Assembly: GCA_014379585.1 (NCBI GenBank)
Contig: JACMLN010000177.1
Coordinates: forward strand, 1-55,367
DNA: 55,367 nucleotides
From: Gloeobacterales cyanobacterium ES-bin-313
Lineage (GTDB): Bacteria; Cyanobacteriota; Cyanobacteriia; Gloeobacterales; Gloeobacteraceae
Direction of reading: 5' to 3'
A model generated the notes under the pieces. That model did no database searches and was not told the DNA's origin. It saw nothing but the letters and a program-made list of their open reading frames with translations. The position numbers were made by a program, and so were the translations under genes. This document shows positions 1 to 55,367 of this stretch, one piece after another. Every line of letters begins with the position of its first letter. Position 1 is the stretch's first letter.

Positions 1-411
1 CAACAGCGACTCGGCAGTAGTGAGGCGGTCACTTTCAAGAATGTACGTGTTACCAAACAGCTGCTTGTAAATCGCTCGCAGGACAGTTTGGAGGTCGGAT
101 TCAGAAGCGTTGGGTCGCAGTTCAACCACAGGAGCGGGAGCGACAGCTGTAATGCCAAGGCTGATTTGAGCCTCTGCATCGATGCGCGCCTCTGCGGCAG
201 GACGAACGAGATCCGACCAGTCTAGACGCGGCATGTCGATCAGTTGTTGACGAAAGTTCTCGCCAAAAAAATCTCTGGCCATCGAAACCCAGATTTCCTG
301 GGATTCAACAGACCGCTCAGGGGCTGCAGGACGCATCTTGCGCGACAACTGGATGAAATAGTCTAGGCTGTCATCTTGCTTTACAGTGGGTCTGGACGGT
401 GTAAATACCAT
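1..411 (-). CDS. Phycobilisome linker polypeptide (N-terminal part, runs off the left edge)
   Basis: The reading frame from the ATG at 411 stays open to base 1 (137 codons), so only the N-terminus is present. Residues from about 95 on, [13 protein letters not shown], then [12 protein letters not shown] and [10 protein letters not shown], match the start of the phycobilisome linker domain, which holds phycobiliprotein discs together in light-harvesting rods or joins rods to the core. About 90 residues precede the domain, longer than in ordinary rod linkers such as CpcC or CpcG. Multidomain linkers of Gloeobacter have a comparable extension, which is a family comparison from memory. A GGAG lies about 10 bases before the start. 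Rod, rod-core or core-membrane type cannot be decided from the fragment. Confidence 0.85.
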
Positions 412-805
412 GGCACGGTTCTCCAGGACTCAATCAACAGGTTGCAGTTTGGCTTCCTAAGAAGCCACGAATCTCATCTTCCGTCTATTCTGCACCGTGG
501 AAGCGCTGAATAAAATCTTTTTCGGCGCAGTTGTGCAAATTGCGCGGTTGGGTAGCCAGAATATGCCTCAAACAGCGGGATTGCTAGCCGTTCCCAGCCC
601 AAATAGCTCCATAGACCATCCCCAAAAGCGCAAGCCAAATTGTTTCTGTTGCTAGAAACAAAGCAACATTTTGTAACAGTTGATTTGCACCTGGTGAATG
701 GGCTGATTGTGACTACAGTTGCAGTTGCAGGTTTCATGCAGCGCTTCCTTGGCAGGCTCTTAATCTGTGATCAATACGTCCAAGCAATCGGCGTAGAGTT
801 ATTGC
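412..805. promoter_or_regulatory. Divergent intergenic region, linker and transglycosylase promoters
   Basis: This 394-base stretch separates the leftward linker gene from the rightward lytic transglycosylase and must hold both promoters. The visible structure is a 7-bp hairpin (TGGCTTC, loop CTAA, GAAGCCA, 450-467), which would lie in the 5' leader of the linker mRNA about 40 bases before its start codon. An open frame on the minus strand (474-737) has no ribosome site or recognisable composition and is not called as a gene. No convincing -35/-10 pair was assigned. Confidence 0.4.
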
Positions 806-2713
806 ATGAAGCGTCGTACTCTCATCACCCTGTTTCCGCTCAGTCTGGCTATCGCTTGTAGCGCCCAACCGAGGGGCGAAACGGCACAGACAGCAGAAGA
901 TCGCTACCGCCTCGGTAGCCGTGCCTTCGAAAAAGGCAATTTCCCTGAAACTGAGCGCCAATTGGACGGTTTGGGTAAGCGCCTACCTGCCCTCGCCGAG
1001 CGGATCGACCTCAAACTTGCCCTCAGTCGCGGCCAGGGACAAGATTGGCTCAAATCCTATCCGCAAAGTTTTTTAATCCCTGATGCCCTCTCTTTTTTGG
1101 CGGTTCGCAAGAACCCGGAGGCGGTGAATCGGCTGCTTCAGCGCTACCCGGATCATCCCCGTACAGCCGCAGCACTGGAATTGCTCCTCGGCGCTCAGCC
1201 AAAAAATCGCCAGTGGTTGACCCACCTGATGCGTTTCTTCCCCGATAATCCCCGCTCTAAATTGGCGGCAAAGCAACTCCAGAGTCTTGGAAGCCTCAGC
1301 CCTGCTGAGTGGGAAGCCGTGGCCATCGCCAGTAAACCGCAAGACGCAGATCTGGCTTATCAAAAAGCACCGATCAACGCGACAAACTTGCTGGCCCACG
1401 CCGCCGTCCTCAAGATGTTGGGCAAAAAACCAGAAGCCGCAAATTTGCTTGCCCAACTAGTGCAAACGTTTCCAAAAGATCCCCTGGCTTTTGAAGCGCA
1501 ACTAGCTCGCGCCGACTTACTGCCCTCCGAGGGCGCTTTGACTTTACTGGCTGCAACTGAACGTCAATACCCTAAACGCGGCGACGAAGCGGTGTGGGCG
1601 GCCATTCAAGTCTGGGTGCGACAGCGCAAACAACCGAGTGGCGCCATCGACCTTGACTTGCATCTCGTCAACAAATACCCCGCCAGCGAAAAAGCCCCAA
1701 ACGCAGCTTGGGAGCTTGCTTCTAACGCGGCTAACCAGGGGGATCTTGCCTCCGCCCAAAAGTATGCGCGGTTCATCCTTCGTCAACATCCGAAAGATGC
1801 CTTTGCTCCAAAAGCGGCTTTTTGGTCTGGGAAGTGGTCTGAACAATTGGGAGATACGAAGACAGCCAAAATCCAGTACGCAAGCATCCTGCAGCAATAT
1901 CCCCATAGCTACTACGCATGGCGTTCGGCAGTGCATCTTGGTCGCGCCAATGGCGATTTCAATGTTGGCCTTGCGAGTATCCCCGTGAAATGGGACGCGC
2001 CCGCAGCGCCGATTGTCGGTGGTTCCCCAGCGTTGAAAGCCTTAATCGCCCTAGGGGAATTTGATGAAGCCCTGCGGCAGTGGCGCTCTGAAACCTACGG
2101 ACGCAGCTTTAGGCCAGCAGAACTGCTGACGGAAGCATTCTTCCAGGCACGATTTGGGCGGAATATGAAAGCGATCAACCTCTCTGCCCGTGCCATTGCA
2201 GTTGATCCACCGAAAGATCCACGCAGCTATGCCCAAACTTATCCCCTCTTTTTTGCTGCACCTTTACGTCAATGGTCAGCAGACCGGGGCTTGAATCCGC
2301 TGTTTGTCGCCTCTTTAATTCGTCAAGAATCTCGGTTTGAACCGACGATTCGCTCTCGCTCGAATGCCGTTGGCCTCATGCAGCTTCTGCCATCGACAGC
2401 AAAATACATTGCCGACAAAGTCAAGGAGTCGGCTCCCTACGACCTAGACAAACCCGATGACAACCTGCGTTTAGGCACGGCGTATTTACGCTACACCCAC
2501 CAGAAATGGGATGGCGATACGCTACTCGCCACGGCTAGTTACAATGCTGGCCCTGGAAACGTTGCACGCTGGGTAAAACAGATTCCAATGACTGACTTAG
2601 AGACATTTATTGAACAGATTCCGTTTCGAGAAACCCGCTCCTACGTGATCAATATTTACGAGAATTATTGGAATTACATGCAGCTGTATGGTGTTGGTCT
2701 AAAAACTATGTGA
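806..2713 (+). CDS. slt: Soluble lytic murein transglycosylase, Slt70-like
   Basis: A 635-aa protein that would cleave peptidoglycan glycan strands non-hydrolytically, leaving 1,6-anhydromuramic ends. It begins with a signal sequence (MKRRTLITLFPLSLAIAC) ending near a cysteine; the lipobox is imperfect, so lipoprotein anchoring is possible but unsure. Residues of about 30-480 are helical, tetratricopeptide-like repeats that form the superhelical ring of Slt enzymes. The SLT catalytic domain is at about 490-610: LIRQESRF carries the catalytic Glu, followed by AVGLMQLLPSTA and ASYNAGPGNVARW. The ATG at 806 is the first start that gives a signal peptide, although the ribosome site is weak. It appears monocistronic. 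GCGGCGG/CCGCCGC (2756-2796) could form a weak hairpin downstream. Confidence 0.9.
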   Translation: MKRRTLITLFPLSLAIACSAQPRGETAQTAEDRYRLGSRAFEKGNFPETERQLDGLGKRLPALAERIDLKLALSRGQGQDWLKSYPQSFLIPDALSFLAVRKNPEAVNRLLQRYPDHPRTAAALELLLGAQPKNRQWLTHLMRFFPDNPRSKLAAKQLQSLGSLSPAEWEAVAIASKPQDADLAYQKAPINATNLLAHAAVLKMLGKKPEAANLLAQLVQTFPKDPLAFEAQLARADLLPSEGALTLLAATERQYPKRGDEAVWAAIQVWVRQRKQPSGAIDLDLHLVNKYPASEKAPNAAWELASNAANQGDLASAQKYARFILRQHPKDAFAPKAAFWSGKWSEQLGDTKTAKIQYASILQQYPHSYYAWRSAVHLGRANGDFNVGLASIPVKWDAPAAPIVGGSPALKALIALGEFDEALRQWRSETYGRSFRPAELLTEAFFQARFGRNMKAINLSARAIAVDPPKDPRSYAQTYPLFFAAPLRQWSADRGLNPLFVASLIRQESRFEPTIRSRSNAVGLMQLLPSTAKYIADKVKESAPYDLDKPDDNLRLGTAYLRYTHQKWDGDTLLATASYNAGPGNVARWVKQIPMTDLETFIEQIPFRETRSYVINIYENYWNYMQLYGVGLKTM

Positions 2714-2943
2714 TGTCATCCAATCAAATCATCTCCCACATGTGCTGAGGTGGTGGCGGCGGTCTGTCGAGATTTTTAGGTGCCGTCTTCCGCCGCTCCT
2801 TTATGCCGTCGGTGATTCAGAGCAATGGAAATGCATCTATGGAAACCCTCTGTATTTCATGTTGACGCAAACACTGGACTCTAGCACAGCACCCTAGAAG
2901 CTTGGGGCACAATAGAAACAACTACTTTCTGCGGGACTTCGCG

Positions 2944-3948
2944 ATGACTACTACTGCTGCTACCCCGTACCGTCTGTCTCAGATCAGTCCAAAATCCTAC
3001 GAACACCCCGCAGATCGGGCGGCAACAGCGGCTCTCAAGCAGATCCCGTTTATCGATGCTTTCATCAAAAAAATCTTTGAGTTCGGTCTAGAGCGAGCCT
3101 ACAAGCAACAGTTGATGGGCAATGGCATTCAAATTGGCCCTAACCAGTTGCCGACGGTCTGGAATTCCTACCTTTCTTGCCTGGATACGCTGGATATGCC
3201 CAGCACCTACGACCTCTATATTCTCCAGACACCCAGCGTCAATGCCATGGCCTTCGGTGCCGACAAACCTGTGATCATTCTCCAATCAGGGCTTGTCAAT
3301 ATTCTCGAAGAAGACGAACTCAAGTCGGTACTCGCCCACGAAGTCGGCCATATCCTCTCTGAACATGTGCTTTATCGGACAGTGCTGACCCTGCTTCTCA
3401 GCATCGGGATGAGCAACTTGCCGCCCCTCGGAGACTTGCCCGTGAAGGCGATTATTCTTGCGCTTCAAGAGTGGTCTCGTGCTTCTGAACTGACCTGTGA
3501 CCGCGCTGCTGCCCTCGTCGTCCGCGACCCACGCATTCACTGTCGGACTTTGATGAAGTTGGCCGGGGGAAGTGTGCCGGGATTGAACGTCGATGCCTTT
3601 ATCCATCAAGCTAGCCAGTACGAAACCTGGGATGACTACGCGGATCGGGGTCTGCGCTTCTTTGGGGAACTCGGTGCAACCCATCCCTATGCCGTTCGAC
3701 GGGTGTCTGAGTTGATGCGCTGGATTCAATCTGGCGAGTTTGACCGGATTATGAGCGGCAACTACGTGCGGCGCGGCCAAGAACCGCCCACCAGTGCCGA
3801 GTTTGAGCGGGCTGTTAACTTCTACAGTGGCCAGTTCCGTAACTTGGTGCAGGAGACTGGAGTCGGTGTCCAGCAACTCTCTCGCTCCATCGGCGATTGG
3901 CTGCGTAGCCAGCAACGGGGCAGTTCAAGATCCGGTTCCCAGGATTAG
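2944..3948 (+). CDS. M48 family zinc metalloprotease
   Basis: A 334-aa peptidase of the M48 (HtpX/Ste24-like) family. The zinc-binding motif HEVGH is at about residue 132 in LAHEVGHILSEH, and a downstream helix, SELTCDRAA, carries the third ligand in its expected setting. The segment VNAMAFGADKPVIILQSGL before the motif is typical of the family. A hydrophobic stretch follows the motif (LTLLLSIGMSNLPPLG), but there is no N-terminal signal peptide, so it is probably a cytoplasmic-face membrane-associated protease involved in protein quality control; the substrate is unknown. The frame is open from a TTG at 2902, but the ATG at 2944 is preferred because the extra 14 residues look unlike the family. 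Confidence 0.88.
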   Translation: MTTTAATPYRLSQISPKSYEHPADRAATAALKQIPFIDAFIKKIFEFGLERAYKQQLMGNGIQIGPNQLPTVWNSYLSCLDTLDMPSTYDLYILQTPSVNAMAFGADKPVIILQSGLVNILEEDELKSVLAHEVGHILSEHVLYRTVLTLLLSIGMSNLPPLGDLPVKAIILALQEWSRASELTCDRAAALVVRDPRIHCRTLMKLAGGSVPGLNVDAFIHQASQYETWDDYADRGLRFFGELGATHPYAVRRVSELMRWIQSGEFDRIMSGNYVRRGQEPPTSAEFERAVNFYSGQFRNLVQETGVGVQQLSRSIGDWLRSQQRGSSRSGSQD

Positions 3949-4032
3949 CTGTGCGGTGAAGGACTGAGTGGGATTATCATGAAAGATAAAGCACTGTTAC
4001 CTTTCTTAAACTCCAGTGCTTGATTGGAACCC

Positions 4033-5007
4033 ATGACAGTGTCCACTGGGAATTGGTTTGGCCTTGTCGAAACTGATTTAGAGCAGATGACCGATAACCT
4101 GCAGAATCTGGTAGCAGCCAAGCATCCAGTTCTCAAAGAAGCGGCAGAATATCTGTTTCGTGTAAAGGGAAAGCGCGTGCGTCCAGCGATCGTGCTGCTT
4201 GCCTCGCGGGCAACTGCCTCTAAGGGAATGCTTACAGACCGTCATCGCCGCCTCGCCGAAATCACCGAAATGATCCACACGGCAGGATTAGTGCACGACG
4301 ACGTGATCGATACCTCCGACTTGCGTCGTGGTATGGACACAGTGAATGCCCATTTCACAAACAAGATCGCTGTCCTCGCCGGAGATTTTCTATTCGCAAA
4401 ATCTTCTGTGTATCTTTCGAGGCTCGGTAGTTTAGAAGTAGTAGAACTTCTCGCCACCGTGCTTGAGCACTTCGGAGAAGGTGAAATTCTTCAAAGCGTG
4501 CGGCAATTCGACCCGACCCTGACGTTTGAAGAGTACATCGACAAGAGTTTTTATAAAACAGCTTCTTTGCTGGCCAACAGCGCCAAGGCCGCTGCTGTTT
4601 TGAGCGATAGCCCCCGCGATGTCTGTGAAGCCCTCTACGACTACGGCAAGCATCTAGGAATCGCTTTCCAGATTGTCGATGACATCTTAGACTTCACTGG
4701 CTCGACGGCTGTCCTCGGCAAACCCGCAGGCTCCGACCTGCAAGAAGGTCACTTAACCGCTCCTGCTCTGTTTGCTCTCGAAGAACACCCCCAGTTGGCA
4801 GTTTTGATTGAAGGCGGATTTGCAAATAACGGTGACTTCGAGTCAGCTCTCAAGTTGATTCATGCCAGTCGTGGTATTTCGCGCAGTCGAGAATTGGCGC
4901 AAGCCCATGCCCGACAAGCGGTCCAAGTACTCGAAGTTCTTCCCCAAAGTCCGGCCCGACAAGCTCTCAGTGACTTGAGCGATTATGTTCTTGATCGGCT
5001 TTATTGA
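4033..5007 (+). CDS. sds: Long-chain trans-polyprenyl diphosphate synthase (solanesyl type)
   Basis: A 324-aa all-trans prenyltransferase that condenses isopentenyl diphosphate units to make the long side chain of plastoquinone. Both aspartate-rich motifs are intact: DDVID at residue 89 (in GLVHDDVIDTSDLRRG) and DDILD at residue 216 (in FQIVDDILDFTG). The segment GKRVRPAIVLLAS is the usual substrate-binding region. The ATG at 4033 is preferred over a TTG at 4024. Its last seven bases overlap the end of the convergent VTE6-like gene, itself a prenylquinone-linked gene. The solanesyl rather than shorter product is inferred from the cyanobacterial family. Confidence 0.9.
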   Translation: MTVSTGNWFGLVETDLEQMTDNLQNLVAAKHPVLKEAAEYLFRVKGKRVRPAIVLLASRATASKGMLTDRHRRLAEITEMIHTAGLVHDDVIDTSDLRRGMDTVNAHFTNKIAVLAGDFLFAKSSVYLSRLGSLEVVELLATVLEHFGEGEILQSVRQFDPTLTFEEYIDKSFYKTASLLANSAKAAAVLSDSPRDVCEALYDYGKHLGIAFQIVDDILDFTGSTAVLGKPAGSDLQEGHLTAPALFALEEHPQLAVLIEGGFANNGDFESALKLIHASRGISRSRELAQAHARQAVQVLEVLPQSPARQALSDLSDYVLDRLY

Positions 5008-5708
5008 GCGAGCAAACCAAGGGCAGCGGCAACGAGGGCACCAATCGCAGTATTGATAATATTAACTGTCTCATTGGTGAGAAACCCCTGCTCCTGAAGG
5101 GTTGCACCGATCAGGCTCTCGCAGGTCGTCGCCACAAAAGCAGCCACTAAGCACCAGAGCACTCCCATCGGATGCACAAAGCCAACGGCCAAGCCCACTA
5201 GGGCCAAGACCAAAGAGCCAAGCACCCCTGCCAAAGTACCTTCTAGGCTGACTGCCCCTTCCGTCCCCGGTGGCACTGGACGCAGGGTTGTAATCAAAAA
5301 TGTCCGTTTTCCGTAGGCTTTGCCGACTTCGGAGGCAGTCGTATCCGAAAGTTTGGTCGCAAGGCTGGCGGTGTAAGCTAGCTGCCAAGCTGGATTGGGA
5401 AGAAGCAAGAAACCGAGGGCGCAGACACTCGCTGTGAGAGCCGAACCCCAGACATTTTCAGGGCCACGCATCCCACCCCGCTTTTCAGCGATACCCAGTG
5501 CTACTTTGCGGGCAAAACCGAGTTTGGTGACTAGGGTGCCGAGGGCAAAGTACACCAAGATCACGCAATACCCTTGCCAACCAAAAACGCCCCAGACCAA
5601 CACCCCAAGAATCCACGCACTAGCTAGACCAGCAAAAGTCAGTAACTTTGCAGGCCATGCAGGAATGAGCAGGAGGGTGTTGACGAGTAGCCCAATCAGC
5701 CACTGCAT
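5001..5708 (-). CDS. DUF92/TIGR00297 membrane kinase, VTE6-like (phytyl phosphate kinase type)
   Basis: A 235-aa integral membrane protein with about six hydrophobic segments. KRGGMRGPENVWGSALTA and SDTTASEVGKAYGKRTFL are the conserved polar stretches of the DUF92 family. In plants and Synechocystis this family includes VTE6, which phosphorylates phytyl phosphate to phytyl diphosphate for tocopherol and phylloquinone synthesis, recycling phytol from chlorophyll. The assignment of that reaction here is by family. It lies one base after the stop of prs on the same strand, so the two are almost certainly co-transcribed, and it converges on the polyprenyl synthase with a seven-base overlap. Confidence 0.82.
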   Translation of the reverse strand: MQWLIGLLVNTLLLIPAWPAKLLTFAGLASAWILGVLVWGVFGWQGYCVILVYFALGTLVTKLGFARKVALGIAEKRGGMRGPENVWGSALTASVCALGFLLLPNPAWQLAYTASLATKLSDTTASEVGKAYGKRTFLITTLRPVPPGTEGAVSLEGTLAGVLGSLVLALVGLAVGFVHPMGVLWCLVAAFVATTCESLIGATLQEQGFLTNETVNIINTAIGALVAAALGLLAQ

Positions 5709-5709
5709 C

Positions 5710-6711
5710 TTAGCGGAACATGCTACTTACCGAGGAGTCCTCGTGGATGCGCCAGATCGCTTCTCCAAGCAGATCCGCCACCGAGAGCACGCGCAACTGA
5801 GAAAACTGTTTTTCTGGAGGGATCGGAATCGTATTTGTGACAATCACTTCGGCAAAAGTGCCATCAGAAAGACGTTCAAGGGCTTGTGGCGAGAAAACAG
5901 CGTGGGTTGCACAGGCGTAGACTTCTTTAGCACCGTGCTGCAGCAAGACTTTGCCTGATTGAGCAATCGTTCCAGCTGTGTCGATGATGTCATCCACCAA
6001 GATGGCAGTTTTGTCCTGTACATCCCCGATCACGTTCATCACTTCCACCATATTGTGCTCAGGACGGCGCTTATCGATGAAGGCGAGGGGAACGTTTTCA
6101 CCCAACTTCTTGGCGAAGGAACGCGCACGCGCGACACCACCTACGTCAGGAGAAACGATGACAACATCATCCAACTGCTTCTCTTTAATGTATTGCAGCA
6201 ACACAGGTGAGCCGTAGACGTGATCTAAAGGAATGTCGAAGTAGCCCTGAATCTGGGCAGAGTGCAAGTCCATGGCCAGAACCCGGTTCACCCCTGCTTT
6301 GGTGATCAAGTTGGCAACAAGCTTGGCCGTAATCGACTCGCGGCCTGCGGTCTTGCGGTCAGCACGGGCATAGCCGTAGTAGGGAAGGACTGCTGTGATC
6401 TGACGCGCCGAAGCCCGCTTACAAGCATCGATCAAGATCATCAATTCCATCAAGTTGTTGTTGACGGGTCTGCAGGTCGGCTGGATCAAATAGACATCGC
6501 AGCCTCGGATCGATTCTTGAATCTGAACGTAAATTTCCCCATCCGCAAAGGTTTTGCTTACCATCGGTCCTGGTGAAAGCCCAAGATAGCGAGCAACCTG
6601 GGTGGCCAAATCTGGGTTGGCAGAACCCGAAAATAGTTTAAGACGGTCATCACCCACCATGTGTACAGGTGGTATGACAGCCCTGCGTGGTAGAACGTCC
6701 GGCAAAATCAC
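5710..6711 (-). CDS. prs: Ribose-phosphate pyrophosphokinase
   Basis: Makes PRPP from ribose 5-phosphate and ATP for purine, pyrimidine, histidine, tryptophan and NAD synthesis. The protein (333 aa from a GTG start) shows LKLFSGSANPDLA at the N-terminus, DLHSAQIQGYFDIP, the flexible loop region around GVARARSFAKKL, and the PRPP-binding motif VDDIIDTAGTI. The GTG at 6711 fits the usual cyanobacterial length; the first ATG is at 6660 and would give 316 aa starting just before the conserved core, so the exact start is open. It heads an operon with the VTE6-like gene. Confidence 0.93.
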   Translation of the reverse strand: MILPDVLPRRAVIPPVHMVGDDRLKLFSGSANPDLATQVARYLGLSPGPMVSKTFADGEIYVQIQESIRGCDVYLIQPTCRPVNNNLMELMILIDACKRASARQITAVLPYYGYARADRKTAGRESITAKLVANLITKAGVNRVLAMDLHSAQIQGYFDIPLDHVYGSPVLLQYIKEKQLDDVVIVSPDVGGVARARSFAKKLGENVPLAFIDKRRPEHNMVEVMNVIGDVQDKTAILVDDIIDTAGTIAQSGKVLLQHGAKEVYACATHAVFSPQALERLSDGTFAEVIVTNTIPIPPEKQFSQLRVLSVADLLGEAIWRIHEDSSVSSMFR

Positions 6712-6964
6712 TGGTTGTCCCCGCTACATAACTGAACAATAACGCTACTAATAGTGAACGTCATCGCCAAATCCCTACCCATAGCCTACCACAGTCCCCT
6801 AGGTGTTTTCTCCGTAGTCTTACTGCCTCTGCTTTAAAAATGTAATGACAACAACTTATTGAATCTTTATCGAAATTGCTGCATTTGTGATCGTATGTAA
6901 CAGAGGCTAATGATAATCTAGCAGCACAAATTCGGTAGCTAACAATACTTCAGAGGTGATGCTC

Positions 6965-7231
6965 ATGGATACGTCGCACTTAATTTCCTGGACCAACGAA
7001 GATCAATGCTCCCTTCCCCCGCCTATTTTTAGTAAGCAATCCTACGTAGAGGTGGCACCGGATACCCGGAACCACATGGGATTTTTTGTCTCCGAAGCAA
7101 CTTACACTTTGATCGAGGAGACCGAAGCAGGTTGGGTATATATCTGCGTCGATGATTCTGAAGATGGGTTTCCTGGCCGTTGTCACTATGTGAATCCAGC
7201 GGATATTCGGTTCTTCAAAAAGCAGCTTTAG
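6965..7231 (+). CDS. Small conserved-looking hypothetical protein
   Basis: An 88-aa acidic protein that I do not recognise. It has no signal peptide or membrane segment. The pattern YVEVAPDTRNHMGFFV, TYTLIEE and GWVYICVDD suggests a small beta-rich fold, and the C-terminus (NPADIRFFKKQL) is basic. The ATG at 6965 is chosen because AGAGGTG lies 7-13 bases upstream; the in-frame ATG at 6959 would sit directly on that ribosome site. An extended -10-like TGATAAT is at 6911-6917. Its last 17 bases overlap the convergent recQ gene. Confidence 0.65.
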   Translation: MDTSHLISWTNEDQCSLPPPIFSKQSYVEVAPDTRNHMGFFVSEATYTLIEETEAGWVYICVDDSEDGFPGRCHYVNPADIRFFKKQL

Positions 7232-8585
7232 GACAGCAATAGTCACAGTGGCCGCAGACAGATTGCTTCGGCCAGCCAAAGGCAGAGATGATAAATTGCC
7301 AACGACAGCCACGGCAACCGAGGTAACCTTCCATTGTGTTCAGTTCAACAGCGCTTGCCTGAAAAGATTGTGTGTTGAGGAGATAGTCAAAAGGGGTTTT
7401 CCATTGCAACTGCCCCTGTTCGTGAAGTATGGCGAGACTTAGAGCATCTTCAAGACGGTATGTCCCGGTTTTTGGCAGTTGGGCGAGTTGTTGCCGTGCT
7501 TTTTTGCGCTGTTCGAGATACTGCTGGCGAAAGTGACGATGTAGATCGCGATCTGTGGGGTCAAGCCAGCCTGTCGGTTCGCTCGCAAGCAACAAAACTT
7601 TGGATGGTTGGCCATCCCTTCCAGCCCTGCCGATTTCTTGGACGTACTCAGCGAGATCCAAGGGGGTATTGCCGTGAATCACCCAACGCACATTCGGTTT
7701 ATCGATGCCCATGCCAAACGCATTGGTACTGCAAAGAAATTTTAATTTTCCGTCTAGCCAACGATTTTCGGTCTCCCGTCGCTGCTCTGCGGCCATGCCA
7801 GCGTGATAGGCGGCGGTATTAAATCCCAACGTGCGCAGATGGGCAGCTAACTTTTCGGTGCCGTTGCGGGTGCGCAGATAGATCAAGCCTGTCTCCAGGG
7901 TGCGCTGCGTCAAAAACTGTTGAATCTCTTTGAGGCGCTGCTGGGGATACCAGATCTTGCGAACTTGCAAGTAGAGATTGGCTCGGTAGGGAGAATTCCT
8001 CAGAATCTTCGGTGTTTGGAGTCCAAGTAAATCGACGAGTGCTTGTTGGGTTCTGGGGGTTGCCGTTGCCGTAAAGGCACACAGTGGTGGATTGCCAAGG
8101 GAACGGCGCACTGCTCCGATGCGGTGGTAGTCAGGGCGAAAGCTACTGCCCCAACTGGTAAGACAGTGGGCTTCATCGAGGACGATGCGATTGATGATCG
8201 TCTGTTGAAGTCGTTCCCAGGCAGGGGGACTGAGGAGACTTTCTGGGGAGAGGTAGAGCAGTTTCCATCGCCCTTGGGGAATGCCTGTCAGGGTTTTTCG
8301 CCGCTGCTCGGGTGCTTGTTGGCTGTGCAGACAGGCGGCTGAAATACCCAATGTTTGCAACTGGGCCGTTTGGTTTTCCATAAGGGCAACCAGGGGCGTA
8401 ATCACCAGGGTCATTCCTGGCTTCACCAGGGCAGGCACCTGAAAAGTGACACTTTTGCCTCCACCAGTTGGTAAGAGGGCAAGCAGATCTGTGTCGCTGA
8501 GAACCGCTTCGAGAATCGGCTTTTGCGCTTCACGAAAATCTGAAAACCGCCAGTAGCGCTGCAAAATTTGAAGGGCTGTGTCCAT
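7215..8585 (-). CDS. recQ: RecQ-type ATP-dependent DNA helicase
   Basis: A 456-aa 3'-5' superfamily 2 DNA helicase acting in recombination and replication-fork repair. It shows the Q-motif region FREAQKPIL, Walker A LLPTGGGKS, the DEAH box in IVLDEAHCLTSWG, TATATPRTQ (motif III), AYHAGM and the motif VI region EIGRAGRDG. Near the C-terminus CRGC...CGHCDYCCP gives the cysteine cluster of the RecQ zinc-binding region. The protein ends there, so the winged-helix RQC part is reduced and HRDC is absent, as in many short bacterial RecQ proteins. The ATG at 8585 is preferred to a GTG at 8600. Confidence 0.88.
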   Translation of the reverse strand: MDTALQILQRYWRFSDFREAQKPILEAVLSDTDLLALLPTGGGKSVTFQVPALVKPGMTLVITPLVALMENQTAQLQTLGISAACLHSQQAPEQRRKTLTGIPQGRWKLLYLSPESLLSPPAWERLQQTIINRIVLDEAHCLTSWGSSFRPDYHRIGAVRRSLGNPPLCAFTATATPRTQQALVDLLGLQTPKILRNSPYRANLYLQVRKIWYPQQRLKEIQQFLTQRTLETGLIYLRTRNGTEKLAAHLRTLGFNTAAYHAGMAAEQRRETENRWLDGKLKFLCSTNAFGMGIDKPNVRWVIHGNTPLDLAEYVQEIGRAGRDGQPSKVLLLASEPTGWLDPTDRDLHRHFRQQYLEQRKKARQQLAQLPKTGTYRLEDALSLAILHEQGQLQWKTPFDYLLNTQSFQASAVELNTMEGYLGCRGCRWQFIISAFGWPKQSVCGHCDYCCPKAAF

Positions 8586-8654
8586 GGGGTTTAGCTTCAC
8601 CCATCGCCCAAAAGCGTGTCTTCAAAAGAGCCAAAAGCGGTAAAAAATAGCTGT

Positions 8655-8669
8655 GCCGGACTGTCCGGC
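8655..8669. promoter_or_regulatory. 15-bp palindrome between recQ and the aspartoacylase-like pair
   Basis: GCCGGAC-T-GTCCGGC is a perfect inverted repeat around one base, located in the only region that can hold the divergent promoters of recQ and the 8711 gene. It is too tight for a good RNA hairpin and more like a protein-binding palindrome. No regulator is known for it. Confidence 0.3.
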
Positions 8670-8710
8670 GGACAAGATGGACTAGAGTAAGTGACAAAGA
8701 ATGACGCAAT

Positions 8711-9670
8711 ATGGCGACCACTGCAACTGTCCACTTTGAGCGCAAACCTGTATTCACGCTGGAAATGCCCTTTGGCCAGCAGATGCAGATTATCAATCAC
8801 CGCTTCGAACCGCGTTGGCGCTCGGCGGTAGCTGAAGTGACGATTCTTAGTGGCTTGCATGGAGACGAACTGGACGGGGGATTAGTCTGTCACATGCTTT
8901 CTCAGTTTTTACAACGCCTCGGAAACAACTGGAAGTTAAATGGGATTGTCAATATCTTACCAAACGTAAATCCCCTCAGTGGAAATCTTGGTCAGCGCTT
9001 TGTGCCGATGATGGGCAGCGATTTAAACCGCAATTTTCCTGGCAACCACATCGGCTTTGAAAGTGAACGCCTTGCTGCTGCGATCTTTGGAGTGACCAGT
9101 CAGTCTTTGTTGTGCATCGACATCCACAGCAGCAACAACTTCTTGGAAGAATTGCCCCAAACGCGGATTGTCAATGAACCAGCAGTGGTGGATTGGGCTG
9201 CAACCCTCGATCTCGATTTGATCTGGACCCATTCAGCCCATAACTGGATCTCAGGTACGATTGCCCAATCCCTCTACGAACGGAACATCAACGCATTGGT
9301 GATCGAAGTCGGAACCGGTAGCCGCCTGAACCGCCTTTATTGCGAGCGGGTTTTTCGCGGAATTCTGCAATGTCTAAGAAGTTTAGGGGTGTTGACCAAC
9401 GGCACACCCGTTTCACCGTCTAACGCTTTACGCGCCAACGAGAGCAATGTGACCTATCTCAACGCGGAATCCGGGGGTTTATTTGTGCCAGCTTCCGGTT
9501 TAAAGTTAGGCGACCATCTCCGGCGCGGAGCACGGCTGGGTCAAATCATCGATCCGCTCTTCGGTCAGGAAACAGATGTGCTGGTGGCCAGTTCGGGTGT
9601 GCTGTTTACTTTGCGGGTCAATCCGGTGGTCTACGCTGGATCCCTGGTCGCTCGCATCCTACAAACTTAA
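8711..9670 (+). CDS. Succinylglutamate desuccinylase/aspartoacylase-family zinc hydrolase
   Basis: A 319-aa member of the M14-type AstE/AspA hydrolases, which remove acyl groups from acylated amino acids. The zinc ligands are present: LHGDE (about residue 55) and CIDIHSSNN. The substrate-binding DLNRNFPG matches the DLNR motif of aspartoacylase, and the catalytic glutamate is in ALVIEVGTG. The C-terminal 80 residues are a beta-rich domain (SGGLFVPASG...GARLGQIIDPL). The natural substrate is not predictable. It is the first of two tandem paralogues, the next starting one base after its stop. Confidence 0.83.
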   Translation: MATTATVHFERKPVFTLEMPFGQQMQIINHRFEPRWRSAVAEVTILSGLHGDELDGGLVCHMLSQFLQRLGNNWKLNGIVNILPNVNPLSGNLGQRFVPMMGSDLNRNFPGNHIGFESERLAAAIFGVTSQSLLCIDIHSSNNFLEELPQTRIVNEPAVVDWAATLDLDLIWTHSAHNWISGTIAQSLYERNINALVIEVGTGSRLNRLYCERVFRGILQCLRSLGVLTNGTPVSPSNALRANESNVTYLNAESGGLFVPASGLKLGDHLRRGARLGQIIDPLFGQETDVLVASSGVLFTLRVNPVVYAGSLVARILQT

Positions 9671-9671
9671 G

Positions 9672-10634
9672 ATGCAGAAAGCCCTTGGCCCGATTCAAGT
9701 GCCCTTTGGCCAACCTCTCCACCTGCCTTACCAGGAATTTGGACGGGGTAAACCCTTGCTGAGTATCGTCAGTGGCTTGCATGGGGACGAGTACAACGGT
9801 GTTTATATTTGCGGCTTGTTGATCGAATGGTTGCGGCGCATGGAACTGCGCAGTGCTTACAGTCTGCGGGGTCGGATTCGGATTTTGCCCGCCCTCAATC
9901 CCCTCGGTTTGCTCACCTCTGAACGCCATTGGCCGTTTGATCGCACCGACGTAGATCGCGTCTTTCCTGGGTATAGCCAAGGAGAAACTACCCAGCGCCT
10001 CGCCAGTTGGGTCTTTGAATTGCTGCGTCCCTCCCAGTGCTGCGTCGATCTCCACAGTGGAAATGCCACTTTTGAAGAACTGCCCCAAGTTCTTGTGTTT
10101 AACAGCCAACCCCGCGCCCTCGACCTCGCCAAGGCTATGGGCTTACCGTTTGTCTGGATTCGCCGCCTCAATGTCTACGGCGAAATGTCCCCCCAAGGTT
10201 TGGAAGTAGCGGGCAATGTACAAGGTTCCCTAGCCTTCAACCTCGCCCAAGTCGGCATAGAAGCCCTCGTTGTGCGCGCTGGTGGCGGCCTACGCCTCGA
10301 TATTCACTACTGCAACCAGGTGTTGACAGCCTTGATTCGCCTTGCCCTGAGCATGGGCGTCATCAGTGGACCACCCCTCGAAAAGACAGAAGCACCTCAG
10401 ATAGCGCCTGCCCAAGACTTTCAGAGTTTGCACGCCCGTTTTCCTGGTTTCTTTGTGCCCGAGATTGCTCTGGGTGCTACTGCCCGTCTTGGTGAACCCC
10501 TCGGCCAAGTGATCGATCCCCTCAGTGGTCAGTTGCGCGAAGAAATTACAGCCCCTGTTGCTGGAGTCATCGTCGCCCTGCGCACCCATCCAGTCGTTCT
10601 TGAAGGCAGTCTCGTGGCACGACTTTTGGCCTAA
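9672..10634 (+). CDS. Second aspartoacylase-family paralogue, catalytic residues altered
   Basis: A 320-aa paralogue of the preceding protein with the same architecture. LHGDEYNG and CVDLHSGN keep the zinc ligands, but the position of the catalytic glutamate (IEVGTG in the neighbour, IEVG in human aspartoacylase) reads VRAGGG, and the substrate-binding DLNR reads DVDR. It may therefore be a non-catalytic partner or have changed activity. The start is the ATG at 9672, one base after the upstream stop, so the pair is translationally coupled. A longer open frame upstream (from 9576) is an overlap with the first gene and is not used. The C-terminal domain ([11 protein letters not shown]...[10 protein letters not shown]) is also conserved. 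Confidence 0.82.
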
Positions 10635-10689
10635 CTTTGAAAACCCGTTGAAACTTGCTACGATAAGGCGCTATTCGCATGATGGGGCC

Positions 10690-12042
<1,353 letters not shown>

Positions 12043-12172
12043 ATTCTGCTTCCTACCAGCCAAAATATTTGGAATTTCCATATCTTTGTCGAAATCGAAC
12101 TCCTTCGCTCGTCATAGAATTGAGCGCGGACGACCACCGTGCATCGCAAACCAGAAGATATGGAGTGTAAAG

Positions 12173-12532
12173 ATGCAGTACATGATCATGACCTATGAAG
12201 ATCCATCAGCATTCAATGCCCGCACCGATGCGCAAAAAAGCCCTGCCTATTGGGGTTCTTGGGCAGCCTATACCCAGACCCTTCAAGAGTCTGGGGTGAT
12301 GGTTGCTGGCAGTGGCTTGCAACTGCCCAATACCAGTACAACGGTGCGGCTACGGGAGGGGAAAAGGCACATTCAAGATGGCCCCTATGCTGAAACCAAA
12401 GAACAACTCGGTGGCTATTTTGTGATCGATGTGCCCGATCTTGATACTGCCCTCGACTGGGCAGTTCGTTGCCCTGCTGCCGCAGAGGGAGTGGTAGAAG
12501 TAAGACCAGTGCTTCAGATGAACCCAAACTAA
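12173..12532 (+). CDS. YCII-related (DGPF) domain protein
   Basis: A 119-aa protein with a ferredoxin-like YCII fold. It opens MQYMIMTYEDPSAF and carries DGPYAETKEQLGGYF, the DGPF signature, then a helix ALDWAVRCP and the closing strand VVEVRPVLQMN. The biochemical role of DGPF proteins is unknown, but they are the standard genetic partners of ECF42-type sigma factors. The sigma gene starts nine bases after its stop, so this is that pair. GGAG sits nine bases before the ATG, which supports this start over an upstream one at 12086. Confidence 0.88.
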   Translation: MQYMIMTYEDPSAFNARTDAQKSPAYWGSWAAYTQTLQESGVMVAGSGLQLPNTSTTVRLREGKRHIQDGPYAETKEQLGGYFVIDVPDLDTALDWAVRCPAAAEGVVEVRPVLQMNPN

Positions 12533-12541
12533 GCAAGCTAG

Positions 12542-13789
12542 ATGGTAAACGTCGCTCATACAGTTGAGTTTGTGGCGCGCACTTCCTACGGTCGGCTTGT
12601 CGCCTATCTGGCGGTGCGTGCTCACGATCTAGGAGCAGCCGAAGATGCCCTCAGTGAAGCATTTCGGATTGCCCTCGAAACTTGGCCTAGGGATGGTGTG
12701 CCCTATAAACCAGAGGCTTGGTTGCTCGCTGTGGCAAGGCGGCGCATGATCGACGATGTTCGCCACGCAAAAGTCAAAGCGGACGCGGTACCCACCTTGA
12801 AGCTTTTGGCTGAGGAAGCCCAGGAGATCTCCCTGGCGGGCACCTTCCCAGATGAACGTCTGAAATTACTCTTTATCTGTGCCCATCCAGCAATTGCTGA
12901 ACGTGCGCGGACTCCGCTGATGTTGCAAACTGTGTTGGGGTTAGATGCAACCAGGATTGCCTCAGCTTTTCTCGTCGCCCCCGCCACCATGAGCCAGCGC
13001 CTCGTGCGGGCAAAGGCAAAAATCCGCGATGCACGAATTGCCTTTGAGGTTCCCAGTCGCAACGAACTTCCGATGCGACTCAGTTCTGTAATGGAAGCAG
13101 TCTATGCAGCTTACGGTACAGGTTGGGAAGATGTCACAGGAACCGATCCTAGACGGCAAGGATTGGCAGATGAGGCAATTTGGCTAGCGCGTGTTCTCGT
13201 GCAGTTGCTCCCAGAAGAGCCAGAAGTGCGGGGTCTGCTTGCGCTCATGATGCACTGCGAAGCGCGGCGTGGGGCACGCCGCGCCGCAAATGGCGACTAT
13301 ATTCCCCTCGCTGACCAGAATGTTGCCCTTTGGTCAAAACCAATGATCGACGAAGCAGAACGAGAACTGGCTCAGGCAGCCACTTATAAGTCTCTCGGCT
13401 GCTATCAACTGGAGGCAGCCATTCAATCGGTACATGCCCAACGCTTAGTGAGCGGAACCACCAATTGGCCAGCAATTGCTTTACTCTACGAATATTTGGT
13501 GGCTTTGGCACCGACGCTGGGCGCTTTGGTGGGACGGGCGGCGGCTCTTGCTCAAAGTCAAGATCCAAGCTATGGTCTTTCCGCTCTAGATGCCATTTCC
13601 GCTGATTTGGTGGTTTCCTATCAGCCCTACTGGGCAGTGCGTGCCCACTTGCTTGCGAAGTTAGGAAAGCTGAGGGATGCAGAGATGGCTTATACCCGCG
13701 CCATTGGGTTGAGCGAAGATGCACAAGTTCGCGCATTCTTGATACGTCAATCACAACGCATAACGGACGGATCTGGTTCGACAATCTAA
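12542..13789 (+). CDS. ECF-type RNA polymerase sigma factor with C-terminal helical domain (ECF42 group)
   Basis: A 415-aa sigma factor, about twice the length of a plain ECF sigma. Region 2 spans about residues 15-85 (AAEDALSEAFRIALETWP, then PEAWLLAVARRRMIDDVRH). Region 4 is at about 120-170 (MLQTVLGLDATRIASAFLV, ATMSQRLVRAKAKIRDA). The remainder is a helical, TPR-like extension (DUF6596 type) running to LIRQSQRI. In ECF42 sigmas this extension is thought to replace an anti-sigma factor, and the usual target is the adjacent DGPF gene, which is present just upstream. No anti-sigma gene lies nearby, in agreement. Confidence 0.9.
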   Translation: MVNVAHTVEFVARTSYGRLVAYLAVRAHDLGAAEDALSEAFRIALETWPRDGVPYKPEAWLLAVARRRMIDDVRHAKVKADAVPTLKLLAEEAQEISLAGTFPDERLKLLFICAHPAIAERARTPLMLQTVLGLDATRIASAFLVAPATMSQRLVRAKAKIRDARIAFEVPSRNELPMRLSSVMEAVYAAYGTGWEDVTGTDPRRQGLADEAIWLARVLVQLLPEEPEVRGLLALMMHCEARRGARRAANGDYIPLADQNVALWSKPMIDEAERELAQAATYKSLGCYQLEAAIQSVHAQRLVSGTTNWPAIALLYEYLVALAPTLGALVGRAAALAQSQDPSYGLSALDAISADLVVSYQPYWAVRAHLLAKLGKLRDAEMAYTRAIGLSEDAQVRAFLIRQSQRITDGSGSTI

Positions 13790-13947
13790 ACAAAATACCG
13801 CAGTCCGGGATAAGGGCTTATTTAATCTCTCTCTGCAAAAAACTGATGAAGATCTCGATGAAATGGAGTGCGACATGGCACACGACCCTTATTGGAGCCT
13901 GGAAAACAAAAATCTACCTATGAGACCTTGAGCAGATGAAGCCATAG

Positions 13948-13986
13948 TAGGGTGACTTCCATTTTCTTGTCATAGTGGAAGCCCTA
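13948..13986 (+). terminator. Hairpin between the sigma gene and moaD (terminator or structured leader)
   Basis: TAGGG and CTTCCA, separated by a TGA bulge, pair with TGGAAG and CCCTA, giving an 11-bp stem with a 14-base loop. The stem is followed by GCTTTTC, only a short T run. It may end the sigma-factor transcript or lie in the leader of moaD, whose start is 36 bases downstream. I saw no recognisable Moco riboswitch core. Confidence 0.4.
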
Positions 13987-14021
13987 GCTTTTCAAGACAT
14001 GTCCTTGAGTAAAATACGAAT

Positions 14022-14267
14022 ATGAAAATTACTCTGAAGCTGTTCGCCAGCTACCGCGAAGCCTATAACCGCGACCATTTGGAACTGGAGGTTGCGGAAG
14101 GGACGACCTGCGCGCAAGTCCAGGCAAAACTCGCCGAAGAAAAGCCTGAGTTGACCCGTTGGCAGAAGGTGGTGCGTTATGGCCTCAACCAGCAATTTGT
14201 AGGCGCAGAGACAACTTTGCACGCAGGGGACGAATTAGTCCTGATTCCGCCAGTGAGTGGGGGTTAG
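14022..14267 (+). CDS. moaD: Molybdopterin synthase small subunit, sulfur carrier
   Basis: An 81-aa ubiquitin-fold protein. It starts MKITLKLFASYREA and ends in the essential Gly-Gly (IPPVSGG), which is activated as an acyl adenylate and thiocarboxylated to donate sulfur to precursor Z. It works with MoaE, encoded two bases further on, and the two form the heterotetrameric molybdopterin synthase in the cytoplasm. The length and C-terminus are exactly those of the family. Confidence 0.93.
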   Translation: MKITLKLFASYREAYNRDHLELEVAEGTTCAQVQAKLAEEKPELTRWQKVVRYGLNQQFVGAETTLHAGDELVLIPPVSGG

Positions 14268-14269
14268 CT

Positions 14270-14692
14270 ATGGAATATTTCGCTTTTACCTTCGGAGCGC
14301 TCAACACCGAAAAGGTGCTCGAACAGCTTGCGGATCCTGGACAGGGAGCAGTGGTGCTCTTGGTAGGCACAGTGCGGAATCAGACTGGAGGAAGGGCTGT
14401 TGCCTACTTGGCCTACGAAGCCTACGAAGAGATGGCACTTAAAGTCTTGGCAGAGATCGCGCAAAAGCTGCGGGAACGTTGGCCAGCCACCCGAGGAATT
14501 GCTATTCATCACCGCCTGGGACGATTGGGCGTGGGGGAAGTCAGTGTGATCGTCGCTGTGGGCAACCCCCACCGAGCAGAAGCTTTTGCTGCTTGCGAAT
14601 GCGCCATCGATACGCTTAAGGCCGATGCCCCAATCTGGAAAAAAGAAGTCTGGGCAGATGGGGCAAGCGATTGGGTGGTGCCACGTGAATGA
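14270..14692 (+). CDS. moaE: Molybdopterin synthase catalytic subunit
   Basis: A 140-aa MoaE that inserts two sulfurs into cyclic pyranopterin monophosphate to make molybdopterin. Motifs are GTVRNQTGGR, YEAYEEMA, IAIHHRLGRLGVGEVSV and PIWKKEVW, the last holding the catalytic lysines that meet the MoaD tail. The ATG at 14270 lies two bases after the moaD stop; longer frames upstream only overlap moaD. The stop codon overlaps the GTG start of the following TPR gene. Confidence 0.93.
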   Translation: MEYFAFTFGALNTEKVLEQLADPGQGAVVLLVGTVRNQTGGRAVAYLAYEAYEEMALKVLAEIAQKLRERWPATRGIAIHHRLGRLGVGEVSVIVAVGNPHRAEAFAACECAIDTLKADAPIWKKEVWADGASDWVVPRE

Positions 14693-16286
14693 AGATCACT
14701 ACGAAAAAGCGCGCATTCTCTACGATCTAGGTCGCTACGAACTGGCGGCTGAGGCACTTCAGCGGGAATTGGCGTTCAGTCCTCAAAATAGTGAAGCCCA
14801 TACGCTTATGGGTCGTGCCCTCGCCCAACTGCACCGCTACGAGGCCGCCATCGCTGCTGCCGAAGAAGGAATTCGCCTCTTGCCTGATTCCGCCTACGCC
14901 CATTACGGACTCGCCCTCGTCTGCAATCTCGCCGATGACCTCAAAAAAGCCCGAAGCGCTATGCAAGAAGCCCTGCGCCTCAACCCCCAGAACGCCAGCT
15001 ATTTTAGTCTTCAGTCAAATCTTGATTATCGGATCGGCATGTACCGAGAATCCCTGGCCATGGCGGAGCGGGGTTTGCAGATCGATGCGGAGCATGTGGG
15101 CTGTTTGAATCGCCGCGCCATCGCCCTCATGCACTTTGGTCGCAACCAAGAAGCAGCACAAGTTCTCAAAGAAGCCCTCGCTGAAGCGCCAGAAGATGCC
15201 GTGACCCGCATTCATCAAGCCCTGCTGCAAAAAGAACTCAAGCAGGAGGATCAAGCCAGCGAACACTACCGCGAAGCCCTGCGCTTCAATCAAGATCTCG
15301 ACCACAATATGCGTGGTATTGCCCTTCAGGGACTAGGAGAACACCAACAGGCGCTTGAAGAGTATACCCTGGCTGTTGAAGAAAGTTCGCAATTCACAGA
15401 AGCCTACTACAATCGCGGCAATGTCTATCTCGAACTCAAAGACTATCCATCAGCAATCGCAGATTACACCCGTGCCTTACAGACCCATTCAGAATATGTT
15501 TTTGCCTACAACAATCGGGGTTTAGCTCGCTCGCGTTCCGGCGATAAACAAGGCGCTCTCGAAGACTACACGTGTGCCATTGCTTTGTCGCCTGGATCCG
15601 CTTTGTATTTCCGTAACCGTGGTACCCTTCGCGATGGACTGAGGGATCAACAAGGTGCCTTCAGCGATTTCAGTGCCGCCATTGCCCTCGATCCCACGCA
15701 CGTCTTGACCTACATTGACCGAGGGAATATCTACTTCGCTCAGGCAAAATGGTTTCAAGCTCTCGAAGATTACGACCGCGCCATTACCCTCGACCCAAAC
15801 TATGCCATTGCCCATTACAACTGTGGACTCGCCTACAGCAAGCTCAATCGAAACACTGAAGCGATTGCCGCTTTCTCCCGCGCCATTGGCTTTGACGCAA
15901 GCTGTGCGGATTACTTTTACGATCGGGGCGTTGTTCGGGCCAACAATGCAGAAATTGAGGGTGCATTTGCTGACTACACCGAAGCGATTCGTCTCGATCC
16001 AAAAGCCGACAAAGCCTACAACAATCGTGGCTGGCTCTCCATGGGTCGCAGACACCATCTTTTGGCCAAGGCAGATTTTAGTGCCGCAATTGCGATCAAT
16101 CCCGACTATGTGAAAGCGCTATTTAATCGCGCCAGTTGTTGTTACGCCCTTGGGGACGGACCCGGTGCGGCAGTTGATTATGAACAAATTCTCGCGATCA
16201 CCAAGCGTACGGGCGACACGGCTAACCAAAAAGAAGCACAGGATGAACTGTTCAAGCTCCGCCTGTGCTTTTGGTTGTTTTGGTAA
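14685..16286 (+). CDS. Tetratricopeptide repeat protein
   Basis: A 533-aa protein made almost wholly of TPR units of 34 residues (for example AYYNRGNVYLELKDYPSAI, AYNNRGLARSRSGDKQGAL). There are roughly fourteen to fifteen repeats and no signal peptide, so it is a cytoplasmic protein-protein scaffold; partner unknown. The GTG at 14685 overlaps the moaE stop by eight bases and gives VNEDHYEKARILYDLG, a good first TPR helix. An in-frame ATG at 14664 inside moaE is the alternative. Translational coupling with moaDE is clear, but a role in cofactor synthesis is not established. The tail LFKLRLCFWLFW is hydrophobic. Confidence 0.85.
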   Translation: MNEDHYEKARILYDLGRYELAAEALQRELAFSPQNSEAHTLMGRALAQLHRYEAAIAAAEEGIRLLPDSAYAHYGLALVCNLADDLKKARSAMQEALRLNPQNASYFSLQSNLDYRIGMYRESLAMAERGLQIDAEHVGCLNRRAIALMHFGRNQEAAQVLKEALAEAPEDAVTRIHQALLQKELKQEDQASEHYREALRFNQDLDHNMRGIALQGLGEHQQALEEYTLAVEESSQFTEAYYNRGNVYLELKDYPSAIADYTRALQTHSEYVFAYNNRGLARSRSGDKQGALEDYTCAIALSPGSALYFRNRGTLRDGLRDQQGAFSDFSAAIALDPTHVLTYIDRGNIYFAQAKWFQALEDYDRAITLDPNYAIAHYNCGLAYSKLNRNTEAIAAFSRAIGFDASCADYFYDRGVVRANNAEIEGAFADYTEAIRLDPKADKAYNNRGWLSMGRRHHLLAKADFSAAIAINPDYVKALFNRASCCYALGDGPGAAVDYEQILAITKRTGDTANQKEAQDELFKLRLCFWLFW

Positions 16287-16289
16287 AAG

Positions 16290-16850
16290 TTAGCCGTTTG
16301 GAACGATCGCGGGTGCTGGGGAGATGATCCGACTATCCATATTCTTCTCGATAAAGGGACGAATATCGTTGAGATCGATGTAGCGGTCGGAGGCGTTGCG
16401 CAACTCGCGAGCGATCATCCCTTCCGTGGAAACAACAGTAATCCGGGTGTCCTTCGAGCGTAGTAACTCGACAGCCCGTTCAAAGTCGCCATCGCCACTA
16501 AACAGAACAGCATGGTTGTATTGGGCAACGGTGTTAAACATATCGACAACAATTTCGATGTCGAGATTTGCCTTCTGGGTCATCTCACCGGAAAGGCGGT
16601 CGTAGTATTCTTTGAGGAACTTTTCACGTACTGTAAAACCCATGGCAATCAGAGCATCGCGGAAACCGCGTTGGTCTTGAGGGTCACGAATTCCGGTGTA
16701 CCAAAAAGCATTGACAAGGGCTTCTTGGCGATTGAAATACTCCAGCACTTTGCGCGGGTCAAAAAACCAGCCATTGGAACGCTGGGCGTAAAACATGTTA
16801 TTGCCATCGATAAAGATCGACACACGATCTTGGCGATACTGAACAGCCAT
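16290..16850 (-). CDS. NYN domain protein, LabA/DUF88 family
   Basis: A 186-aa PIN-like (NYN) domain protein. FIDGNNMFYAQ near the N-terminus, LDIEIVVDMFNT and FSGDGDFERAVELL give the acidic residues expected of a metal-dependent RNase-like centre. LabA of Synechococcus, in the same family, affects circadian output, but many paralogues exist and the specific role here is unknown. It follows glyQ on the same strand with 25 bases between and ends four bases from the convergent TPR gene. Confidence 0.88.
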   Translation of the reverse strand: MAVQYRQDRVSIFIDGNNMFYAQRSNGWFFDPRKVLEYFNRQEALVNAFWYTGIRDPQDQRGFRDALIAMGFTVREKFLKEYYDRLSGEMTQKANLDIEIVVDMFNTVAQYNHAVLFSGDGDFERAVELLRSKDTRITVVSTEGMIARELRNASDRYIDLNDIRPFIEKNMDSRIISPAPAIVPNG

Positions 16851-16875
16851 GGAAACTCCTAAAAGCAGGTATATT

Positions 16876-17748
16876 TTATGCCTTGATCAGCAAGGGGAAG
16901 TTGAGGGCTTCGCGCTGTTGAACGTAGGCTTGGGCAATGCGACGAGCGAGGTTGCGAATTCTACCGATATAACGGGTTCGTTCGGCCACCGCGATCACGC
17001 CGCGAGCATCGAGCAAATTGAATGTATGGGAGCACTTCAAAACATAATCAAAAGCAGGCAATACCAGTTTTTGTTCTGTAAGATCTGTCGCTTCTTGTTC
17101 ATAGAGACTGAAGCGCTGAAATAATCGTTCCACATTCGATTGCTCGAAGTTGTAGACGCAGTGTTCTATCTCACCTTGGCGATGGACTTGGCCGTAGGTA
17201 ATTCCAGGTCCCCAACGAATATCGAGGATAGAATCAACCCCCTGCAAGTACATGGCGAGGCGTTCGATGCCATAGGTAATCTCAATGGATACTGGACGAC
17301 AATCGATACCACCACACTGTTGAAAGTAAGTAAACTGCGTCACTTCCATCCCATCGAGCCAGACTTCCCAACCGACCCCCCAAGCACCGAGGGTTGGGGA
17401 TTCCCAGTTGTCCTCGACAAAGCGGATATCGTGTTCCTCAGGTTTGATCCCTAAGGTGCGCAGAGAATCAAGATACAACTCCTGGATATTGTCAGGAGAA
17501 GGTTTCATGAGCACCTGATACTGATAGTAATGCTGCAGACGGTTTGGATTCTGGGCATAACGGCCATCAGTCGGGCGGCGCGACGGCTCAATGTAAGCAA
17601 CATTCCAAGGTTCTGGCCCGAGGGCACGCAAAAATGTGTGGGGATTCATCGTCCCAGCACCTTTTTCCATGTCGTAGGGCTGAACAACAAGACATCCTTG
17701 AGCCTGCCAAAAACGATGGAGGGTTAGGGTAATGTCCTGGAAGTCCAT
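16876..17748 (-). CDS. glyQ: Glycyl-tRNA synthetase alpha subunit
   Basis: The catalytic subunit (290 aa) of the bacterial alpha2-beta2 glycyl-tRNA synthetase. It starts [19 protein letters not shown] and continues with [31 protein letters not shown]-type substrate motif (here ending in YAQNPNR), [18 protein letters not shown] and [10 protein letters not shown], and ends in the helical EAL region. Length matches the family. The beta subunit gene glyS is not in the window. The gene probably heads a transcript with the LabA-like gene. Confidence 0.95.
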
Positions 17749-17900
17749 AAAATTTCAGAAGCCATAAATGTTACAAGCACAGGTTAACTCATCTAATGTA
17801 TCGCAGTACACAATGACTGGGATCAATTCGAAAAACTTAACGATTGATCTCATCTTGATTGTTCACCAAACCTAAGAATATGATTTTTCTGTGAAATGCC

Positions 17901-17929
17901 TTGACGCATTTCTGGGTACGATGTCTGAT
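17901..17929 (+). promoter_or_regulatory. Candidate sigma-70-type promoter before the 18103 gene
   Basis: TTGACG (17901-17906) and TCTGAT (17924-17929) are separated by 17 bases, with a perfect distance but only a moderate -10. It lies in the 354-base gap between glyQ (leftward) and the 18103 gene (rightward), and would start transcription just before a short ORF with a good ribosome site. Confidence 0.4.
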
Positions 17930-17942
17930 AAGTGAGGAAGTA

Positions 17943-17987
17943 ATGAACCTTGCAAGTTCACTCTTTTGGATGCAAACCCGCTTCTAG
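17943..17987 (+). CDS. Possible 14-residue leader peptide
   Basis: ATG to TAG encodes MNLASSLFWMQTRF with GAGGAAG placed five bases upstream. It lies directly after the candidate promoter and 115 bases before the 18103 gene. Downstream, AGACAA and TTGTCT (flanking CCC/GGG) could pair at about 17991-18030, but no T run follows, so attenuation is only a possibility. No run of one codon points to a sensed amino acid. Confidence 0.25.
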   Translation: MNLASSLFWMQTRF

Positions 17988-18102
17988 CAGAGACAAATAG
18001 TCCCTGTCCGAGAATTTGGGCATTGTCTATCCAAAAGTATGAGCATTCTTATTGCGATGTTTGTGTGATTTTCAGTGTTTCTTGACTTAGAGAGTATCCA
18101 AC

Positions 18103-18492
18103 ATGTTTGAGCAGCCCGACTATTTGCTTGGCGAGATTATCAAGGCGATTGTTCCCGCCAGCGAATTGCCGCCGAGGCCAAAAAAGGGTGCGACTCGCGT
18201 CCGCACAGCCCGCAGCCACTGCTGGTATCGGGACAAATTGGCCTGTGAGCTTGGTGGTCAGACCGCAATTCGGGTTCCTGGTGGTCGGATCGACATCCTC
18301 ACCCCCACTGAAATTGTCCAAGTCACGGCTGCACGGGAGTGGCAAGTGGCTCTCAGTCAACTCCAAACCTGCCGCTGCCATTTTCCAGAACACAAGTTGC
18401 GCATCCATTTATTTGGCAAGTTGCCTACCGAACTGGCTGCTGTCGAACAATTTTGCGGCAAACAGCAAGTCCACGTTACCTGGGCAGCCTAG
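18103..18492 (+). CDS. Small protein resembling a PD-(D/E)XK-like nuclease family, catalytic residues altered
   Basis: A 129-aa soluble protein. The layout YRDKLACELGG, GGRIDILTPTEIVQV, AAREWQVALSQL and HKLRIHLFG resembles a family of small proteins with a restriction-endonuclease-like core whose usual pattern is RVDILT..EIIEVK...W..A..Q...IHLFG (recalled, not searched). Here the catalytic E-x-K position reads Q-V-T, so it may be inactive or bind DNA only. The N-terminal PRPKKGATRVRTARS is very basic, which fits nucleic-acid binding. The last 17 bases overlap the convergent repeat-protein gene. An overlapping frame starting at 18107 is a shadow. Confidence 0.6.
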   Translation: MFEQPDYLLGEIIKAIVPASELPPRPKKGATRVRTARSHCWYRDKLACELGGQTAIRVPGGRIDILTPTEIVQVTAAREWQVALSQLQTCRCHFPEHKLRIHLFGKLPTELAAVEQFCGKQQVHVTWAA

Positions 18493-20329
18493 CAAACTGT
18501 TTTGAAGAGCAGGCGCGTGCTGTCGCTTGTACCAACTGATGGGTATCCTCGTGCAAATAGAGGCGGAACTGGTCAGGGGTATTCGGGTTTTGAGCGATGG
18601 CAAAGCGGTCTGGCCAATAGAGGGAGTGCACATATTTGCTCAGGGTCGTCGCTGGCGTTCCTTCGTTCATCAGGAGGAGAAAGCGGCTCAGAGAAGGCGT
18701 ATCCCCAGGTAATTCCTCGATCAGCACTTCTAAACCAAAAGCACAAGCGTTGGTAGCGCTCCCCAGTTTTCCTGGCATATTTGGATGCCAAGCAAGGGCA
18801 TCTCGCAGTTCCTCGTCGAGTGCTCCTTTGGTCATCTCGACAAGCACCCACCCTGGTGTAGCTGGATGGCGTGCCACCCCTAAGCGCGTTTCTGGGTCAA
18901 GTCGCTTCGCAAGGACAGCCAATAAGCTGGGCGGAATTTGCGGGTTTTGCGCCAAAGCCCGGTCGATGGTCGGTGCTTCTTGGTTCGCCAATTTTCCCAA
19001 CAGTGCCGGAGGTGTAGCAGGATTGCCTGCCACTTTGGAGCACAGCCAATGGTTGCCTGCTTCTACGATTCTGGCCAGTAAGCGACTGGAGGCAGAGGGA
19101 TTCTGGGCGAGTTCGGGATAGAGTTCTGGTTCCTGAGCTAACTGTTTCAAACAAGATTCGGGCAGGCCGGGATTGAGGGCAACGGACTTGCGCACCAAAA
19201 GTTCTGGATCGCTGGCCAGTTGGATGAGGAGGCTGGTCGAAATCTGGGGATTGCGGGCGACGGCACCACGGAGGCTGGCATCGGCGCAGATTGCCAGCTG
19301 TGCAATCATTGCTTGGGGCAACTGCGGGTGACGCGCAGCGTTGCGACCCACATCGGCATCTTCTGTTTCAGCGAGAATCTGCACAAGGAGATCGGCGGGT
19401 GTGCGGGGGTGATGGGCAATCTGACAACGGACATCCCGGTGTTTATCCTTGGCCAAGGCATACAGCAGTGACACAGGCAGATTGGGATTACTTGCCAGTG
19501 CCCGACGGGTTGCACCGTGGAGCGTATCACTGTCCTCCCGCAGCAAGTATGCAAGCAAATGAGGCGGTGTTTGCGGATTGGCCGCCACGCAGGCACGGGC
19601 TTGCCAGTCGCGGGTCTTGGCAAATTTTTCCAAAAGGCGTGGGGGGGTTTGGGGATTAGCGGCAATGGCCCAACGCACATCATGGATCAGATCGGTGGCC
19701 AATCTTTCAAGAACCCGCAACGAAAGCTGACTGCCTTTGGCCACTTCTACCCGACATTCCCAATCGAACTGTTCGATGAGGAATTCTGGGACTAAGCCCA
19801 AATCCATCAGTTTTCTGGCAGTCACTTTATTCTGTTTGAATTTAAGCGTACTTAAAGCGCTTAAGGCATTGCGCTTCCATTCCCGTTGGGGGAGTTCTTC
19901 GGCATAAAGGCGATGATAAGCGACGGTTTCTTTGACCCAGAGATCACTACTTTGGGCAAGGGCTGCAATGGCAGATTTGGAGGTAGATCGATGCTGCACG
20001 ACGATGCGCTGAATCGTCGGATCGGGATGTGCTGCCGCCCAGTTCAAGAAGCGGATAGGCACAGTTTCAAGGCGCAAAATCGCCCGCAGCGTCGCTATAG
20101 GCATTTGTGAGAGGAGATCCGGATTTTCGAGCATCAACAGCGGAAAAATCGGATTATTCAAAAGCTCTGTTGGAAACTTCGCCCCCAACTCAAGCAGCAA
20201 GTCAAGATCTGCGCTGGGATTTCGAGCAACTTGTTGAGCGATGGCTGTGTCCTGAGCTGCGAGTCTACGCAATTGCTCAGGGGGCGTATTCACATCACTA
20301 GCCTGTTGCTCTAACTCAGAAAGAAGCAT
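18476..20329 (-). CDS. Leucine-rich-repeat-variant (LRV) protein
   Basis: A 617-aa protein built from many units of about 24 residues with the core NPxTPxxLLxxLA (ANPQTPPRLLEKFAKTRD, ANPQTPPHLLAYL, HHPRTPADLLVQILAET). This is the LRV repeat, a right-handed alpha/3-10 superhelix first seen in Azotobacter. The repeats cover most of residues 15-600. There is no signal peptide or obvious enzymatic domain. The classic LRV protein carries an N-terminal cysteine cluster for Fe-S; this one lacks it, so that feature is missing or lost. A start at ATG 20329 is better than the TTG at 20356. Function unknown. Confidence 0.85.
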   Translation of the reverse strand: MLLSELEQQASDVNTPPEQLRRLAAQDTAIAQQVARNPSADLDLLLELGAKFPTELLNNPIFPLLMLENPDLLSQMPIATLRAILRLETVPIRFLNWAAAHPDPTIQRIVVQHRSTSKSAIAALAQSSDLWVKETVAYHRLYAEELPQREWKRNALSALSTLKFKQNKVTARKLMDLGLVPEFLIEQFDWECRVEVAKGSQLSLRVLERLATDLIHDVRWAIAANPQTPPRLLEKFAKTRDWQARACVAANPQTPPHLLAYLLREDSDTLHGATRRALASNPNLPVSLLYALAKDKHRDVRCQIAHHPRTPADLLVQILAETEDADVGRNAARHPQLPQAMIAQLAICADASLRGAVARNPQISTSLLIQLASDPELLVRKSVALNPGLPESCLKQLAQEPELYPELAQNPSASSRLLARIVEAGNHWLCSKVAGNPATPPALLGKLANQEAPTIDRALAQNPQIPPSLLAVLAKRLDPETRLGVARHPATPGWVLVEMTKGALDEELRDALAWHPNMPGKLGSATNACAFGLEVLIEELPGDTPSLSRFLLLMNEGTPATTLSKYVHSLYWPDRFAIAQNPNTPDQFRLYLHEDTHQLVQATARACSSKQFARLPR

Positions 20330-20436
20330 CCCAACTCGATAAGAACCAAGAATCAATTCCTACAAAGCTTACCACCAAAGCCAAAAAATTGAGATATGAC
20401 GATATTCAGTTTTCAGCGCGGGGAAAGCTTTGCTGA

Positions 20437-21183
20437 TTACAGTCCTCCATACCACTCGTAGCCAAGATCGATCCAGTAACCAATCTGTTCGGGAAGTGCA
20501 GCGAGAAGCATGATCTCTGTCACCCATTTAATTTGCTTGTAGCCCAACTTAATCGGGGAAGCAAGCCGAATCGGGGCACCATTTTCTTGGGGCAAAGGCT
20601 TGTAATTTTTCTCGTAGGCCAGCAGAGTTTGGGGATGGACGCAGGAAGCCAAATCCCAAGTCTCATAGAAACCGTAGGGCTGACCACCTTCCGGCTGGAA
20701 ACCTTCGGCTGATCGGAAGAAGACGTAGCGAGCTTCCGGTTTGGGCTTGACGAGTTTTAGGACTTCGACGAGGGGTAGACCACCCCATTGCACAATCGCT
20801 GACCAGCCTTCAACGCAAGTGTGACGAATCACTTCTGAGCGGTAGGGCAGTTTGCGCATTTCCGCGAGGCTAAATGTCATTGGCTTTTCAACAAGACCAC
20901 CGACTTTAAGTTGATAGTTGGCTGCATCAATTTCTGGGGTTGTATCTTCGGCAGTATTGATCAATAGACCGGCTTCATCAATTTCTTCGCGACGGAATTC
21001 ACGGGCAAGGCGTTGGGAACTGAATAACAACTGCTCAAAACTGCGATTGAGAGGATCAGACCATTCGTAGAGCTTCTGCTGTGCAGTCCCTTGGAATTCG
21101 CCTGTGCCACAGGCAGTAAGCAGCAAACTCATGCCACCAAGACTAATTAATTTGCGGCGACCGATACGTAAAAATGGATCCAT
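20437..21183 (-). CDS. YedY/MsrP-like molybdopterin oxidoreductase (lipoprotein)
   Basis: A 248-aa member of the sulfite oxidase-fold molybdoenzymes. The cysteine that binds molybdenum is in RHTCVEGWS, with WGGLPLVEVL and GFYETWDL following as in YedY/MsrP. The N-terminus has a twin-arginine-like GRRKLISLGG and a lipobox LTAC, so it is probably exported folded and lipid-anchored. The ATG at 21183 has GGAG nine bases upstream; a longer frame to 21258 only overlaps the next gene. The membrane partner is the cytochrome b encoded 10 bases upstream. The substrate (methionine sulfoxide, as in MsrP, or other) cannot be told. Confidence 0.87.
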   Translation of the reverse strand: MDPFLRIGRRKLISLGGMSLLLTACGTGEFQGTAQQKLYEWSDPLNRSFEQLLFSSQRLAREFRREEIDEAGLLINTAEDTTPEIDAANYQLKVGGLVEKPMTFSLAEMRKLPYRSEVIRHTCVEGWSAIVQWGGLPLVEVLKLVKPKPEARYVFFRSAEGFQPEGGQPYGFYETWDLASCVHPQTLLAYEKNYKPLPQENGAPIRLASPIKLGYKQIKWVTEIMLLAALPEQIGYWIDLGYEWYGGL

Positions 21184-21193
21184 GAATATCTCC

Positions 21194-21799
21194 TCAGGCA
21201 AAGATTGAACGAACCAGTTTCCATTGCCCAACATTGAGCGCCAGCAATGAGTGGGCAATCATCATCAATAAGACTGCCGGAATGGTCAAAAAGTGAACTG
21301 TTCGCAAGTTTTGCCAGCCCCCAAATAGATCCACGATCCAGCCAAACTGCACGGTTTTCCACATGCCCAAGCCAGTCAGAAGCGCCAAGAGCAAGATTGG
21401 AATAAAACTCGTATAGATCAGCCGATGAATCGCATAGTTACGCCGTTTTGGATTCTTGCCTTTTTGAATCGCTTCAAGGTCATTCTTAGCAACGTAACGA
21501 TTTTGCCAACGCTTCGTTGCGAAGATATAGATTCCGTACCACAGGAGGTTTAGAGCAAAGAACCACATGAAGAAAAAGTGCCAATGCCGACCACCGGCAA
21601 GCCAACCACCGATCATCATGGGAGCTGGAAAATGCGTACCGGCGCGACCACCAAAAACGGGATTGGCATTATAAATTTGCAAGCCGCTGCCCATCATGGC
21701 GAACAGGCTGATAATGTTTACCCAGTGAAAAACCTTAGCCGCAAGAGCTTGTTTCGGAATCGGTGCTTTGCGGGGAGCAGGAGCAGCTTTTGCAGTCAT
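21194..21799 (-). CDS. Cytochrome b membrane subunit for the molybdoenzyme
   Basis: A 201-aa protein with four membrane segments of the cytochrome b561/b6-like family that serves as electron donor or anchor for periplasmic oxidoreductases. The haem-ligand histidines are likely KVFHWVNI, GGRHWHFFFMWFF, NLRTVHFL and MIAHSLLALN. It precedes the YedY-like gene by 10 bases on the same strand, so they form one transcript, replacing YedZ of E. coli by a different cytochrome type. The pool it draws electrons from is presumably the quinones, which is an inference. Confidence 0.85.
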   Translation of the reverse strand: MTAKAAPAPRKAPIPKQALAAKVFHWVNIISLFAMMGSGLQIYNANPVFGGRAGTHFPAPMMIGGWLAGGRHWHFFFMWFFALNLLWYGIYIFATKRWQNRYVAKNDLEAIQKGKNPKRRNYAIHRLIYTSFIPILLLALLTGLGMWKTVQFGWIVDLFGGWQNLRTVHFLTIPAVLLMMIAHSLLALNVGQWKLVRSIFA

Positions 21800-21809
21800 A
21801 ATTATCCCT

Positions 21810-21844
21810 AAAAAACTTTGATGCCCTCTGTAGTTTCAGAGGGC
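21810..21844 (-). terminator. Rho-independent terminator of the MKGDA-repeat gene
   Basis: Read on the minus strand, GCCCTCTG-AAACTA-CAGAGGGC forms a perfect 8-bp stem, followed after seven bases by TTTTTT. It lies between the repeat-protein stop and the start of the cytochrome b gene, so it separates the two transcripts. A smaller perfect hairpin (ATAGTCT-AC-AGACTAT, 21853-21868) overlaps the stop codon. Confidence 0.75.
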
Positions 21845-21864
21845 TTATGGGTATAGTCTACAGA

Positions 21865-22152
21865 CTATTTCTGAGGTGGCTTGCTTCCTCCTTGCATCGC
21901 ATCACCTTTCATGGCATCGTCCTTCATCGCGCTTCCAGACTTAGATGCTTTCATGGCATCGCCCTTCATGGCATCACCCTTCATCGCGTCACCCTTCATC
22001 GCATCGCCCTTCATCGCATCGCCCTTCATGGCAGTACTCTTTTTGGTGGTGGGCTTAGTGGACTTCGTTGTGGTGGTGGTTGGCGCTGCAAAGGTTGCTT
22101 GAACAGGCAGCACGAGGGCAGCAAGCAAGAACAGGGACAGAAACTTACGCAT
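21865..22152 (-). CDS. Secreted MKGDA pentapeptide-repeat protein
   Basis: A 95-aa protein with a clear signal peptide (MRKFLSLFLLAALVLPVQA, cleavage likely after TFA), a Thr/Lys-rich spacer and then repeated AMKGD units: five in a row, a break (AMKASKSGS) and AMKDD, AMKGD, AMQGG. It resembles annotated bacterial MXKDX-type pentapeptide repeat proteins, whose function is unknown. The periodic Met and Asp suggest metal binding, but that is speculation. The gene stands alone with its own terminator. Confidence 0.75.
   Translation of the reverse strand: MRKFLSLFLLAALVLPVQATFAAPTTTTTKSTKPTTKKSTAMKGDAMKGDAMKGDAMKGDAMKGDAMKASKSGSAMKDDAMKGDAMQGGSKPPQK
21951..22025. repeat. Five tandem 15-bp units coding for AMKGD
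   Basis: Five consecutive 15-base units (consensus on the plus strand TCATSGCATCRCCCT) encode the repeated pentapeptide. The units differ at only a few positions, mostly silent, so the array has expanded by slippage or recombination but is under selection for its protein sequence. Confidence 0.85.
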
Positions 22153-22348
22153 TTCGGACTTCCTTTTTGAATGAATCGGTTTCGGAGCGATCTTGCATCG
22201 CCCTTTTGTCTACGCGAACTCTATTCAACTGGATTGCTGTCGAGCCAAATTTCGTTTGACAGCCGATTTGCGGCTGAGAACTGCTCGCTCATGAAAAGGC
22301 GGAAAGAAGATGTGCGACAATGGAAAGCTGACCTCAAAGGCATTGATG

Positions 22349-23698
22349 GAAACTTCGCGCCTACAGCCAGCCTTGATCACAGCGATTCGCCCTGGTTCGA
22401 TCGCTGAAGAGATTGGCTTTGAAGTTGGAGATAAGTTGGTGGCGATCAACGGCACCAAGCCCCGTGACTTGATCGACTATCAGTTCTTTTGTGCCGAAGA
22501 AGTACTCTCTTTGAGCGTTTTAGATCGTGCAGGTCGCCTTCACAGTCTTGAGATTGAAAAAGATGAGGACGAAGATCTTGGTCTGGAATTTGAGACGGCA
22601 CTCTTCGATGGCCTGATCCAGTGCAACAATCGCTGTCCTTTTTGCTTTATTGATCAACAGCCCGATTATCTGCGGGAGACCCTGCACCTCAAGGATGACG
22701 ACTATCGTCTTAGCTTTTTGTACGGTTCCTATTTGACTCTGACCAACTTGCCCCCCACTGAATGGGAGCGGATTGCGCGCTTGCGTCTATCGCCACTGTT
22801 TGTCTCTGTCCATGCCACTGAGCCAGACCTGAGAGCGAGACTGCTCAAAAACCCCCGCGCCGGACAGATCTTGCAGCAACTAGCCTGGTTCAAAGAGCAC
22901 GATCTCCAACTCCATGCCCAAGTTGTCCTTTGTCCCGGCATGAACGATGGCGCTCATCTCGAACGCACCTTAAGGGACTTGGCCAATTTTCAGGGCACTG
23001 TCCTCTCCGCTGCAGTGGTTCCCGTTGGTCTGACGCGCTACCGCCCCGATGTAGACGAGCTCCGCCCAGCCACCCCTGAGGAGGCTCGACAGGTCATCCG
23101 GCAAGTGACAGTTTTGCAAAACGAGTTTCAAAAGACACTTGCAACCCGATTTGTTTGGCTATCCGACGAGTGGTACCTCTTGGCGGGTCAGAAACTACCA
23201 GGAGTGCGCCACTACGAAGGCTATCCACAGTTGGGGAATGGTGTCGGTTCTCTTCGCCGCTTTCTTGCGGAATTTCAACAAGCAGCCAAAAAACTGCCCA
23301 AGTCGGTCTCGCAACGTCGCCTTAGTTGGGTCGTTGGCACCGCTGTCGGAGAATGCCTCGCTCCGATCGCCGAACAATTAAATACTATTTCAGGATTACA
23401 ACTAAAAATGTTTGCCCTTTCCAGCCCTTTTTGGGGAAAGCAAGTGACAGTGACAGGATTATTAACGGGCAGTGATCTTATTGATGGACTTGCACATCGA
23501 GACTTGGGAGATGCGCTACTCTTGCCAGCCTTGATGCTGAAGGACGGCAAAGAATTTCTGGATGGACTGACTTTAATAGAAGTGTCTGAACGCCTGAACA
23601 CGCCGATATTGTTGATACAAGGGGGTGCTCAGGCGCTGATTGCATTGGCAGTCGGAGCTATGCCGGCTTTGCGCGATTCTGCATCTTTACTACAGTGA
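22349..23698 (+). CDS. TIGR03279-type radical SAM protein (DUF512)
   Basis: A 449-aa protein. The N-terminal 70 residues are a PDZ-like domain (ITAIRPGSIAEEIGFEVGD, KPRDLIDYQF). The radical SAM cluster motif CNNRCPFC is at about residue 100 (C-x3-C-x2-C), followed by the DUF512 C-terminal region (PVGLTRYRPD, WLSDEWYLLAGQ, YPQLGNGVGSLRRF). This combination is characteristic of a cyanobacterial family of unknown reaction. Iron-sulfur binding is expected. The ATG at 22349 matches the usual N-terminus; an ATG at 22310 with a GGAAAG upstream is a real alternative. The 3' end overlaps a small convergent ORF. Confidence 0.87.
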   Translation, partial: ETSRLQPALITAIRPGSIAEEIGFEVGDKLVAINGTKPRDLIDYQFFCAEEVLSLSVLDRAGRLHSLEIEKDEDEDLGLEFETALFDGLIQCNNRCPFCFIDQQPDYLRETLHLKDDDYRLSFLYGSYLTLTNLPPTEWERIARLRLSPLFVSVHATEPDLRARLLKNPRAGQILQQLAWFKEHDLQLHAQVVLCPGMNDGAHLERTLRDLANFQGTVLSAAVVPVGLTRYRPDVDELRPATPEEARQVIRQVTVLQNEFQKTLATRFVWLSDEWYLLAGQKLPGVRHYEGYPQLGNGVGSLRRFLAEFQQAAKKLPKSVSQRRLSWVVGTAVGECLAPIAEQLNTISGLQLKMFALSSPFWGKQVTVTGLLTGSDLIDGLAHRDLGDALLLPALMLKDGKEFLDGLTLIEVSERLNTPILLIQGGAQALIALAVGAMPALRDSASLLQ

Positions 23699-23858
23699 TT
23701 GTATGGACATCATTGCGTCCGCGACTTGCGCGATCAATGTTCAGTACTGCATAGGTAAGCTGGGTTTCCGTCGTAAACATATCGCCAACTACGAGGGGGA
23801 CAGTTTTTCTGAGAGTGCCAATCATGCGCTGACGGGCATCTACCATAACGTATTCCAT
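23658..23858 (-). CDS. Small hypothetical protein with a strong ribosome site
   Basis: A 66-aa ORF opposite the end of the radical SAM gene (41 bases of overlap). AAGAGGT is placed seven bases before the ATG. The protein (MEYVMVDARQRMIGTLR, VVGDMFTTETQLTYAVLN, NDVHTITVVKMQNR) alternates charged and hydrophobic residues as a beta-rich small protein would. No function can be assigned, and most of the frame lies in otherwise empty DNA, which supports it being real. Confidence 0.5.
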   Translation of the reverse strand: MEYVMVDARQRMIGTLRKTVPLVVGDMFTTETQLTYAVLNIDRASRGRNDVHTITVVKMQNRAKPA

Positions 23859-24027
23859 TCATTACCTCTTGTGTAAAAATCTTCAAAAAGCAGAACTTAA
23901 CTGCCGCATGGACAGAACGGTGGCGATGTCCCTTTTATACCACTGACTCCTTAGAAACTCAGTGCAAATTCGCAAATTGTTTCACAAATAACAATTCGAA
24001 GCGTTTTCAGGCTCATTAACATTGCAA

Positions 24028-24678
24028 CTAGCGCAAAATGCTTGGAGAATCCTGAAGAATTTCTGTATTTTTTATGGCAGAAAAAGCATTTAGAATCTCA
24101 TTTCTTGATTTGCCCTGCCAGAAGCGTTTGTAGTTTTCATGGCTAGTCAAAGTACACGATTGCATCCGGTCGATGCACAGAGTTCCATGGAGGTGATCGA
24201 TCTCATGTTGGAGGATTCGAGCATACCAGCCTTGGGCATGAATCGTGATCGGTTGGGCTTGGGCATCGAAGGCATCGACGCGTACTGCGTAGGCACGGGG
24301 GACGATGGCCTGATAACCAGGCACACTCAGGCAGCCTTCAAAAAAACGGACTTCCCGCGCATCGTCGATGCTTAACGTTGGATTGATCAGGACATGGAAA
24401 GGTACACTCACCCGCTCACGTTCGCAAAGTTCGTCTTCGGTGAGCCGCAGGTGATATTCGGGGCGATCTTCGATCACCAGAACTTGTACACTCACTCCGA
24501 TTTGGGGCGCGGCCAACCCGACACCGGGGGCAGAGCGCATGATTTCGCCCATCATCTCGATGAGAACCTGGGTCGATTCGCTCAGAATTTCTTCTGTTGA
24601 AAGAGGCTGGGCTTGTTGGCGCAGGACGGGATCCCCCGCTTCCACGATCGTGAACATGCTTTCTCCGCTTTTTTGCAT
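24028..24678 (-). CDS. def: Peptide deformylase
   Basis: A 216-aa metalloenzyme that removes the formyl group from the N-terminal methionine of nascent proteins. The three family motifs are intact: [19 protein letters not shown] (cysteine metal ligand) and HEIDHLHG (His ligands and catalytic Glu). ATG 24678 and ATG 24657 each have GGAG nearby; the first is used here. The C-terminus runs about 20 residues beyond the last helix. It is divergent from the 24751 gene with a 72-base gap. Confidence 0.93.
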
Positions 24679-24750
24679 TGCTTTTGCTCCAGAGTGCCCA
24701 GGATCGTGGTTTCGGTGGGCATACTGAAAAAGACGGATTTCTGCCTCACC

Positions 24751-25053
24751 ATGCGCACAGCACTGATTATCGAATGGAACGGCCAAGGCAAAGCTACTTT
24801 GACTGGCGCAACTAATCCTTTTATTTTGCTCGATGTGGATCTACTCAAGGTGCTCAACATTGAGAAACCGGGTACTTACCACCTCGGGGAAGCAAAAATT
24901 CGCATCGACGACGACAGCGCGGAACCTTGGCGCGGAACGGTCGAATTTCAGGGTCAAACCCATATCCTATTTGCCCACTGCACCTCCGCTTTTATGGGCA
25001 GCGACACCTACACCTTGAGCCTTGCGCCGACGTTGGTTCCCCTCGGAAGCTAG
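24751..25053 (+). CDS. Hypothetical protein, about 100 residues
   Basis: A soluble 100-aa protein ([59 protein letters not shown]) with the alternating pattern of a small beta-sandwich. I do not recognise the family. The frame is open further upstream, but the ATG at 24751 is the first start that clears the divergent def gene. Its last four bases overlap the convergent membrane-protein gene. Confidence 0.6.
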
Positions 25054-25877
25054 CCTCTCAAGCGCATCGCCCAGCGGTAGGCGGCTGCACCGAGCACTGC
25101 AGACCAAAGGGGCATCATGGCGACTAAGCCTAGGCTTCCACGCCAAATAGCGATCTCTACACCCGCAACAAGGGCGAGAATTTGCCCGGATTGAACGCGA
25201 TTGCCATCGAGTGTTCTCCCGGTGTCATCTGCAATGGTGGCCATGGTTCGAGAGCCAGCAAAGACTGGCCAGAAAAAGCCACAGCACCCCAAAGCAATTC
25301 CCAGAGCCAGAGGAATGCCATCGCCCCCGAAGGCTTGGGTGACAGTGACCAGAGCGGCAACTGCGGCTACTGCACTCAGTACGGCAAAAAGTTTTTGTTG
25401 CTGGTTTGCGGAGGGCAACTGCGCATCCAAGAAAAAAGCAACAGCGGTGAGGACACCGATCCCCCAGTTTCCTTGAAAAGCGAGCCAGCTCCCGAAAGCG
25501 AGCACCCCTAAACTATCGAAAACAGTTGCGGGTAGCCCCGTGGTGCGATTCACAATCCGTACCAAAAGCAGGAGCCAGAACAGGGTGCTCGCGTCGGGCA
25601 GACCCCAAATTATCAAACCGATGATTGCAAAACCGACTGCCACAAAAGCAGACAGATCGTAGTCTGGATCCAATTCTCGGCAGATCGCCCAGGTTAAAAA
25701 AATAGCCAATCCGGCACTCAGGCCCCAAAGCGCACTCTGGAGAAAGGCTAAACCCGTCACCAACTTGAAAATCGTTCCACCAAAAGCGACCAGTGCAGCG
25801 AGGATGGCGATGGCTCGATTGGTTGGATAGTTGGGGTCGATGGGTCGTCCAATGGACGTGAAATTTCTCATTTCCAT
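25050..25877 (-). CDS. Integral membrane protein of unknown function
   Basis: A 275-aa protein with about eight hydrophobic segments and short loops (AIAILAALVAFGGTIF, AVGFAIIGLIIWGLPD, GNWGIGVLTAVAFFLDA, ALGIALGCCGFFWPVFAG). After the N-terminal 15 residues (RPIDPNYPTNR) it is membrane throughout, with the polar loop ADDTGRTLDGNRVQSGQ late in the chain. It is not an identifiable transporter family by eye. It probably forms its own transcript. Confidence 0.7.
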   Translation of the reverse strand: MEMRNFTSIGRPIDPNYPTNRAIAILAALVAFGGTIFKLVTGLAFLQSALWGLSAGLAIFLTWAICRELDPDYDLSAFVAVGFAIIGLIIWGLPDASTLFWLLLLVRIVNRTTGLPATVFDSLGVLAFGSWLAFQGNWGIGVLTAVAFFLDAQLPSANQQQKLFAVLSAVAAVAALVTVTQAFGGDGIPLALGIALGCCGFFWPVFAGSRTMATIADDTGRTLDGNRVQSGQILALVAGVEIAIWRGSLGLVAMMPLWSAVLGAAAYRWAMRLRG

Positions 25878-25889
25878 AGTGATAGATTA

Positions 25890-25978
25890 CTAGATTTGGG
25901 CTGGAAACAAGGCTCAAGACAGGCTTGCGTCTAGATTTGGGCTGGAAACAAGGTTTAGGAGTGGTTTCCAGCCTCTAG
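25890..25978 (-). repeat. Duplicated 23-bp arm with alternative hairpins
   Basis: A 23-base sequence (CTAGATTTGGGCTGGAAAC and four more bases) occurs twice as a direct repeat, at 25890-25912 and 25931-25953, with a period of 41. The segment at 25964-25978 (GTTTCCAGCCTCTAG) is complementary to both copies in its GGCTGGAAAC and CTAGA parts. On the minus-strand transcript of the DUF1003 gene the left arm lies in the last codons and can pair with either copy: with the nearer one a 10-bp stem and 14-base loop (25940-25973). It may act as a terminator or stability element, although no T run follows. Confidence 0.7.
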
Positions 25979-26515
25979 TTTTTCTTCGAGGGCGCTAAGA
26001 ACTGCCATTGGATCCGTTGCTTCTTGCATTGTGGAGGCTTCTTCGTCATGACGATTTTTAACACTTGGTAGATCTCTGCGCAACTCTTCGATAAGGGCGA
26101 TGATTTTGGTGATCTTTTGCTCAGCCAGCAAGTTCATCTGAAGGTCGAGTTGTCCTTGGCGTTCTTGGGTCTTTCCCTGTCTATTTTCTGCACTGAGGAT
26201 CATGATGGTGACAATAAAGCTTGCAATTGCTAAGGTGTCTTGCAAAATTGGAAATGGAGGCTGATCAAAAGTAACAAAACCGAGTTTTGGAGCAGCCAAG
26301 TTATAGACTATCCAAAACATCATTCCTAGCAGACTTAAGTAGATAAATGCAGGACGGCTGAGCCAAGCTGTTCCCTGTTCTATCAGCCTTTGATCCTGAG
26401 TTAGTTTTCTTTCTGCTTGGTCGTGAAGTGCAATGATTGCCTGAATATTTTGGTCGAGGTTACTAAACTGCGCATTGGATAGCTTTTGGCTAATAATCGG
26501 TTCTCTCTTATTCAT
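25955..26515 (-). CDS. DUF1003 family membrane protein
   Basis: A 186-aa protein with two membrane helices in the centre (FIYLSLLGMMFWIVYNL, TLAIASFIVTIMILSAEN) flanked by cytoplasmic helical regions, the layout of DUF1003. The C-terminal part (QMNLLAEQKITKIIALIEELRRDL) is a probable coiled coil. Function unknown. The ATG at 26515 is chosen over a TTG at 26539. The last codons are inside the hairpin-forming repeat described for 25890-25978. Confidence 0.82.
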   Translation of the reverse strand: MNKREPIISQKLSNAQFSNLDQNIQAIIALHDQAERKLTQDQRLIEQGTAWLSRPAFIYLSLLGMMFWIVYNLAAPKLGFVTFDQPPFPILQDTLAIASFIVTIMILSAENRQGKTQERQGQLDLQMNLLAEQKITKIIALIEELRRDLPSVKNRHDEEASTMQEATDPMAVLSALEEKLEAGNHS

Positions 26516-26660
26516 GAGTTTATCGTATGACAGAATCAATCGCCGTTCTTCAAATTTTCGAGGAAATTTACACTCCTGTACCCTGTCGCAAGAGAGATTA
26601 TATCTACTTTTTAAGCCGTCAAAATGATTTCTTCCTACTCATCCTGTTGTGTCTTTAAAT

Positions 26661-26837
26661 GGGGACAGACTGCCTGTCCCCCACACCCCCTGGGCAACTT
26701 TTATGGCTTGACACTTGGAATTGCAGCGGGCGCTACGCGTGGTGATGCGGAATTGGAGGGGGATTGGGAGAGATCTGGGTTAGCGATGGGAAGTGCATTG
26801 GGTTTTGGTGCCTCAGCCATCGATTCCGATGACGAAT
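26661..26837 (+). repeat. Dispersed repeat, copy A (internally deleted)
   Basis: A 177-base member of the repeat family found also at 32.6, 36.9 and 54.5 kb. It starts with the hairpin GGGGACAG/CTGTCCCC, continues with CACCCCCTGGGCAACTTT and GACACTTGG, then jumps to GCGGAATTGGAGGGGGATT, lacking about 150 bases of the full element. It ends GATGACGAAT like the other complete copies. It fills most of the 401-base gap between DUF1003 and csbD, in which I see no other gene with a ribosome site. A short ORF read through it (MISSYSSCC...) is a by-product of the repeat. Confidence 0.85.
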
Positions 26838-26916
26838 CGGTATTAAAACCACTCCTAAGAGAGAACCGTTTGAAGAAGAAAAAGGTGAAAGTATACATAT
26901 CGAGTTGAGCAATAAC

Positions 26917-27105
26917 ATGAGCATTGAAGAACGCGCAAAAGCTGTTGGTAAGAATATTCAAGGTAAAGCTCAAGAGGCTGCTGGCGACTTGACTGGTGAC
27001 CAGAAGCAACGCCTTGAAGGTAAAGGTAAGCAAGTTGAAGCTGATGCCATCAACAAAAAAGAAGATGTCAAAGATGCTGTAAAAGACACCATTGACAAAG
27101 CTTAA
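26917..27105 (+). CDS. CsbD family stress protein
   Basis: A 62-aa hydrophilic protein: ERAKAVGKNIQGKAQEAAG, LTGDQKQRLEGKGKQVEAD, KKEDVKDAVKDTID. This is the CsbD pattern (amphipathic helices with KxQ/KxE spacing), a family induced under general stress in many bacteria; its molecular role is unknown. The ATG at 26917 is used because the longer frame starts with TTG. A strong terminator follows directly. Confidence 0.87.
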   Translation: MSIEERAKAVGKNIQGKAQEAAGDLTGDQKQRLEGKGKQVEADAINKKEDVKDAVKDTIDKA

Positions 27106-27140
27106 ACCGCTTCGTTAATACAAAAGTTCCTCAGTTCTAT

Positions 27141-27166
27141 CCAGGGTCATCTGACCCTGGTTTCTT
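27141..27166 (+). terminator. Rho-independent terminator after csbD
   Basis: CCAGGGTCA-TC-TGACCCTGG is a perfect 9-bp inverted repeat followed by TTTCTT. It lies 35 bases after the csbD stop and also overlaps the stop of the convergent transglutaminase gene, so it may act on both sides. Confidence 0.8.
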
Positions 27167-27962
27167 GTTGGGAAAAATTTTCTACTTGCTGGCACCACAC
27201 TTTCATTTCTCTCATTTCAATGTCGCCAAACAAATTCGCAAAGGAGACATCAGTGGCATCTTGCCCGACGGCAATTTGTACTAGACCTTCAAGGGGAGCT
27301 TTTCGCGTTGGATCAAAGACATGCCATCTCCCACCGAGAAATGCTTCAAAGTAGGCATGAAAATCTGGAGGATCGAGTTTGTTTGCATAGCCAGAGATGA
27401 AGCGTGCTGGGATGCTGATTGCTCGACAGAGCGCAATCCCTAAATGCGCAAAATCTCGACAAACTCCAATGGGTTGGGCAACGATTTCATAGGCTGAAGT
27501 GTGTTCATTCGTCATACCATAGCAATATTCAACATTTTCATAAATCCAGTCACAAACGCGGATTACAGTGGCGTACCCTGGTTGAATCCCTCGTGTAATT
27601 CGCTCAGCTAAATTGACAAGCAAGTCGGACTGGCAGTAGCGGCTTGGCCATAAAAATGGAAGTACTTCTAAAGGGAGTAGACTCGGGTCTATTTGCTCTG
27701 GATATGCTCCCTCTAAAATCCCGGAAGATGTAAGCTCAACTTGAGCAGAAAAATGAATTTCTAAATATCCTGGATTTGGAATGATACGGACTATTTGATT
27801 GTTGAATTGATCTTTATGTATTTCCTGATCGAGCGCTTGATCTGTCTTTAAATAGCACTTATTCACGAACTGCTGATCACTTGAGAGCGGGTGAATCGAT
27901 AGAGTGATAGATGAGACTTCTAAACATTGATAGCTCAGAAAACAGCCTACTTCAAGTTTCAT
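27147..27962 (-). CDS. Transglutaminase-like cysteine protease-fold protein
   Basis: A 271-aa protein of the transglutaminase-like superfamily. The catalytic triad is visible: Cys in PIGVCRDFAHLGIALCRA, His in DFHAYFEAFLGGRW, Asp in HVFDPTRKAP. The N-terminal 130 residues are a beta-rich domain as in bacterial BTLCP-type members. It is cytoplasmic (no signal) and is likely a peptidase or amidase rather than a cross-linking enzyme; substrate unknown. It stands alone between csbD and mogA. Confidence 0.86.
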   Translation of the reverse strand: MKLEVGCFLSYQCLEVSSITLSIHPLSSDQQFVNKCYLKTDQALDQEIHKDQFNNQIVRIIPNPGYLEIHFSAQVELTSSGILEGAYPEQIDPSLLPLEVLPFLWPSRYCQSDLLVNLAERITRGIQPGYATVIRVCDWIYENVEYCYGMTNEHTSAYEIVAQPIGVCRDFAHLGIALCRAISIPARFISGYANKLDPPDFHAYFEAFLGGRWHVFDPTRKAPLEGLVQIAVGQDATDVSFANLFGDIEMREMKVWCQQVENFSQQETRVR

Positions 27963-28093
27963 GTTGAAAATGCATTTTAGGGTTACTTTGCTAGGGTGCC
28001 ATAAATTAGATTGAAATTGCTCTTTCCCAAGAAAGAGGACGCTGCTCGCCAGTGCGAATTATTTTTCTGAATGCGGGTGCTATACGTATAGTA

Positions 28094-28621
28094 CTAAGCT
28101 TTTGGGCGAAAGACCTTGATCACATCTGGGTTCGCTTCTAAGAAAGGGCCACCGATTAAGTCGATGCAGTAAGGAACCGCTGGAAAAACGGCCTCCAGAC
28201 ACTCGCGAATCGATTTGGGCTTTCCAGGCAGGTTAATGATCAGGCCACGGTCGCGAATACCTGCAGTTTGTCGAGACAAGATAGCAGTTGGCACATAGCG
28301 CAGAGAAACAGAGCGCATCAATTCACCGAATCCAGGCATCATCTTTTGGCAAACAGCTTCGGTGGCTTCTGGGGTGACATCGCGCAGTGCTGGGCCTGTG
28401 CCACCCGTTGTGACCACAAGACAACAGCCTTCTTCATCGATCAACGCTTTGAGGGTTGCTTCGATGCTGGCTTGATCGTCAGGAATCAGCCTGTAAACAG
28501 GTTGCCAGGTAGTAGTTAAGTAAGCGTTTAGCGTGTCGATGATCGCTGGGCCAGAAAGATCTTCGTAGATCCCAGCACTCGCTCGGTCTGAGGCAGTGAC
28601 AATTCCAATTTTGATCTGCAT
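28094..28621 (-). CDS. mogA: Molybdopterin adenylyltransferase
   Basis: A 175-aa MogA-like protein that activates molybdopterin as the AMP adduct before molybdenum insertion. The motif VVTTGGTGPALRDVTPEAT matches the family, as do SDRASAGIYEDLSGPA and GIRDRGLIINLPGKPKS. It ends three bases before the ftsY stop side of the operon boundary: ftsY stops at 28625 and this gene starts at 28621. A 12-bp palindrome CTATACGTATAG (28080-28091) follows the stop. No moeA is in the window. Confidence 0.92.
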   Translation of the reverse strand: MQIKIGIVTASDRASAGIYEDLSGPAIIDTLNAYLTTTWQPVYRLIPDDQASIEATLKALIDEEGCCLVVTTGGTGPALRDVTPEATEAVCQKMMPGFGELMRSVSLRYVPTAILSRQTAGIRDRGLIINLPGKPKSIRECLEAVFPAVPYCIDLIGGPFLEANPDVIKVFRPKA

Positions 28622-28624
28622 GGT

Positions 28625-30625
28625 TTAATCTTCTACATCGCTAAGGAGGGCTTCGATGAACTCGTAGCTATTGAAAGGGCGTAGATCGTCTACTTTTTCA
28701 CCGACACCGACAAAACGGATGGGTAACTTCAACTCATCGACGATAGCAAGGGCGATCCCTCCCTTCGATGAACCATCTAACTTCGTCAGAACAACGCCAG
28801 TTAGGCTTGCCACTTCGGTAAAGACTTTGGCTTGTTGCAGACCATTTTGTCCCGTCGTTGAATCGAGAACGAGAAGGGATTCGACGTGGGCACCAGCCCC
28901 TTGTTTGTCGATAATCCGCCGAATTTTGGCCAATTCATCCATCAGATTTTTCTTGTTTTGGAGTCGGCCAGCTGTATCGACGATCAGCAATTCAATATTG
29001 CGGGCACGAGCTGCCCCAATCGCATCGAAGACTACAGAAGCAGGATCTGCGTTGGGGGATGGATTGGAAATCACAGGTACATTTGAACGATTCGCCCAGA
29101 TTTGGACTTGTGAGACTGCTCCCGCCCGGAACGTATCACCAGCGGCGATCATCGTGCGATACCCAGAGCGACTGGCTAAAGAAGCAAGTTTGCCGATAGT
29201 CGTTGTCTTTCCAACGCCATTCACTCCAACGATCAGCCAAATATTCAGTTGATCCCGCAGCGGAGCAAATTTGGCTGGATCGTCGCCTTTGAGTTCCACT
29301 TGCTGACGCAGCTGATTTTTCAAGAAAGCCATCGCCTGATCCGGTGGGAGCGCTTCTTGACGCACCCGTGCTTGCAAAGATTCCAAAATCTTTTCGCTCA
29401 CCCCGATGCCAACGTCGGCCTGGAGGAGAAGCTCTTCAAGTTCCTCGATTTCTTGGGGGCCGAGGGGGCCGCGCCCGACGATTGCCTTGAGGTTATTGAC
29501 CAAACCCCGCCTGGTGCGTCCTAATCCCGTGCGTAGCTTCTGAAGCCAGGAAATTTCTTCTAGGGTGACCTCTTCAGGGCGGCGACCCTGGGCGGCTAGA
29601 ACTTCCGCAGACCACAAAAAACCAACATCAAACTGTGCAGGCTGAGGTTCTGTGGTCGGCTTCTCTCGGGGAGCAGGTGAAACTTCGGGCGCTATCGGGG
29701 TGGGCGTTGTTGCAGGGCGTTCACCCAAAATCCGCTTCCAAAATGGCACTGCTTCTGATTCTGCAGGAGAATCAGGCTCAGAGATAGGTGGCGGTGGGAC
29801 GACCACAGGTGGCTCAGGAATCGCTTCGATAATGGGTGCGACTGGTGGCACTTCAGGGATCGGTGCAGGTGGTGGAACTTCGGCAATGGGTACCGATGTG
29901 GGGGTTTCCGCAGATGGAGTAGGTGTTTCCGGATAAAAAGAGCGTTGACCAAGGATCCTTTTCCAAAAAGGTATGGCCGGTGGTTCTGGTTGTGGAGGAG
30001 GCGATGGTTCTGAGGGTAGATCTTGCGATGGGGTTTCGACTGGCGGTGGTTCAGAGACTTCGACGCTTGGCTCTAGTAAAGGCGGATCGTGAAGCGCTTC
30101 TACCTGAATTAAAGGCTCAACGAGTGGAGCACAAACTTCGGGGGTTTCTAAGGGCTGTTCGGTGAAAGGCGCTGGAACTTCGGCGATAACAGTTTCTAAG
30201 GGTTTTTCAACGACTGGTATTGGTACCTCCACCCATGGTTCTGCGGGACGTTCAACGATAGTTTCGGGTGTCTGAACCCAAGTTTCCAGGGGCTTTTCAA
30301 TGACAGGCGTTGATGCTTTATCTCCGTAGAGCATCTTTTGCCAGTCAAAAATTTCCTCATTAATTTCAACTTTTGGTGGCGGTTCTAGTGCTTCAACAGT
30401 GGGAATCTCAGCCTTGAGGGGTTCAACTACAGGTGTTGCTACTGAAGTCGGCATCTCATCGACTTTTTGCTCTTCTTTGCGCTGAATTTCTCTGGCGAGC
30501 CGCATGTAGTAGGGTTCGGCTTCTTCTACAGGCGCACTGACCTCAATAGGTGCTTCCGGTGGCTTTGGCTCCGGTTCGGGCTTCTTTTCTTCTTTTTTAA
30601 AGCGATTGAACCAGTTAAAAACCAT
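28625..30625 (-). CDS. ftsY: Signal recognition particle receptor FtsY with long acidic extension
   Basis: A 666-aa SRP receptor GTPase that docks ribosome-SRP complexes at the membrane. The NG domain is at about 350-666: GVNGVGKTTTIGKLA (G1), DTAGRLQNKKNLM, TKLDGSSKGGIAL. The first 350 residues are Pro/Glu/Val-rich and disordered, and contain FNWFNRFKKE, FDWQKMLYGD, PFWKRILGQ, PFWKRILGE and SWLQKLRTGL, short aromatic-basic motifs suitable for membrane binding. The ATG at 30625 begins VFNWFNRFKKEE. The reading upstream to 30703 looks unrelated. mogA starts 3 bases downstream and is probably co-transcribed. Confidence 0.93.
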   Translation of the reverse strand: MVFNWFNRFKKEEKKPEPEPKPPEAPIEVSAPVEEAEPYYMRLAREIQRKEEQKVDEMPTSVATPVVEPLKAEIPTVEALEPPPKVEINEEIFDWQKMLYGDKASTPVIEKPLETWVQTPETIVERPAEPWVEVPIPVVEKPLETVIAEVPAPFTEQPLETPEVCAPLVEPLIQVEALHDPPLLEPSVEVSEPPPVETPSQDLPSEPSPPPQPEPPAIPFWKRILGQRSFYPETPTPSAETPTSVPIAEVPPPAPIPEVPPVAPIIEAIPEPPVVVPPPPISEPDSPAESEAVPFWKRILGERPATTPTPIAPEVSPAPREKPTTEPQPAQFDVGFLWSAEVLAAQGRRPEEVTLEEISWLQKLRTGLGRTRRGLVNNLKAIVGRGPLGPQEIEELEELLLQADVGIGVSEKILESLQARVRQEALPPDQAMAFLKNQLRQQVELKGDDPAKFAPLRDQLNIWLIVGVNGVGKTTTIGKLASLASRSGYRTMIAAGDTFRAGAVSQVQIWANRSNVPVISNPSPNADPASVVFDAIGAARARNIELLIVDTAGRLQNKKNLMDELAKIRRIIDKQGAGAHVESLLVLDSTTGQNGLQQAKVFTEVASLTGVVLTKLDGSSKGGIALAIVDELKLPIRFVGVGEKVDDLRPFNSYEFIEALLSDVED

Positions 30626-30851
30626 CGGATACCGCCAACGAGCTTCTTCGATTTTACGGTTTTCGGGCACTCTGAGCAGTTCGCAAAACGCAACATCTGA
30701 CAAGCGGAAGACAAGTTATTCAGGATTAGGACGTTTTGTAGGCCAAAACGGTATCAAGCCATGTCAGGAGCGTTAGCCAAAAACTGAAACTGTGTATTAT
30801 AGGAACTTGTGAAGTTGTCTGTATCCTACGTATCTAATTTTAGGTGGACGA

Positions 30852-31895
30852 ATGATTGTCATAATGCGGCCAGAAGCAACGGAAGAGCACATTGCCGGTG
30901 TCTGTGAGCGAGCCAAGGAAATGGGTCTTGCCGGACATCCTTGCTATGGGGTTCAGCAAGCGACAATCAGCATCATCGGCTTTGACCAGACAATCGCCCC
31001 CGGAGATTTTTCGGCGCTCCCTGGCGTAGATCGCGTCATGCGGGTCAGTGCTCCCTACAAATTAGCGAGTCGCCAAAGCGGCTTGCCAGCGACAGCGATC
31101 AAGATTTCTTCGAAAGTGGTGATCGGCAGTGGCCTGACCATCGTCGGTGGCCCCTGTTCCGTCGAAGGCCAAGCACAAATTTTAGAGGCTGCCCGGATTG
31201 TCAAAGCAGGTGGGGGACACATGCTGCGCGCCGGTGCTTTCAAGCCACGCACGTCTCCTTATCAATTCCGTGGACTTGGGATTGAAGGACTTGAATTTCT
31301 CGCCGATGCTGGACGCGCCACTGGGCTGCCCATCGTCTCGGAAGTCATGACCCCGGCCATGGTAGAACGTGTTGCGGATAGTACCGACGTGCTGCAAATC
31401 GGCACTCGCAACATGCAAAATTACGATCTGCTCCTTGAAGTCGGCAAGACCGAAAAGCCCGTGTTGCTCAAGCGCGGCATGTCCGCGACCCTTGCTGAAT
31501 TCTTACAAGCTGCCGAGTACATCTTGTCCGCAGGCAACCCGAACGTCATTCTCTGCGAACGCGGAATCCGCACCTTCGAGACCCACACCCGCAACACTCT
31601 CGACCTCAGTTCCGTCCCCTCCCTCAAGAGCCTGACCCACTTACCCGTGGTCGTCGATCCAAGCCATGGCACTGGACGACGCGAACTCGTACTGCCCATG
31701 GCGCGTGCTGCGGTGGCTTGTGGTGCCGACGGTTTACTCGTCGAAGTTCACCCCGACCCAGATCGCTCGATCAGCGACGCCCAGCAAGCCATCTCCGCTG
31801 AAATGTTCGCCCTCATGGTTCGTGACTGTCAGGCCATTTTCAACGTCCTGCACCCCGAATTTGCTCGCCAGCAGGTTCAAATCAACGCCGAATAA
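30852..31895 (+). CDS. aroF: 3-deoxy-7-phosphoheptulonate synthase
   Basis: A 347-aa DAHP synthase (first step of the shikimate pathway). Residues 1-75 form the ACT-like/ferredoxin-like regulatory domain ([19 protein letters not shown]), followed by the barrel with [33 protein letters not shown] and [11 protein letters not shown]. This is the type with a fused regulatory domain, as in Thermotoga, and is expected to be feedback-controlled by aromatic amino acids. AGGTGG lies six to eleven bases before the ATG. A GNAT gene follows after 5 bases. Confidence 0.94.
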
Positions 31896-31900
31896 AGGCC

Positions 31901-32395
31901 ATGGCCGAAGTCATTTTCACGTACCAGGGTTATACCTGCCGAACTTGGCAAGCTTCTGACCGTGACGTTTGCGCAGAGCTTGTAGACGCTGTGCTCAAAG
32001 AACACGCACTTGTCTTCCACCCAGATACTGAAGGCGACCTGCTCACTGTCGAGACAGTTTACCAAGCAGGTTGCTTCTGGGTCATCGAAAATGCCGTTGG
32101 CAAAGTTGTCGGCACTGGTGGCTATCACCCTGACCATCGTGGAGCAAACGCCGTCGAGATTCGCAAGATGTACCTACGCAGCAGTGCACGAGGCATCGGC
32201 CTTGGCCAGCGGCTTCTCCAATCCTTAGAAAGCCATGCTTTTAGCCAAGGATTTCGCCTGATCTGGATTGAAACTGATAAGCGCCTTCCTCAAGCGATTA
32301 AACTCTACGAAAAGCAGGGCTACCAACTAACCAGTCCCTGTCTTGCAACCCACGGCTGCGACCAAGTATTTTTCAAAGATCTTGTAGATACATAA
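31901..32395 (+). CDS. GNAT family N-acetyltransferase
   Basis: A 164-aa acetyltransferase. The acetyl-CoA-binding motif is RGIGLGQRLLQSL, preceded by the beta-strand segment NAVEIRKMYL and VVGTGGYHPD. The tail AIKLYEKQGYQL is typical of the family. It lies 5 bases after aroF and is co-transcribed with it, but no functional link to aromatic amino acids is evident; substrate unknown. Confidence 0.86.
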   Translation: MAEVIFTYQGYTCRTWQASDRDVCAELVDAVLKEHALVFHPDTEGDLLTVETVYQAGCFWVIENAVGKVVGTGGYHPDHRGANAVEIRKMYLRSSARGIGLGQRLLQSLESHAFSQGFRLIWIETDKRLPQAIKLYEKQGYQLTSPCLATHGCDQVFFKDLVDT

Positions 32396-32501
32396 GAAGC
32401 AGCCTCAGATCCGACCCGGAAGACTGGGACTGCGAGCGCTTCGAGGCACTGATCATCGAAGAAGAATGAGTCAAACTTTTAAACTCGGTGTCTCACGTAC
32501 C

Positions 32502-32677
32502 TGACCCGCCGCAACCTGGGCAGCGTTGCGCCATGAGTGAGTACGGTTATCAGGCGAAAAATTGCCAAGGGGGTGTGGGGGACAGGCAGTCTGTCCCCCA
32601 CGGGGAGGGAGTCCAGAGGGAGGGGCTTGCCCCATCCCTTTGGTGCCGTTCGCTATATTTCTCTCATTCACCAAAAA
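32502..32677 (-). repeat. Dispersed repeat, copy B (diverged, partial)
   Basis: Reverse-oriented member of the repeat family. Read on the minus strand it begins TTTTGGTGAATGAGAG and ATATAGCGAAC, like copies C and D. Then come the two hairpins: GGGATGGGGC/GCCCCTCCC and GGGGACAG/CTGTCCCC, then CACACCCCCTTGGCAA. In the first hairpin both arms differ from the other copies in matching positions, so pairing is kept. Similarity fades beyond about 32510. The 311-base gap between the GNAT and NCS2 genes contains this element and, at its left end, a short frame ending TGA at 32469. Confidence 0.75.
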
Positions 32678-32706
32678 ACCAACAACTACCAATTCTGGAA
32701 GCATTT

Positions 32707-34284
32707 CTAATCGCTGACATTTTTCTTCGACCAATGGGCATACAAAAGCGCCAGAGCAAAAAGCCCATAACCAATTGCCCAAGGAGCCGCCGCACCCACC
32801 CGTAGATCGATCACCGTATCAGCCAGCGTCCAGCGATAACTGTGGATCAAGCCAACAAAGCTCAAAGCCGCCGCCGCCAATGCCCAGAGTGCCCCTTTCA
32901 AAAACTCTTGCTCAATGATGTAGACCGTGATCCCAGCCAGGATCATCGCCGAAAAGATCGCCCCTTGCTCAAGAGCAAAAGCTCCACTGATATAAGTGTC
33001 ACTGAGCTGAAATTTAGCAATCAGATCTGCCGTCAAAGGATGTTCGGGCGTTGCCATGCCCGCCGCCCGCAGCGAATTTTTCGCAATGAGAGCACCCCAC
33101 CCCGCCAATCCCGGCAAAAGCCCGACAACCACCGCAGGCGCATGGTGACTAGGTGTTGCAGTAAAAGCTTGTGCTGTAATCACCACCCCAATCCAAAGTA
33201 CAATCGCCATCCCTGCTTCGATGGGCACAAAGTAAGCGATGAGGGCGATGGTACCACTCAGACAAAGTAGCCCCATAATCGCCCCATTCAGCATCGAATA
33301 CCCTACCCGCGCACCCAACGCTTTCCAACCAGGATGTCCAATGTAGATCGTCGTCGGAAAGCACGATCCACTCACAGCCGCGACCACAGAACCAAGCCCA
33401 TTGGCTGTCAAACAAGGAGCCGCCGGATAGTTATCACCAGCCGCAGAAGCACTTTCGAGATTCTGGAGACTGCCCACCAGATTAAAAAGCCCCATCGGCA
33501 AAATCACACTGATATACTCTGTCAGCGTCCCGCGCGCATTCCAAAGATCACCAAGCCAAAAACCAGGCACATAGAACCCCACAGGTTCCAGCGTCTGCGC
33601 AAAGCGCGCTGCATCCCAACTCACAAATCCCGTTCCCCAGGCAAGCCCGATCCCAAGCAGTACAGAAACCAGCCCACCCGGCAAGCCAAATTTCACTTTT
33701 CCAAAGTACGTCAGCAGAATAATCCCCAGCGGCAGGATGCAAACAACCGGTTGCGCATAGGTTCGCCACAAAAAGCCCATGGCAATAAAAGTCAGGGCAA
33801 TCCCACCCAACGTCGAAAGCAATGCCGCACGCGGTGCAATCCGACGCAGACTATCTGCAAACCAAGATCCAGCAAGCTCGATCAACCCTGAACCCAGACA
33901 AGCCACCAATCCCGCCTGCCACGCCAATTCTGCCGCTTTGTCCGGAGTCGCCCCCCCCGAAAGCGCACCCAATTTCACCGGCAACATCACCAAAAAAATG
34001 TGGGCAAAAAGGCTGATCGTGTTGATCCCGTAGGGCAGAGCCGTAAGATCGCCTCTTTTTTCTTTAACACCCTGCTGATAGGCGAGCCAGCCGTAGTAAA
34101 AGTTGCCGACCATCAAGCTTAGTGCAATTCCAGGAAGAACCCGTCCATAAACAAGATTGGTGGAGAAACCGAGCACACCCTGGCAAAGACCAACGATCAA
34201 CAGAATCTGAATCAGGTTATCCAGTGCGAGACCAAAGAAACCGTCAATGTCGCCGCGCACAAACCAGCGGGGAGTTGCCTGCAT
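32707..34284 (-). CDS. NCS2 family permease (xanthine/uracil type, AzgA-like)
   Basis: A 525-aa membrane transporter with about twelve to fourteen transmembrane segments, starting [24 protein letters not shown]. The substrate-binding region has [20 protein letters not shown] and [21 protein letters not shown]. This branch is NCS2-like purine permeases of the inner membrane; whether it carries hypoxanthine, guanine or another base cannot be told. It has a rightward neighbour petG on the opposite strand and no purine enzyme nearby. Confidence 0.87.
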
Positions 34285-34432
34285 GAAAATCTCAATGGGT
34301 GTGAACTACCGATAGCCTAGGTGTTGCCCCCTTGCGGTGCGGACGACTACATACTTCGCAACAATTGATAGTCTTCCATAAAGATTCGGTTATTCTGAAA
34401 GACATCAAAGATGCTGGAGTTCGCAAACTGTC

Positions 34433-34552
34433 ATGGAACCGATTTTGCTTGGTCTTGTTGTGGGTCTTGTCCCGGTGACAATCATTGGACTCTTGGTCGC
34501 TGCTTACTTGCAATTTAAAGGTGGCAACCCTTCTGGTCTGAACGAAAAGTAA
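34433..34552 (+). CDS. petG: Cytochrome b6f complex subunit PetG
   Basis: A 39-aa single-span membrane protein, below the size of most ORF cut-offs. The sequence runs [19 protein letters not shown] then [14 protein letters not shown] and SGLNEK, matching PetG (start ME/VEP, span with GLIPVT, basic end with YLQY). It stabilises the cytochrome b6f dimer in the photosynthetic membrane. It is monocistronic, followed by a strong terminator at 34649. The ribosome site is unclear (a GGAG lies 15 bases upstream). Confidence 0.93.
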
Positions 34553-34648
34553 GTTGCAAAGACTTGTAGTAAGCAATATTGAGCGTTGGTAGACCGGAAG
34601 CGAGAGCGGGTACTATCGCCTCACCTCTAAATATTTCAGATTTCAATT

Positions 34649-34684
34649 CCTGTAATGGCTCACCAGCTGCTACAGGTTTTTTTT
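34649..34684 (+). terminator. Rho-independent terminator after petG
   Basis: CCTGTA pairs with TACAGG, with an inner GCT/AGC stack, followed by eight T residues at 34677-34684. It ends the petG transcript 97 bases after its stop and insulates the CDF exporter gene. Confidence 0.85.
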
Positions 34685-34776
34685 GGAATCTTTTGATGGC
34701 TGAGTTTTCGGGGTTTGGTCGAAAGCTACGATAGAGTAGCGGCAAGCAGCCAATTCACCGCTCACTGGAGTCCTTC

Positions 34777-35733
34777 ATGGGACATGATCACAACCACGAC
34801 CACGATCATGAGGATGACCACGACCACGGACATGGGCACGGGCACAGCCATGGGGTGACTGACTACAACAATGCCTTTTTGATCGGCACCCTTTTGAATA
34901 TCAGCTTTGTGGTTGCCGAAGTTTTTTATGGCTATCTCGCCCATTCCGTCGCCCTCGTTGCCGATGCTGGTCACAACTTAGGGGATGTCTTAGGCTTGCT
35001 TCTCGCTTGGGGCGCGAGCATCCTGGCAAAAAGAGCACCCTGCGACCGTTACACCTATGGTCTTCGTCGCTCATCGATTCTGGCTTCACTTTTTAATGCC
35101 GTTGTGTTGTTGGTCACCGTCGGCGGGATCAGTTGGGAAGCAGTCAGGCGACTCAGCACCCCAGAACCTGTGGCTGAATGGACAGTGATTGCCATCGCCA
35201 GTCTCGGCATTTTAATTAACGGTGGAACTGCCCTCCTGTTTGCTTCTGGGCGCAAAGGAGACCTCAATATTCGGGGTGCATTTATGCATATGGCCTCTGA
35301 TGCGGCGCTCTCATTAGGGGTTGTGCTCTCCGGTTTTCTGATCTTGGCAACGGGCTGGAGTTGGATAGATCCGCTTCTCAGTTTGGTGATCGCTGGGGTG
35401 ATCGTCTATGGCACCTGGGATCTGTTAACCCATTCCCTCAACTTGGCTCTAGATGGCGTTCCACCCGGAATTGATCTTAAATCTGTCGAAAGTTACTTAG
35501 CCCAGCTTCCTGGGGTGATTGGGGTTCACGATCTGCATATTTGGGGAATGAGCACTACAGAAACCGCTCTGACTGCCCATCTCGTTCTTCCTAATGGCTA
35601 TCCTGGCGATGCTTTTCTCGACGAGATCTGCCATCATCTCCAAGAAAAGTTTTCGATTGCCCACAGCACATTGCAAGTCGAAATCGACGGGACTCACACC
35701 TGTTCCCTTGAGAAAAGTCACCAGCACGCTTAA
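34777..35733 (+). CDS. Cation diffusion facilitator (zinc/cobalt exporter)
   Basis: A 318-aa CDF transporter that exchanges divalent metal for protons. The N-terminus is a His/Asp-rich metal-binding tail (GHDHNHDHDHEDDHDHGHGH). The transport-site residues are in DAGHNLGDVLG (helix 2) and HMASDAALSLG (helix 5), with six membrane spans in all, and the C-terminal cytoplasmic domain (GVIGVHDLHIWGMSTTE) follows. The histidine in place of the first aspartate of the two sites is the Zn-type of CzcD/ZitB. It ends with a His-rich tail and overlaps the convergent TPR gene by four bases. Confidence 0.93.
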   Translation: MGHDHNHDHDHEDDHDHGHGHGHSHGVTDYNNAFLIGTLLNISFVVAEVFYGYLAHSVALVADAGHNLGDVLGLLLAWGASILAKRAPCDRYTYGLRRSSILASLFNAVVLLVTVGGISWEAVRRLSTPEPVAEWTVIAIASLGILINGGTALLFASGRKGDLNIRGAFMHMASDAALSLGVVLSGFLILATGWSWIDPLLSLVIAGVIVYGTWDLLTHSLNLALDGVPPGIDLKSVESYLAQLPGVIGVHDLHIWGMSTTETALTAHLVLPNGYPGDAFLDEICHHLQEKFSIAHSTLQVEIDGTHTCSLEKSHQHA

Positions 35734-36137
35734 ATTTTGATCAGCATCCGAATCAAGCCAATCGTATCCCTTAGGCAATCTTGCCAATTTCCAACTTGGG
35801 CGTGAGCTTTGAGTCGGGTAAACAATGCCCAACTTTGTCGCCCATCGAGCCGAATTGCTTCCGAGCAGCAGCGAATCGCTTCGTTGGGGCGCTGTAAATG
35901 CCAATGCAAGTAACCGAGCAAAGCCCAGGCATCCGCACAGGTGGGATCAATGGCGATGGCAGCGAGGCAATCAGGTATTCCCTGCTCATAGGTTGGCAAG
36001 CGTCCCCGACTGACCAAAATATCGACGTTACTGGGTTCTAAACCCAGAGCTCGATCAAAATAATGGCGTGCTGAGTCATAGTCTCGACTACGAAACTTTG
36101 CCAAACCCTCAGCGTAGAATTCTTTTACTTGTGCCAT
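35730..36137 (-). CDS. Small tetratricopeptide repeat protein
   Basis: A 135-aa cytoplasmic protein with three TPR units: FYAEGLAKFRSRDYDSARHY, GIPDCLAAIAIDPTCADAWAL and PNEAIRCCSEAIRLD. Partner unknown. The ATG at 36137 gives a proper first helix; the open frame above it to 36284 lacks a TPR pattern and is not used. It overlaps the convergent CDF gene by four bases. Confidence 0.75.
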   Translation of the reverse strand: MAQVKEFYAEGLAKFRSRDYDSARHYFDRALGLEPSNVDILVSRGRLPTYEQGIPDCLAAIAIDPTCADAWALLGYLHWHLQRPNEAIRCCSEAIRLDGRQSWALFTRLKAHAQVGNWQDCLRDTIGLIRMLIKI

Positions 36138-36234
36138 TGGTGCGCCGACTTTCAATCTCTTGATCAATCTACAATGAGCACCAATACAAACGATCAATCT
36201 GCTTAAGCAGATGTTGAGTTGGAGTGAACGGAAA

Positions 36235-36603
36235 TCACTCTGCAATTTTGTTGGGAAAGGAGTACTCAAGCACGACACAGCCAATATCGCTCACAAACGG
36301 CCCGTGGACTTCACCTGGGGGTCTGCTGGCATAATGCCCAGTTTCTAGCCACAGGTCGAAAGCTTTGTCGTATAAACGGCCACTAACAATGAACACTTCT
36401 TCGGGATAGGCATGGCTTTTGCCACCGAAAGGCGCCGTGTCAGCACCAGGTAGGAAGCGGGTGAGACGCGTATATTCACCTGTGTGCTCGTCGATGCTCA
36501 AGGTCAATTCTTCAGCCATACCTTCAAGCCCCAAAATCGGCTGCCACTTTTCATGGTTGTTGGGACTCAAAGGATTCCAGTAGGTAATTGTGGATTTTGC
36601 CAT
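36235..36603 (-). CDS. Cupin-fold protein
   Basis: A 122-aa single-domain cupin. Metal ligands are probably the His/Glu in GGKSHAYPEEVFIVSG and the His in PPGEVHGPF. It resembles the ChrR-like cupin domain of anti-sigma factors but has no zinc-finger part and no sigma gene beside it. The ATG at 36603 is used because the frame above it is in the dispersed repeat and empty DNA. Role unknown. Confidence 0.72.
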   Translation of the reverse strand: MAKSTITYWNPLSPNNHEKWQPILGLEGMAEELTLSIDEHTGEYTRLTRFLPGADTAPFGGKSHAYPEEVFIVSGRLYDKAFDLWLETGHYASRPPGEVHGPFVSDIGCVVLEYSFPNKIAE

Positions 36604-36748
36604 AATGTTCGTCAGAATCTCTTGCAACACAATACTACAATTTTTGACCAATGGCTGGAGACGTGACTTGCGCGATAAATTTGGGTCAACCTTGCCGCGC
36701 CGTTCCACCAGATCATGTAGATACCGATCAAAACACGCATTATTTCGA

Positions 36749-37100
36749 TTTTGGTGATTGAGATAAATATGGCGAACTGCATTAGGGGGCAGGGGCAAGC
36801 CCCGCCCCCTAAAACCCCCGCCCCGTGGGGGACAGAAGCCTGTCCCCCACACCCCCTTGGCAACTTTAGTGGCCTGATACTTGGTGTTGCTGGGTTGCGC
36901 GGGTTTCGTCTCACGTTGCGGGCGGGTGCGCAACGACCGGAGTCTGTGGACTGGTGGCACGGTAGGTATGACGCTGCGCGTCCCAGGCTCATGGCGCTAC
37001 CGCGTGGTGGGGCGGAATTGGAGAGGGATTGGGAATGGTCTGGGTAACCAATGGGAGGCGCAATGGGTTTAGCTTTAGTGACTCATTGCGATGACGAATT
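36749..37100 (+). repeat. Dispersed repeat, copy C (near full-length)
   Basis: A 352-base GC-rich element. It begins TTTTGGTGATTGAGATAAAT, then ATGGCGAACTGCATT and the hairpin AGGGGGCAGGGGC-AA-GCCCCGCCCCCT, then the 11-bp hairpin GTGGGGGACAG-AAGC-CTGTCCCCCAC. A body with TTGCGCGGGTTTCGTCTCACG and GCGCTACCGCGTGG follows, and it ends CATTGCGATGACGAATT. It is about 90% identical by eye to copy D in reverse orientation. It fills the 577-base gap between the cupin gene and the response regulator. The open frames through it are repeat artefacts; 36604-36748 holds nothing recognisable. Confidence 0.9.
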
Positions 37101-37180
37101 CTTTGGCAGATCTATTTCCTGGATTGAAGAAACTATTTTCTGTTACCTTTTTGACAAACATTATTTCAGCCAAGTCCTCG

Positions 37181-37843
37181 TCATGATGGTTTGGCTGAGG
37201 CATTGGCTAGTATCGCTGCTTGGGTGCGATCTCTTAGACCGAGTTGTCCCAAAATATTGGTGACGTGATATTTCACTGTGCCTTCACTAATGTAGAGCGC
37301 CTGGGCAATCTCTTGATTACTGGCACCTTGGGCAATGAGTTGGAGGACTTCTTGTTCGCGGGGAGTGAGATTTTTGAGCTTTTCATCGGATTGAGGCCGG
37401 GCGCTATCGTTAGCAGGAATCTGGTCGAGTACTTTCTGGAGAATCCCTGGACCAAGTTGGTTATAGCCTTTGTGGACAAGTCGGATCGCTTCAGCCAACT
37501 CTTTGGCAGGTGTATCTTTTAAAAGATAGCCGAGGGCACCACAACGTAAGGCAGCGGAGACATATTCACTGTCGTCGAAGGTGGTTAATACTAAGACTTT
37601 CGTGGCCGGAAACTCTTTGCGAACGAGCTGTGTGGTGGCGACTCCATCCATCTGAGGCATCCGAATATCCATCAGGATCACTTCTGGAAAAGTTGCCTCG
37701 TTATGCCATTGGCGTAGTTGTTCGATGGCTACTTTTCCGTTCTCAGCATCTCCAACCACTTGCAAATCAGGGGCGAGTTCTAAGAGGGCACGCAGTCCCT
37801 GACGAACAATGCTTTGATCGTCCACTAAAAAAACGCGAATCAT
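37181..37843 (-). CDS. NarL/LuxR-type response regulator
   Basis: A 220-aa regulator. The receiver has acidic residues DD at 8-9 and the phosphorylated Asp59 in VILMDIRMPQMDG, and the Lys in GYLLKDTPAKE. The HTH domain is LTPREQEVLQLIAQG and SNQEIAQALYISEGTVKYHV. GGGAG lies six to ten bases before the ATG at 37843, and the gene overlaps the kinase by four bases. It is the likely binder of the twin operator sets at 39142 and 43677, because it is the only response regulator in the window and sits beside the first set. Confidence 0.95.
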   Translation of the reverse strand: MIRVFLVDDQSIVRQGLRALLELAPDLQVVGDAENGKVAIEQLRQWHNEATFPEVILMDIRMPQMDGVATTQLVRKEFPATKVLVLTTFDDSEYVSAALRCGALGYLLKDTPAKELAEAIRLVHKGYNQLGPGILQKVLDQIPANDSARPQSDEKLKNLTPREQEVLQLIAQGASNQEIAQALYISEGTVKYHVTNILGQLGLRDRTQAAILANASAKPS

Positions 37844-39066
37844 ACGGCTCCCTCTAAAACTGGAAAAGTCGCTAAGATCTGACAACCACGCCCTGGTTTA
37901 CTTGTGATTTTGAAATCTCCACCGAGGGCAAGATTGCGTTCGCGCATGCCTTGAAGACCGAAGCCTGTTGTATTTTGGGCACAGTCGAATCCTTGTCCAT
38001 TGTCTTCTAGCAAAAGATGCACCTGTTCTGAGGTGCCCCAAATTTTGATACGGACGAAGTCGGCTTTGGAGTGCTTACAGATATTGGTTAACCCTTCTTG
38101 AACAATGCAGTAGATAGCGTGGATAACTTCGCGACTGAGTTTTTTGGTCAACTCAATCTGGCACGCAGGTGCAATGCCTACAGTCTGTTCAAATTCAGTG
38201 GCTAAGCTATCAAGTGCTGACGATAGCGAATGACCATGCAAAGGATCGGTACGCAAGGCAGAAACAGAATGGCGGACGGCCTGCAGAGCAGTGGTTCCAG
38301 AATGTTTGGCATCTTTTAAAAAACCTCTGGCCTTTTGAGGATCTCGCTCCCAAAGCTCAATCACTGCTTCCATTTGAATGTTAAGGGCCGTCAGGGAGTG
38401 GCCAAGGGAATCATGGATATCGCGGGCGATGCGGTTACGTTCTTGGAGGGCAGCTTGATCCTCAATGCGGCGGGCATACTCACGCAAACGGAGATTGGCA
38501 TCACTCAATTTTTGACGGCTCAGGCGCTCCGAAATCAGTGCATTGACCAAAAGCAAGACAAAGAGCAATACTAAACCAAAAAGTAGAGCAGGGGTAAGCG
38601 TAAAATTTAATGCCTCAGCACCAGAGCGCGAAAAGCGGGCAGACTCCAGTTGCACGGGGAGATCAAACTGCGAAACCTGTATGCCAAAATTCACCAAGAA
38701 AGCTACCAAAACTATCGCTGCCACACTCAGGCGACCAGGAAGCTCAAAAATCAGGCAACTGCGAATCATCAACAGTAAGAAAAGAAAGGGGAATGGATGG
38801 AAACCATGAATGAGAAAACTGGCCGAGCCAATTAGAGCAAATTCAACAATAGTATATAAGATCTTCCGGAAATTGTCCTTTGTTGGCAAGAAGAGTCCCA
38901 TCAACCCAAAAACACCAATAAAGAGAAACGGTAGTAACGAAAACTGCTGCATTTCCCCTGTGAGAGGCAATGGCAAAAATTCGAGAAAACAACTAATTGC
39001 CAACAAGATCCATTCCAGCTTTAGCAGAAAAGGAAAGGGATGATCTGGTTTCTTAATGAAATGCAC
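37840..39066 (-). CDS. Sensor histidine kinase, NarX-like (HisKA_3)
   Basis: A 408-aa kinase. Residues 1-180 hold about six membrane segments and no large periplasmic sensor domain, so it may sense the membrane or a lipid/peptide signal. A coiled linker is followed by the dimerisation box with phosphorylated His218 in RNRIARDIHDSLGHSLTAL, and then the HATPase (LLLEDNGQGFD, GFGLQGMRERNLALGG). It starts with GTG at 39066, in the divergent region upstream of the small secreted protein. The response regulator gene overlaps it by four bases. Confidence 0.93.
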   Translation of the reverse strand: MHFIKKPDHPFPFLLKLEWILLAISCFLEFLPLPLTGEMQQFSLLPFLFIGVFGLMGLFLPTKDNFRKILYTIVEFALIGSASFLIHGFHPFPFLFLLLMIRSCLIFELPGRLSVAAIVLVAFLVNFGIQVSQFDLPVQLESARFSRSGAEALNFTLTPALLFGLVLLFVLLLVNALISERLSRQKLSDANLRLREYARRIEDQAALQERNRIARDIHDSLGHSLTALNIQMEAVIELWERDPQKARGFLKDAKHSGTTALQAVRHSVSALRTDPLHGHSLSSALDSLATEFEQTVGIAPACQIELTKKLSREVIHAIYCIVQEGLTNICKHSKADFVRIKIWGTSEQVHLLLEDNGQGFDCAQNTTGFGLQGMRERNLALGGDFKITSKPGRGCQILATFPVLEGAV

Positions 39067-39141
39067 GGCTCATTCGCACAATTTTTTAGATCATAGACCA
39101 GTTCAAAACAGACTGCCCTAGGCTCAAGCCCAGTTTCGCTA

Positions 39142-39239
39142 TGACCAAAGTCATCTTAGCGAACTCGACTTTGGTTTTGCTAAAGGTCTAGACCTTTGCA
39201 TCGGGGCAATGATGACCACATCTTGAAAGATAAAGATAG
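39142..39239 (+). promoter_or_regulatory. Operator triplet and promoter of the secreted-protein/tolC unit
   Basis: Three related boxes: TGACCAAAGTCA (39142-39153), GACTTTGGTT (39167-39176, the same in inverse orientation) and GACCTTTGCATC (39191-39202), then a -10-like TAAAGATAG ending at 39239, 19 bases before the GTG of the 39258 gene. No TTGACA-like -35 is present at the right distance, as expected for an activated promoter. The same layout with identical spacing is at 43677-43774. The region also lies upstream of the kinase gene on the other strand. Confidence 0.7.
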
Positions 39240-39257
39240 CGTCTCACCAACAATCCT

Positions 39258-39566
39258 GTGATCCGACTCCATTCTCTTTTCATCTCGACGGGGTTCCTTC
39301 TGCTGACTATTGCCCTCTGCCCACCCCATCCACAATCAGTTTGTCAGGGTGATCCGATCAAAAAAACGAGCCAACAGTTGCGTCAAATTCTCTCAGTTTC
39401 CCAATGGCTGCGCTTTGAATCTGCTCTAGATCACATCGAACTTTCTGCTCTACCAGCCTCACTCAATCTCTCAGAACAACAGTGGCGGCAATTAGAGCAG
39501 ATTCAGCGACCAGCTTGCGAAGACGAAAGCCTACCTAAGAACGACCATGCTCAAACAATCTTCTAA
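39258..39566 (+). CDS. Small secreted protein in front of tolC
   Basis: A 102-aa protein with a signal peptide (LFISTGFLLLTIALC) and a helical mature part (SQQLRQILSVSQWLRFESAL, LNLSEQQWRQLEQIQ) reminiscent of LTxxQ-type periplasmic proteins such as Spy/CpxP. Whether it has the same chaperone role is unknown. GTG is its start and it overlaps tolC by 20 bases, so the two are translationally linked. It lies directly under the two-component-type operator set. Confidence 0.65.
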   Translation: MIRLHSLFISTGFLLLTIALCPPHPQSVCQGDPIKKTSQQLRQILSVSQWLRFESALDHIELSALPASLNLSEQQWRQLEQIQRPACEDESLPKNDHAQTIF

Positions 39567-40959
39567 CACCCATTGCTTTATGACCCTCGGTTTTGCAATG
39601 GCGCTTTGCCTGCAACCGGCACCACTTTACGGCCAGTCTGCAAACGATCTCAACCCGATTGTGCCAGCGATTCCCAATGCATCCTTTGAACTGAAGGTTC
39701 AGACGATCCGACCACTCAAGCTTCAAGAGGCGATCAAAATTGGGCTAGAACGCAGTCCCCAACTCCAGCTCTCACAGATTTCCATTGGCAAAGCCGAAGC
39801 CGTACTCCGTCAAAATAACGCTGGTCTTTTTCCAACTGCAAGTTTATCCGCAAGTTACACCTACAATCAAACAGCGCAAAGCGCTGTCAGTGCCGCGCTC
39901 AGCGCCCAGTCCTTTGGCGGCGCTTCCGGTCTCTTTCAATCTGAGAGCGTGCCCGTTACAGGTGAAGTCTCACTCAATTGGACGGTTTTTTCGAGTGGGC
40001 TCGTCGGCAGTCGCATTTTGGCAGCCAATGAAAGTCTCAAAGCCACTCGCCTCGACTACGAACGGACTTGCCAGGATCTAATCAATAACATCATCACTGC
40101 CTACTACAATTTGCAGACTGCCGATGGCAATGTCTTGATTGGTGAAGCCTCTGTGCGAAGTGCAGAAGCTAGCCTCAAGGACGCTACAGCCCAGGAAAAA
40201 GTAGGAGTCGGTACACGCTTCTCCGTGCTTCAAGCCGAGGTGCAGCTGGCAAATGCTCGACAAAATTTCTTGCAGTACACGAATCAGCGCATCGTCAGCC
40301 AACGCGAGCTAGCTCGCCAACTCAATTTTGCAGTGCCTACTGATGTGAATGCCGCCGATCCGATCGAGAAAGGGGAAAACTGGGAGATGTCCTTAGAGGA
40401 CACCATTTTGAAAGCGTACCGTGGGCGCGTGGAACTTGAACGCTATCTCGCCCAAGAGCGTTCGGCGAAAGCAAGTGAGGCTTCCTACTACGCCAGTGTG
40501 AGTCCACAAGTGAGCCTCTTTTTCACTGGCCAAATCTACGACAACCTCGTCGATCCAGTCACTGGAATTTATTCGGGCTACAGCATCGGTGCTAAAGTCC
40601 AATGGTCTGCCTTCGATGGTGGTGTGGCTCTCGCCCAAGCCGATCAAGCGATTGCCGATGCCAAATCAGCGCGACTCAATTACATCGACAATCGCAACAC
40701 GATCCGCTACGCAGTCGAAAATGCCTATTCCACACTCCTCACTTCAACCCTACAAATTTCGACCGCTACTTCGGCTGTAGTCAGTGCGGAGGAGTCCTTG
40801 CGCCTTGCCCGTCTGCGCTTTCAAGCTGGCATCGGTACCCAAACAGATGTGATTACAGCAGATCGCGACCTTGCTCAATCAAGGGTCAATCGTTTGAATG
40901 CAATTATCGACTACAACAAATCCATCGCAGCGCTAAAAAGAGCAACAGGGACGCTGTAA
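39547..40959 (+). CDS. TolC family outer-membrane efflux protein
   Basis: A 470-aa outer-membrane channel. It has a signal sequence (TLGFAMALCLQPAPLYGQ) and the two TolC repeats with long coiled helices: PLKLQEAIKIGLERSPQLQL at the start of the first, and GVGTRFSVLQAEVQLANARQ; the second ends with AGIGTQTDVITADRDLAQS. The equivalent channel of tripartite efflux or type I secretion. It pairs naturally with the fusion protein and permease encoded from 43820, which have no channel of their own. Confidence 0.92.
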   Translation: MLKQSSNTHCFMTLGFAMALCLQPAPLYGQSANDLNPIVPAIPNASFELKVQTIRPLKLQEAIKIGLERSPQLQLSQISIGKAEAVLRQNNAGLFPTASLSASYTYNQTAQSAVSAALSAQSFGGASGLFQSESVPVTGEVSLNWTVFSSGLVGSRILAANESLKATRLDYERTCQDLINNIITAYYNLQTADGNVLIGEASVRSAEASLKDATAQEKVGVGTRFSVLQAEVQLANARQNFLQYTNQRIVSQRELARQLNFAVPTDVNAADPIEKGENWEMSLEDTILKAYRGRVELERYLAQERSAKASEASYYASVSPQVSLFFTGQIYDNLVDPVTGIYSGYSIGAKVQWSAFDGGVALAQADQAIADAKSARLNYIDNRNTIRYAVENAYSTLLTSTLQISTATSAVVSAEESLRLARLRFQAGIGTQTDVITADRDLAQSRVNRLNAIIDYNKSIAALKRATGTL

Positions 40960-40965
40960 ACCCTC

Positions 40966-41322
40966 CTATATCCATTGACTTTTTGGGATATTCTCTTCCT
41001 GGTCGTGGCACTTTACTGTGTTGGCTTCAGCCCAGGCACCCATCATCTCGACAACAGGGATGAGGGTTCTGCCCAGTTCTGTGAGGGAGTACTCTACTTT
41101 GGGTGGAACTTGAGCAAAGACTTCACGATGGACAAGCCCGACTTGTTCGAGCTGTCGCAGTTGCTGAGTGAGGATGCGGCGAGATACCCCGTCAATGGCA
41201 GAAATGAGCTCCGAAAAGCGCATGGTTCGCTGAGCAAGATGGGAAATAATCGTCAATTTCCAACGGCCAGAAATGAGTTCCAAGGTGATCTCGGCGGGGC
41301 ACACAGGGTGTGCACGGGACAC
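40966..41322 (-). CDS. HxlR family transcriptional regulator
   Basis: A 118-aa winged-helix regulator: CPAEITLELISGRWKLTII, RFSELISAIDGVSRRILTQQL, EYSLTELGRTLIPVVEMM, the HxlR pattern. The family often senses aldehydes or quinones and controls a nearby reductase. It is convergent with tolC (gap six bases) and divergent from the SDR gene, its likely target. The start is the GTG at 41322, with AGAGA five bases upstream; the frame reaches 41448, but this length fits the family. Confidence 0.85.
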   Translation of the reverse strand: MSRAHPVCPAEITLELISGRWKLTIISHLAQRTMRFSELISAIDGVSRRILTQQLRQLEQVGLVHREVFAQVPPKVEYSLTELGRTLIPVVEMMGAWAEANTVKCHDQEENIPKSQWI

Positions 41323-41868
41323 ACTGTCTCTATCGCTTGAACTGATTAGAGTAAAGTGTGCGTTTCCCACTTGAAAAGATGAATATTTCAATGTTTTATT
41401 TCTCCATGCGCATTCGACTACTAACAGGGGGCGTGTCCTATTGTCCAATAGCTAACATCTTTTATTGATAGCTTTACGCTATCGAGCAGGCTTGAAAAAT
41501 AGGGTATATGCAATAGCGTCATGCTGCAATGCCTGGGAAATTTTATGATTGGGTCGCACAGTCAAACATAAATACAAAAATTCTGATAACAGAATGTTAA
41601 TGGATTGATCCTTTCTGCATCTTCTTGATAAATGAGCTGCAGACTCAATTTCCTGATGTGCCGATTTTTGCGAGACTACAAAAGAAATGAGTAGCCGCAG
41701 ATATAAGTTTCCTAGAGCTTTGAGTATCAATTAGGTAACTTTTAGGTTCCCGTACTACCATGCTTGTGGTTATTCCAATTTGCCTGTTTAGCATCAAAAA
41801 ATAGCTTAATGAGATGGCCAGAATGTGTAAATGAACCAGTTGCACGACAAATACTCAGGGGAATAGGA
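41323..41868. promoter_or_regulatory. AT-rich divergent region between HxlR and SDR genes
   Basis: This 546-base gap holds the promoters of both genes. Visible: a perfect 6-bp hairpin GATAGC-TTTAC-GCTATC (41467-41483) and an 11-bp-period direct repeat TAGGTAAC/TAGGTTCC (41732-41750), which puts both on one face of the helix, a possible HxlR operator. Short frames on the minus strand here have no ribosome site. I see no other gene. Confidence 0.35.
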
Positions 41869-42630
41869 ATGCAAATCAAGGATGCGGTTGTGTTGGTCAC
41901 AGGTGCGAATGGTGGGATAGGTTCTCACTTTGTACAGGAACTTCTTAATAGTCAAGCAGCCAAGATCTATGTGTGTGCACGCAGTGCTGCAAAGTTGAGC
42001 AAGCTCATCGAGCTAGATCCGATGCGAATTTTTCCAATCGAATTGGATGTGACCGATCTTCAATCAGTAGAGTCAGCGGCACAGCGCTGCCAAGATATCA
42101 CCATTTTAATCAACAACGCTGGGAATTCCTTGAACCAAGGTTTGATTGCTGCTGAGAGCCTTGAAGCGGCTCGCGCCGAAATGGAGGTGAACTACTTCGG
42201 AATGTTGTCCATGTGCCGCGCTTTTGCGCCGATCCTCAAGCAACATGGTGGAGGTGCAATCATCAATATTCTGTCGCTGCTTGGCCGGATCAATTTTCCT
42301 TTCAGCGGATCTTATAGTGCATCAAAAGCAGCAGCAATCTCTATGACCCAGGGAGTACGCGCCGAACTTTCCGGACAAGGAACTCTAGTGGTTGCAGTCA
42401 TGCCCGGTACGGTAGATACGGAACTAGCAAAAGATTGGCCTAATCCAAAAGTAGCTCCCAGCGAAGTCGCGAAAATGGCGTTGCAGGCAGTTATTGATGG
42501 CGAAGAGGATGTTTATCCTGGTGAGCAAGCCCAACAAGTGTCGGCGCAGTTGCTGAGTGCGCCCAAGGCTGTAGAAAAATACATGGCGGGCTTTTTGCCC
42601 GGTATGATTTTGGCAGGCACCGATGCGTAA
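41869..42630 (+). CDS. Short-chain dehydrogenase/reductase
   Basis: A 253-aa NAD(P)-dependent oxidoreductase with a Rossmann fold: TGANGGIGSHF cofactor motif, NNAGNSLNQG, the catalytic YxxxK in SGSYSASKAAAIS, and VMPGTVDTELAK. Substrate unknown. GGGGA precedes the ATG at 41869 by eight bases. It faces the HxlR gene and is followed by a LysR gene 9 bases later, so it may be under two regulators. Confidence 0.9.
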   Translation: MQIKDAVVLVTGANGGIGSHFVQELLNSQAAKIYVCARSAAKLSKLIELDPMRIFPIELDVTDLQSVESAAQRCQDITILINNAGNSLNQGLIAAESLEAARAEMEVNYFGMLSMCRAFAPILKQHGGGAIINILSLLGRINFPFSGSYSASKAAAISMTQGVRAELSGQGTLVVAVMPGTVDTELAKDWPNPKVAPSEVAKMALQAVIDGEEDVYPGEQAQQVSAQLLSAPKAVEKYMAGFLPGMILAGTDA

Positions 42631-42639
42631 ATCTTGTCC

Positions 42640-43542
42640 ATGAATTCCCCCCAACCAGAAATCGAAATTCGACAGCTGCGTTATTTTGTTGCACTGGCAG
42701 AAGCGCTACATTTTGGGCTTGCTGCTGAACAGCTCAAGATTGCCCAGCCATCTTTAACGCGCCAGATTCAATTGTTGGAGCAGCAGGTTGGCTCACCCTT
42801 ATTTGAGCGAACCCAGCGCCAAGTGAGATTGACCAACGTCGGCCAGATATTCCTTGAACAGGCGCGGCTCACACTCGATCAGCATCAACGCGCTGTTGAA
42901 AGTGCTCGCAACGCTGCCAGTAAGCAGCAGGATGTCTTGACTGTGGGCTTTGAACCCTGTGCCACCTATCATGGACTGGCTCAAGTGGTTCAAGCTTTTA
43001 GTGAGCAACATCCTGAAATTAAGCTGATCAGCTACCAGTTAACGTCTCCAGATCTTGAAGAGGCCGTTTTGCGTGGCCGGATCGACGCTGGATTTCTCCA
43101 TCCGCCCATCAACCATTCCCAACTCGTTTTCGAAAAAGTTTCTGACGAAGGGGTACTCGCTGTGCTCAACACAGCCCATCCCCTTGCTCGTCGCCGCCGC
43201 ATCGCCCTTGCGGATCTTGCCTTAGAACCCTTTATCCTGTTTCCACGCCAGATCGCCCCTGCTTGCTACGACGGGATTCAAGCGCTTTGCCAACAGGAAG
43301 GTTTCACCCCCAATGTCCGGCACGAGACGAACGATTTTTCCTTTTGCTTGCGACTGATTGGCACAGGTATGGGGGTGACGATTGCTCCATCCGGCATCCG
43401 CGAACGCAAAGAGCGCAGCGTTGCTTATCGTTCTTTGAGCAACAAATCCCCTCATATCGAAACAGGTTTTGTCCGACGCGCAGGCGAAATGTCTCCTCAA
43501 CTTGCCAATTTGCTGACCCTCTGGCGAACCTATGCGGCGTGA
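42640..43542 (+). CDS. LysR family transcriptional regulator
   Basis: A 300-aa LTTR. The HTH is in the first 65 residues (IEIRQLRYFVALAEALHFGLA, PSLTRQIQLLEQQVG, LFERTQRQVRLT), followed by the two-lobed effector domain (DVLTVGFEPCATYHGLAQVV, GFLHPPINHSQL). It probably regulates the upstream SDR gene and itself. ATG 42640 is used rather than the TTG at 42634. Confidence 0.9.
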   Translation: MNSPQPEIEIRQLRYFVALAEALHFGLAAEQLKIAQPSLTRQIQLLEQQVGSPLFERTQRQVRLTNVGQIFLEQARLTLDQHQRAVESARNAASKQQDVLTVGFEPCATYHGLAQVVQAFSEQHPEIKLISYQLTSPDLEEAVLRGRIDAGFLHPPINHSQLVFEKVSDEGVLAVLNTAHPLARRRRIALADLALEPFILFPRQIAPACYDGIQALCQQEGFTPNVRHETNDFSFCLRLIGTGMGVTIAPSGIRERKERSVAYRSLSNKSPHIETGFVRRAGEMSPQLANLLTLWRTYAA

Positions 43543-43676
43543 ACATTGTGTGAACTGCAAATTTTGGCTGAACCGATCACGCTTTTCTGCCCTATTTCTG
43601 AATCAGAATCGGTAAATGATCAAAGCTGAATTGATAGGTGCTCAATCAAGGAAAACGCTTGAAGTAAATCCGGTTG

Positions 43677-43774
43677 TGACGAAAGTCACCGTGCATGCCT
43701 TGACTTTCGTCTAGCTCAGAATCCAGACTTTTGCGTCGGGCTTATAGAAATAGTTGCTTCGAAAATAGGGATAG
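43677..43774 (+). promoter_or_regulatory. Operator triplet and promoter of the fusion-protein unit
   Basis: TGACGAAAGTCA (43677-43688), GACTTTCGTC (43702-43711) and GACTTTTGCGTC (43726-43737), then TAGGGATAG ending at 43774. Start-to-start distances (25, 24 and 44 bases to the GATAG) equal those of the 39142 set. The stretch TCYAGACYTTTGCRTCGGG around box 3 is nearly identical in both. The first two boxes also form an 11-bp inverted repeat with a 12-base loop (43678-43711). The gene starts 46 bases further on. Confidence 0.7.
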
Positions 43775-43819
43775 TCAACTCGATCAGAGAAGGCTGCTAG
43801 GAAACTAGCACGAATCGCC

Positions 43820-45178
43820 GTGAAGACAGAAAATGCTCAAGCCGCTCCAAGTTTGATGTCTACCAACAATCCTGCAAAACCTCGTCCCCGTTCCCGCCAG
43901 AATTGGCTCTATTGGGGCTTATCTCTCTTTGGTGGAGCAGCAGTCATCCTCTGGTTTCTTGCCCCCAAAGCACCACCTGAAAGTATGACTTTTCCGCAAA
44001 CAGTTCCGGTAGTTCGGCGCGATATCACCGTGAATGTCTCTGCGGCGGGTACTGTGAAATCCCTAACGCCTGTGAATATCAGCCCAAAGCAGGCAGGCAG
44101 GCTAGGAGCACTCTATGTCGAGCAGGGTGCCTGGGTCAAAGCGGGTCAGTTGCTTGCACGTATGGATCATTCCAATCTTGAAGGACAACGCTTACAGGCT
44201 TTTGGCAGTTTGCAATCGGCCCAAGCGAATCTCCATAAATTACAAGCGGGGAATCGTCCCCAAGAAATTCAGCAAGCATCCGATAACCTTCGTCAAGCTC
44301 AGGCAAGTCTGATTGCGTCAAAAGCGAACTATGAAAGTAATTTGCAGCTCTATAAGCTTGGGGCTGTTAGCCGCAACACTCTCGCATCCAACCGCTCCCA
44401 GTACGAATCCGATTTGGCGCACATTGGCTCACTCCAACAACAGTTGAATCTCAGTCGCCAGGGCTACCGAAAAGAAGATATCGAAGCAGCGCAAGCGCAA
44501 GTTACCCAAGCCCAAGGCAACCTCAAGACCATCGATGCTCAGATCGCCGATACCTTGATCCGCGCTCCTTTCAGCGGCCTAGTTACCCAAAAGTTCGCCA
44601 GTCCCGGTGCCTTTGTAACCCCAACAACTTCGGCAAGTGCCACTTCTTCCGCTACTTCTTCCTCGATTTTGGCCATGGCTGGCGAATTAGAAGCGGTCGT
44701 CGCTGTGGCTGAATCGGATATTCGCAATATTCACAAAGGCCAAACCGTCACCATTCAAGTCGATGCCTATCCAGGCCGCAACTTTCATGGGCAAGTGCGC
44801 CTGATTGCCCCAGAGTCTGTCGTCACCCAGAACGTCACCAGTTTTGAAGTGCGGGTCAAGATTCTCGATGACAAGCAAAAACTGTTGAAGTCTGGGATGA
44901 ATCTAAACGCAAATTTCTTGGTGGGTATCCATAAAGATGCGCTGCTCATTCCAACTACAGCCATTGTCAGCACTGCCTCCGGAGCATCGGTGAATATTCA
45001 AAGTGCCAATAGTTCGCTCTCAAAATCTATCGTCACAGGCGCAACCATTGACACCCAAACCGAGGTTTTACAAGGGCTTGAGGCCAATGATCGTGTGTTC
45101 ATTACCCTGACTAAACAGCGTCAGCCTAATGGTGTTCCTGTAGAAAATAAGAGCCTCCTGCCCCCACCACCTAAATAA
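43820..45178 (+). CDS. Efflux membrane-fusion protein (MacA/HlyD type)
   Basis: A 452-aa periplasmic adaptor. One N-terminal membrane helix (YWGLSLFGGAAVILWFLA), lipoyl and hairpin segments (VNVSAAGTVKSLTPVNISP, GALYVEQGAWVKAGQLLARMD), a coiled-coil of about 110 residues, and the C-terminal barrel (IRAPFSGLVTQKFASPGAFV). It would connect the MacB-type permease with the TolC channel. The start is GTG 43820 or ATG 43856; both lack a clear ribosome site. The permease gene starts 38 bases downstream. Confidence 0.9.
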   Translation: MKTENAQAAPSLMSTNNPAKPRPRSRQNWLYWGLSLFGGAAVILWFLAPKAPPESMTFPQTVPVVRRDITVNVSAAGTVKSLTPVNISPKQAGRLGALYVEQGAWVKAGQLLARMDHSNLEGQRLQAFGSLQSAQANLHKLQAGNRPQEIQQASDNLRQAQASLIASKANYESNLQLYKLGAVSRNTLASNRSQYESDLAHIGSLQQQLNLSRQGYRKEDIEAAQAQVTQAQGNLKTIDAQIADTLIRAPFSGLVTQKFASPGAFVTPTTSASATSSATSSSILAMAGELEAVVAVAESDIRNIHKGQTVTIQVDAYPGRNFHGQVRLIAPESVVTQNVTSFEVRVKILDDKQKLLKSGMNLNANFLVGIHKDALLIPTTAIVSTASGASVNIQSANSSLSKSIVTGATIDTQTEVLQGLEANDRVFITLTKQRQPNGVPVENKSLLPPPPK

Positions 45179-45216
45179 GTCCTGAAGTAACACTGATAGC
45201 CCCTGAAGCAACACCG

Positions 45217-46497
45217 ATGACAACGCAAACTCTCGCGAAGCCAAGCCAACGCCAAAATGGGCCACCACTCACGGAGACGATCGCCCTTGCCTGGCTATCT
45301 TTACTCTCAAATAAATTACGTTCTGCCCTCACGATGCTAGGCATTGTGATCGGTATCGGTGCAGTGATTGCGATGATTTCGATTGGGCGTGGTGCCCAAC
45401 AGCAAATCAATAAAGAGTTACAATCCCTAGGTTCCAATTTGCTCTTTGTCCAAAATGGTGTAGCCAATACAGGTAGTCCGGCTTCTCAAGGGGCAGGAAG
45501 CGCGACAACATTAACTTGGGAAGACGCTCAGGCAATTGCCCGCAGTGCCCAATCGGTCAAAGCAGTCGCTCCACTGCTCAATAGCCGTACTCAAGTCGTG
45601 AGTACTTTTGCCAATACCAATACGGCTCTATTAGGCACTACTCCAGACTATGTGACGGTTCAGGATTTTTTGCCGTTGACGGGACGTTTTTTTCACCAGG
45701 GAGAGGTGAAACAGGCCGAACGGGTAGCTGTACTTGGCCAGAGCGTCGTGAAAACCCTCGGCATGACCCCAGAGAATGCCATTGGCAAAACTATCCGTAT
45801 TCGAGGAGAAGCATTCCGAGTAATTGGCACCCTCGAATACAAAGGATCGAGCCAATTTCGCGATCAAGATGATGTCATCATTCTCCCGTTAACCACTTTG
45901 GCGCAACGAATCGTCGGTGTAAATGCTTTGAATGGTATTGCCCTTAGTAGCATTACCGTGTCGTATCTCAGTGCGGATCAAATGGAGGCAGCAAAGTTTC
46001 AGATCACCAATCTACTTCGATTGCGCCACAAGATTGTACCTCCGAACAGTGATGATTTCTCGGTTAGCTCCCAACAAGATTTGTTGAATACAGTCAACGA
46101 AGTGACAGGGATTTTTACTCTCCTTTTAGCAGCAACAGCAGCAATTTCCCTCGTCGTTGGTGGTATTGGGATCATGAATATTATGCTCGTGTCTGTGAGC
46201 GAGCGCACGCGAGAAATTGGAGTCCGTAAAGCCGTCGGTGCCCGTTCTGGAGATATTCTCTGGCAATTTTTGTTTGAAGCAATTGTCCTCGCTTTTAGCG
46301 GCGGATTACTTGGAATTGTTCTTGGGATTGGTGCCGCACTGTTGATCAGCCTATTGCTTGGTTGGGCTACGAGTATTTCTCCCGAATCGGTCTTGCTTGC
46401 CTGTGGTGTCTGCTTAGGCATCGGCATTACTTTCGGTGTCTACCCAGCCCGCCGCGCTGCTTCACTCGATCCAGCCGTTGCTCTGCGCATCGATTAA
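45217..46497 (+). CDS. MacB-type ABC transporter permease (no ATPase domain)
   Basis: A 426-aa protein with the MacB/FtsX layout: a membrane helix (LTMLGIVIGIGAVIAMIS), a periplasmic domain of about 220 residues (MacB_PCD), and three C-terminal helices around ERTREIGVRKAVGAR and SGGLLGIVLGIGAA. Unlike MacB itself, no Walker A, signature or Walker B sequence is present, and no separate ATPase gene lies on either side; the next genes are a porin and small proteins. The ATPase must be encoded elsewhere or the system differs. Confidence 0.9.
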   Translation: MTTQTLAKPSQRQNGPPLTETIALAWLSLLSNKLRSALTMLGIVIGIGAVIAMISIGRGAQQQINKELQSLGSNLLFVQNGVANTGSPASQGAGSATTLTWEDAQAIARSAQSVKAVAPLLNSRTQVVSTFANTNTALLGTTPDYVTVQDFLPLTGRFFHQGEVKQAERVAVLGQSVVKTLGMTPENAIGKTIRIRGEAFRVIGTLEYKGSSQFRDQDDVIILPLTTLAQRIVGVNALNGIALSSITVSYLSADQMEAAKFQITNLLRLRHKIVPPNSDDFSVSSQQDLLNTVNEVTGIFTLLLAATAAISLVVGGIGIMNIMLVSVSERTREIGVRKAVGARSGDILWQFLFEAIVLAFSGGLLGIVLGIGAALLISLLLGWATSISPESVLLACGVCLGIGITFGVYPARRAASLDPAVALRID

Positions 46498-46701
46498 TGC
46501 GTCTCATTTGCAACTGAAACTGGCTGACATCCATAACTTTAGTCCAGTACGTTTCCCTACTTCTGTCGGATCCGGAGCGACATCTCCTCCTCGTATTCTT
46601 AAGGCTGACAGTAAACAGTTATCCATACTCTACTTAAGCAGGTTGTGCACTGATTCCTGTCACTTTTACCCTGACAACACCTTCAGCACGGATGAAATCT
46701 A

Positions 46702-48399
46702 ATGCGAAAAATGGACTCTTTTGTAGCCGCAACGCTTCTAGTCTTGGTAAGTTCTACTGTCGCCAATGCTGAAACTCCAGACTTAGCCCAGATCCAGCCA
46801 TACACGCAGTCGGGTGAGAGTTTCCCCTTCGCCCAAGTGAATTCTGTTTCCGAACTTTCGGATGTAGATCCTAACTCTTGGGCATTTCAATCCCTCAAAA
46901 ATGTCGTCGAACGCTATGGCTGTCTGGAAGGCTATCCAGACAAAATGTATCGGGGTAATAAGCCCCTCAGTCGCTACGAATTTGCCGCTGGACTGAATGC
47001 CTGTCTTGATAAAATCAATGATCTCATCGCCACGAATACGTCCAACAAAGCAAGCAAAGAAGATTTAGGCACACTCCAACGCCTGCAAGATGAGTTTCGA
47101 GACGAACTCGCTACACTCCGCAGCCGAACCGACGCTCTAGAAGCGAAAACGAAGTCGATCGAGTCGAAGCTCTTTAATACCAATGCAAAGCTCGATGGTT
47201 CGGTAGTCATGGCGGTTACGGGAGGGGGTGGCAGTTCCGACAATACCGTGACCAGCCCAGTCAGTGGGGGGCCAGCCCTCGGTGACTCAAATTTCACTCA
47301 GAACCTTGGTGGTGGCGTGCGAACCACCAGCGCTTCCTCTGCGAACACAAGTTTTGTCGCCCGTACCAGCCTGAACCTGCGCGCCAGTTTCGACGGCAAG
47401 GACGAGTTAGTGATCCGGCTGCGGGGAGTCACTGGTCAAGATCTGGGAGCTGCCTTCTCTGGGATCGCTGGTGGCCGTGGCTCTCTCTTTTACGCCCTCG
47501 GTGCTGGAAACCGTTCCTACGACGGCTCGACCTCAAACGGATCCACCAATGGCACAGCCGCAGTAACCTTCGACAAAATCCGCTACACAACCAACTTATT
47601 TTCAGATAGTTTGCGAGTGTACATTGGCTCACGCATCGACCTTTTTGAGATACTCGACACCAATTCTTTTGCTGGCAACGAAGAAGTTGATTTCTCCAAC
47701 GGTCTATTCAAGGGCAATCCGCTGACCACCTACTTGTTTGCTGGTCCAGGCGCTGGATTCGATTGGCAAATCAACAATCAAATTGCACTACGGGGAGCCT
47801 ATATTGCTGCCGACGGGGGATCGGTCAACGCCTACGGCAACAGTGGTTTGTTCGGTGGTAGTTATCAAGTGACGACGGAATTAGAGTTTTCGCCTCTTCC
47901 CACAGCTTCGATCAAGCTGCAGTACGCCCACCTCTACGAACAAGGTTCGGTGTTGGGTACAGCCTTAAATAGCCTCGCCACGGCTGGGGTCACAGATTCG
48001 GTTGGCGTGAACGCTGAACTAGCACTGGGTTCAGCCCTTGGTCTATTCGGGCGCTTTGGCTACGGCTGGACAGGACTGAGTGGGCAACGAGGCGGTCTGG
48101 ATACGGCTCAAATTACTTCCACGACTTGGCAAGTTGGTTTCGCTCTGCCCAAACTGCTCGGGGAAGGCAACACCTTTGCTGTCGCCTATGGCCAACCGCT
48201 CAGAGCCAACGAAGGCCGCATCGACAATCTCAGCTTGGTTCCAAGTGGCACGGAGGGCAACATCGAAGCCTACATCCGCTTTCGCCTGAATGATCGCCTA
48301 AGTGTGACACCGGATTTCCAGTACTACTTCCAAGGTGCAAACTCCACCAACTCTTCAGGAATTGCGGTTGGCACCCTACGCGCCACATTCTCGTTTTGA
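46702..48399 (+). CDS. Iron-uptake-type porin with S-layer homology domain (OprB-like)
   Basis: A 565-aa outer-membrane porin of the cyanobacterial type. Signal peptide to about residue 23, then an SLH domain at about 50-115 (DVDPNSWAFQSLKNVVERYGC, NKPLSRYEFAAGLNACLDK) which binds peptidoglycan, a coiled-coil (LQRLQDEFRDELATLRS), then a beta-barrel ending in the aromatic GTLRATFSF. In Synechocystis such porins are the major outer-membrane channels for small solutes and iron. It is 204 bases after the permease gene and is probably transcribed separately. Confidence 0.93.
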   Translation: MRKMDSFVAATLLVLVSSTVANAETPDLAQIQPYTQSGESFPFAQVNSVSELSDVDPNSWAFQSLKNVVERYGCLEGYPDKMYRGNKPLSRYEFAAGLNACLDKINDLIATNTSNKASKEDLGTLQRLQDEFRDELATLRSRTDALEAKTKSIESKLFNTNAKLDGSVVMAVTGGGGSSDNTVTSPVSGGPALGDSNFTQNLGGGVRTTSASSANTSFVARTSLNLRASFDGKDELVIRLRGVTGQDLGAAFSGIAGGRGSLFYALGAGNRSYDGSTSNGSTNGTAAVTFDKIRYTTNLFSDSLRVYIGSRIDLFEILDTNSFAGNEEVDFSNGLFKGNPLTTYLFAGPGAGFDWQINNQIALRGAYIAADGGSVNAYGNSGLFGGSYQVTTELEFSPLPTASIKLQYAHLYEQGSVLGTALNSLATAGVTDSVGVNAELALGSALGLFGRFGYGWTGLSGQRGGLDTAQITSTTWQVGFALPKLLGEGNTFAVAYGQPLRANEGRIDNLSLVPSGTEGNIEAYIRFRLNDRLSVTPDFQYYFQGANSTNSSGIAVGTLRATFSF

Positions 48400-48429
48400 A
48401 ACTGTCTTCCCACTTACTAGGAGAAAATT

Positions 48430-48690
48430 ATGCGCCAGAAAATGTCCGTTCGTCTTGTACTCATGATCAGTGCCACCCTAATCACTGCCTTCCAATCCGC
48501 TTTAGCCCAGTTCGACAGCCCACCCCCGGATGCGAAAATGGAAAACCTCACGCCTGAGCAACGCACGAAGATGCGCAAGGCATTTCAGGAGTGCCAGGAG
48601 AAGGCTGGCCAAGATCGAGAAGCTTTCCGTAGTTGTATGGACGAGAAAGTGCAGGAGATAGTAAAACCTAAGTCCAAAGAACTTTCTTGA
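48430..48690 (+). CDS. Small secreted protein, LTxxQ-like
   Basis: An 86-aa protein with a signal peptide (LVLMISATLITAFQSALA, cut after ALA) and a helical mature part (NLTPEQRTKMRKAFQECQEKA, REAFRSCMDEKVQEI). The two cysteines could form a disulfide. The LTPEQ start recalls Spy/LTXXQ proteins. It follows the porin gene by 30 bases with AGGAG upstream of the start, so it is in the same transcript. Confidence 0.72.
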   Translation: MRQKMSVRLVLMISATLITAFQSALAQFDSPPPDAKMENLTPEQRTKMRKAFQECQEKAGQDREAFRSCMDEKVQEIVKPKSKELS

Positions 48691-48772
48691 ACAGCAACAG
48701 TACATTCATCAACCCATGACTGCCGCATACTGATTTAAAGTAACAAGCAATATTGAAAGGGAGCAAATTGAG

Positions 48773-48922
48773 ATGTTCGAGAAAGTCTGTGCAGCGCGAC
48801 GGGCGGTTACGAAAGTAAACTGTTTGCTTGGCGATGCATCCGTGTTTATTAGCAGTGAGCATTCCAGCAAACTCGGTTACATTGTTGTTAATGGCCGCCA
48901 CACTTGGAAGTCGTCGCGATAA
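48773..48922 (+). CDS. Small ORF (49 residues) upstream of the Uma2 gene
   Basis: ATG to TAA encodes MFEKVCAARRAVTKVNCLL, then GDASVFISSEHSSKLGYIVV and NGRHTWKSSR. GGGAG lies 9-13 bases upstream. The product is basic with a beta-like centre and no membrane segment. I do not recognise it. It ends 36 bases before the Uma2 gene. It could be a small partner, a remnant or a chance frame. Confidence 0.4.
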   Translation: MFEKVCAARRAVTKVNCLLGDASVFISSEHSSKLGYIVVNGRHTWKSSR

Positions 48923-48958
48923 GATCATAAATTCGATACAGATAGGTAGGACGATGGC

Positions 48959-49525
48959 ATGATTGCTACTCCCCAGCCACTGACAATGACTGTTGATACT
49001 TACCTGGAGTGGGAGCCATGCCAGGAAGTCCGTCACGAGTTTGTCAACAGTAAGGTCTTCGCGATGACAGGTGGCACTTTGCCCCATAACGATATTGCTA
49101 TTAACTTGCTCACAGCCCTGCGCCCCTATATTCGTGCCCAAGGTTGTCGTATCAACATCGCTGATGCCAAAGTAAGTGTTTCATCCGCTATTTATCGCTA
49201 CCCAGACCTTGTCGTGAGTTGCGACGAGCGCGACAGAACAGCTCTCAATGCGATTCAATATCCAAAGCTGATTGTCGAAGTGCTCTCTCCTGGTACAGAG
49301 TCCCTTGATCGGGGCGACAAGTTTAGGGAGTACCGTACTCTACCTAGCCTCGAAGAGTATGTTCTGATCAGTTCTACTGAGATCAACGTTGAGATTTACC
49401 GACGAGGTGAAGGGCGGCTTTGGCTTTACACCGCCTATCAGGCTCCAGACATCATTCCACTTGAAAGTGTTGGGTTTGAATTTCCCACGGCTCTGCTCTA
49501 CGAAGATGTTGTCATCGATAGCTGA
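48959..49525 (+). CDS. Uma2 family (DUF820) putative endonuclease
   Basis: A 188-aa PD-(D/E)XK-fold protein of a family greatly expanded in cyanobacteria. The catalytic region is RYPDLVVSC followed by PKLIVEVLSPGTES; LDRGDKFREYRTLPSLEEYVLI is the usual C-terminal signature. The activity has not been shown for most members. It is probably monocistronic. Confidence 0.87.
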   Translation: MIATPQPLTMTVDTYLEWEPCQEVRHEFVNSKVFAMTGGTLPHNDIAINLLTALRPYIRAQGCRINIADAKVSVSSAIYRYPDLVVSCDERDRTALNAIQYPKLIVEVLSPGTESLDRGDKFREYRTLPSLEEYVLISSTEINVEIYRRGEGRLWLYTAYQAPDIIPLESVGFEFPTALLYEDVVIDS

Positions 49526-49558
49526 GAGACAGCGAAGTGCTTAAAGTGTATCGAAACA

Positions 49559-49587
49559 TTGATGTAGTAGGATCTCGCGCTTAGAAT
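49559..49587 (+). promoter_or_regulatory. Sigma-70-type promoter of the glutamate synthase gene
   Basis: TTGATG (49559-49564) and TAGAAT (49582-49587) are separated by exactly 17 bases and lie 73 bases before the ATG. No NtcA-type GTAN8TAC is seen next to it. Confidence 0.55.
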
Positions 49588-49660
49588 AATGATCACTCTC
49601 GGCGCCAAAAAAAGGTGCGGGGGGTTTTGTTGACCAATAAAACACCGAAGAGCACTCAAT

Positions 49661-52600
49661 ATGATCGATCTCTATGATCACGATGACGAACTGACCCGCG
49701 AACATGATGCCTGTGGCGTAGGCTTTTTGGCCGACAGCAAGGGACGAGCCAGTTATAAATTGGTGCGCCTTGCCCTGAATGCTCTTGGCTGCTTGGAGCA
49801 TCGGGGAGGGTGCGGCGCGGATCGCGATTCTGGAGATGGCGCTGGGGTGATGGTGGCCGTGCCCTGGGATCTGCTGGGGGATTGGTGTGGTCAACAAGGT
49901 GTGGAACTTCCAGTCGTAGGCAAACGGGCGGCGGGTATGTTTTTCTTCCCCCAAGATCCGGCTCTGCTTGACCCATTCCAGAAGATCGCTGAATCGGTCT
50001 TCCAAAAAGAAGGGATGCGGGTCGTTGGCTGGCGGGAAGTACCCGTACAGCCCCAGGTTTTAGGGAAACAGGCCGCTCTCAATCAGCCCAAAATTGTTCA
50101 GGTAATTGTGGAGGTCTTAGAGGAACTTCAGCCTGATGTTCTGGAGCGCCGCCTTTGCCTAGTTCGTCGTGCAGTTCGTAAGCAGATCGAAAATGCTTAC
50201 CGCGAAGAGGTCAAAGATCTCTATATCGTCAGTCTTTCAGCGCGCACGATGATCTACAAAGGGATGGTACGCTCCGCAGTCTTGGAGCAGTTCTATTTAG
50301 ATCTCGTAAACGAAAGATTGATCAGCCCATTTGCTGTCTACCATCGGCGCTTTTCCACCAATACTTTTCCGCGATGGCCTTTGGCCCAACCTTTGCGGAT
50401 GCTCGGACATAACGGCGAGATCAATACCCTGGTGGGCAACCGTAACTGGATGATCGCTCGCGAAGCAGAGCTAGAAAGTGAGCTTTGGGGTGATCGGCTT
50501 CAAGAGCTCAAACCGATCATCTTTCCTGAAGGTTCCGATTCGGCCTCTTTAGATCAAACCTTTGAACTCTTAGTGCGTTCAGGACGCAGTCCACTGCACA
50601 GCATGATGATGCTGATTCCAGAGGCTTTCCGCAATCAGCCAGCGCTGGTGGATTACCCAGAAGTCAGCGCCTTTTACGAATATCATCGTCCTCTCCAGGA
50701 AGCTTGGGATGGCCCTGCTTTGGTCGCTTTTAGCGATGGGGTGGAAGTCGGGGCAACCCTCGACCGCAATGGTCTGCGGCCAGCCCGCTACATGATCCTT
50801 GAAGACGGGCTAGTGATCGTCTCCTCAGAGGCAGGGGTCGTCGATATTCCCTTGCATGAAATCGTTGAAAAAGGCCGACTTGGCCCCGGTCAGATGATCG
50901 CTGTCAACCTTGAGACCCAGGAAATTCTGAAAAACTGGGAGATCAAACAAAAAATTAGCCGCCAACAACCCTACGGGGAATGGGTCAAAACATACTGTCA
51001 AACCTTGGCTGCCCAGCCCTTCGGCGATACGCCAGATCTAAGTCCAAGTGAACTCTTAGTGCAACAACGGGCAAGCGGCTACACCTTAGAGGATGTGGAG
51101 CGGGTGATCGTGCCCATGGCGCAATCTGCCAAAGAACCGATTATGTCCATGGGGGATGACACCCCGCTTGCGGTTCTCTCCCAGAAAGAACGTCTTCTTT
51201 ACGATTACTTTAAGCAGCGCTTCGCCCAAGTCACCAATCCACCCATCGATCCGATCCGCGAAGGTCTGGTCATGTCCTTGGAGATGAACCTTGGCCCCCA
51301 CGGCAGTTTGCTTCAAGAAAAGCCTGAATTTGCCAAGACGATTCGCCTTGTCAGCCCTGTGCTCAACGAGGCGCAACTTGCTGAATTGCGTAACCCAAAA
51401 ACGCTTTTCCCCTCTGCGACCATCGATCTGACTTTCCCCGTCGATGGGGATGTGAGCAGTCTCGAAAAGCAACTCGATGCCATCTGTTCCCAGGCAGAGG
51501 CGTTGGTCAAGGGGGGAGTCAACTTGCTCATCCTCAGCGACCGCAATTTTTCCAGTGAGCGGGCTGTTCTGCCTCCCTTAGTAGCGGTTGGAGCCATCCA
51601 CCACCACTTGATCAAAACTGAATTGCGGATGCGCGCTTCTTTGATCGTCGAGACTGCTCAGTGCTGGAGTACCCACCACTTCGCCTGTTTGTTTGGTTAC
51701 GGCGCAAGTGCGATCTGTCCTTACTTGGCCTTTGAAACCATTCGCAACTGGCGAGTGGCGAAGACAACTCAGGAGTTGATCGCCAACGGCAAGATTGAAG
51801 CGATTACCAGTGCCCAATCCCAAATCAATTACGTTAAGTCTGTCGAAGCGGGCATTTTGAAAATCCTCTCGAAGATGGGGATTTCGCTGCTTTCCAGTTA
51901 CGCTGGTGCCCAGATCTTTGAAGCGATTGGCATTGGCAGCAAGTTAATTCAAAAAGCATTTCGCGGCACGATCTCGCGGGTGGCTGGAATCGAGTGCGAG
52001 GATCTTGCGCGGGAAGTGCTCCAGTTCCACTGTGCTGCGTACCCAGACATTGCCAGCCATAAGTTGACCAACTACGGCTTGATCACCTATCGACCTGACG
52101 GCGAGTACCACGTCAACAACCCGAAACTCGTCAAAGCGCTCCATGCGGCGACAAAACTGCCCGAGACGGCTGGGGTAGAACGGCAACGCCTCTATCAAGA
52201 ATATGTGGATCTCGTCAGCTCTCGTCCCCCCTCTGCGCTGCGGGATCTTTTGGCTTTTCATTCCGACCGATCGGGGATTGCGCTTGAAGAAGTGGAATCT
52301 GTAGAAAATATTCTCAAACGTTTCTGCACAGGCGGAATGTCTCTGGGTGCCCTCGGACGCGAAGCCCACGAAGTCTTGGGCATTGCCATGAACCGCATCG
52401 GTGGCAAGTCCAACTCTGGAGAAGGCGGCGAGGATCCAGTGCGTTTTCTGCCACTCCAGGATGTGCAGCCGGATGGCACATCAGCCACACTGCGAGGAAT
52501 TAAAGGGCTACGCAATGGCGATTCGGCAAGTTCAGCGATCAAACAGATCGCTTCTGGGCGCTTCGGTGTTACGCCTGCCTACTTAGCCACCGCCCGCCAG

Positions 52601-54262
52601 CTCGAAATCAAGATCGCCCAAGGAGCCAAGCCCGGAGAGGGTGGCCAACTGCCGGGGCACAAAGTTGATGCTTACATCGCTTCTTTGCGCCGCTCGAAGG
52701 CTGGTGTGCCTTTGATCTCGCCACCGCCCCACCACGACATCTACTCCATCGAAGACTTGGCGCAGCTGATTTACGACTTGCATCAAGTCAATCCCCAAGC
52801 CCGCGTCTCCGTTAAACTCGTCGCCGAAGTCGGCATCGGCACAATTGCTGCCGGGGTTGCCAAAGCCAACGCCGATGTGATTCAGATCTCCGGGCACGAA
52901 GGCGGGACTGGCGCATCGCCCCTCAGTTCAATTAAACATGCCGGAGTGCCCTGGGAATTAGGACTTACGGAAGTCCACCAGGTTCTCCTCCACAATGGCC
53001 TGCGCTCCCGCGTTCTGCTGCGCGTAGACGGCGGCATCCGCACAGGCTGGGAAGTTATTCAAGCGGCGATGCTTGGTGCTGAAGAGTACGGATTTGGCTC
53101 GATTGCGATGATCGCAGAGGGCTGCATCATGGCTCGCGTCTGCCATCTAAACACCTGTCCGAAGGGTGTCGCCACGCAAAACGCCGAACTGCGCCGCCGC
53201 TTCGACGGGCTTCCAGAGCACGTGGTCAATTTCTTTATCTTTATTGCTGAAGAAGTACGAAGCTTGCTCGCTTCTTTGGGCTATCGCTCAATTGAAGAAG
53301 TGATTGGACGGGCAGATCTGCTGATTCCCCGCGAACAGTCCCTCAAAAAGACGAAGCTCGACTTGAGTAGTTTGTTGAAGGTCAGCGATCCAGCTGATCG
53401 CAGTTGGCTCATCCATAGCGAAACTGCGCATAGTAATGGGCCAATCCTTGAAGATACGATTCTTGCCGAACCTGAGATTCACCAAGCAATTACCAATCAC
53501 GGCCAAGCCCACAAAACCTACAAGATCGTCAACACAGATCGCAGTGTTGGGGCACGCATCGGTGGTGAGATTGCAAGACTCCACGGTGATAGCGGCTATC
53601 AGGGAGAGGTGGCACTCTCTTTTCAGGGTTCAGCGGGTCAAAGTTTCGGTGCTTTCATCTTGCAAGGCATGACCTTACTGCTGACAGGCGAAGCGAACGA
53701 CTATGTAGGCAAAGGCATGAACGGCGGCGAGATCGTCATTCGTCCTGAACCTGAGGCACGCTTCGCGGCCCAAGACAATGTCATCGTCGGCAACACCTGC
53801 CTTTACGGAGCAACGGGTGGGAGCCTCTACGCCAATGGCCAAGCTGGGGAACGCTTCGCCGTGCGCAACTCCCTCGCCAATGCCGTCGTCGAAGGTTGTG
53901 GCGACCACGGTTGCGAGTACATGACTGGGGGCATCGTTGTCATTCTTGGAGCAACCGGGCGCAACTTTGGCGCTGGGATGACTGGGGGACTCGCCTACGT
54001 CCTCGACGCAGAACAGACCTTTGAATCGCGTCTCAACCGCGACGGCGACAAGATCATCCAACGCCTACAGCGAGGCTCCGCCGGGGAAGCCCAACTCCAA
54101 GGCTTGATTCAAACCCACTACCGCCGCACCGATAGCGACCTCGCCTATCAGATCTTGCAGAATTGGGAGAATTATCTGCCCAAATTCTGGCAGGTGGTTC
54201 CCCCGGCAGAAAAGTTCACCCCAGCGGCCAGTGGAGTTGCCGTTCTCGCTCCAGCCGAGTAG
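49661..54262 (+). CDS. glsF: Ferredoxin-dependent glutamate synthase
   Basis: A 1533-aa enzyme that makes two glutamates from glutamine and 2-oxoglutarate using reduced ferredoxin, the main ammonium-assimilation step after glutamine synthetase. A 17-residue propeptide precedes Cys18 (EHDACGVGF), the nucleophile of the class II amidotransferase domain (about 18-430). A central domain, the FMN barrel (GEGGQLPGHKVDAYIASLR, QISGHEGGTGASP), the [3Fe-4S] cysteines C1155, C1161 and C1166, and the C-terminal beta-helix with GxxGxxxGG repeats follow. The length and absence of a beta subunit gene point to the ferredoxin form. Confidence 0.95.
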   Translation: MIDLYDHDDELTREHDACGVGFLADSKGRASYKLVRLALNALGCLEHRGGCGADRDSGDGAGVMVAVPWDLLGDWCGQQGVELPVVGKRAAGMFFFPQDPALLDPFQKIAESVFQKEGMRVVGWREVPVQPQVLGKQAALNQPKIVQVIVEVLEELQPDVLERRLCLVRRAVRKQIENAYREEVKDLYIVSLSARTMIYKGMVRSAVLEQFYLDLVNERLISPFAVYHRRFSTNTFPRWPLAQPLRMLGHNGEINTLVGNRNWMIAREAELESELWGDRLQELKPIIFPEGSDSASLDQTFELLVRSGRSPLHSMMMLIPEAFRNQPALVDYPEVSAFYEYHRPLQEAWDGPALVAFSDGVEVGATLDRNGLRPARYMILEDGLVIVSSEAGVVDIPLHEIVEKGRLGPGQMIAVNLETQEILKNWEIKQKISRQQPYGEWVKTYCQTLAAQPFGDTPDLSPSELLVQQRASGYTLEDVERVIVPMAQSAKEPIMSMGDDTPLAVLSQKERLLYDYFKQRFAQVTNPPIDPIREGLVMSLEMNLGPHGSLLQEKPEFAKTIRLVSPVLNEAQLAELRNPKTLFPSATIDLTFPVDGDVSSLEKQLDAICSQAEALVKGGVNLLILSDRNFSSERAVLPPLVAVGAIHHHLIKTELRMRASLIVETAQCWSTHHFACLFGYGASAICPYLAFETIRNWRVAKTTQELIANGKIEAITSAQSQINYVKSVEAGILKILSKMGISLLSSYAGAQIFEAIGIGSKLIQKAFRGTISRVAGIECEDLAREVLQFHCAAYPDIASHKLTNYGLITYRPDGEYHVNNPKLVKALHAATKLPETAGVERQRLYQEYVDLVSSRPPSALRDLLAFHSDRSGIALEEVESVENILKRFCTGGMSLGALGREAHEVLGIAMNRIGGKSNSGEGGEDPVRFLPLQDVQPDGTSATLRGIKGLRNGDSASSAIKQIASGRFGVTPAYLATARQLEIKIAQGAKPGEGGQLPGHKVDAYIASLRRSKAGVPLISPPPHHDIYSIEDLAQLIYDLHQVNPQARVSVKLVAEVGIGTIAAGVAKANADVIQISGHEGGTGASPLSSIKHAGVPWELGLTEVHQVLLHNGLRSRVLLRVDGGIRTGWEVIQAAMLGAEEYGFGSIAMIAEGCIMARVCHLNTCPKGVATQNAELRRRFDGLPEHVVNFFIFIAEEVRSLLASLGYRSIEEVIGRADLLIPREQSLKKTKLDLSSLLKVSDPADRSWLIHSETAHSNGPILEDTILAEPEIHQAITNHGQAHKTYKIVNTDRSVGARIGGEIARLHGDSGYQGEVALSFQGSAGQSFGAFILQGMTLLLTGEANDYVGKGMNGGEIVIRPEPEARFAAQDNVIVGNTCLYGATGGSLYANGQAGERFAVRNSLANAVVEGCGDHGCEYMTGGIVVILGATGRNFGAGMTGGLAYVLDAEQTFESRLNRDGDKIIQRLQRGSAGEAQLQGLIQTHYRRTDSDLAYQILQNWENYLPKFWQVVPPAEKFTPAASGVAVLAPAE

Positions 54263-54328
54263 TTGCTACGCAATTGCGTTCCGATATGAAGGATCAACTG
54301 AAAACCGATCCATCACTGGTCTTATACT

Positions 54329-54686
54329 AATTCGTCATCGCAATGAGTGCCTGAGGCATCAAAACCCAATGCGCTTCCCATCGCTCACCCAGACATCTCT
54401 CGATGATCCCCCTCCAATTCCGCCTCACCACGCGGTAGCGCCATGAGCCTGGGACGCGCAGCGTCATACCTACCGTGCCACCAGTCCACAGATTTGGGTG
54501 ATTGCGCACCCGCCCGCAACGTGAGACGAAATCTGCGCAACCCAGCAACACCAAGTATCAAGCCGCTAAAGTTGCCAAGGGGGTGTGGGGGACAGGCTTC
54601 TGTCCCCCACGGGGCGGGGGTTTTAGGGGGCGGGGCTTGCCCCTGCCCCCTAATGCAGTTCGCCATATTTTTCTCACTCACCAAAA
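54329..54686 (-). repeat. Dispersed repeat, copy D (near full-length, inverted)
   Basis: A 358-base copy in reverse orientation to copy C, about 90% identical by eye along the whole length. Both hairpins are intact (AGGGGGC...GCCCCCT and GTGGGGGACAG...CTGTCCCCCAC), as are the ends TTTTGGTGAGTGAGAAAAAT and GATGACGAATT. It occupies most of the 437-base gap between the glutamate synthase and tmk genes. 54263-54328 contains a 12-bp palindrome (ACGCAATTGCGT, 54268-54279) but no gene. The open frames through it on both strands are artefacts. Confidence 0.9.
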
Positions 54687-54699
54687 TAGAAATTCTGTT

Positions 54700-55302
54700 T
54701 CACAACAAAGCGCCATGAACGGCTAACCGAATCGATGCAGCCACAGCTTCCACACTTTGACTCGCATCGATAGCGATGACTCTTTCGGGTTCATAGTCTG
54801 CAATCGCTGTGAAGCCTTCATAGACACGCTGATGAAAGGCCAAACCTGCTGCTTCCAATCGATCGCGCTCTTTTCGTCGAGACAGGCCAATTTCCGGTTC
54901 TAATTTCAGCCAAAGGGTGAGATCGGGCATTAAACCACCCGTTGCAATCTGGTTGAGTTGCGCAATGACGTTGAGATCCAATCCGCGCCCATACCCTTGA
55001 TAAGCGCAGGTGGAATCGATAAATCGGTCACAGAGCACCACTTTTCCCGCCTCAATCGCTGGACGAATCACTGTTGCCACATGTTCAGCCCGATCCGCTG
55101 CATAGAGCAGCAATTCCGTTACAGGTGCTGGGCCTTGTCCTGGTGCGAGCAACATTTCCCGTAGAGACTTCCCCAGTGTTGTTCCCCCCGGTTCGCGGGT
55201 CGTAAGCACCGCTTTCCCCAGGGTTTCCGTCAACCAGTCGGCTAATAGCCCAATCTGAGTTGTTTTCCCTGCACCTTCGCCACCTTCGAGGGTGATAAAC
55301 AA
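54700..55302 (-). CDS. tmk: Thymidylate kinase
   Basis: A 200-aa kinase making dTDP from dTMP. The P-loop is LEGGEGAGKTTQ, the DR(Y/F) type motif is CDRFIDSTCAYQGYGRGLD, and TTREPGGTTLGKSLR carries the nucleotide-specific loop. The start is a TTG at 55302 with GGGGA about seven bases upstream. The frame has no stop between this TTG and the window edge (55367), so a longer N-terminus cannot be excluded, although the TTG gives the normal family start FITLEGG. Confidence 0.92.
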   Translation of the reverse strand: MFITLEGGEGAGKTTQIGLLADWLTETLGKAVLTTREPGGTTLGKSLREMLLAPGQGPAPVTELLLYAADRAEHVATVIRPAIEAGKVVLCDRFIDSTCAYQGYGRGLDLNVIAQLNQIATGGLMPDLTLWLKLEPEIGLSRRKERDRLEAAGLAFHQRVYEGFTAIADYEPERVIAIDASQSVEAVAASIRLAVHGALL

Positions 55303-55367
55303 CGTTTTGTCCCCAGCCTTTTCCGAAATACTATAACAACCATCCCAAGTGACTCTGAGAGTTATTG

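Follow-up and report, generated by a model that had tools for sequence, protein, structure and literature searches.

A tandem pair of AstE/AspA-family genes in Gloeobacterales, the second lacking the catalytic glutamate, and its counterparts in other bacterial phyla

The two genes of the window and their active-site positions

This study focused on two adjacent genes of the window, the whole 55,367-nucleotide stretch of DNA that was analysed (contig JACMLN010000177.1 of Gloeobacterales cyanobacterium ES-bin-313). Gene A (8711-9670, forward strand, 319 amino acids) and gene B (9672-10634, same strand, 320 amino acids) were both intact open reading frames. A single base, 9671, separates the stop codon of A from the ATG of B, as the first-pass annotation of this DNA had reported. 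An earlier ATG for gene B is listed at 9576; the homology of Gloeobacterales B proteins starts at the ATG at 9672. The two proteins were 34% identical (BLASTP), and both matched the Pfam domain AstE_AspA_cat (PF24827, cut-off 25), gene A with 63.1 bits (E 3.4e-17) and gene B with 65.4 bits (E 6.4e-18). They stayed below the cut-offs of two equivalog models, TIGR02994 for DoeB/EutE (34.9 bits for A and 49.2 for B, cut-off 402.7) and NF002601 for aspartoacylase PRK02259 (16.4 and 10.4 bits, cut-off 180). Upstream of the pair, on the opposite strand, lies a RecQ-like helicase ORF of 460-461 amino acids, and directly downstream is a biotin carboxylase gene (10525-12042), a placement also seen in L036/L044.

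The AlphaFold2 single-chain models had pLDDT values of 91.9 (gene A) and 92.9 (gene B). The model of gene A matched EutE (6twm_C) with a Z score of 32.9 and an rmsd of 2.6 over 301 residues, and 3CDX with a Z score of 32.5, while that of gene B matched 3cdx_E with a Z score of 33.7 and an rmsd of 2.2 over 291 residues, and 6TWM with a Z score of 33.4. For both, the top structural matches were 3CDX and EutE/DoeB, and CphZ, a cyanophycin dipeptide hydrolase (8EIN; E251A variant 8EIP) of the same fold family, followed at Z ~30. Given this confident model and the strong structural matches, gene B is predicted to specify a properly formed member of the family fold rather than a fragment.

Both genes keep the zinc ligands. 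In gene A these are H50 and E53 of the motif HGDE (8858-8869) and H139 (9125-9127), and in gene B H37 and E40 (9780-9791) and H128 (10053-10055). The catalytic glutamate of gene A, E199 in the motif IEVGTG (9305-9307), is replaced in gene B by R202 in VRAGGG (10275-10277), and the DLNR motif of gene A (residues 104-107), of which N106-R107 (9026-9031) presumably serve in substrate binding, reads DVDR in gene B (D93-R96, 9948-9959). The retained zinc ligands, the contrast of IEVGTG with VRAGGG, and the change of DLNR to DVDR are as first annotated. A shifted alignment, with another glutamate filling the site in gene B, was ruled out, as BLASTP, MAFFT, and profile-profile hhalign (probability 100) all placed the glutamate and the arginine in the same column. 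The glutamate of gene A aligned with that of the solved relatives 3CDX, EutE/DoeB, 3NA6, and 2QJ8, and the E178 motif of human aspartoacylase, to which the first-pass annotation equated it, may be its counterpart; aspartoacylase itself was aligned to gene A by HMMER over the N-terminal part of aspartoacylase only. According to PDB entry titles, a glutamate-to-alanine change has been made in two members of the family, CphZ (E251A) and aminoacylase 3 (E177A). E251 of CphZ is 119 residues short of residue 370, and E199 of gene A 120 short of residue 319, a spacing that, by residue counts alone, fits the equivalence of the two.

Occurrence of the pair in Gloeobacterales and other bacteria

The genome of the window (G000, 4.26 Mb in 198 contigs) contained exactly two members of the family, A and B. 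In a search of 59 genomes, its own included, the tandem pair was found in all six members of the window's own family (G000-G005). Two further genomes of the order (G006 and G007) carried both genes at separate places, and in another (G008) only A was seen, on a contig of 3.9 kb. Every active-site residue was kept in all nine Gloeobacterales A proteins. The catalytic glutamate was absent from all eight B proteins, replaced by R, Q, A, or C, and among these eight E40 was missing in four and one or other histidine in two; start codons of the Gloeobacterales relatives in this B alignment were set by hand. Loss of the catalytic glutamate in B would, most simply, be older than the order. In a sample of 386 cyanobacteria the pair was present in G000 only, with no other Gloeobacterales among the matches, and this sample speaks to absence elsewhere within it, not to frequency within Gloeobacterales.

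Outside this order, a first contig scan with a single protein (P0002) as query gave no match, and a scan with an alignment of eight B proteins gave 168 relatives, of which the best 80 were taken (L043-L122). These came from Bacillota (Heliobacteria, Lachnospiraceae, and others), Campylobacterota, relatives of Geobacter, Myxococcota, Pseudomonadota, Aquificota, and Cyanobacteriota. Adjacent A and B genes were found in 78 of these best 80 of 168 loci, the exceptions being L045, which has B without A, and L075, which has A without B. A set of 83 pairs was assembled from 77 of the best 80 loci, the window, and the Gloeobacterales regions L033-L037; two contigs occur in it twice (L035 is L043, and L036 is L044). 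Eight loci were excluded because their number of family ORFs differed from two, namely L038-L042 and L045 (Gloeobacterales, where the two genes are separate or no B was found), L084 (A split across two ORFs, with B behind), and L075 (A only). Within the 83 pairs, 77 of them from the best 80 of 168 loci, the first gene had the full His-Glu-His-Glu set in 83, and the second had the glutamate in none. Zinc ligands were complete in 15 of these second genes, that of the window included, and incomplete in the other 68. With the earliest start codons assumed, A and B overlapped by four bases in 47 of the same 83 pairs. In Lachnospiraceae, B has tyrosine at the position of the catalytic glutamate, and the B proteins examined from this family and from Campylobacterota lack the site, within the same lineage and beside the same kind of gene cluster.

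Because that scan had been seeded with B, the surveys were repeated with a profile of gene A alone (A5), at a threshold (E 1e-60) chosen to catch A rather than the general family. A was found in 58 of 1,276 genome searches (3/297, 29/295, 19/249, 3/299, and 4/136 in the five taxon samples); the total adds up samples that may share a few genomes, and the 58 matches are all distinct, five of them being seed genomes from the B-seeded scan. The catalytic glutamate was kept in 58 of 58 A proteins. B stood directly behind A in 57 of the 58 genomes, and none of those 57 B proteins had the glutamate. The lone exception was an Aquificota metagenome-assembled genome with A and without B, so B is not strictly required. 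In the Aquificota locus L075 (250-2258) the lone A lies directly behind a gene of the GCS2-type glutamate-cysteine ligase family, that is, beside a different amide ligase, and no B is present there.

With both seeds the pair was found in other phyla, and a purely local curiosity of Gloeobacterales is ruled out. A general laxity of the family at the glutamate is likewise ruled out: all 27 cyanobacterial relatives outside the pair, each the sole match of its genome at the threshold used in the 386-genome sample, kept the four residues (HEHE), against 83 of 83 second genes (77 from the best 80 of 168 loci) without the glutamate. The idea of an active and an inactive copy side by side, put forward for the window alone, is thus strongly supported by sequence comparison well outside it, and the substitution is conserved in relatives.

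Gene neighbourhood, lineages, and selection

The upstream neighbours of the pair outside Gloeobacterales comprise an ATP-grasp of the circularly permuted kind (PF14403), Alpha-E (PF04168), and a protein resembling transglutaminases (PF01841/PF08379); ten proteins from four loci were identified with Pfam and the remaining ones with BLAST. Counted on the same strand and within 4 kb upstream, Alpha-E was present in 68, ATP-grasp in 65, and transglutaminase in 43 of the 77 loci outside Gloeobacterales among the best 80 of 168. Transglutaminase was mostly missing at that place in Sulfuricurvum loci. Two of these (L056 and L066) have a second set just upstream, and the transglutaminase counted there belongs to that second set, 2.1 kb upstream; in L056 (412-3786) it comprises a fused ATP-grasp and Alpha-E gene and a transglutaminase. 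In the Geobacter-type loci L078, L098, and L100 there is an extra gene directly behind B, which Pfam assigns in L078 (6945-7646) to the class-I glutamine amidotransferases.

Alpha-E was absent from nine of these 77 loci (from the best 80 of 168). In three (L107, L114, and L118) the sequence upstream is shorter than 500 bases, in L085 MatE lies upstream, and L075 is the lone A beside the GCS2 ligase. The remaining four (L057, L059, L093, and L115) have, in those scanned, PurL-like, SpoIVB, Spo0A, or FapA neighbours. In this group B adjoins a protein of about 1250-1270 amino acids, PurL-like by Pfam in L059, and DLNR is replaced by DMNA or DLNT in two representative A rows. Two genomes of this group (G062 and G063) had no PF14403 match, and the presence of the pair therefore does not require the ATP-grasp. 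In the A-seeded set, with genes counted anywhere in flanks of about 1.5 kb and on either strand, Alpha-E was found in 46 of 58 loci, transglutaminase alone in two, and neither in ten. The link between the pair and the ligase operon is strong, then, but not absolute.

In Gloeobacterales, Alpha-E was present in nine of nine genomes and the ATP-grasp in eight of nine, neither of them near the pair. The neighbours of the pair in the window included no cluster for Alpha-E, permuted ATP-grasp, or transglutaminase; in this genome Alpha-E lies on contig C14 and the ATP-grasp on contig C54. Three Alpha-E regions of the order (L131, L132, and L133, from G000, G007, and G004) were searched by tblastn, with no ATP-grasp or transglutaminase found beside Alpha-E, and from these three regions the operon looks dispersed. 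The pair is tied to Alpha-E and ATP-grasp in this order by co-occurrence alone, and Alpha-E was found in 47 of the 59 cyanobacterial genomes, most of these without the pair.

The relationship between A and B was explored with a tree of 68 rows, from which the four catalytic columns were removed; it was made by a quick method with SH-aLRT support only. A formed one clade (SH-aLRT 99). The free search split B into two groups, but holding B together improved the tree by 4.3 log units (AU p 0.611); a single B clade is therefore allowed and slightly preferred. The outgroup had the glutamate in seven of seven rows; the root rests on long outgroup branches, and odd composition was warned of for nine rows. 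The B rows cover six named phyla, and B of Aquificota is known from the A-seeded sample of 136. Judged by the tree and the surveys, A and B form two ancient lineages that mirror each other across seven phyla. Distances within A and within B were correlated (r 0.78 over 26 loci, with 0 of 2000 permutations as high), which indicates joint inheritance and not contact, since linkage alone gives the same result.

Both genes are under purifying selection. Over 15 chosen pairs dN/dS ranged from 0.015 to 0.165 for A and from 0 to 0.354 for B, with dS near saturation in several of them (proportion of synonymous differences up to 0.70), and the values for B were highest in Gloeobacter (0.16-0.35) among the pairs tested. 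B also carries a conserved motif of its own, around WPxDxTD..FPG...GETTQR. In the window this signature spans the 25 residues R85-R109 (9924-9998, forward strand), where the W, D, T, and ETTQ positions are unlike A. Among 30 representative B rows, W87 and D90 were invariant, including the 17 rows that miss at least one zinc ligand, while T92 was kept in 97% and E105 in 93%. The last of these, as the conserved glutamate of B itself, was considered as a filler of the vacant site. It is retained, however, in 15 of the 17 rows without the full zinc-ligand set, which means that it is not kept as a base for the metal site, and this candidate was rejected.

Function of the pair

On balance, the distribution and the residue pattern favour a reading in which A is a working zinc amidohydrolase or isopeptidase of the AstE/AspA family and B its dedicated pseudoenzyme partner, the two acting as one unit. 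An active gene with an inactive twin is found again in distant bacterial groups, there mostly behind putative peptide-building or peptide-modifying genes, and the inactive partner is therefore probably functional and conserved rather than debris. A putative A-B heteromer is probably the most economical arrangement; production of the two proteins in equal amounts, as the first-pass annotation expected, is an assumption. B would bind A and might stabilise it, shape its substrate channel, or dock the substrate, perhaps through the conserved region found only in B. A would remove or trim an amide or isopeptide bond made by the ATP-grasp ligase, its substrate probably being the ligase product. The first description of the pair as aspartoacylase-like, to be assayed on N-acyl amino acids, is too specific, given that the nearest solved relatives include DoeB/EutE and CphZ and that the neighbouring genes in other phyla suggest as substrate an amide or isopeptide formed by an ATP-grasp ligase. 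Several results count against the one-unit reading: the ten surveyed loci of 58 without a ligase-operon gene in the flanks, the 15 second genes of 83 (77 from the best 80 of 168 loci) with intact zinc ligands, the Aquificota genome with A and no B, the group of pairs in other surroundings (L057, L059, L093, and L115), the tie to Alpha-E and ATP-grasp by co-occurrence alone in Gloeobacterales, the higher dN/dS of B in Gloeobacter, and the split of B in the free tree search.

The main alternative is that B is a pseudoenzyme serving the ATP-grasp, Alpha-E, or transglutaminase proteins, for example as a carrier of substrate or product, and that A works alone. This we regard as unlikely, although B shares its cluster with those genes in most of the 77 loci (from the best 80 of 168), and a genome with A and no B (G066) likewise had no PF14403 match. 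Against it, A and B are adjacent in all six members of the window's family while ATP-grasp and Alpha-E lie elsewhere, and four pairs among the best 80 of 168 loci keep the adjacency without ligase-operon neighbours.

That B is instead an enzyme with another chemistry, using a different residue as base or binding a ligand at the zinc site where the ligands are kept, appears distinctly improbable. The complete zinc ligands of the 15 second genes just mentioned and the conservation of E105 would suit such a role, but E105 persists where zinc ligands are missing, and the B proteins of Campylobacterota and Lachnospiraceae examined do without the site in an unchanged lineage and cluster type. Decay of B as a duplicate on its way to being lost is very improbable and was rejected on the B-only motif and dN/dS: zinc ligands are lost in a scattered manner and dN/dS is somewhat higher in Gloeobacter, but the B frames are open in seven phyla, dN/dS was below 0.36 in 15 of 15 pairs, and B follows A in 57 of the 58 surveyed genomes.

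Returning to the reading of A and B as an enzyme and its inactive partner, the closest parallel in gene order is the Anbu operon, in which ATP-grasp, Alpha-E, and transglutaminase are followed by Anbu. In many loci A-B comes after these three genes in an identical arrangement, so that A and B occupy the place where Anbu is described to stand. In the accessible text of two papers (PMC6376114 and PMC5666114) that operon is proposed to be a peptide-synthesis or tagging system. A bolder and rather doubtful extension is that A and B form an obligate heteromeric hydrolase in the slot of Anbu, an eraser or trimmer of the modification written by ATP-grasp, Alpha-E, and transglutaminase, with B a pure substrate-recognition subunit whose metal site has been wholly lost in several phyla. 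A shared operon need not mean a shared complex, as Anbu showed no specific contact with its operon partners in the co-expression pull-downs described in the accessible part of PMC6376114.

What ATP-grasp/Alpha-E/transglutaminase operons make, and for what purpose, was given as unconfirmed in the accessible parts of the 2017 literature, and the substrate of A/B should reveal the bond made by the ligase, which would offer a direct handle on both. In Gloeobacterales the two genes are unlinked to the ligase genes, which allows them to be studied by themselves. If the preferred reading is true, the pair would exemplify, across bacterial phyla, a metallohydrolase that is retained together with its inactive twin. 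No recognisable description of it was found in the full-text literature covered, which includes few subscription journals, and an earlier notice is possible, the likeliest place being the amidoligase survey of Iyer et al. 2009.

Among known systems, EutE/DoeB (N-acetyl-diaminobutyrate deacetylase; 6TWL and 6TWM) and 3CDX have the catalytic residues of A, but both A and B fall far under the DoeB equivalog cut-off, and we know of no tandem inactive copy of EutE/DoeB. The M14-like enzymes of CphZ type are, in the available text of PMC10206079, isoaspartyl dipeptidases acting on beta-Asp-Arg/Lys, and thus cut an isopeptide made by a ligase. Their genes are described there beside cyanophycin genes and not beside Alpha-E, and that text does not mention an inactive twin. 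Inactive metallopeptidase homologues beside active kin are represented by the alpha and beta subunits of mitochondrial processing peptidase and by the M14 pseudopeptidases, which belong to lineages other than that of A and B. Roles of such homologues are reviewed in PMC11266112, in the accessible text of which the terms 'aspartoacylase' and 'succinylglutamate' do not occur. According to the same text, E270 is replaced by tyrosine in AEBP1, CPXM2, and CPD-III and by lysine in Ecm14, and the former replacement resembles the tyrosine found in B of Lachnospiraceae.
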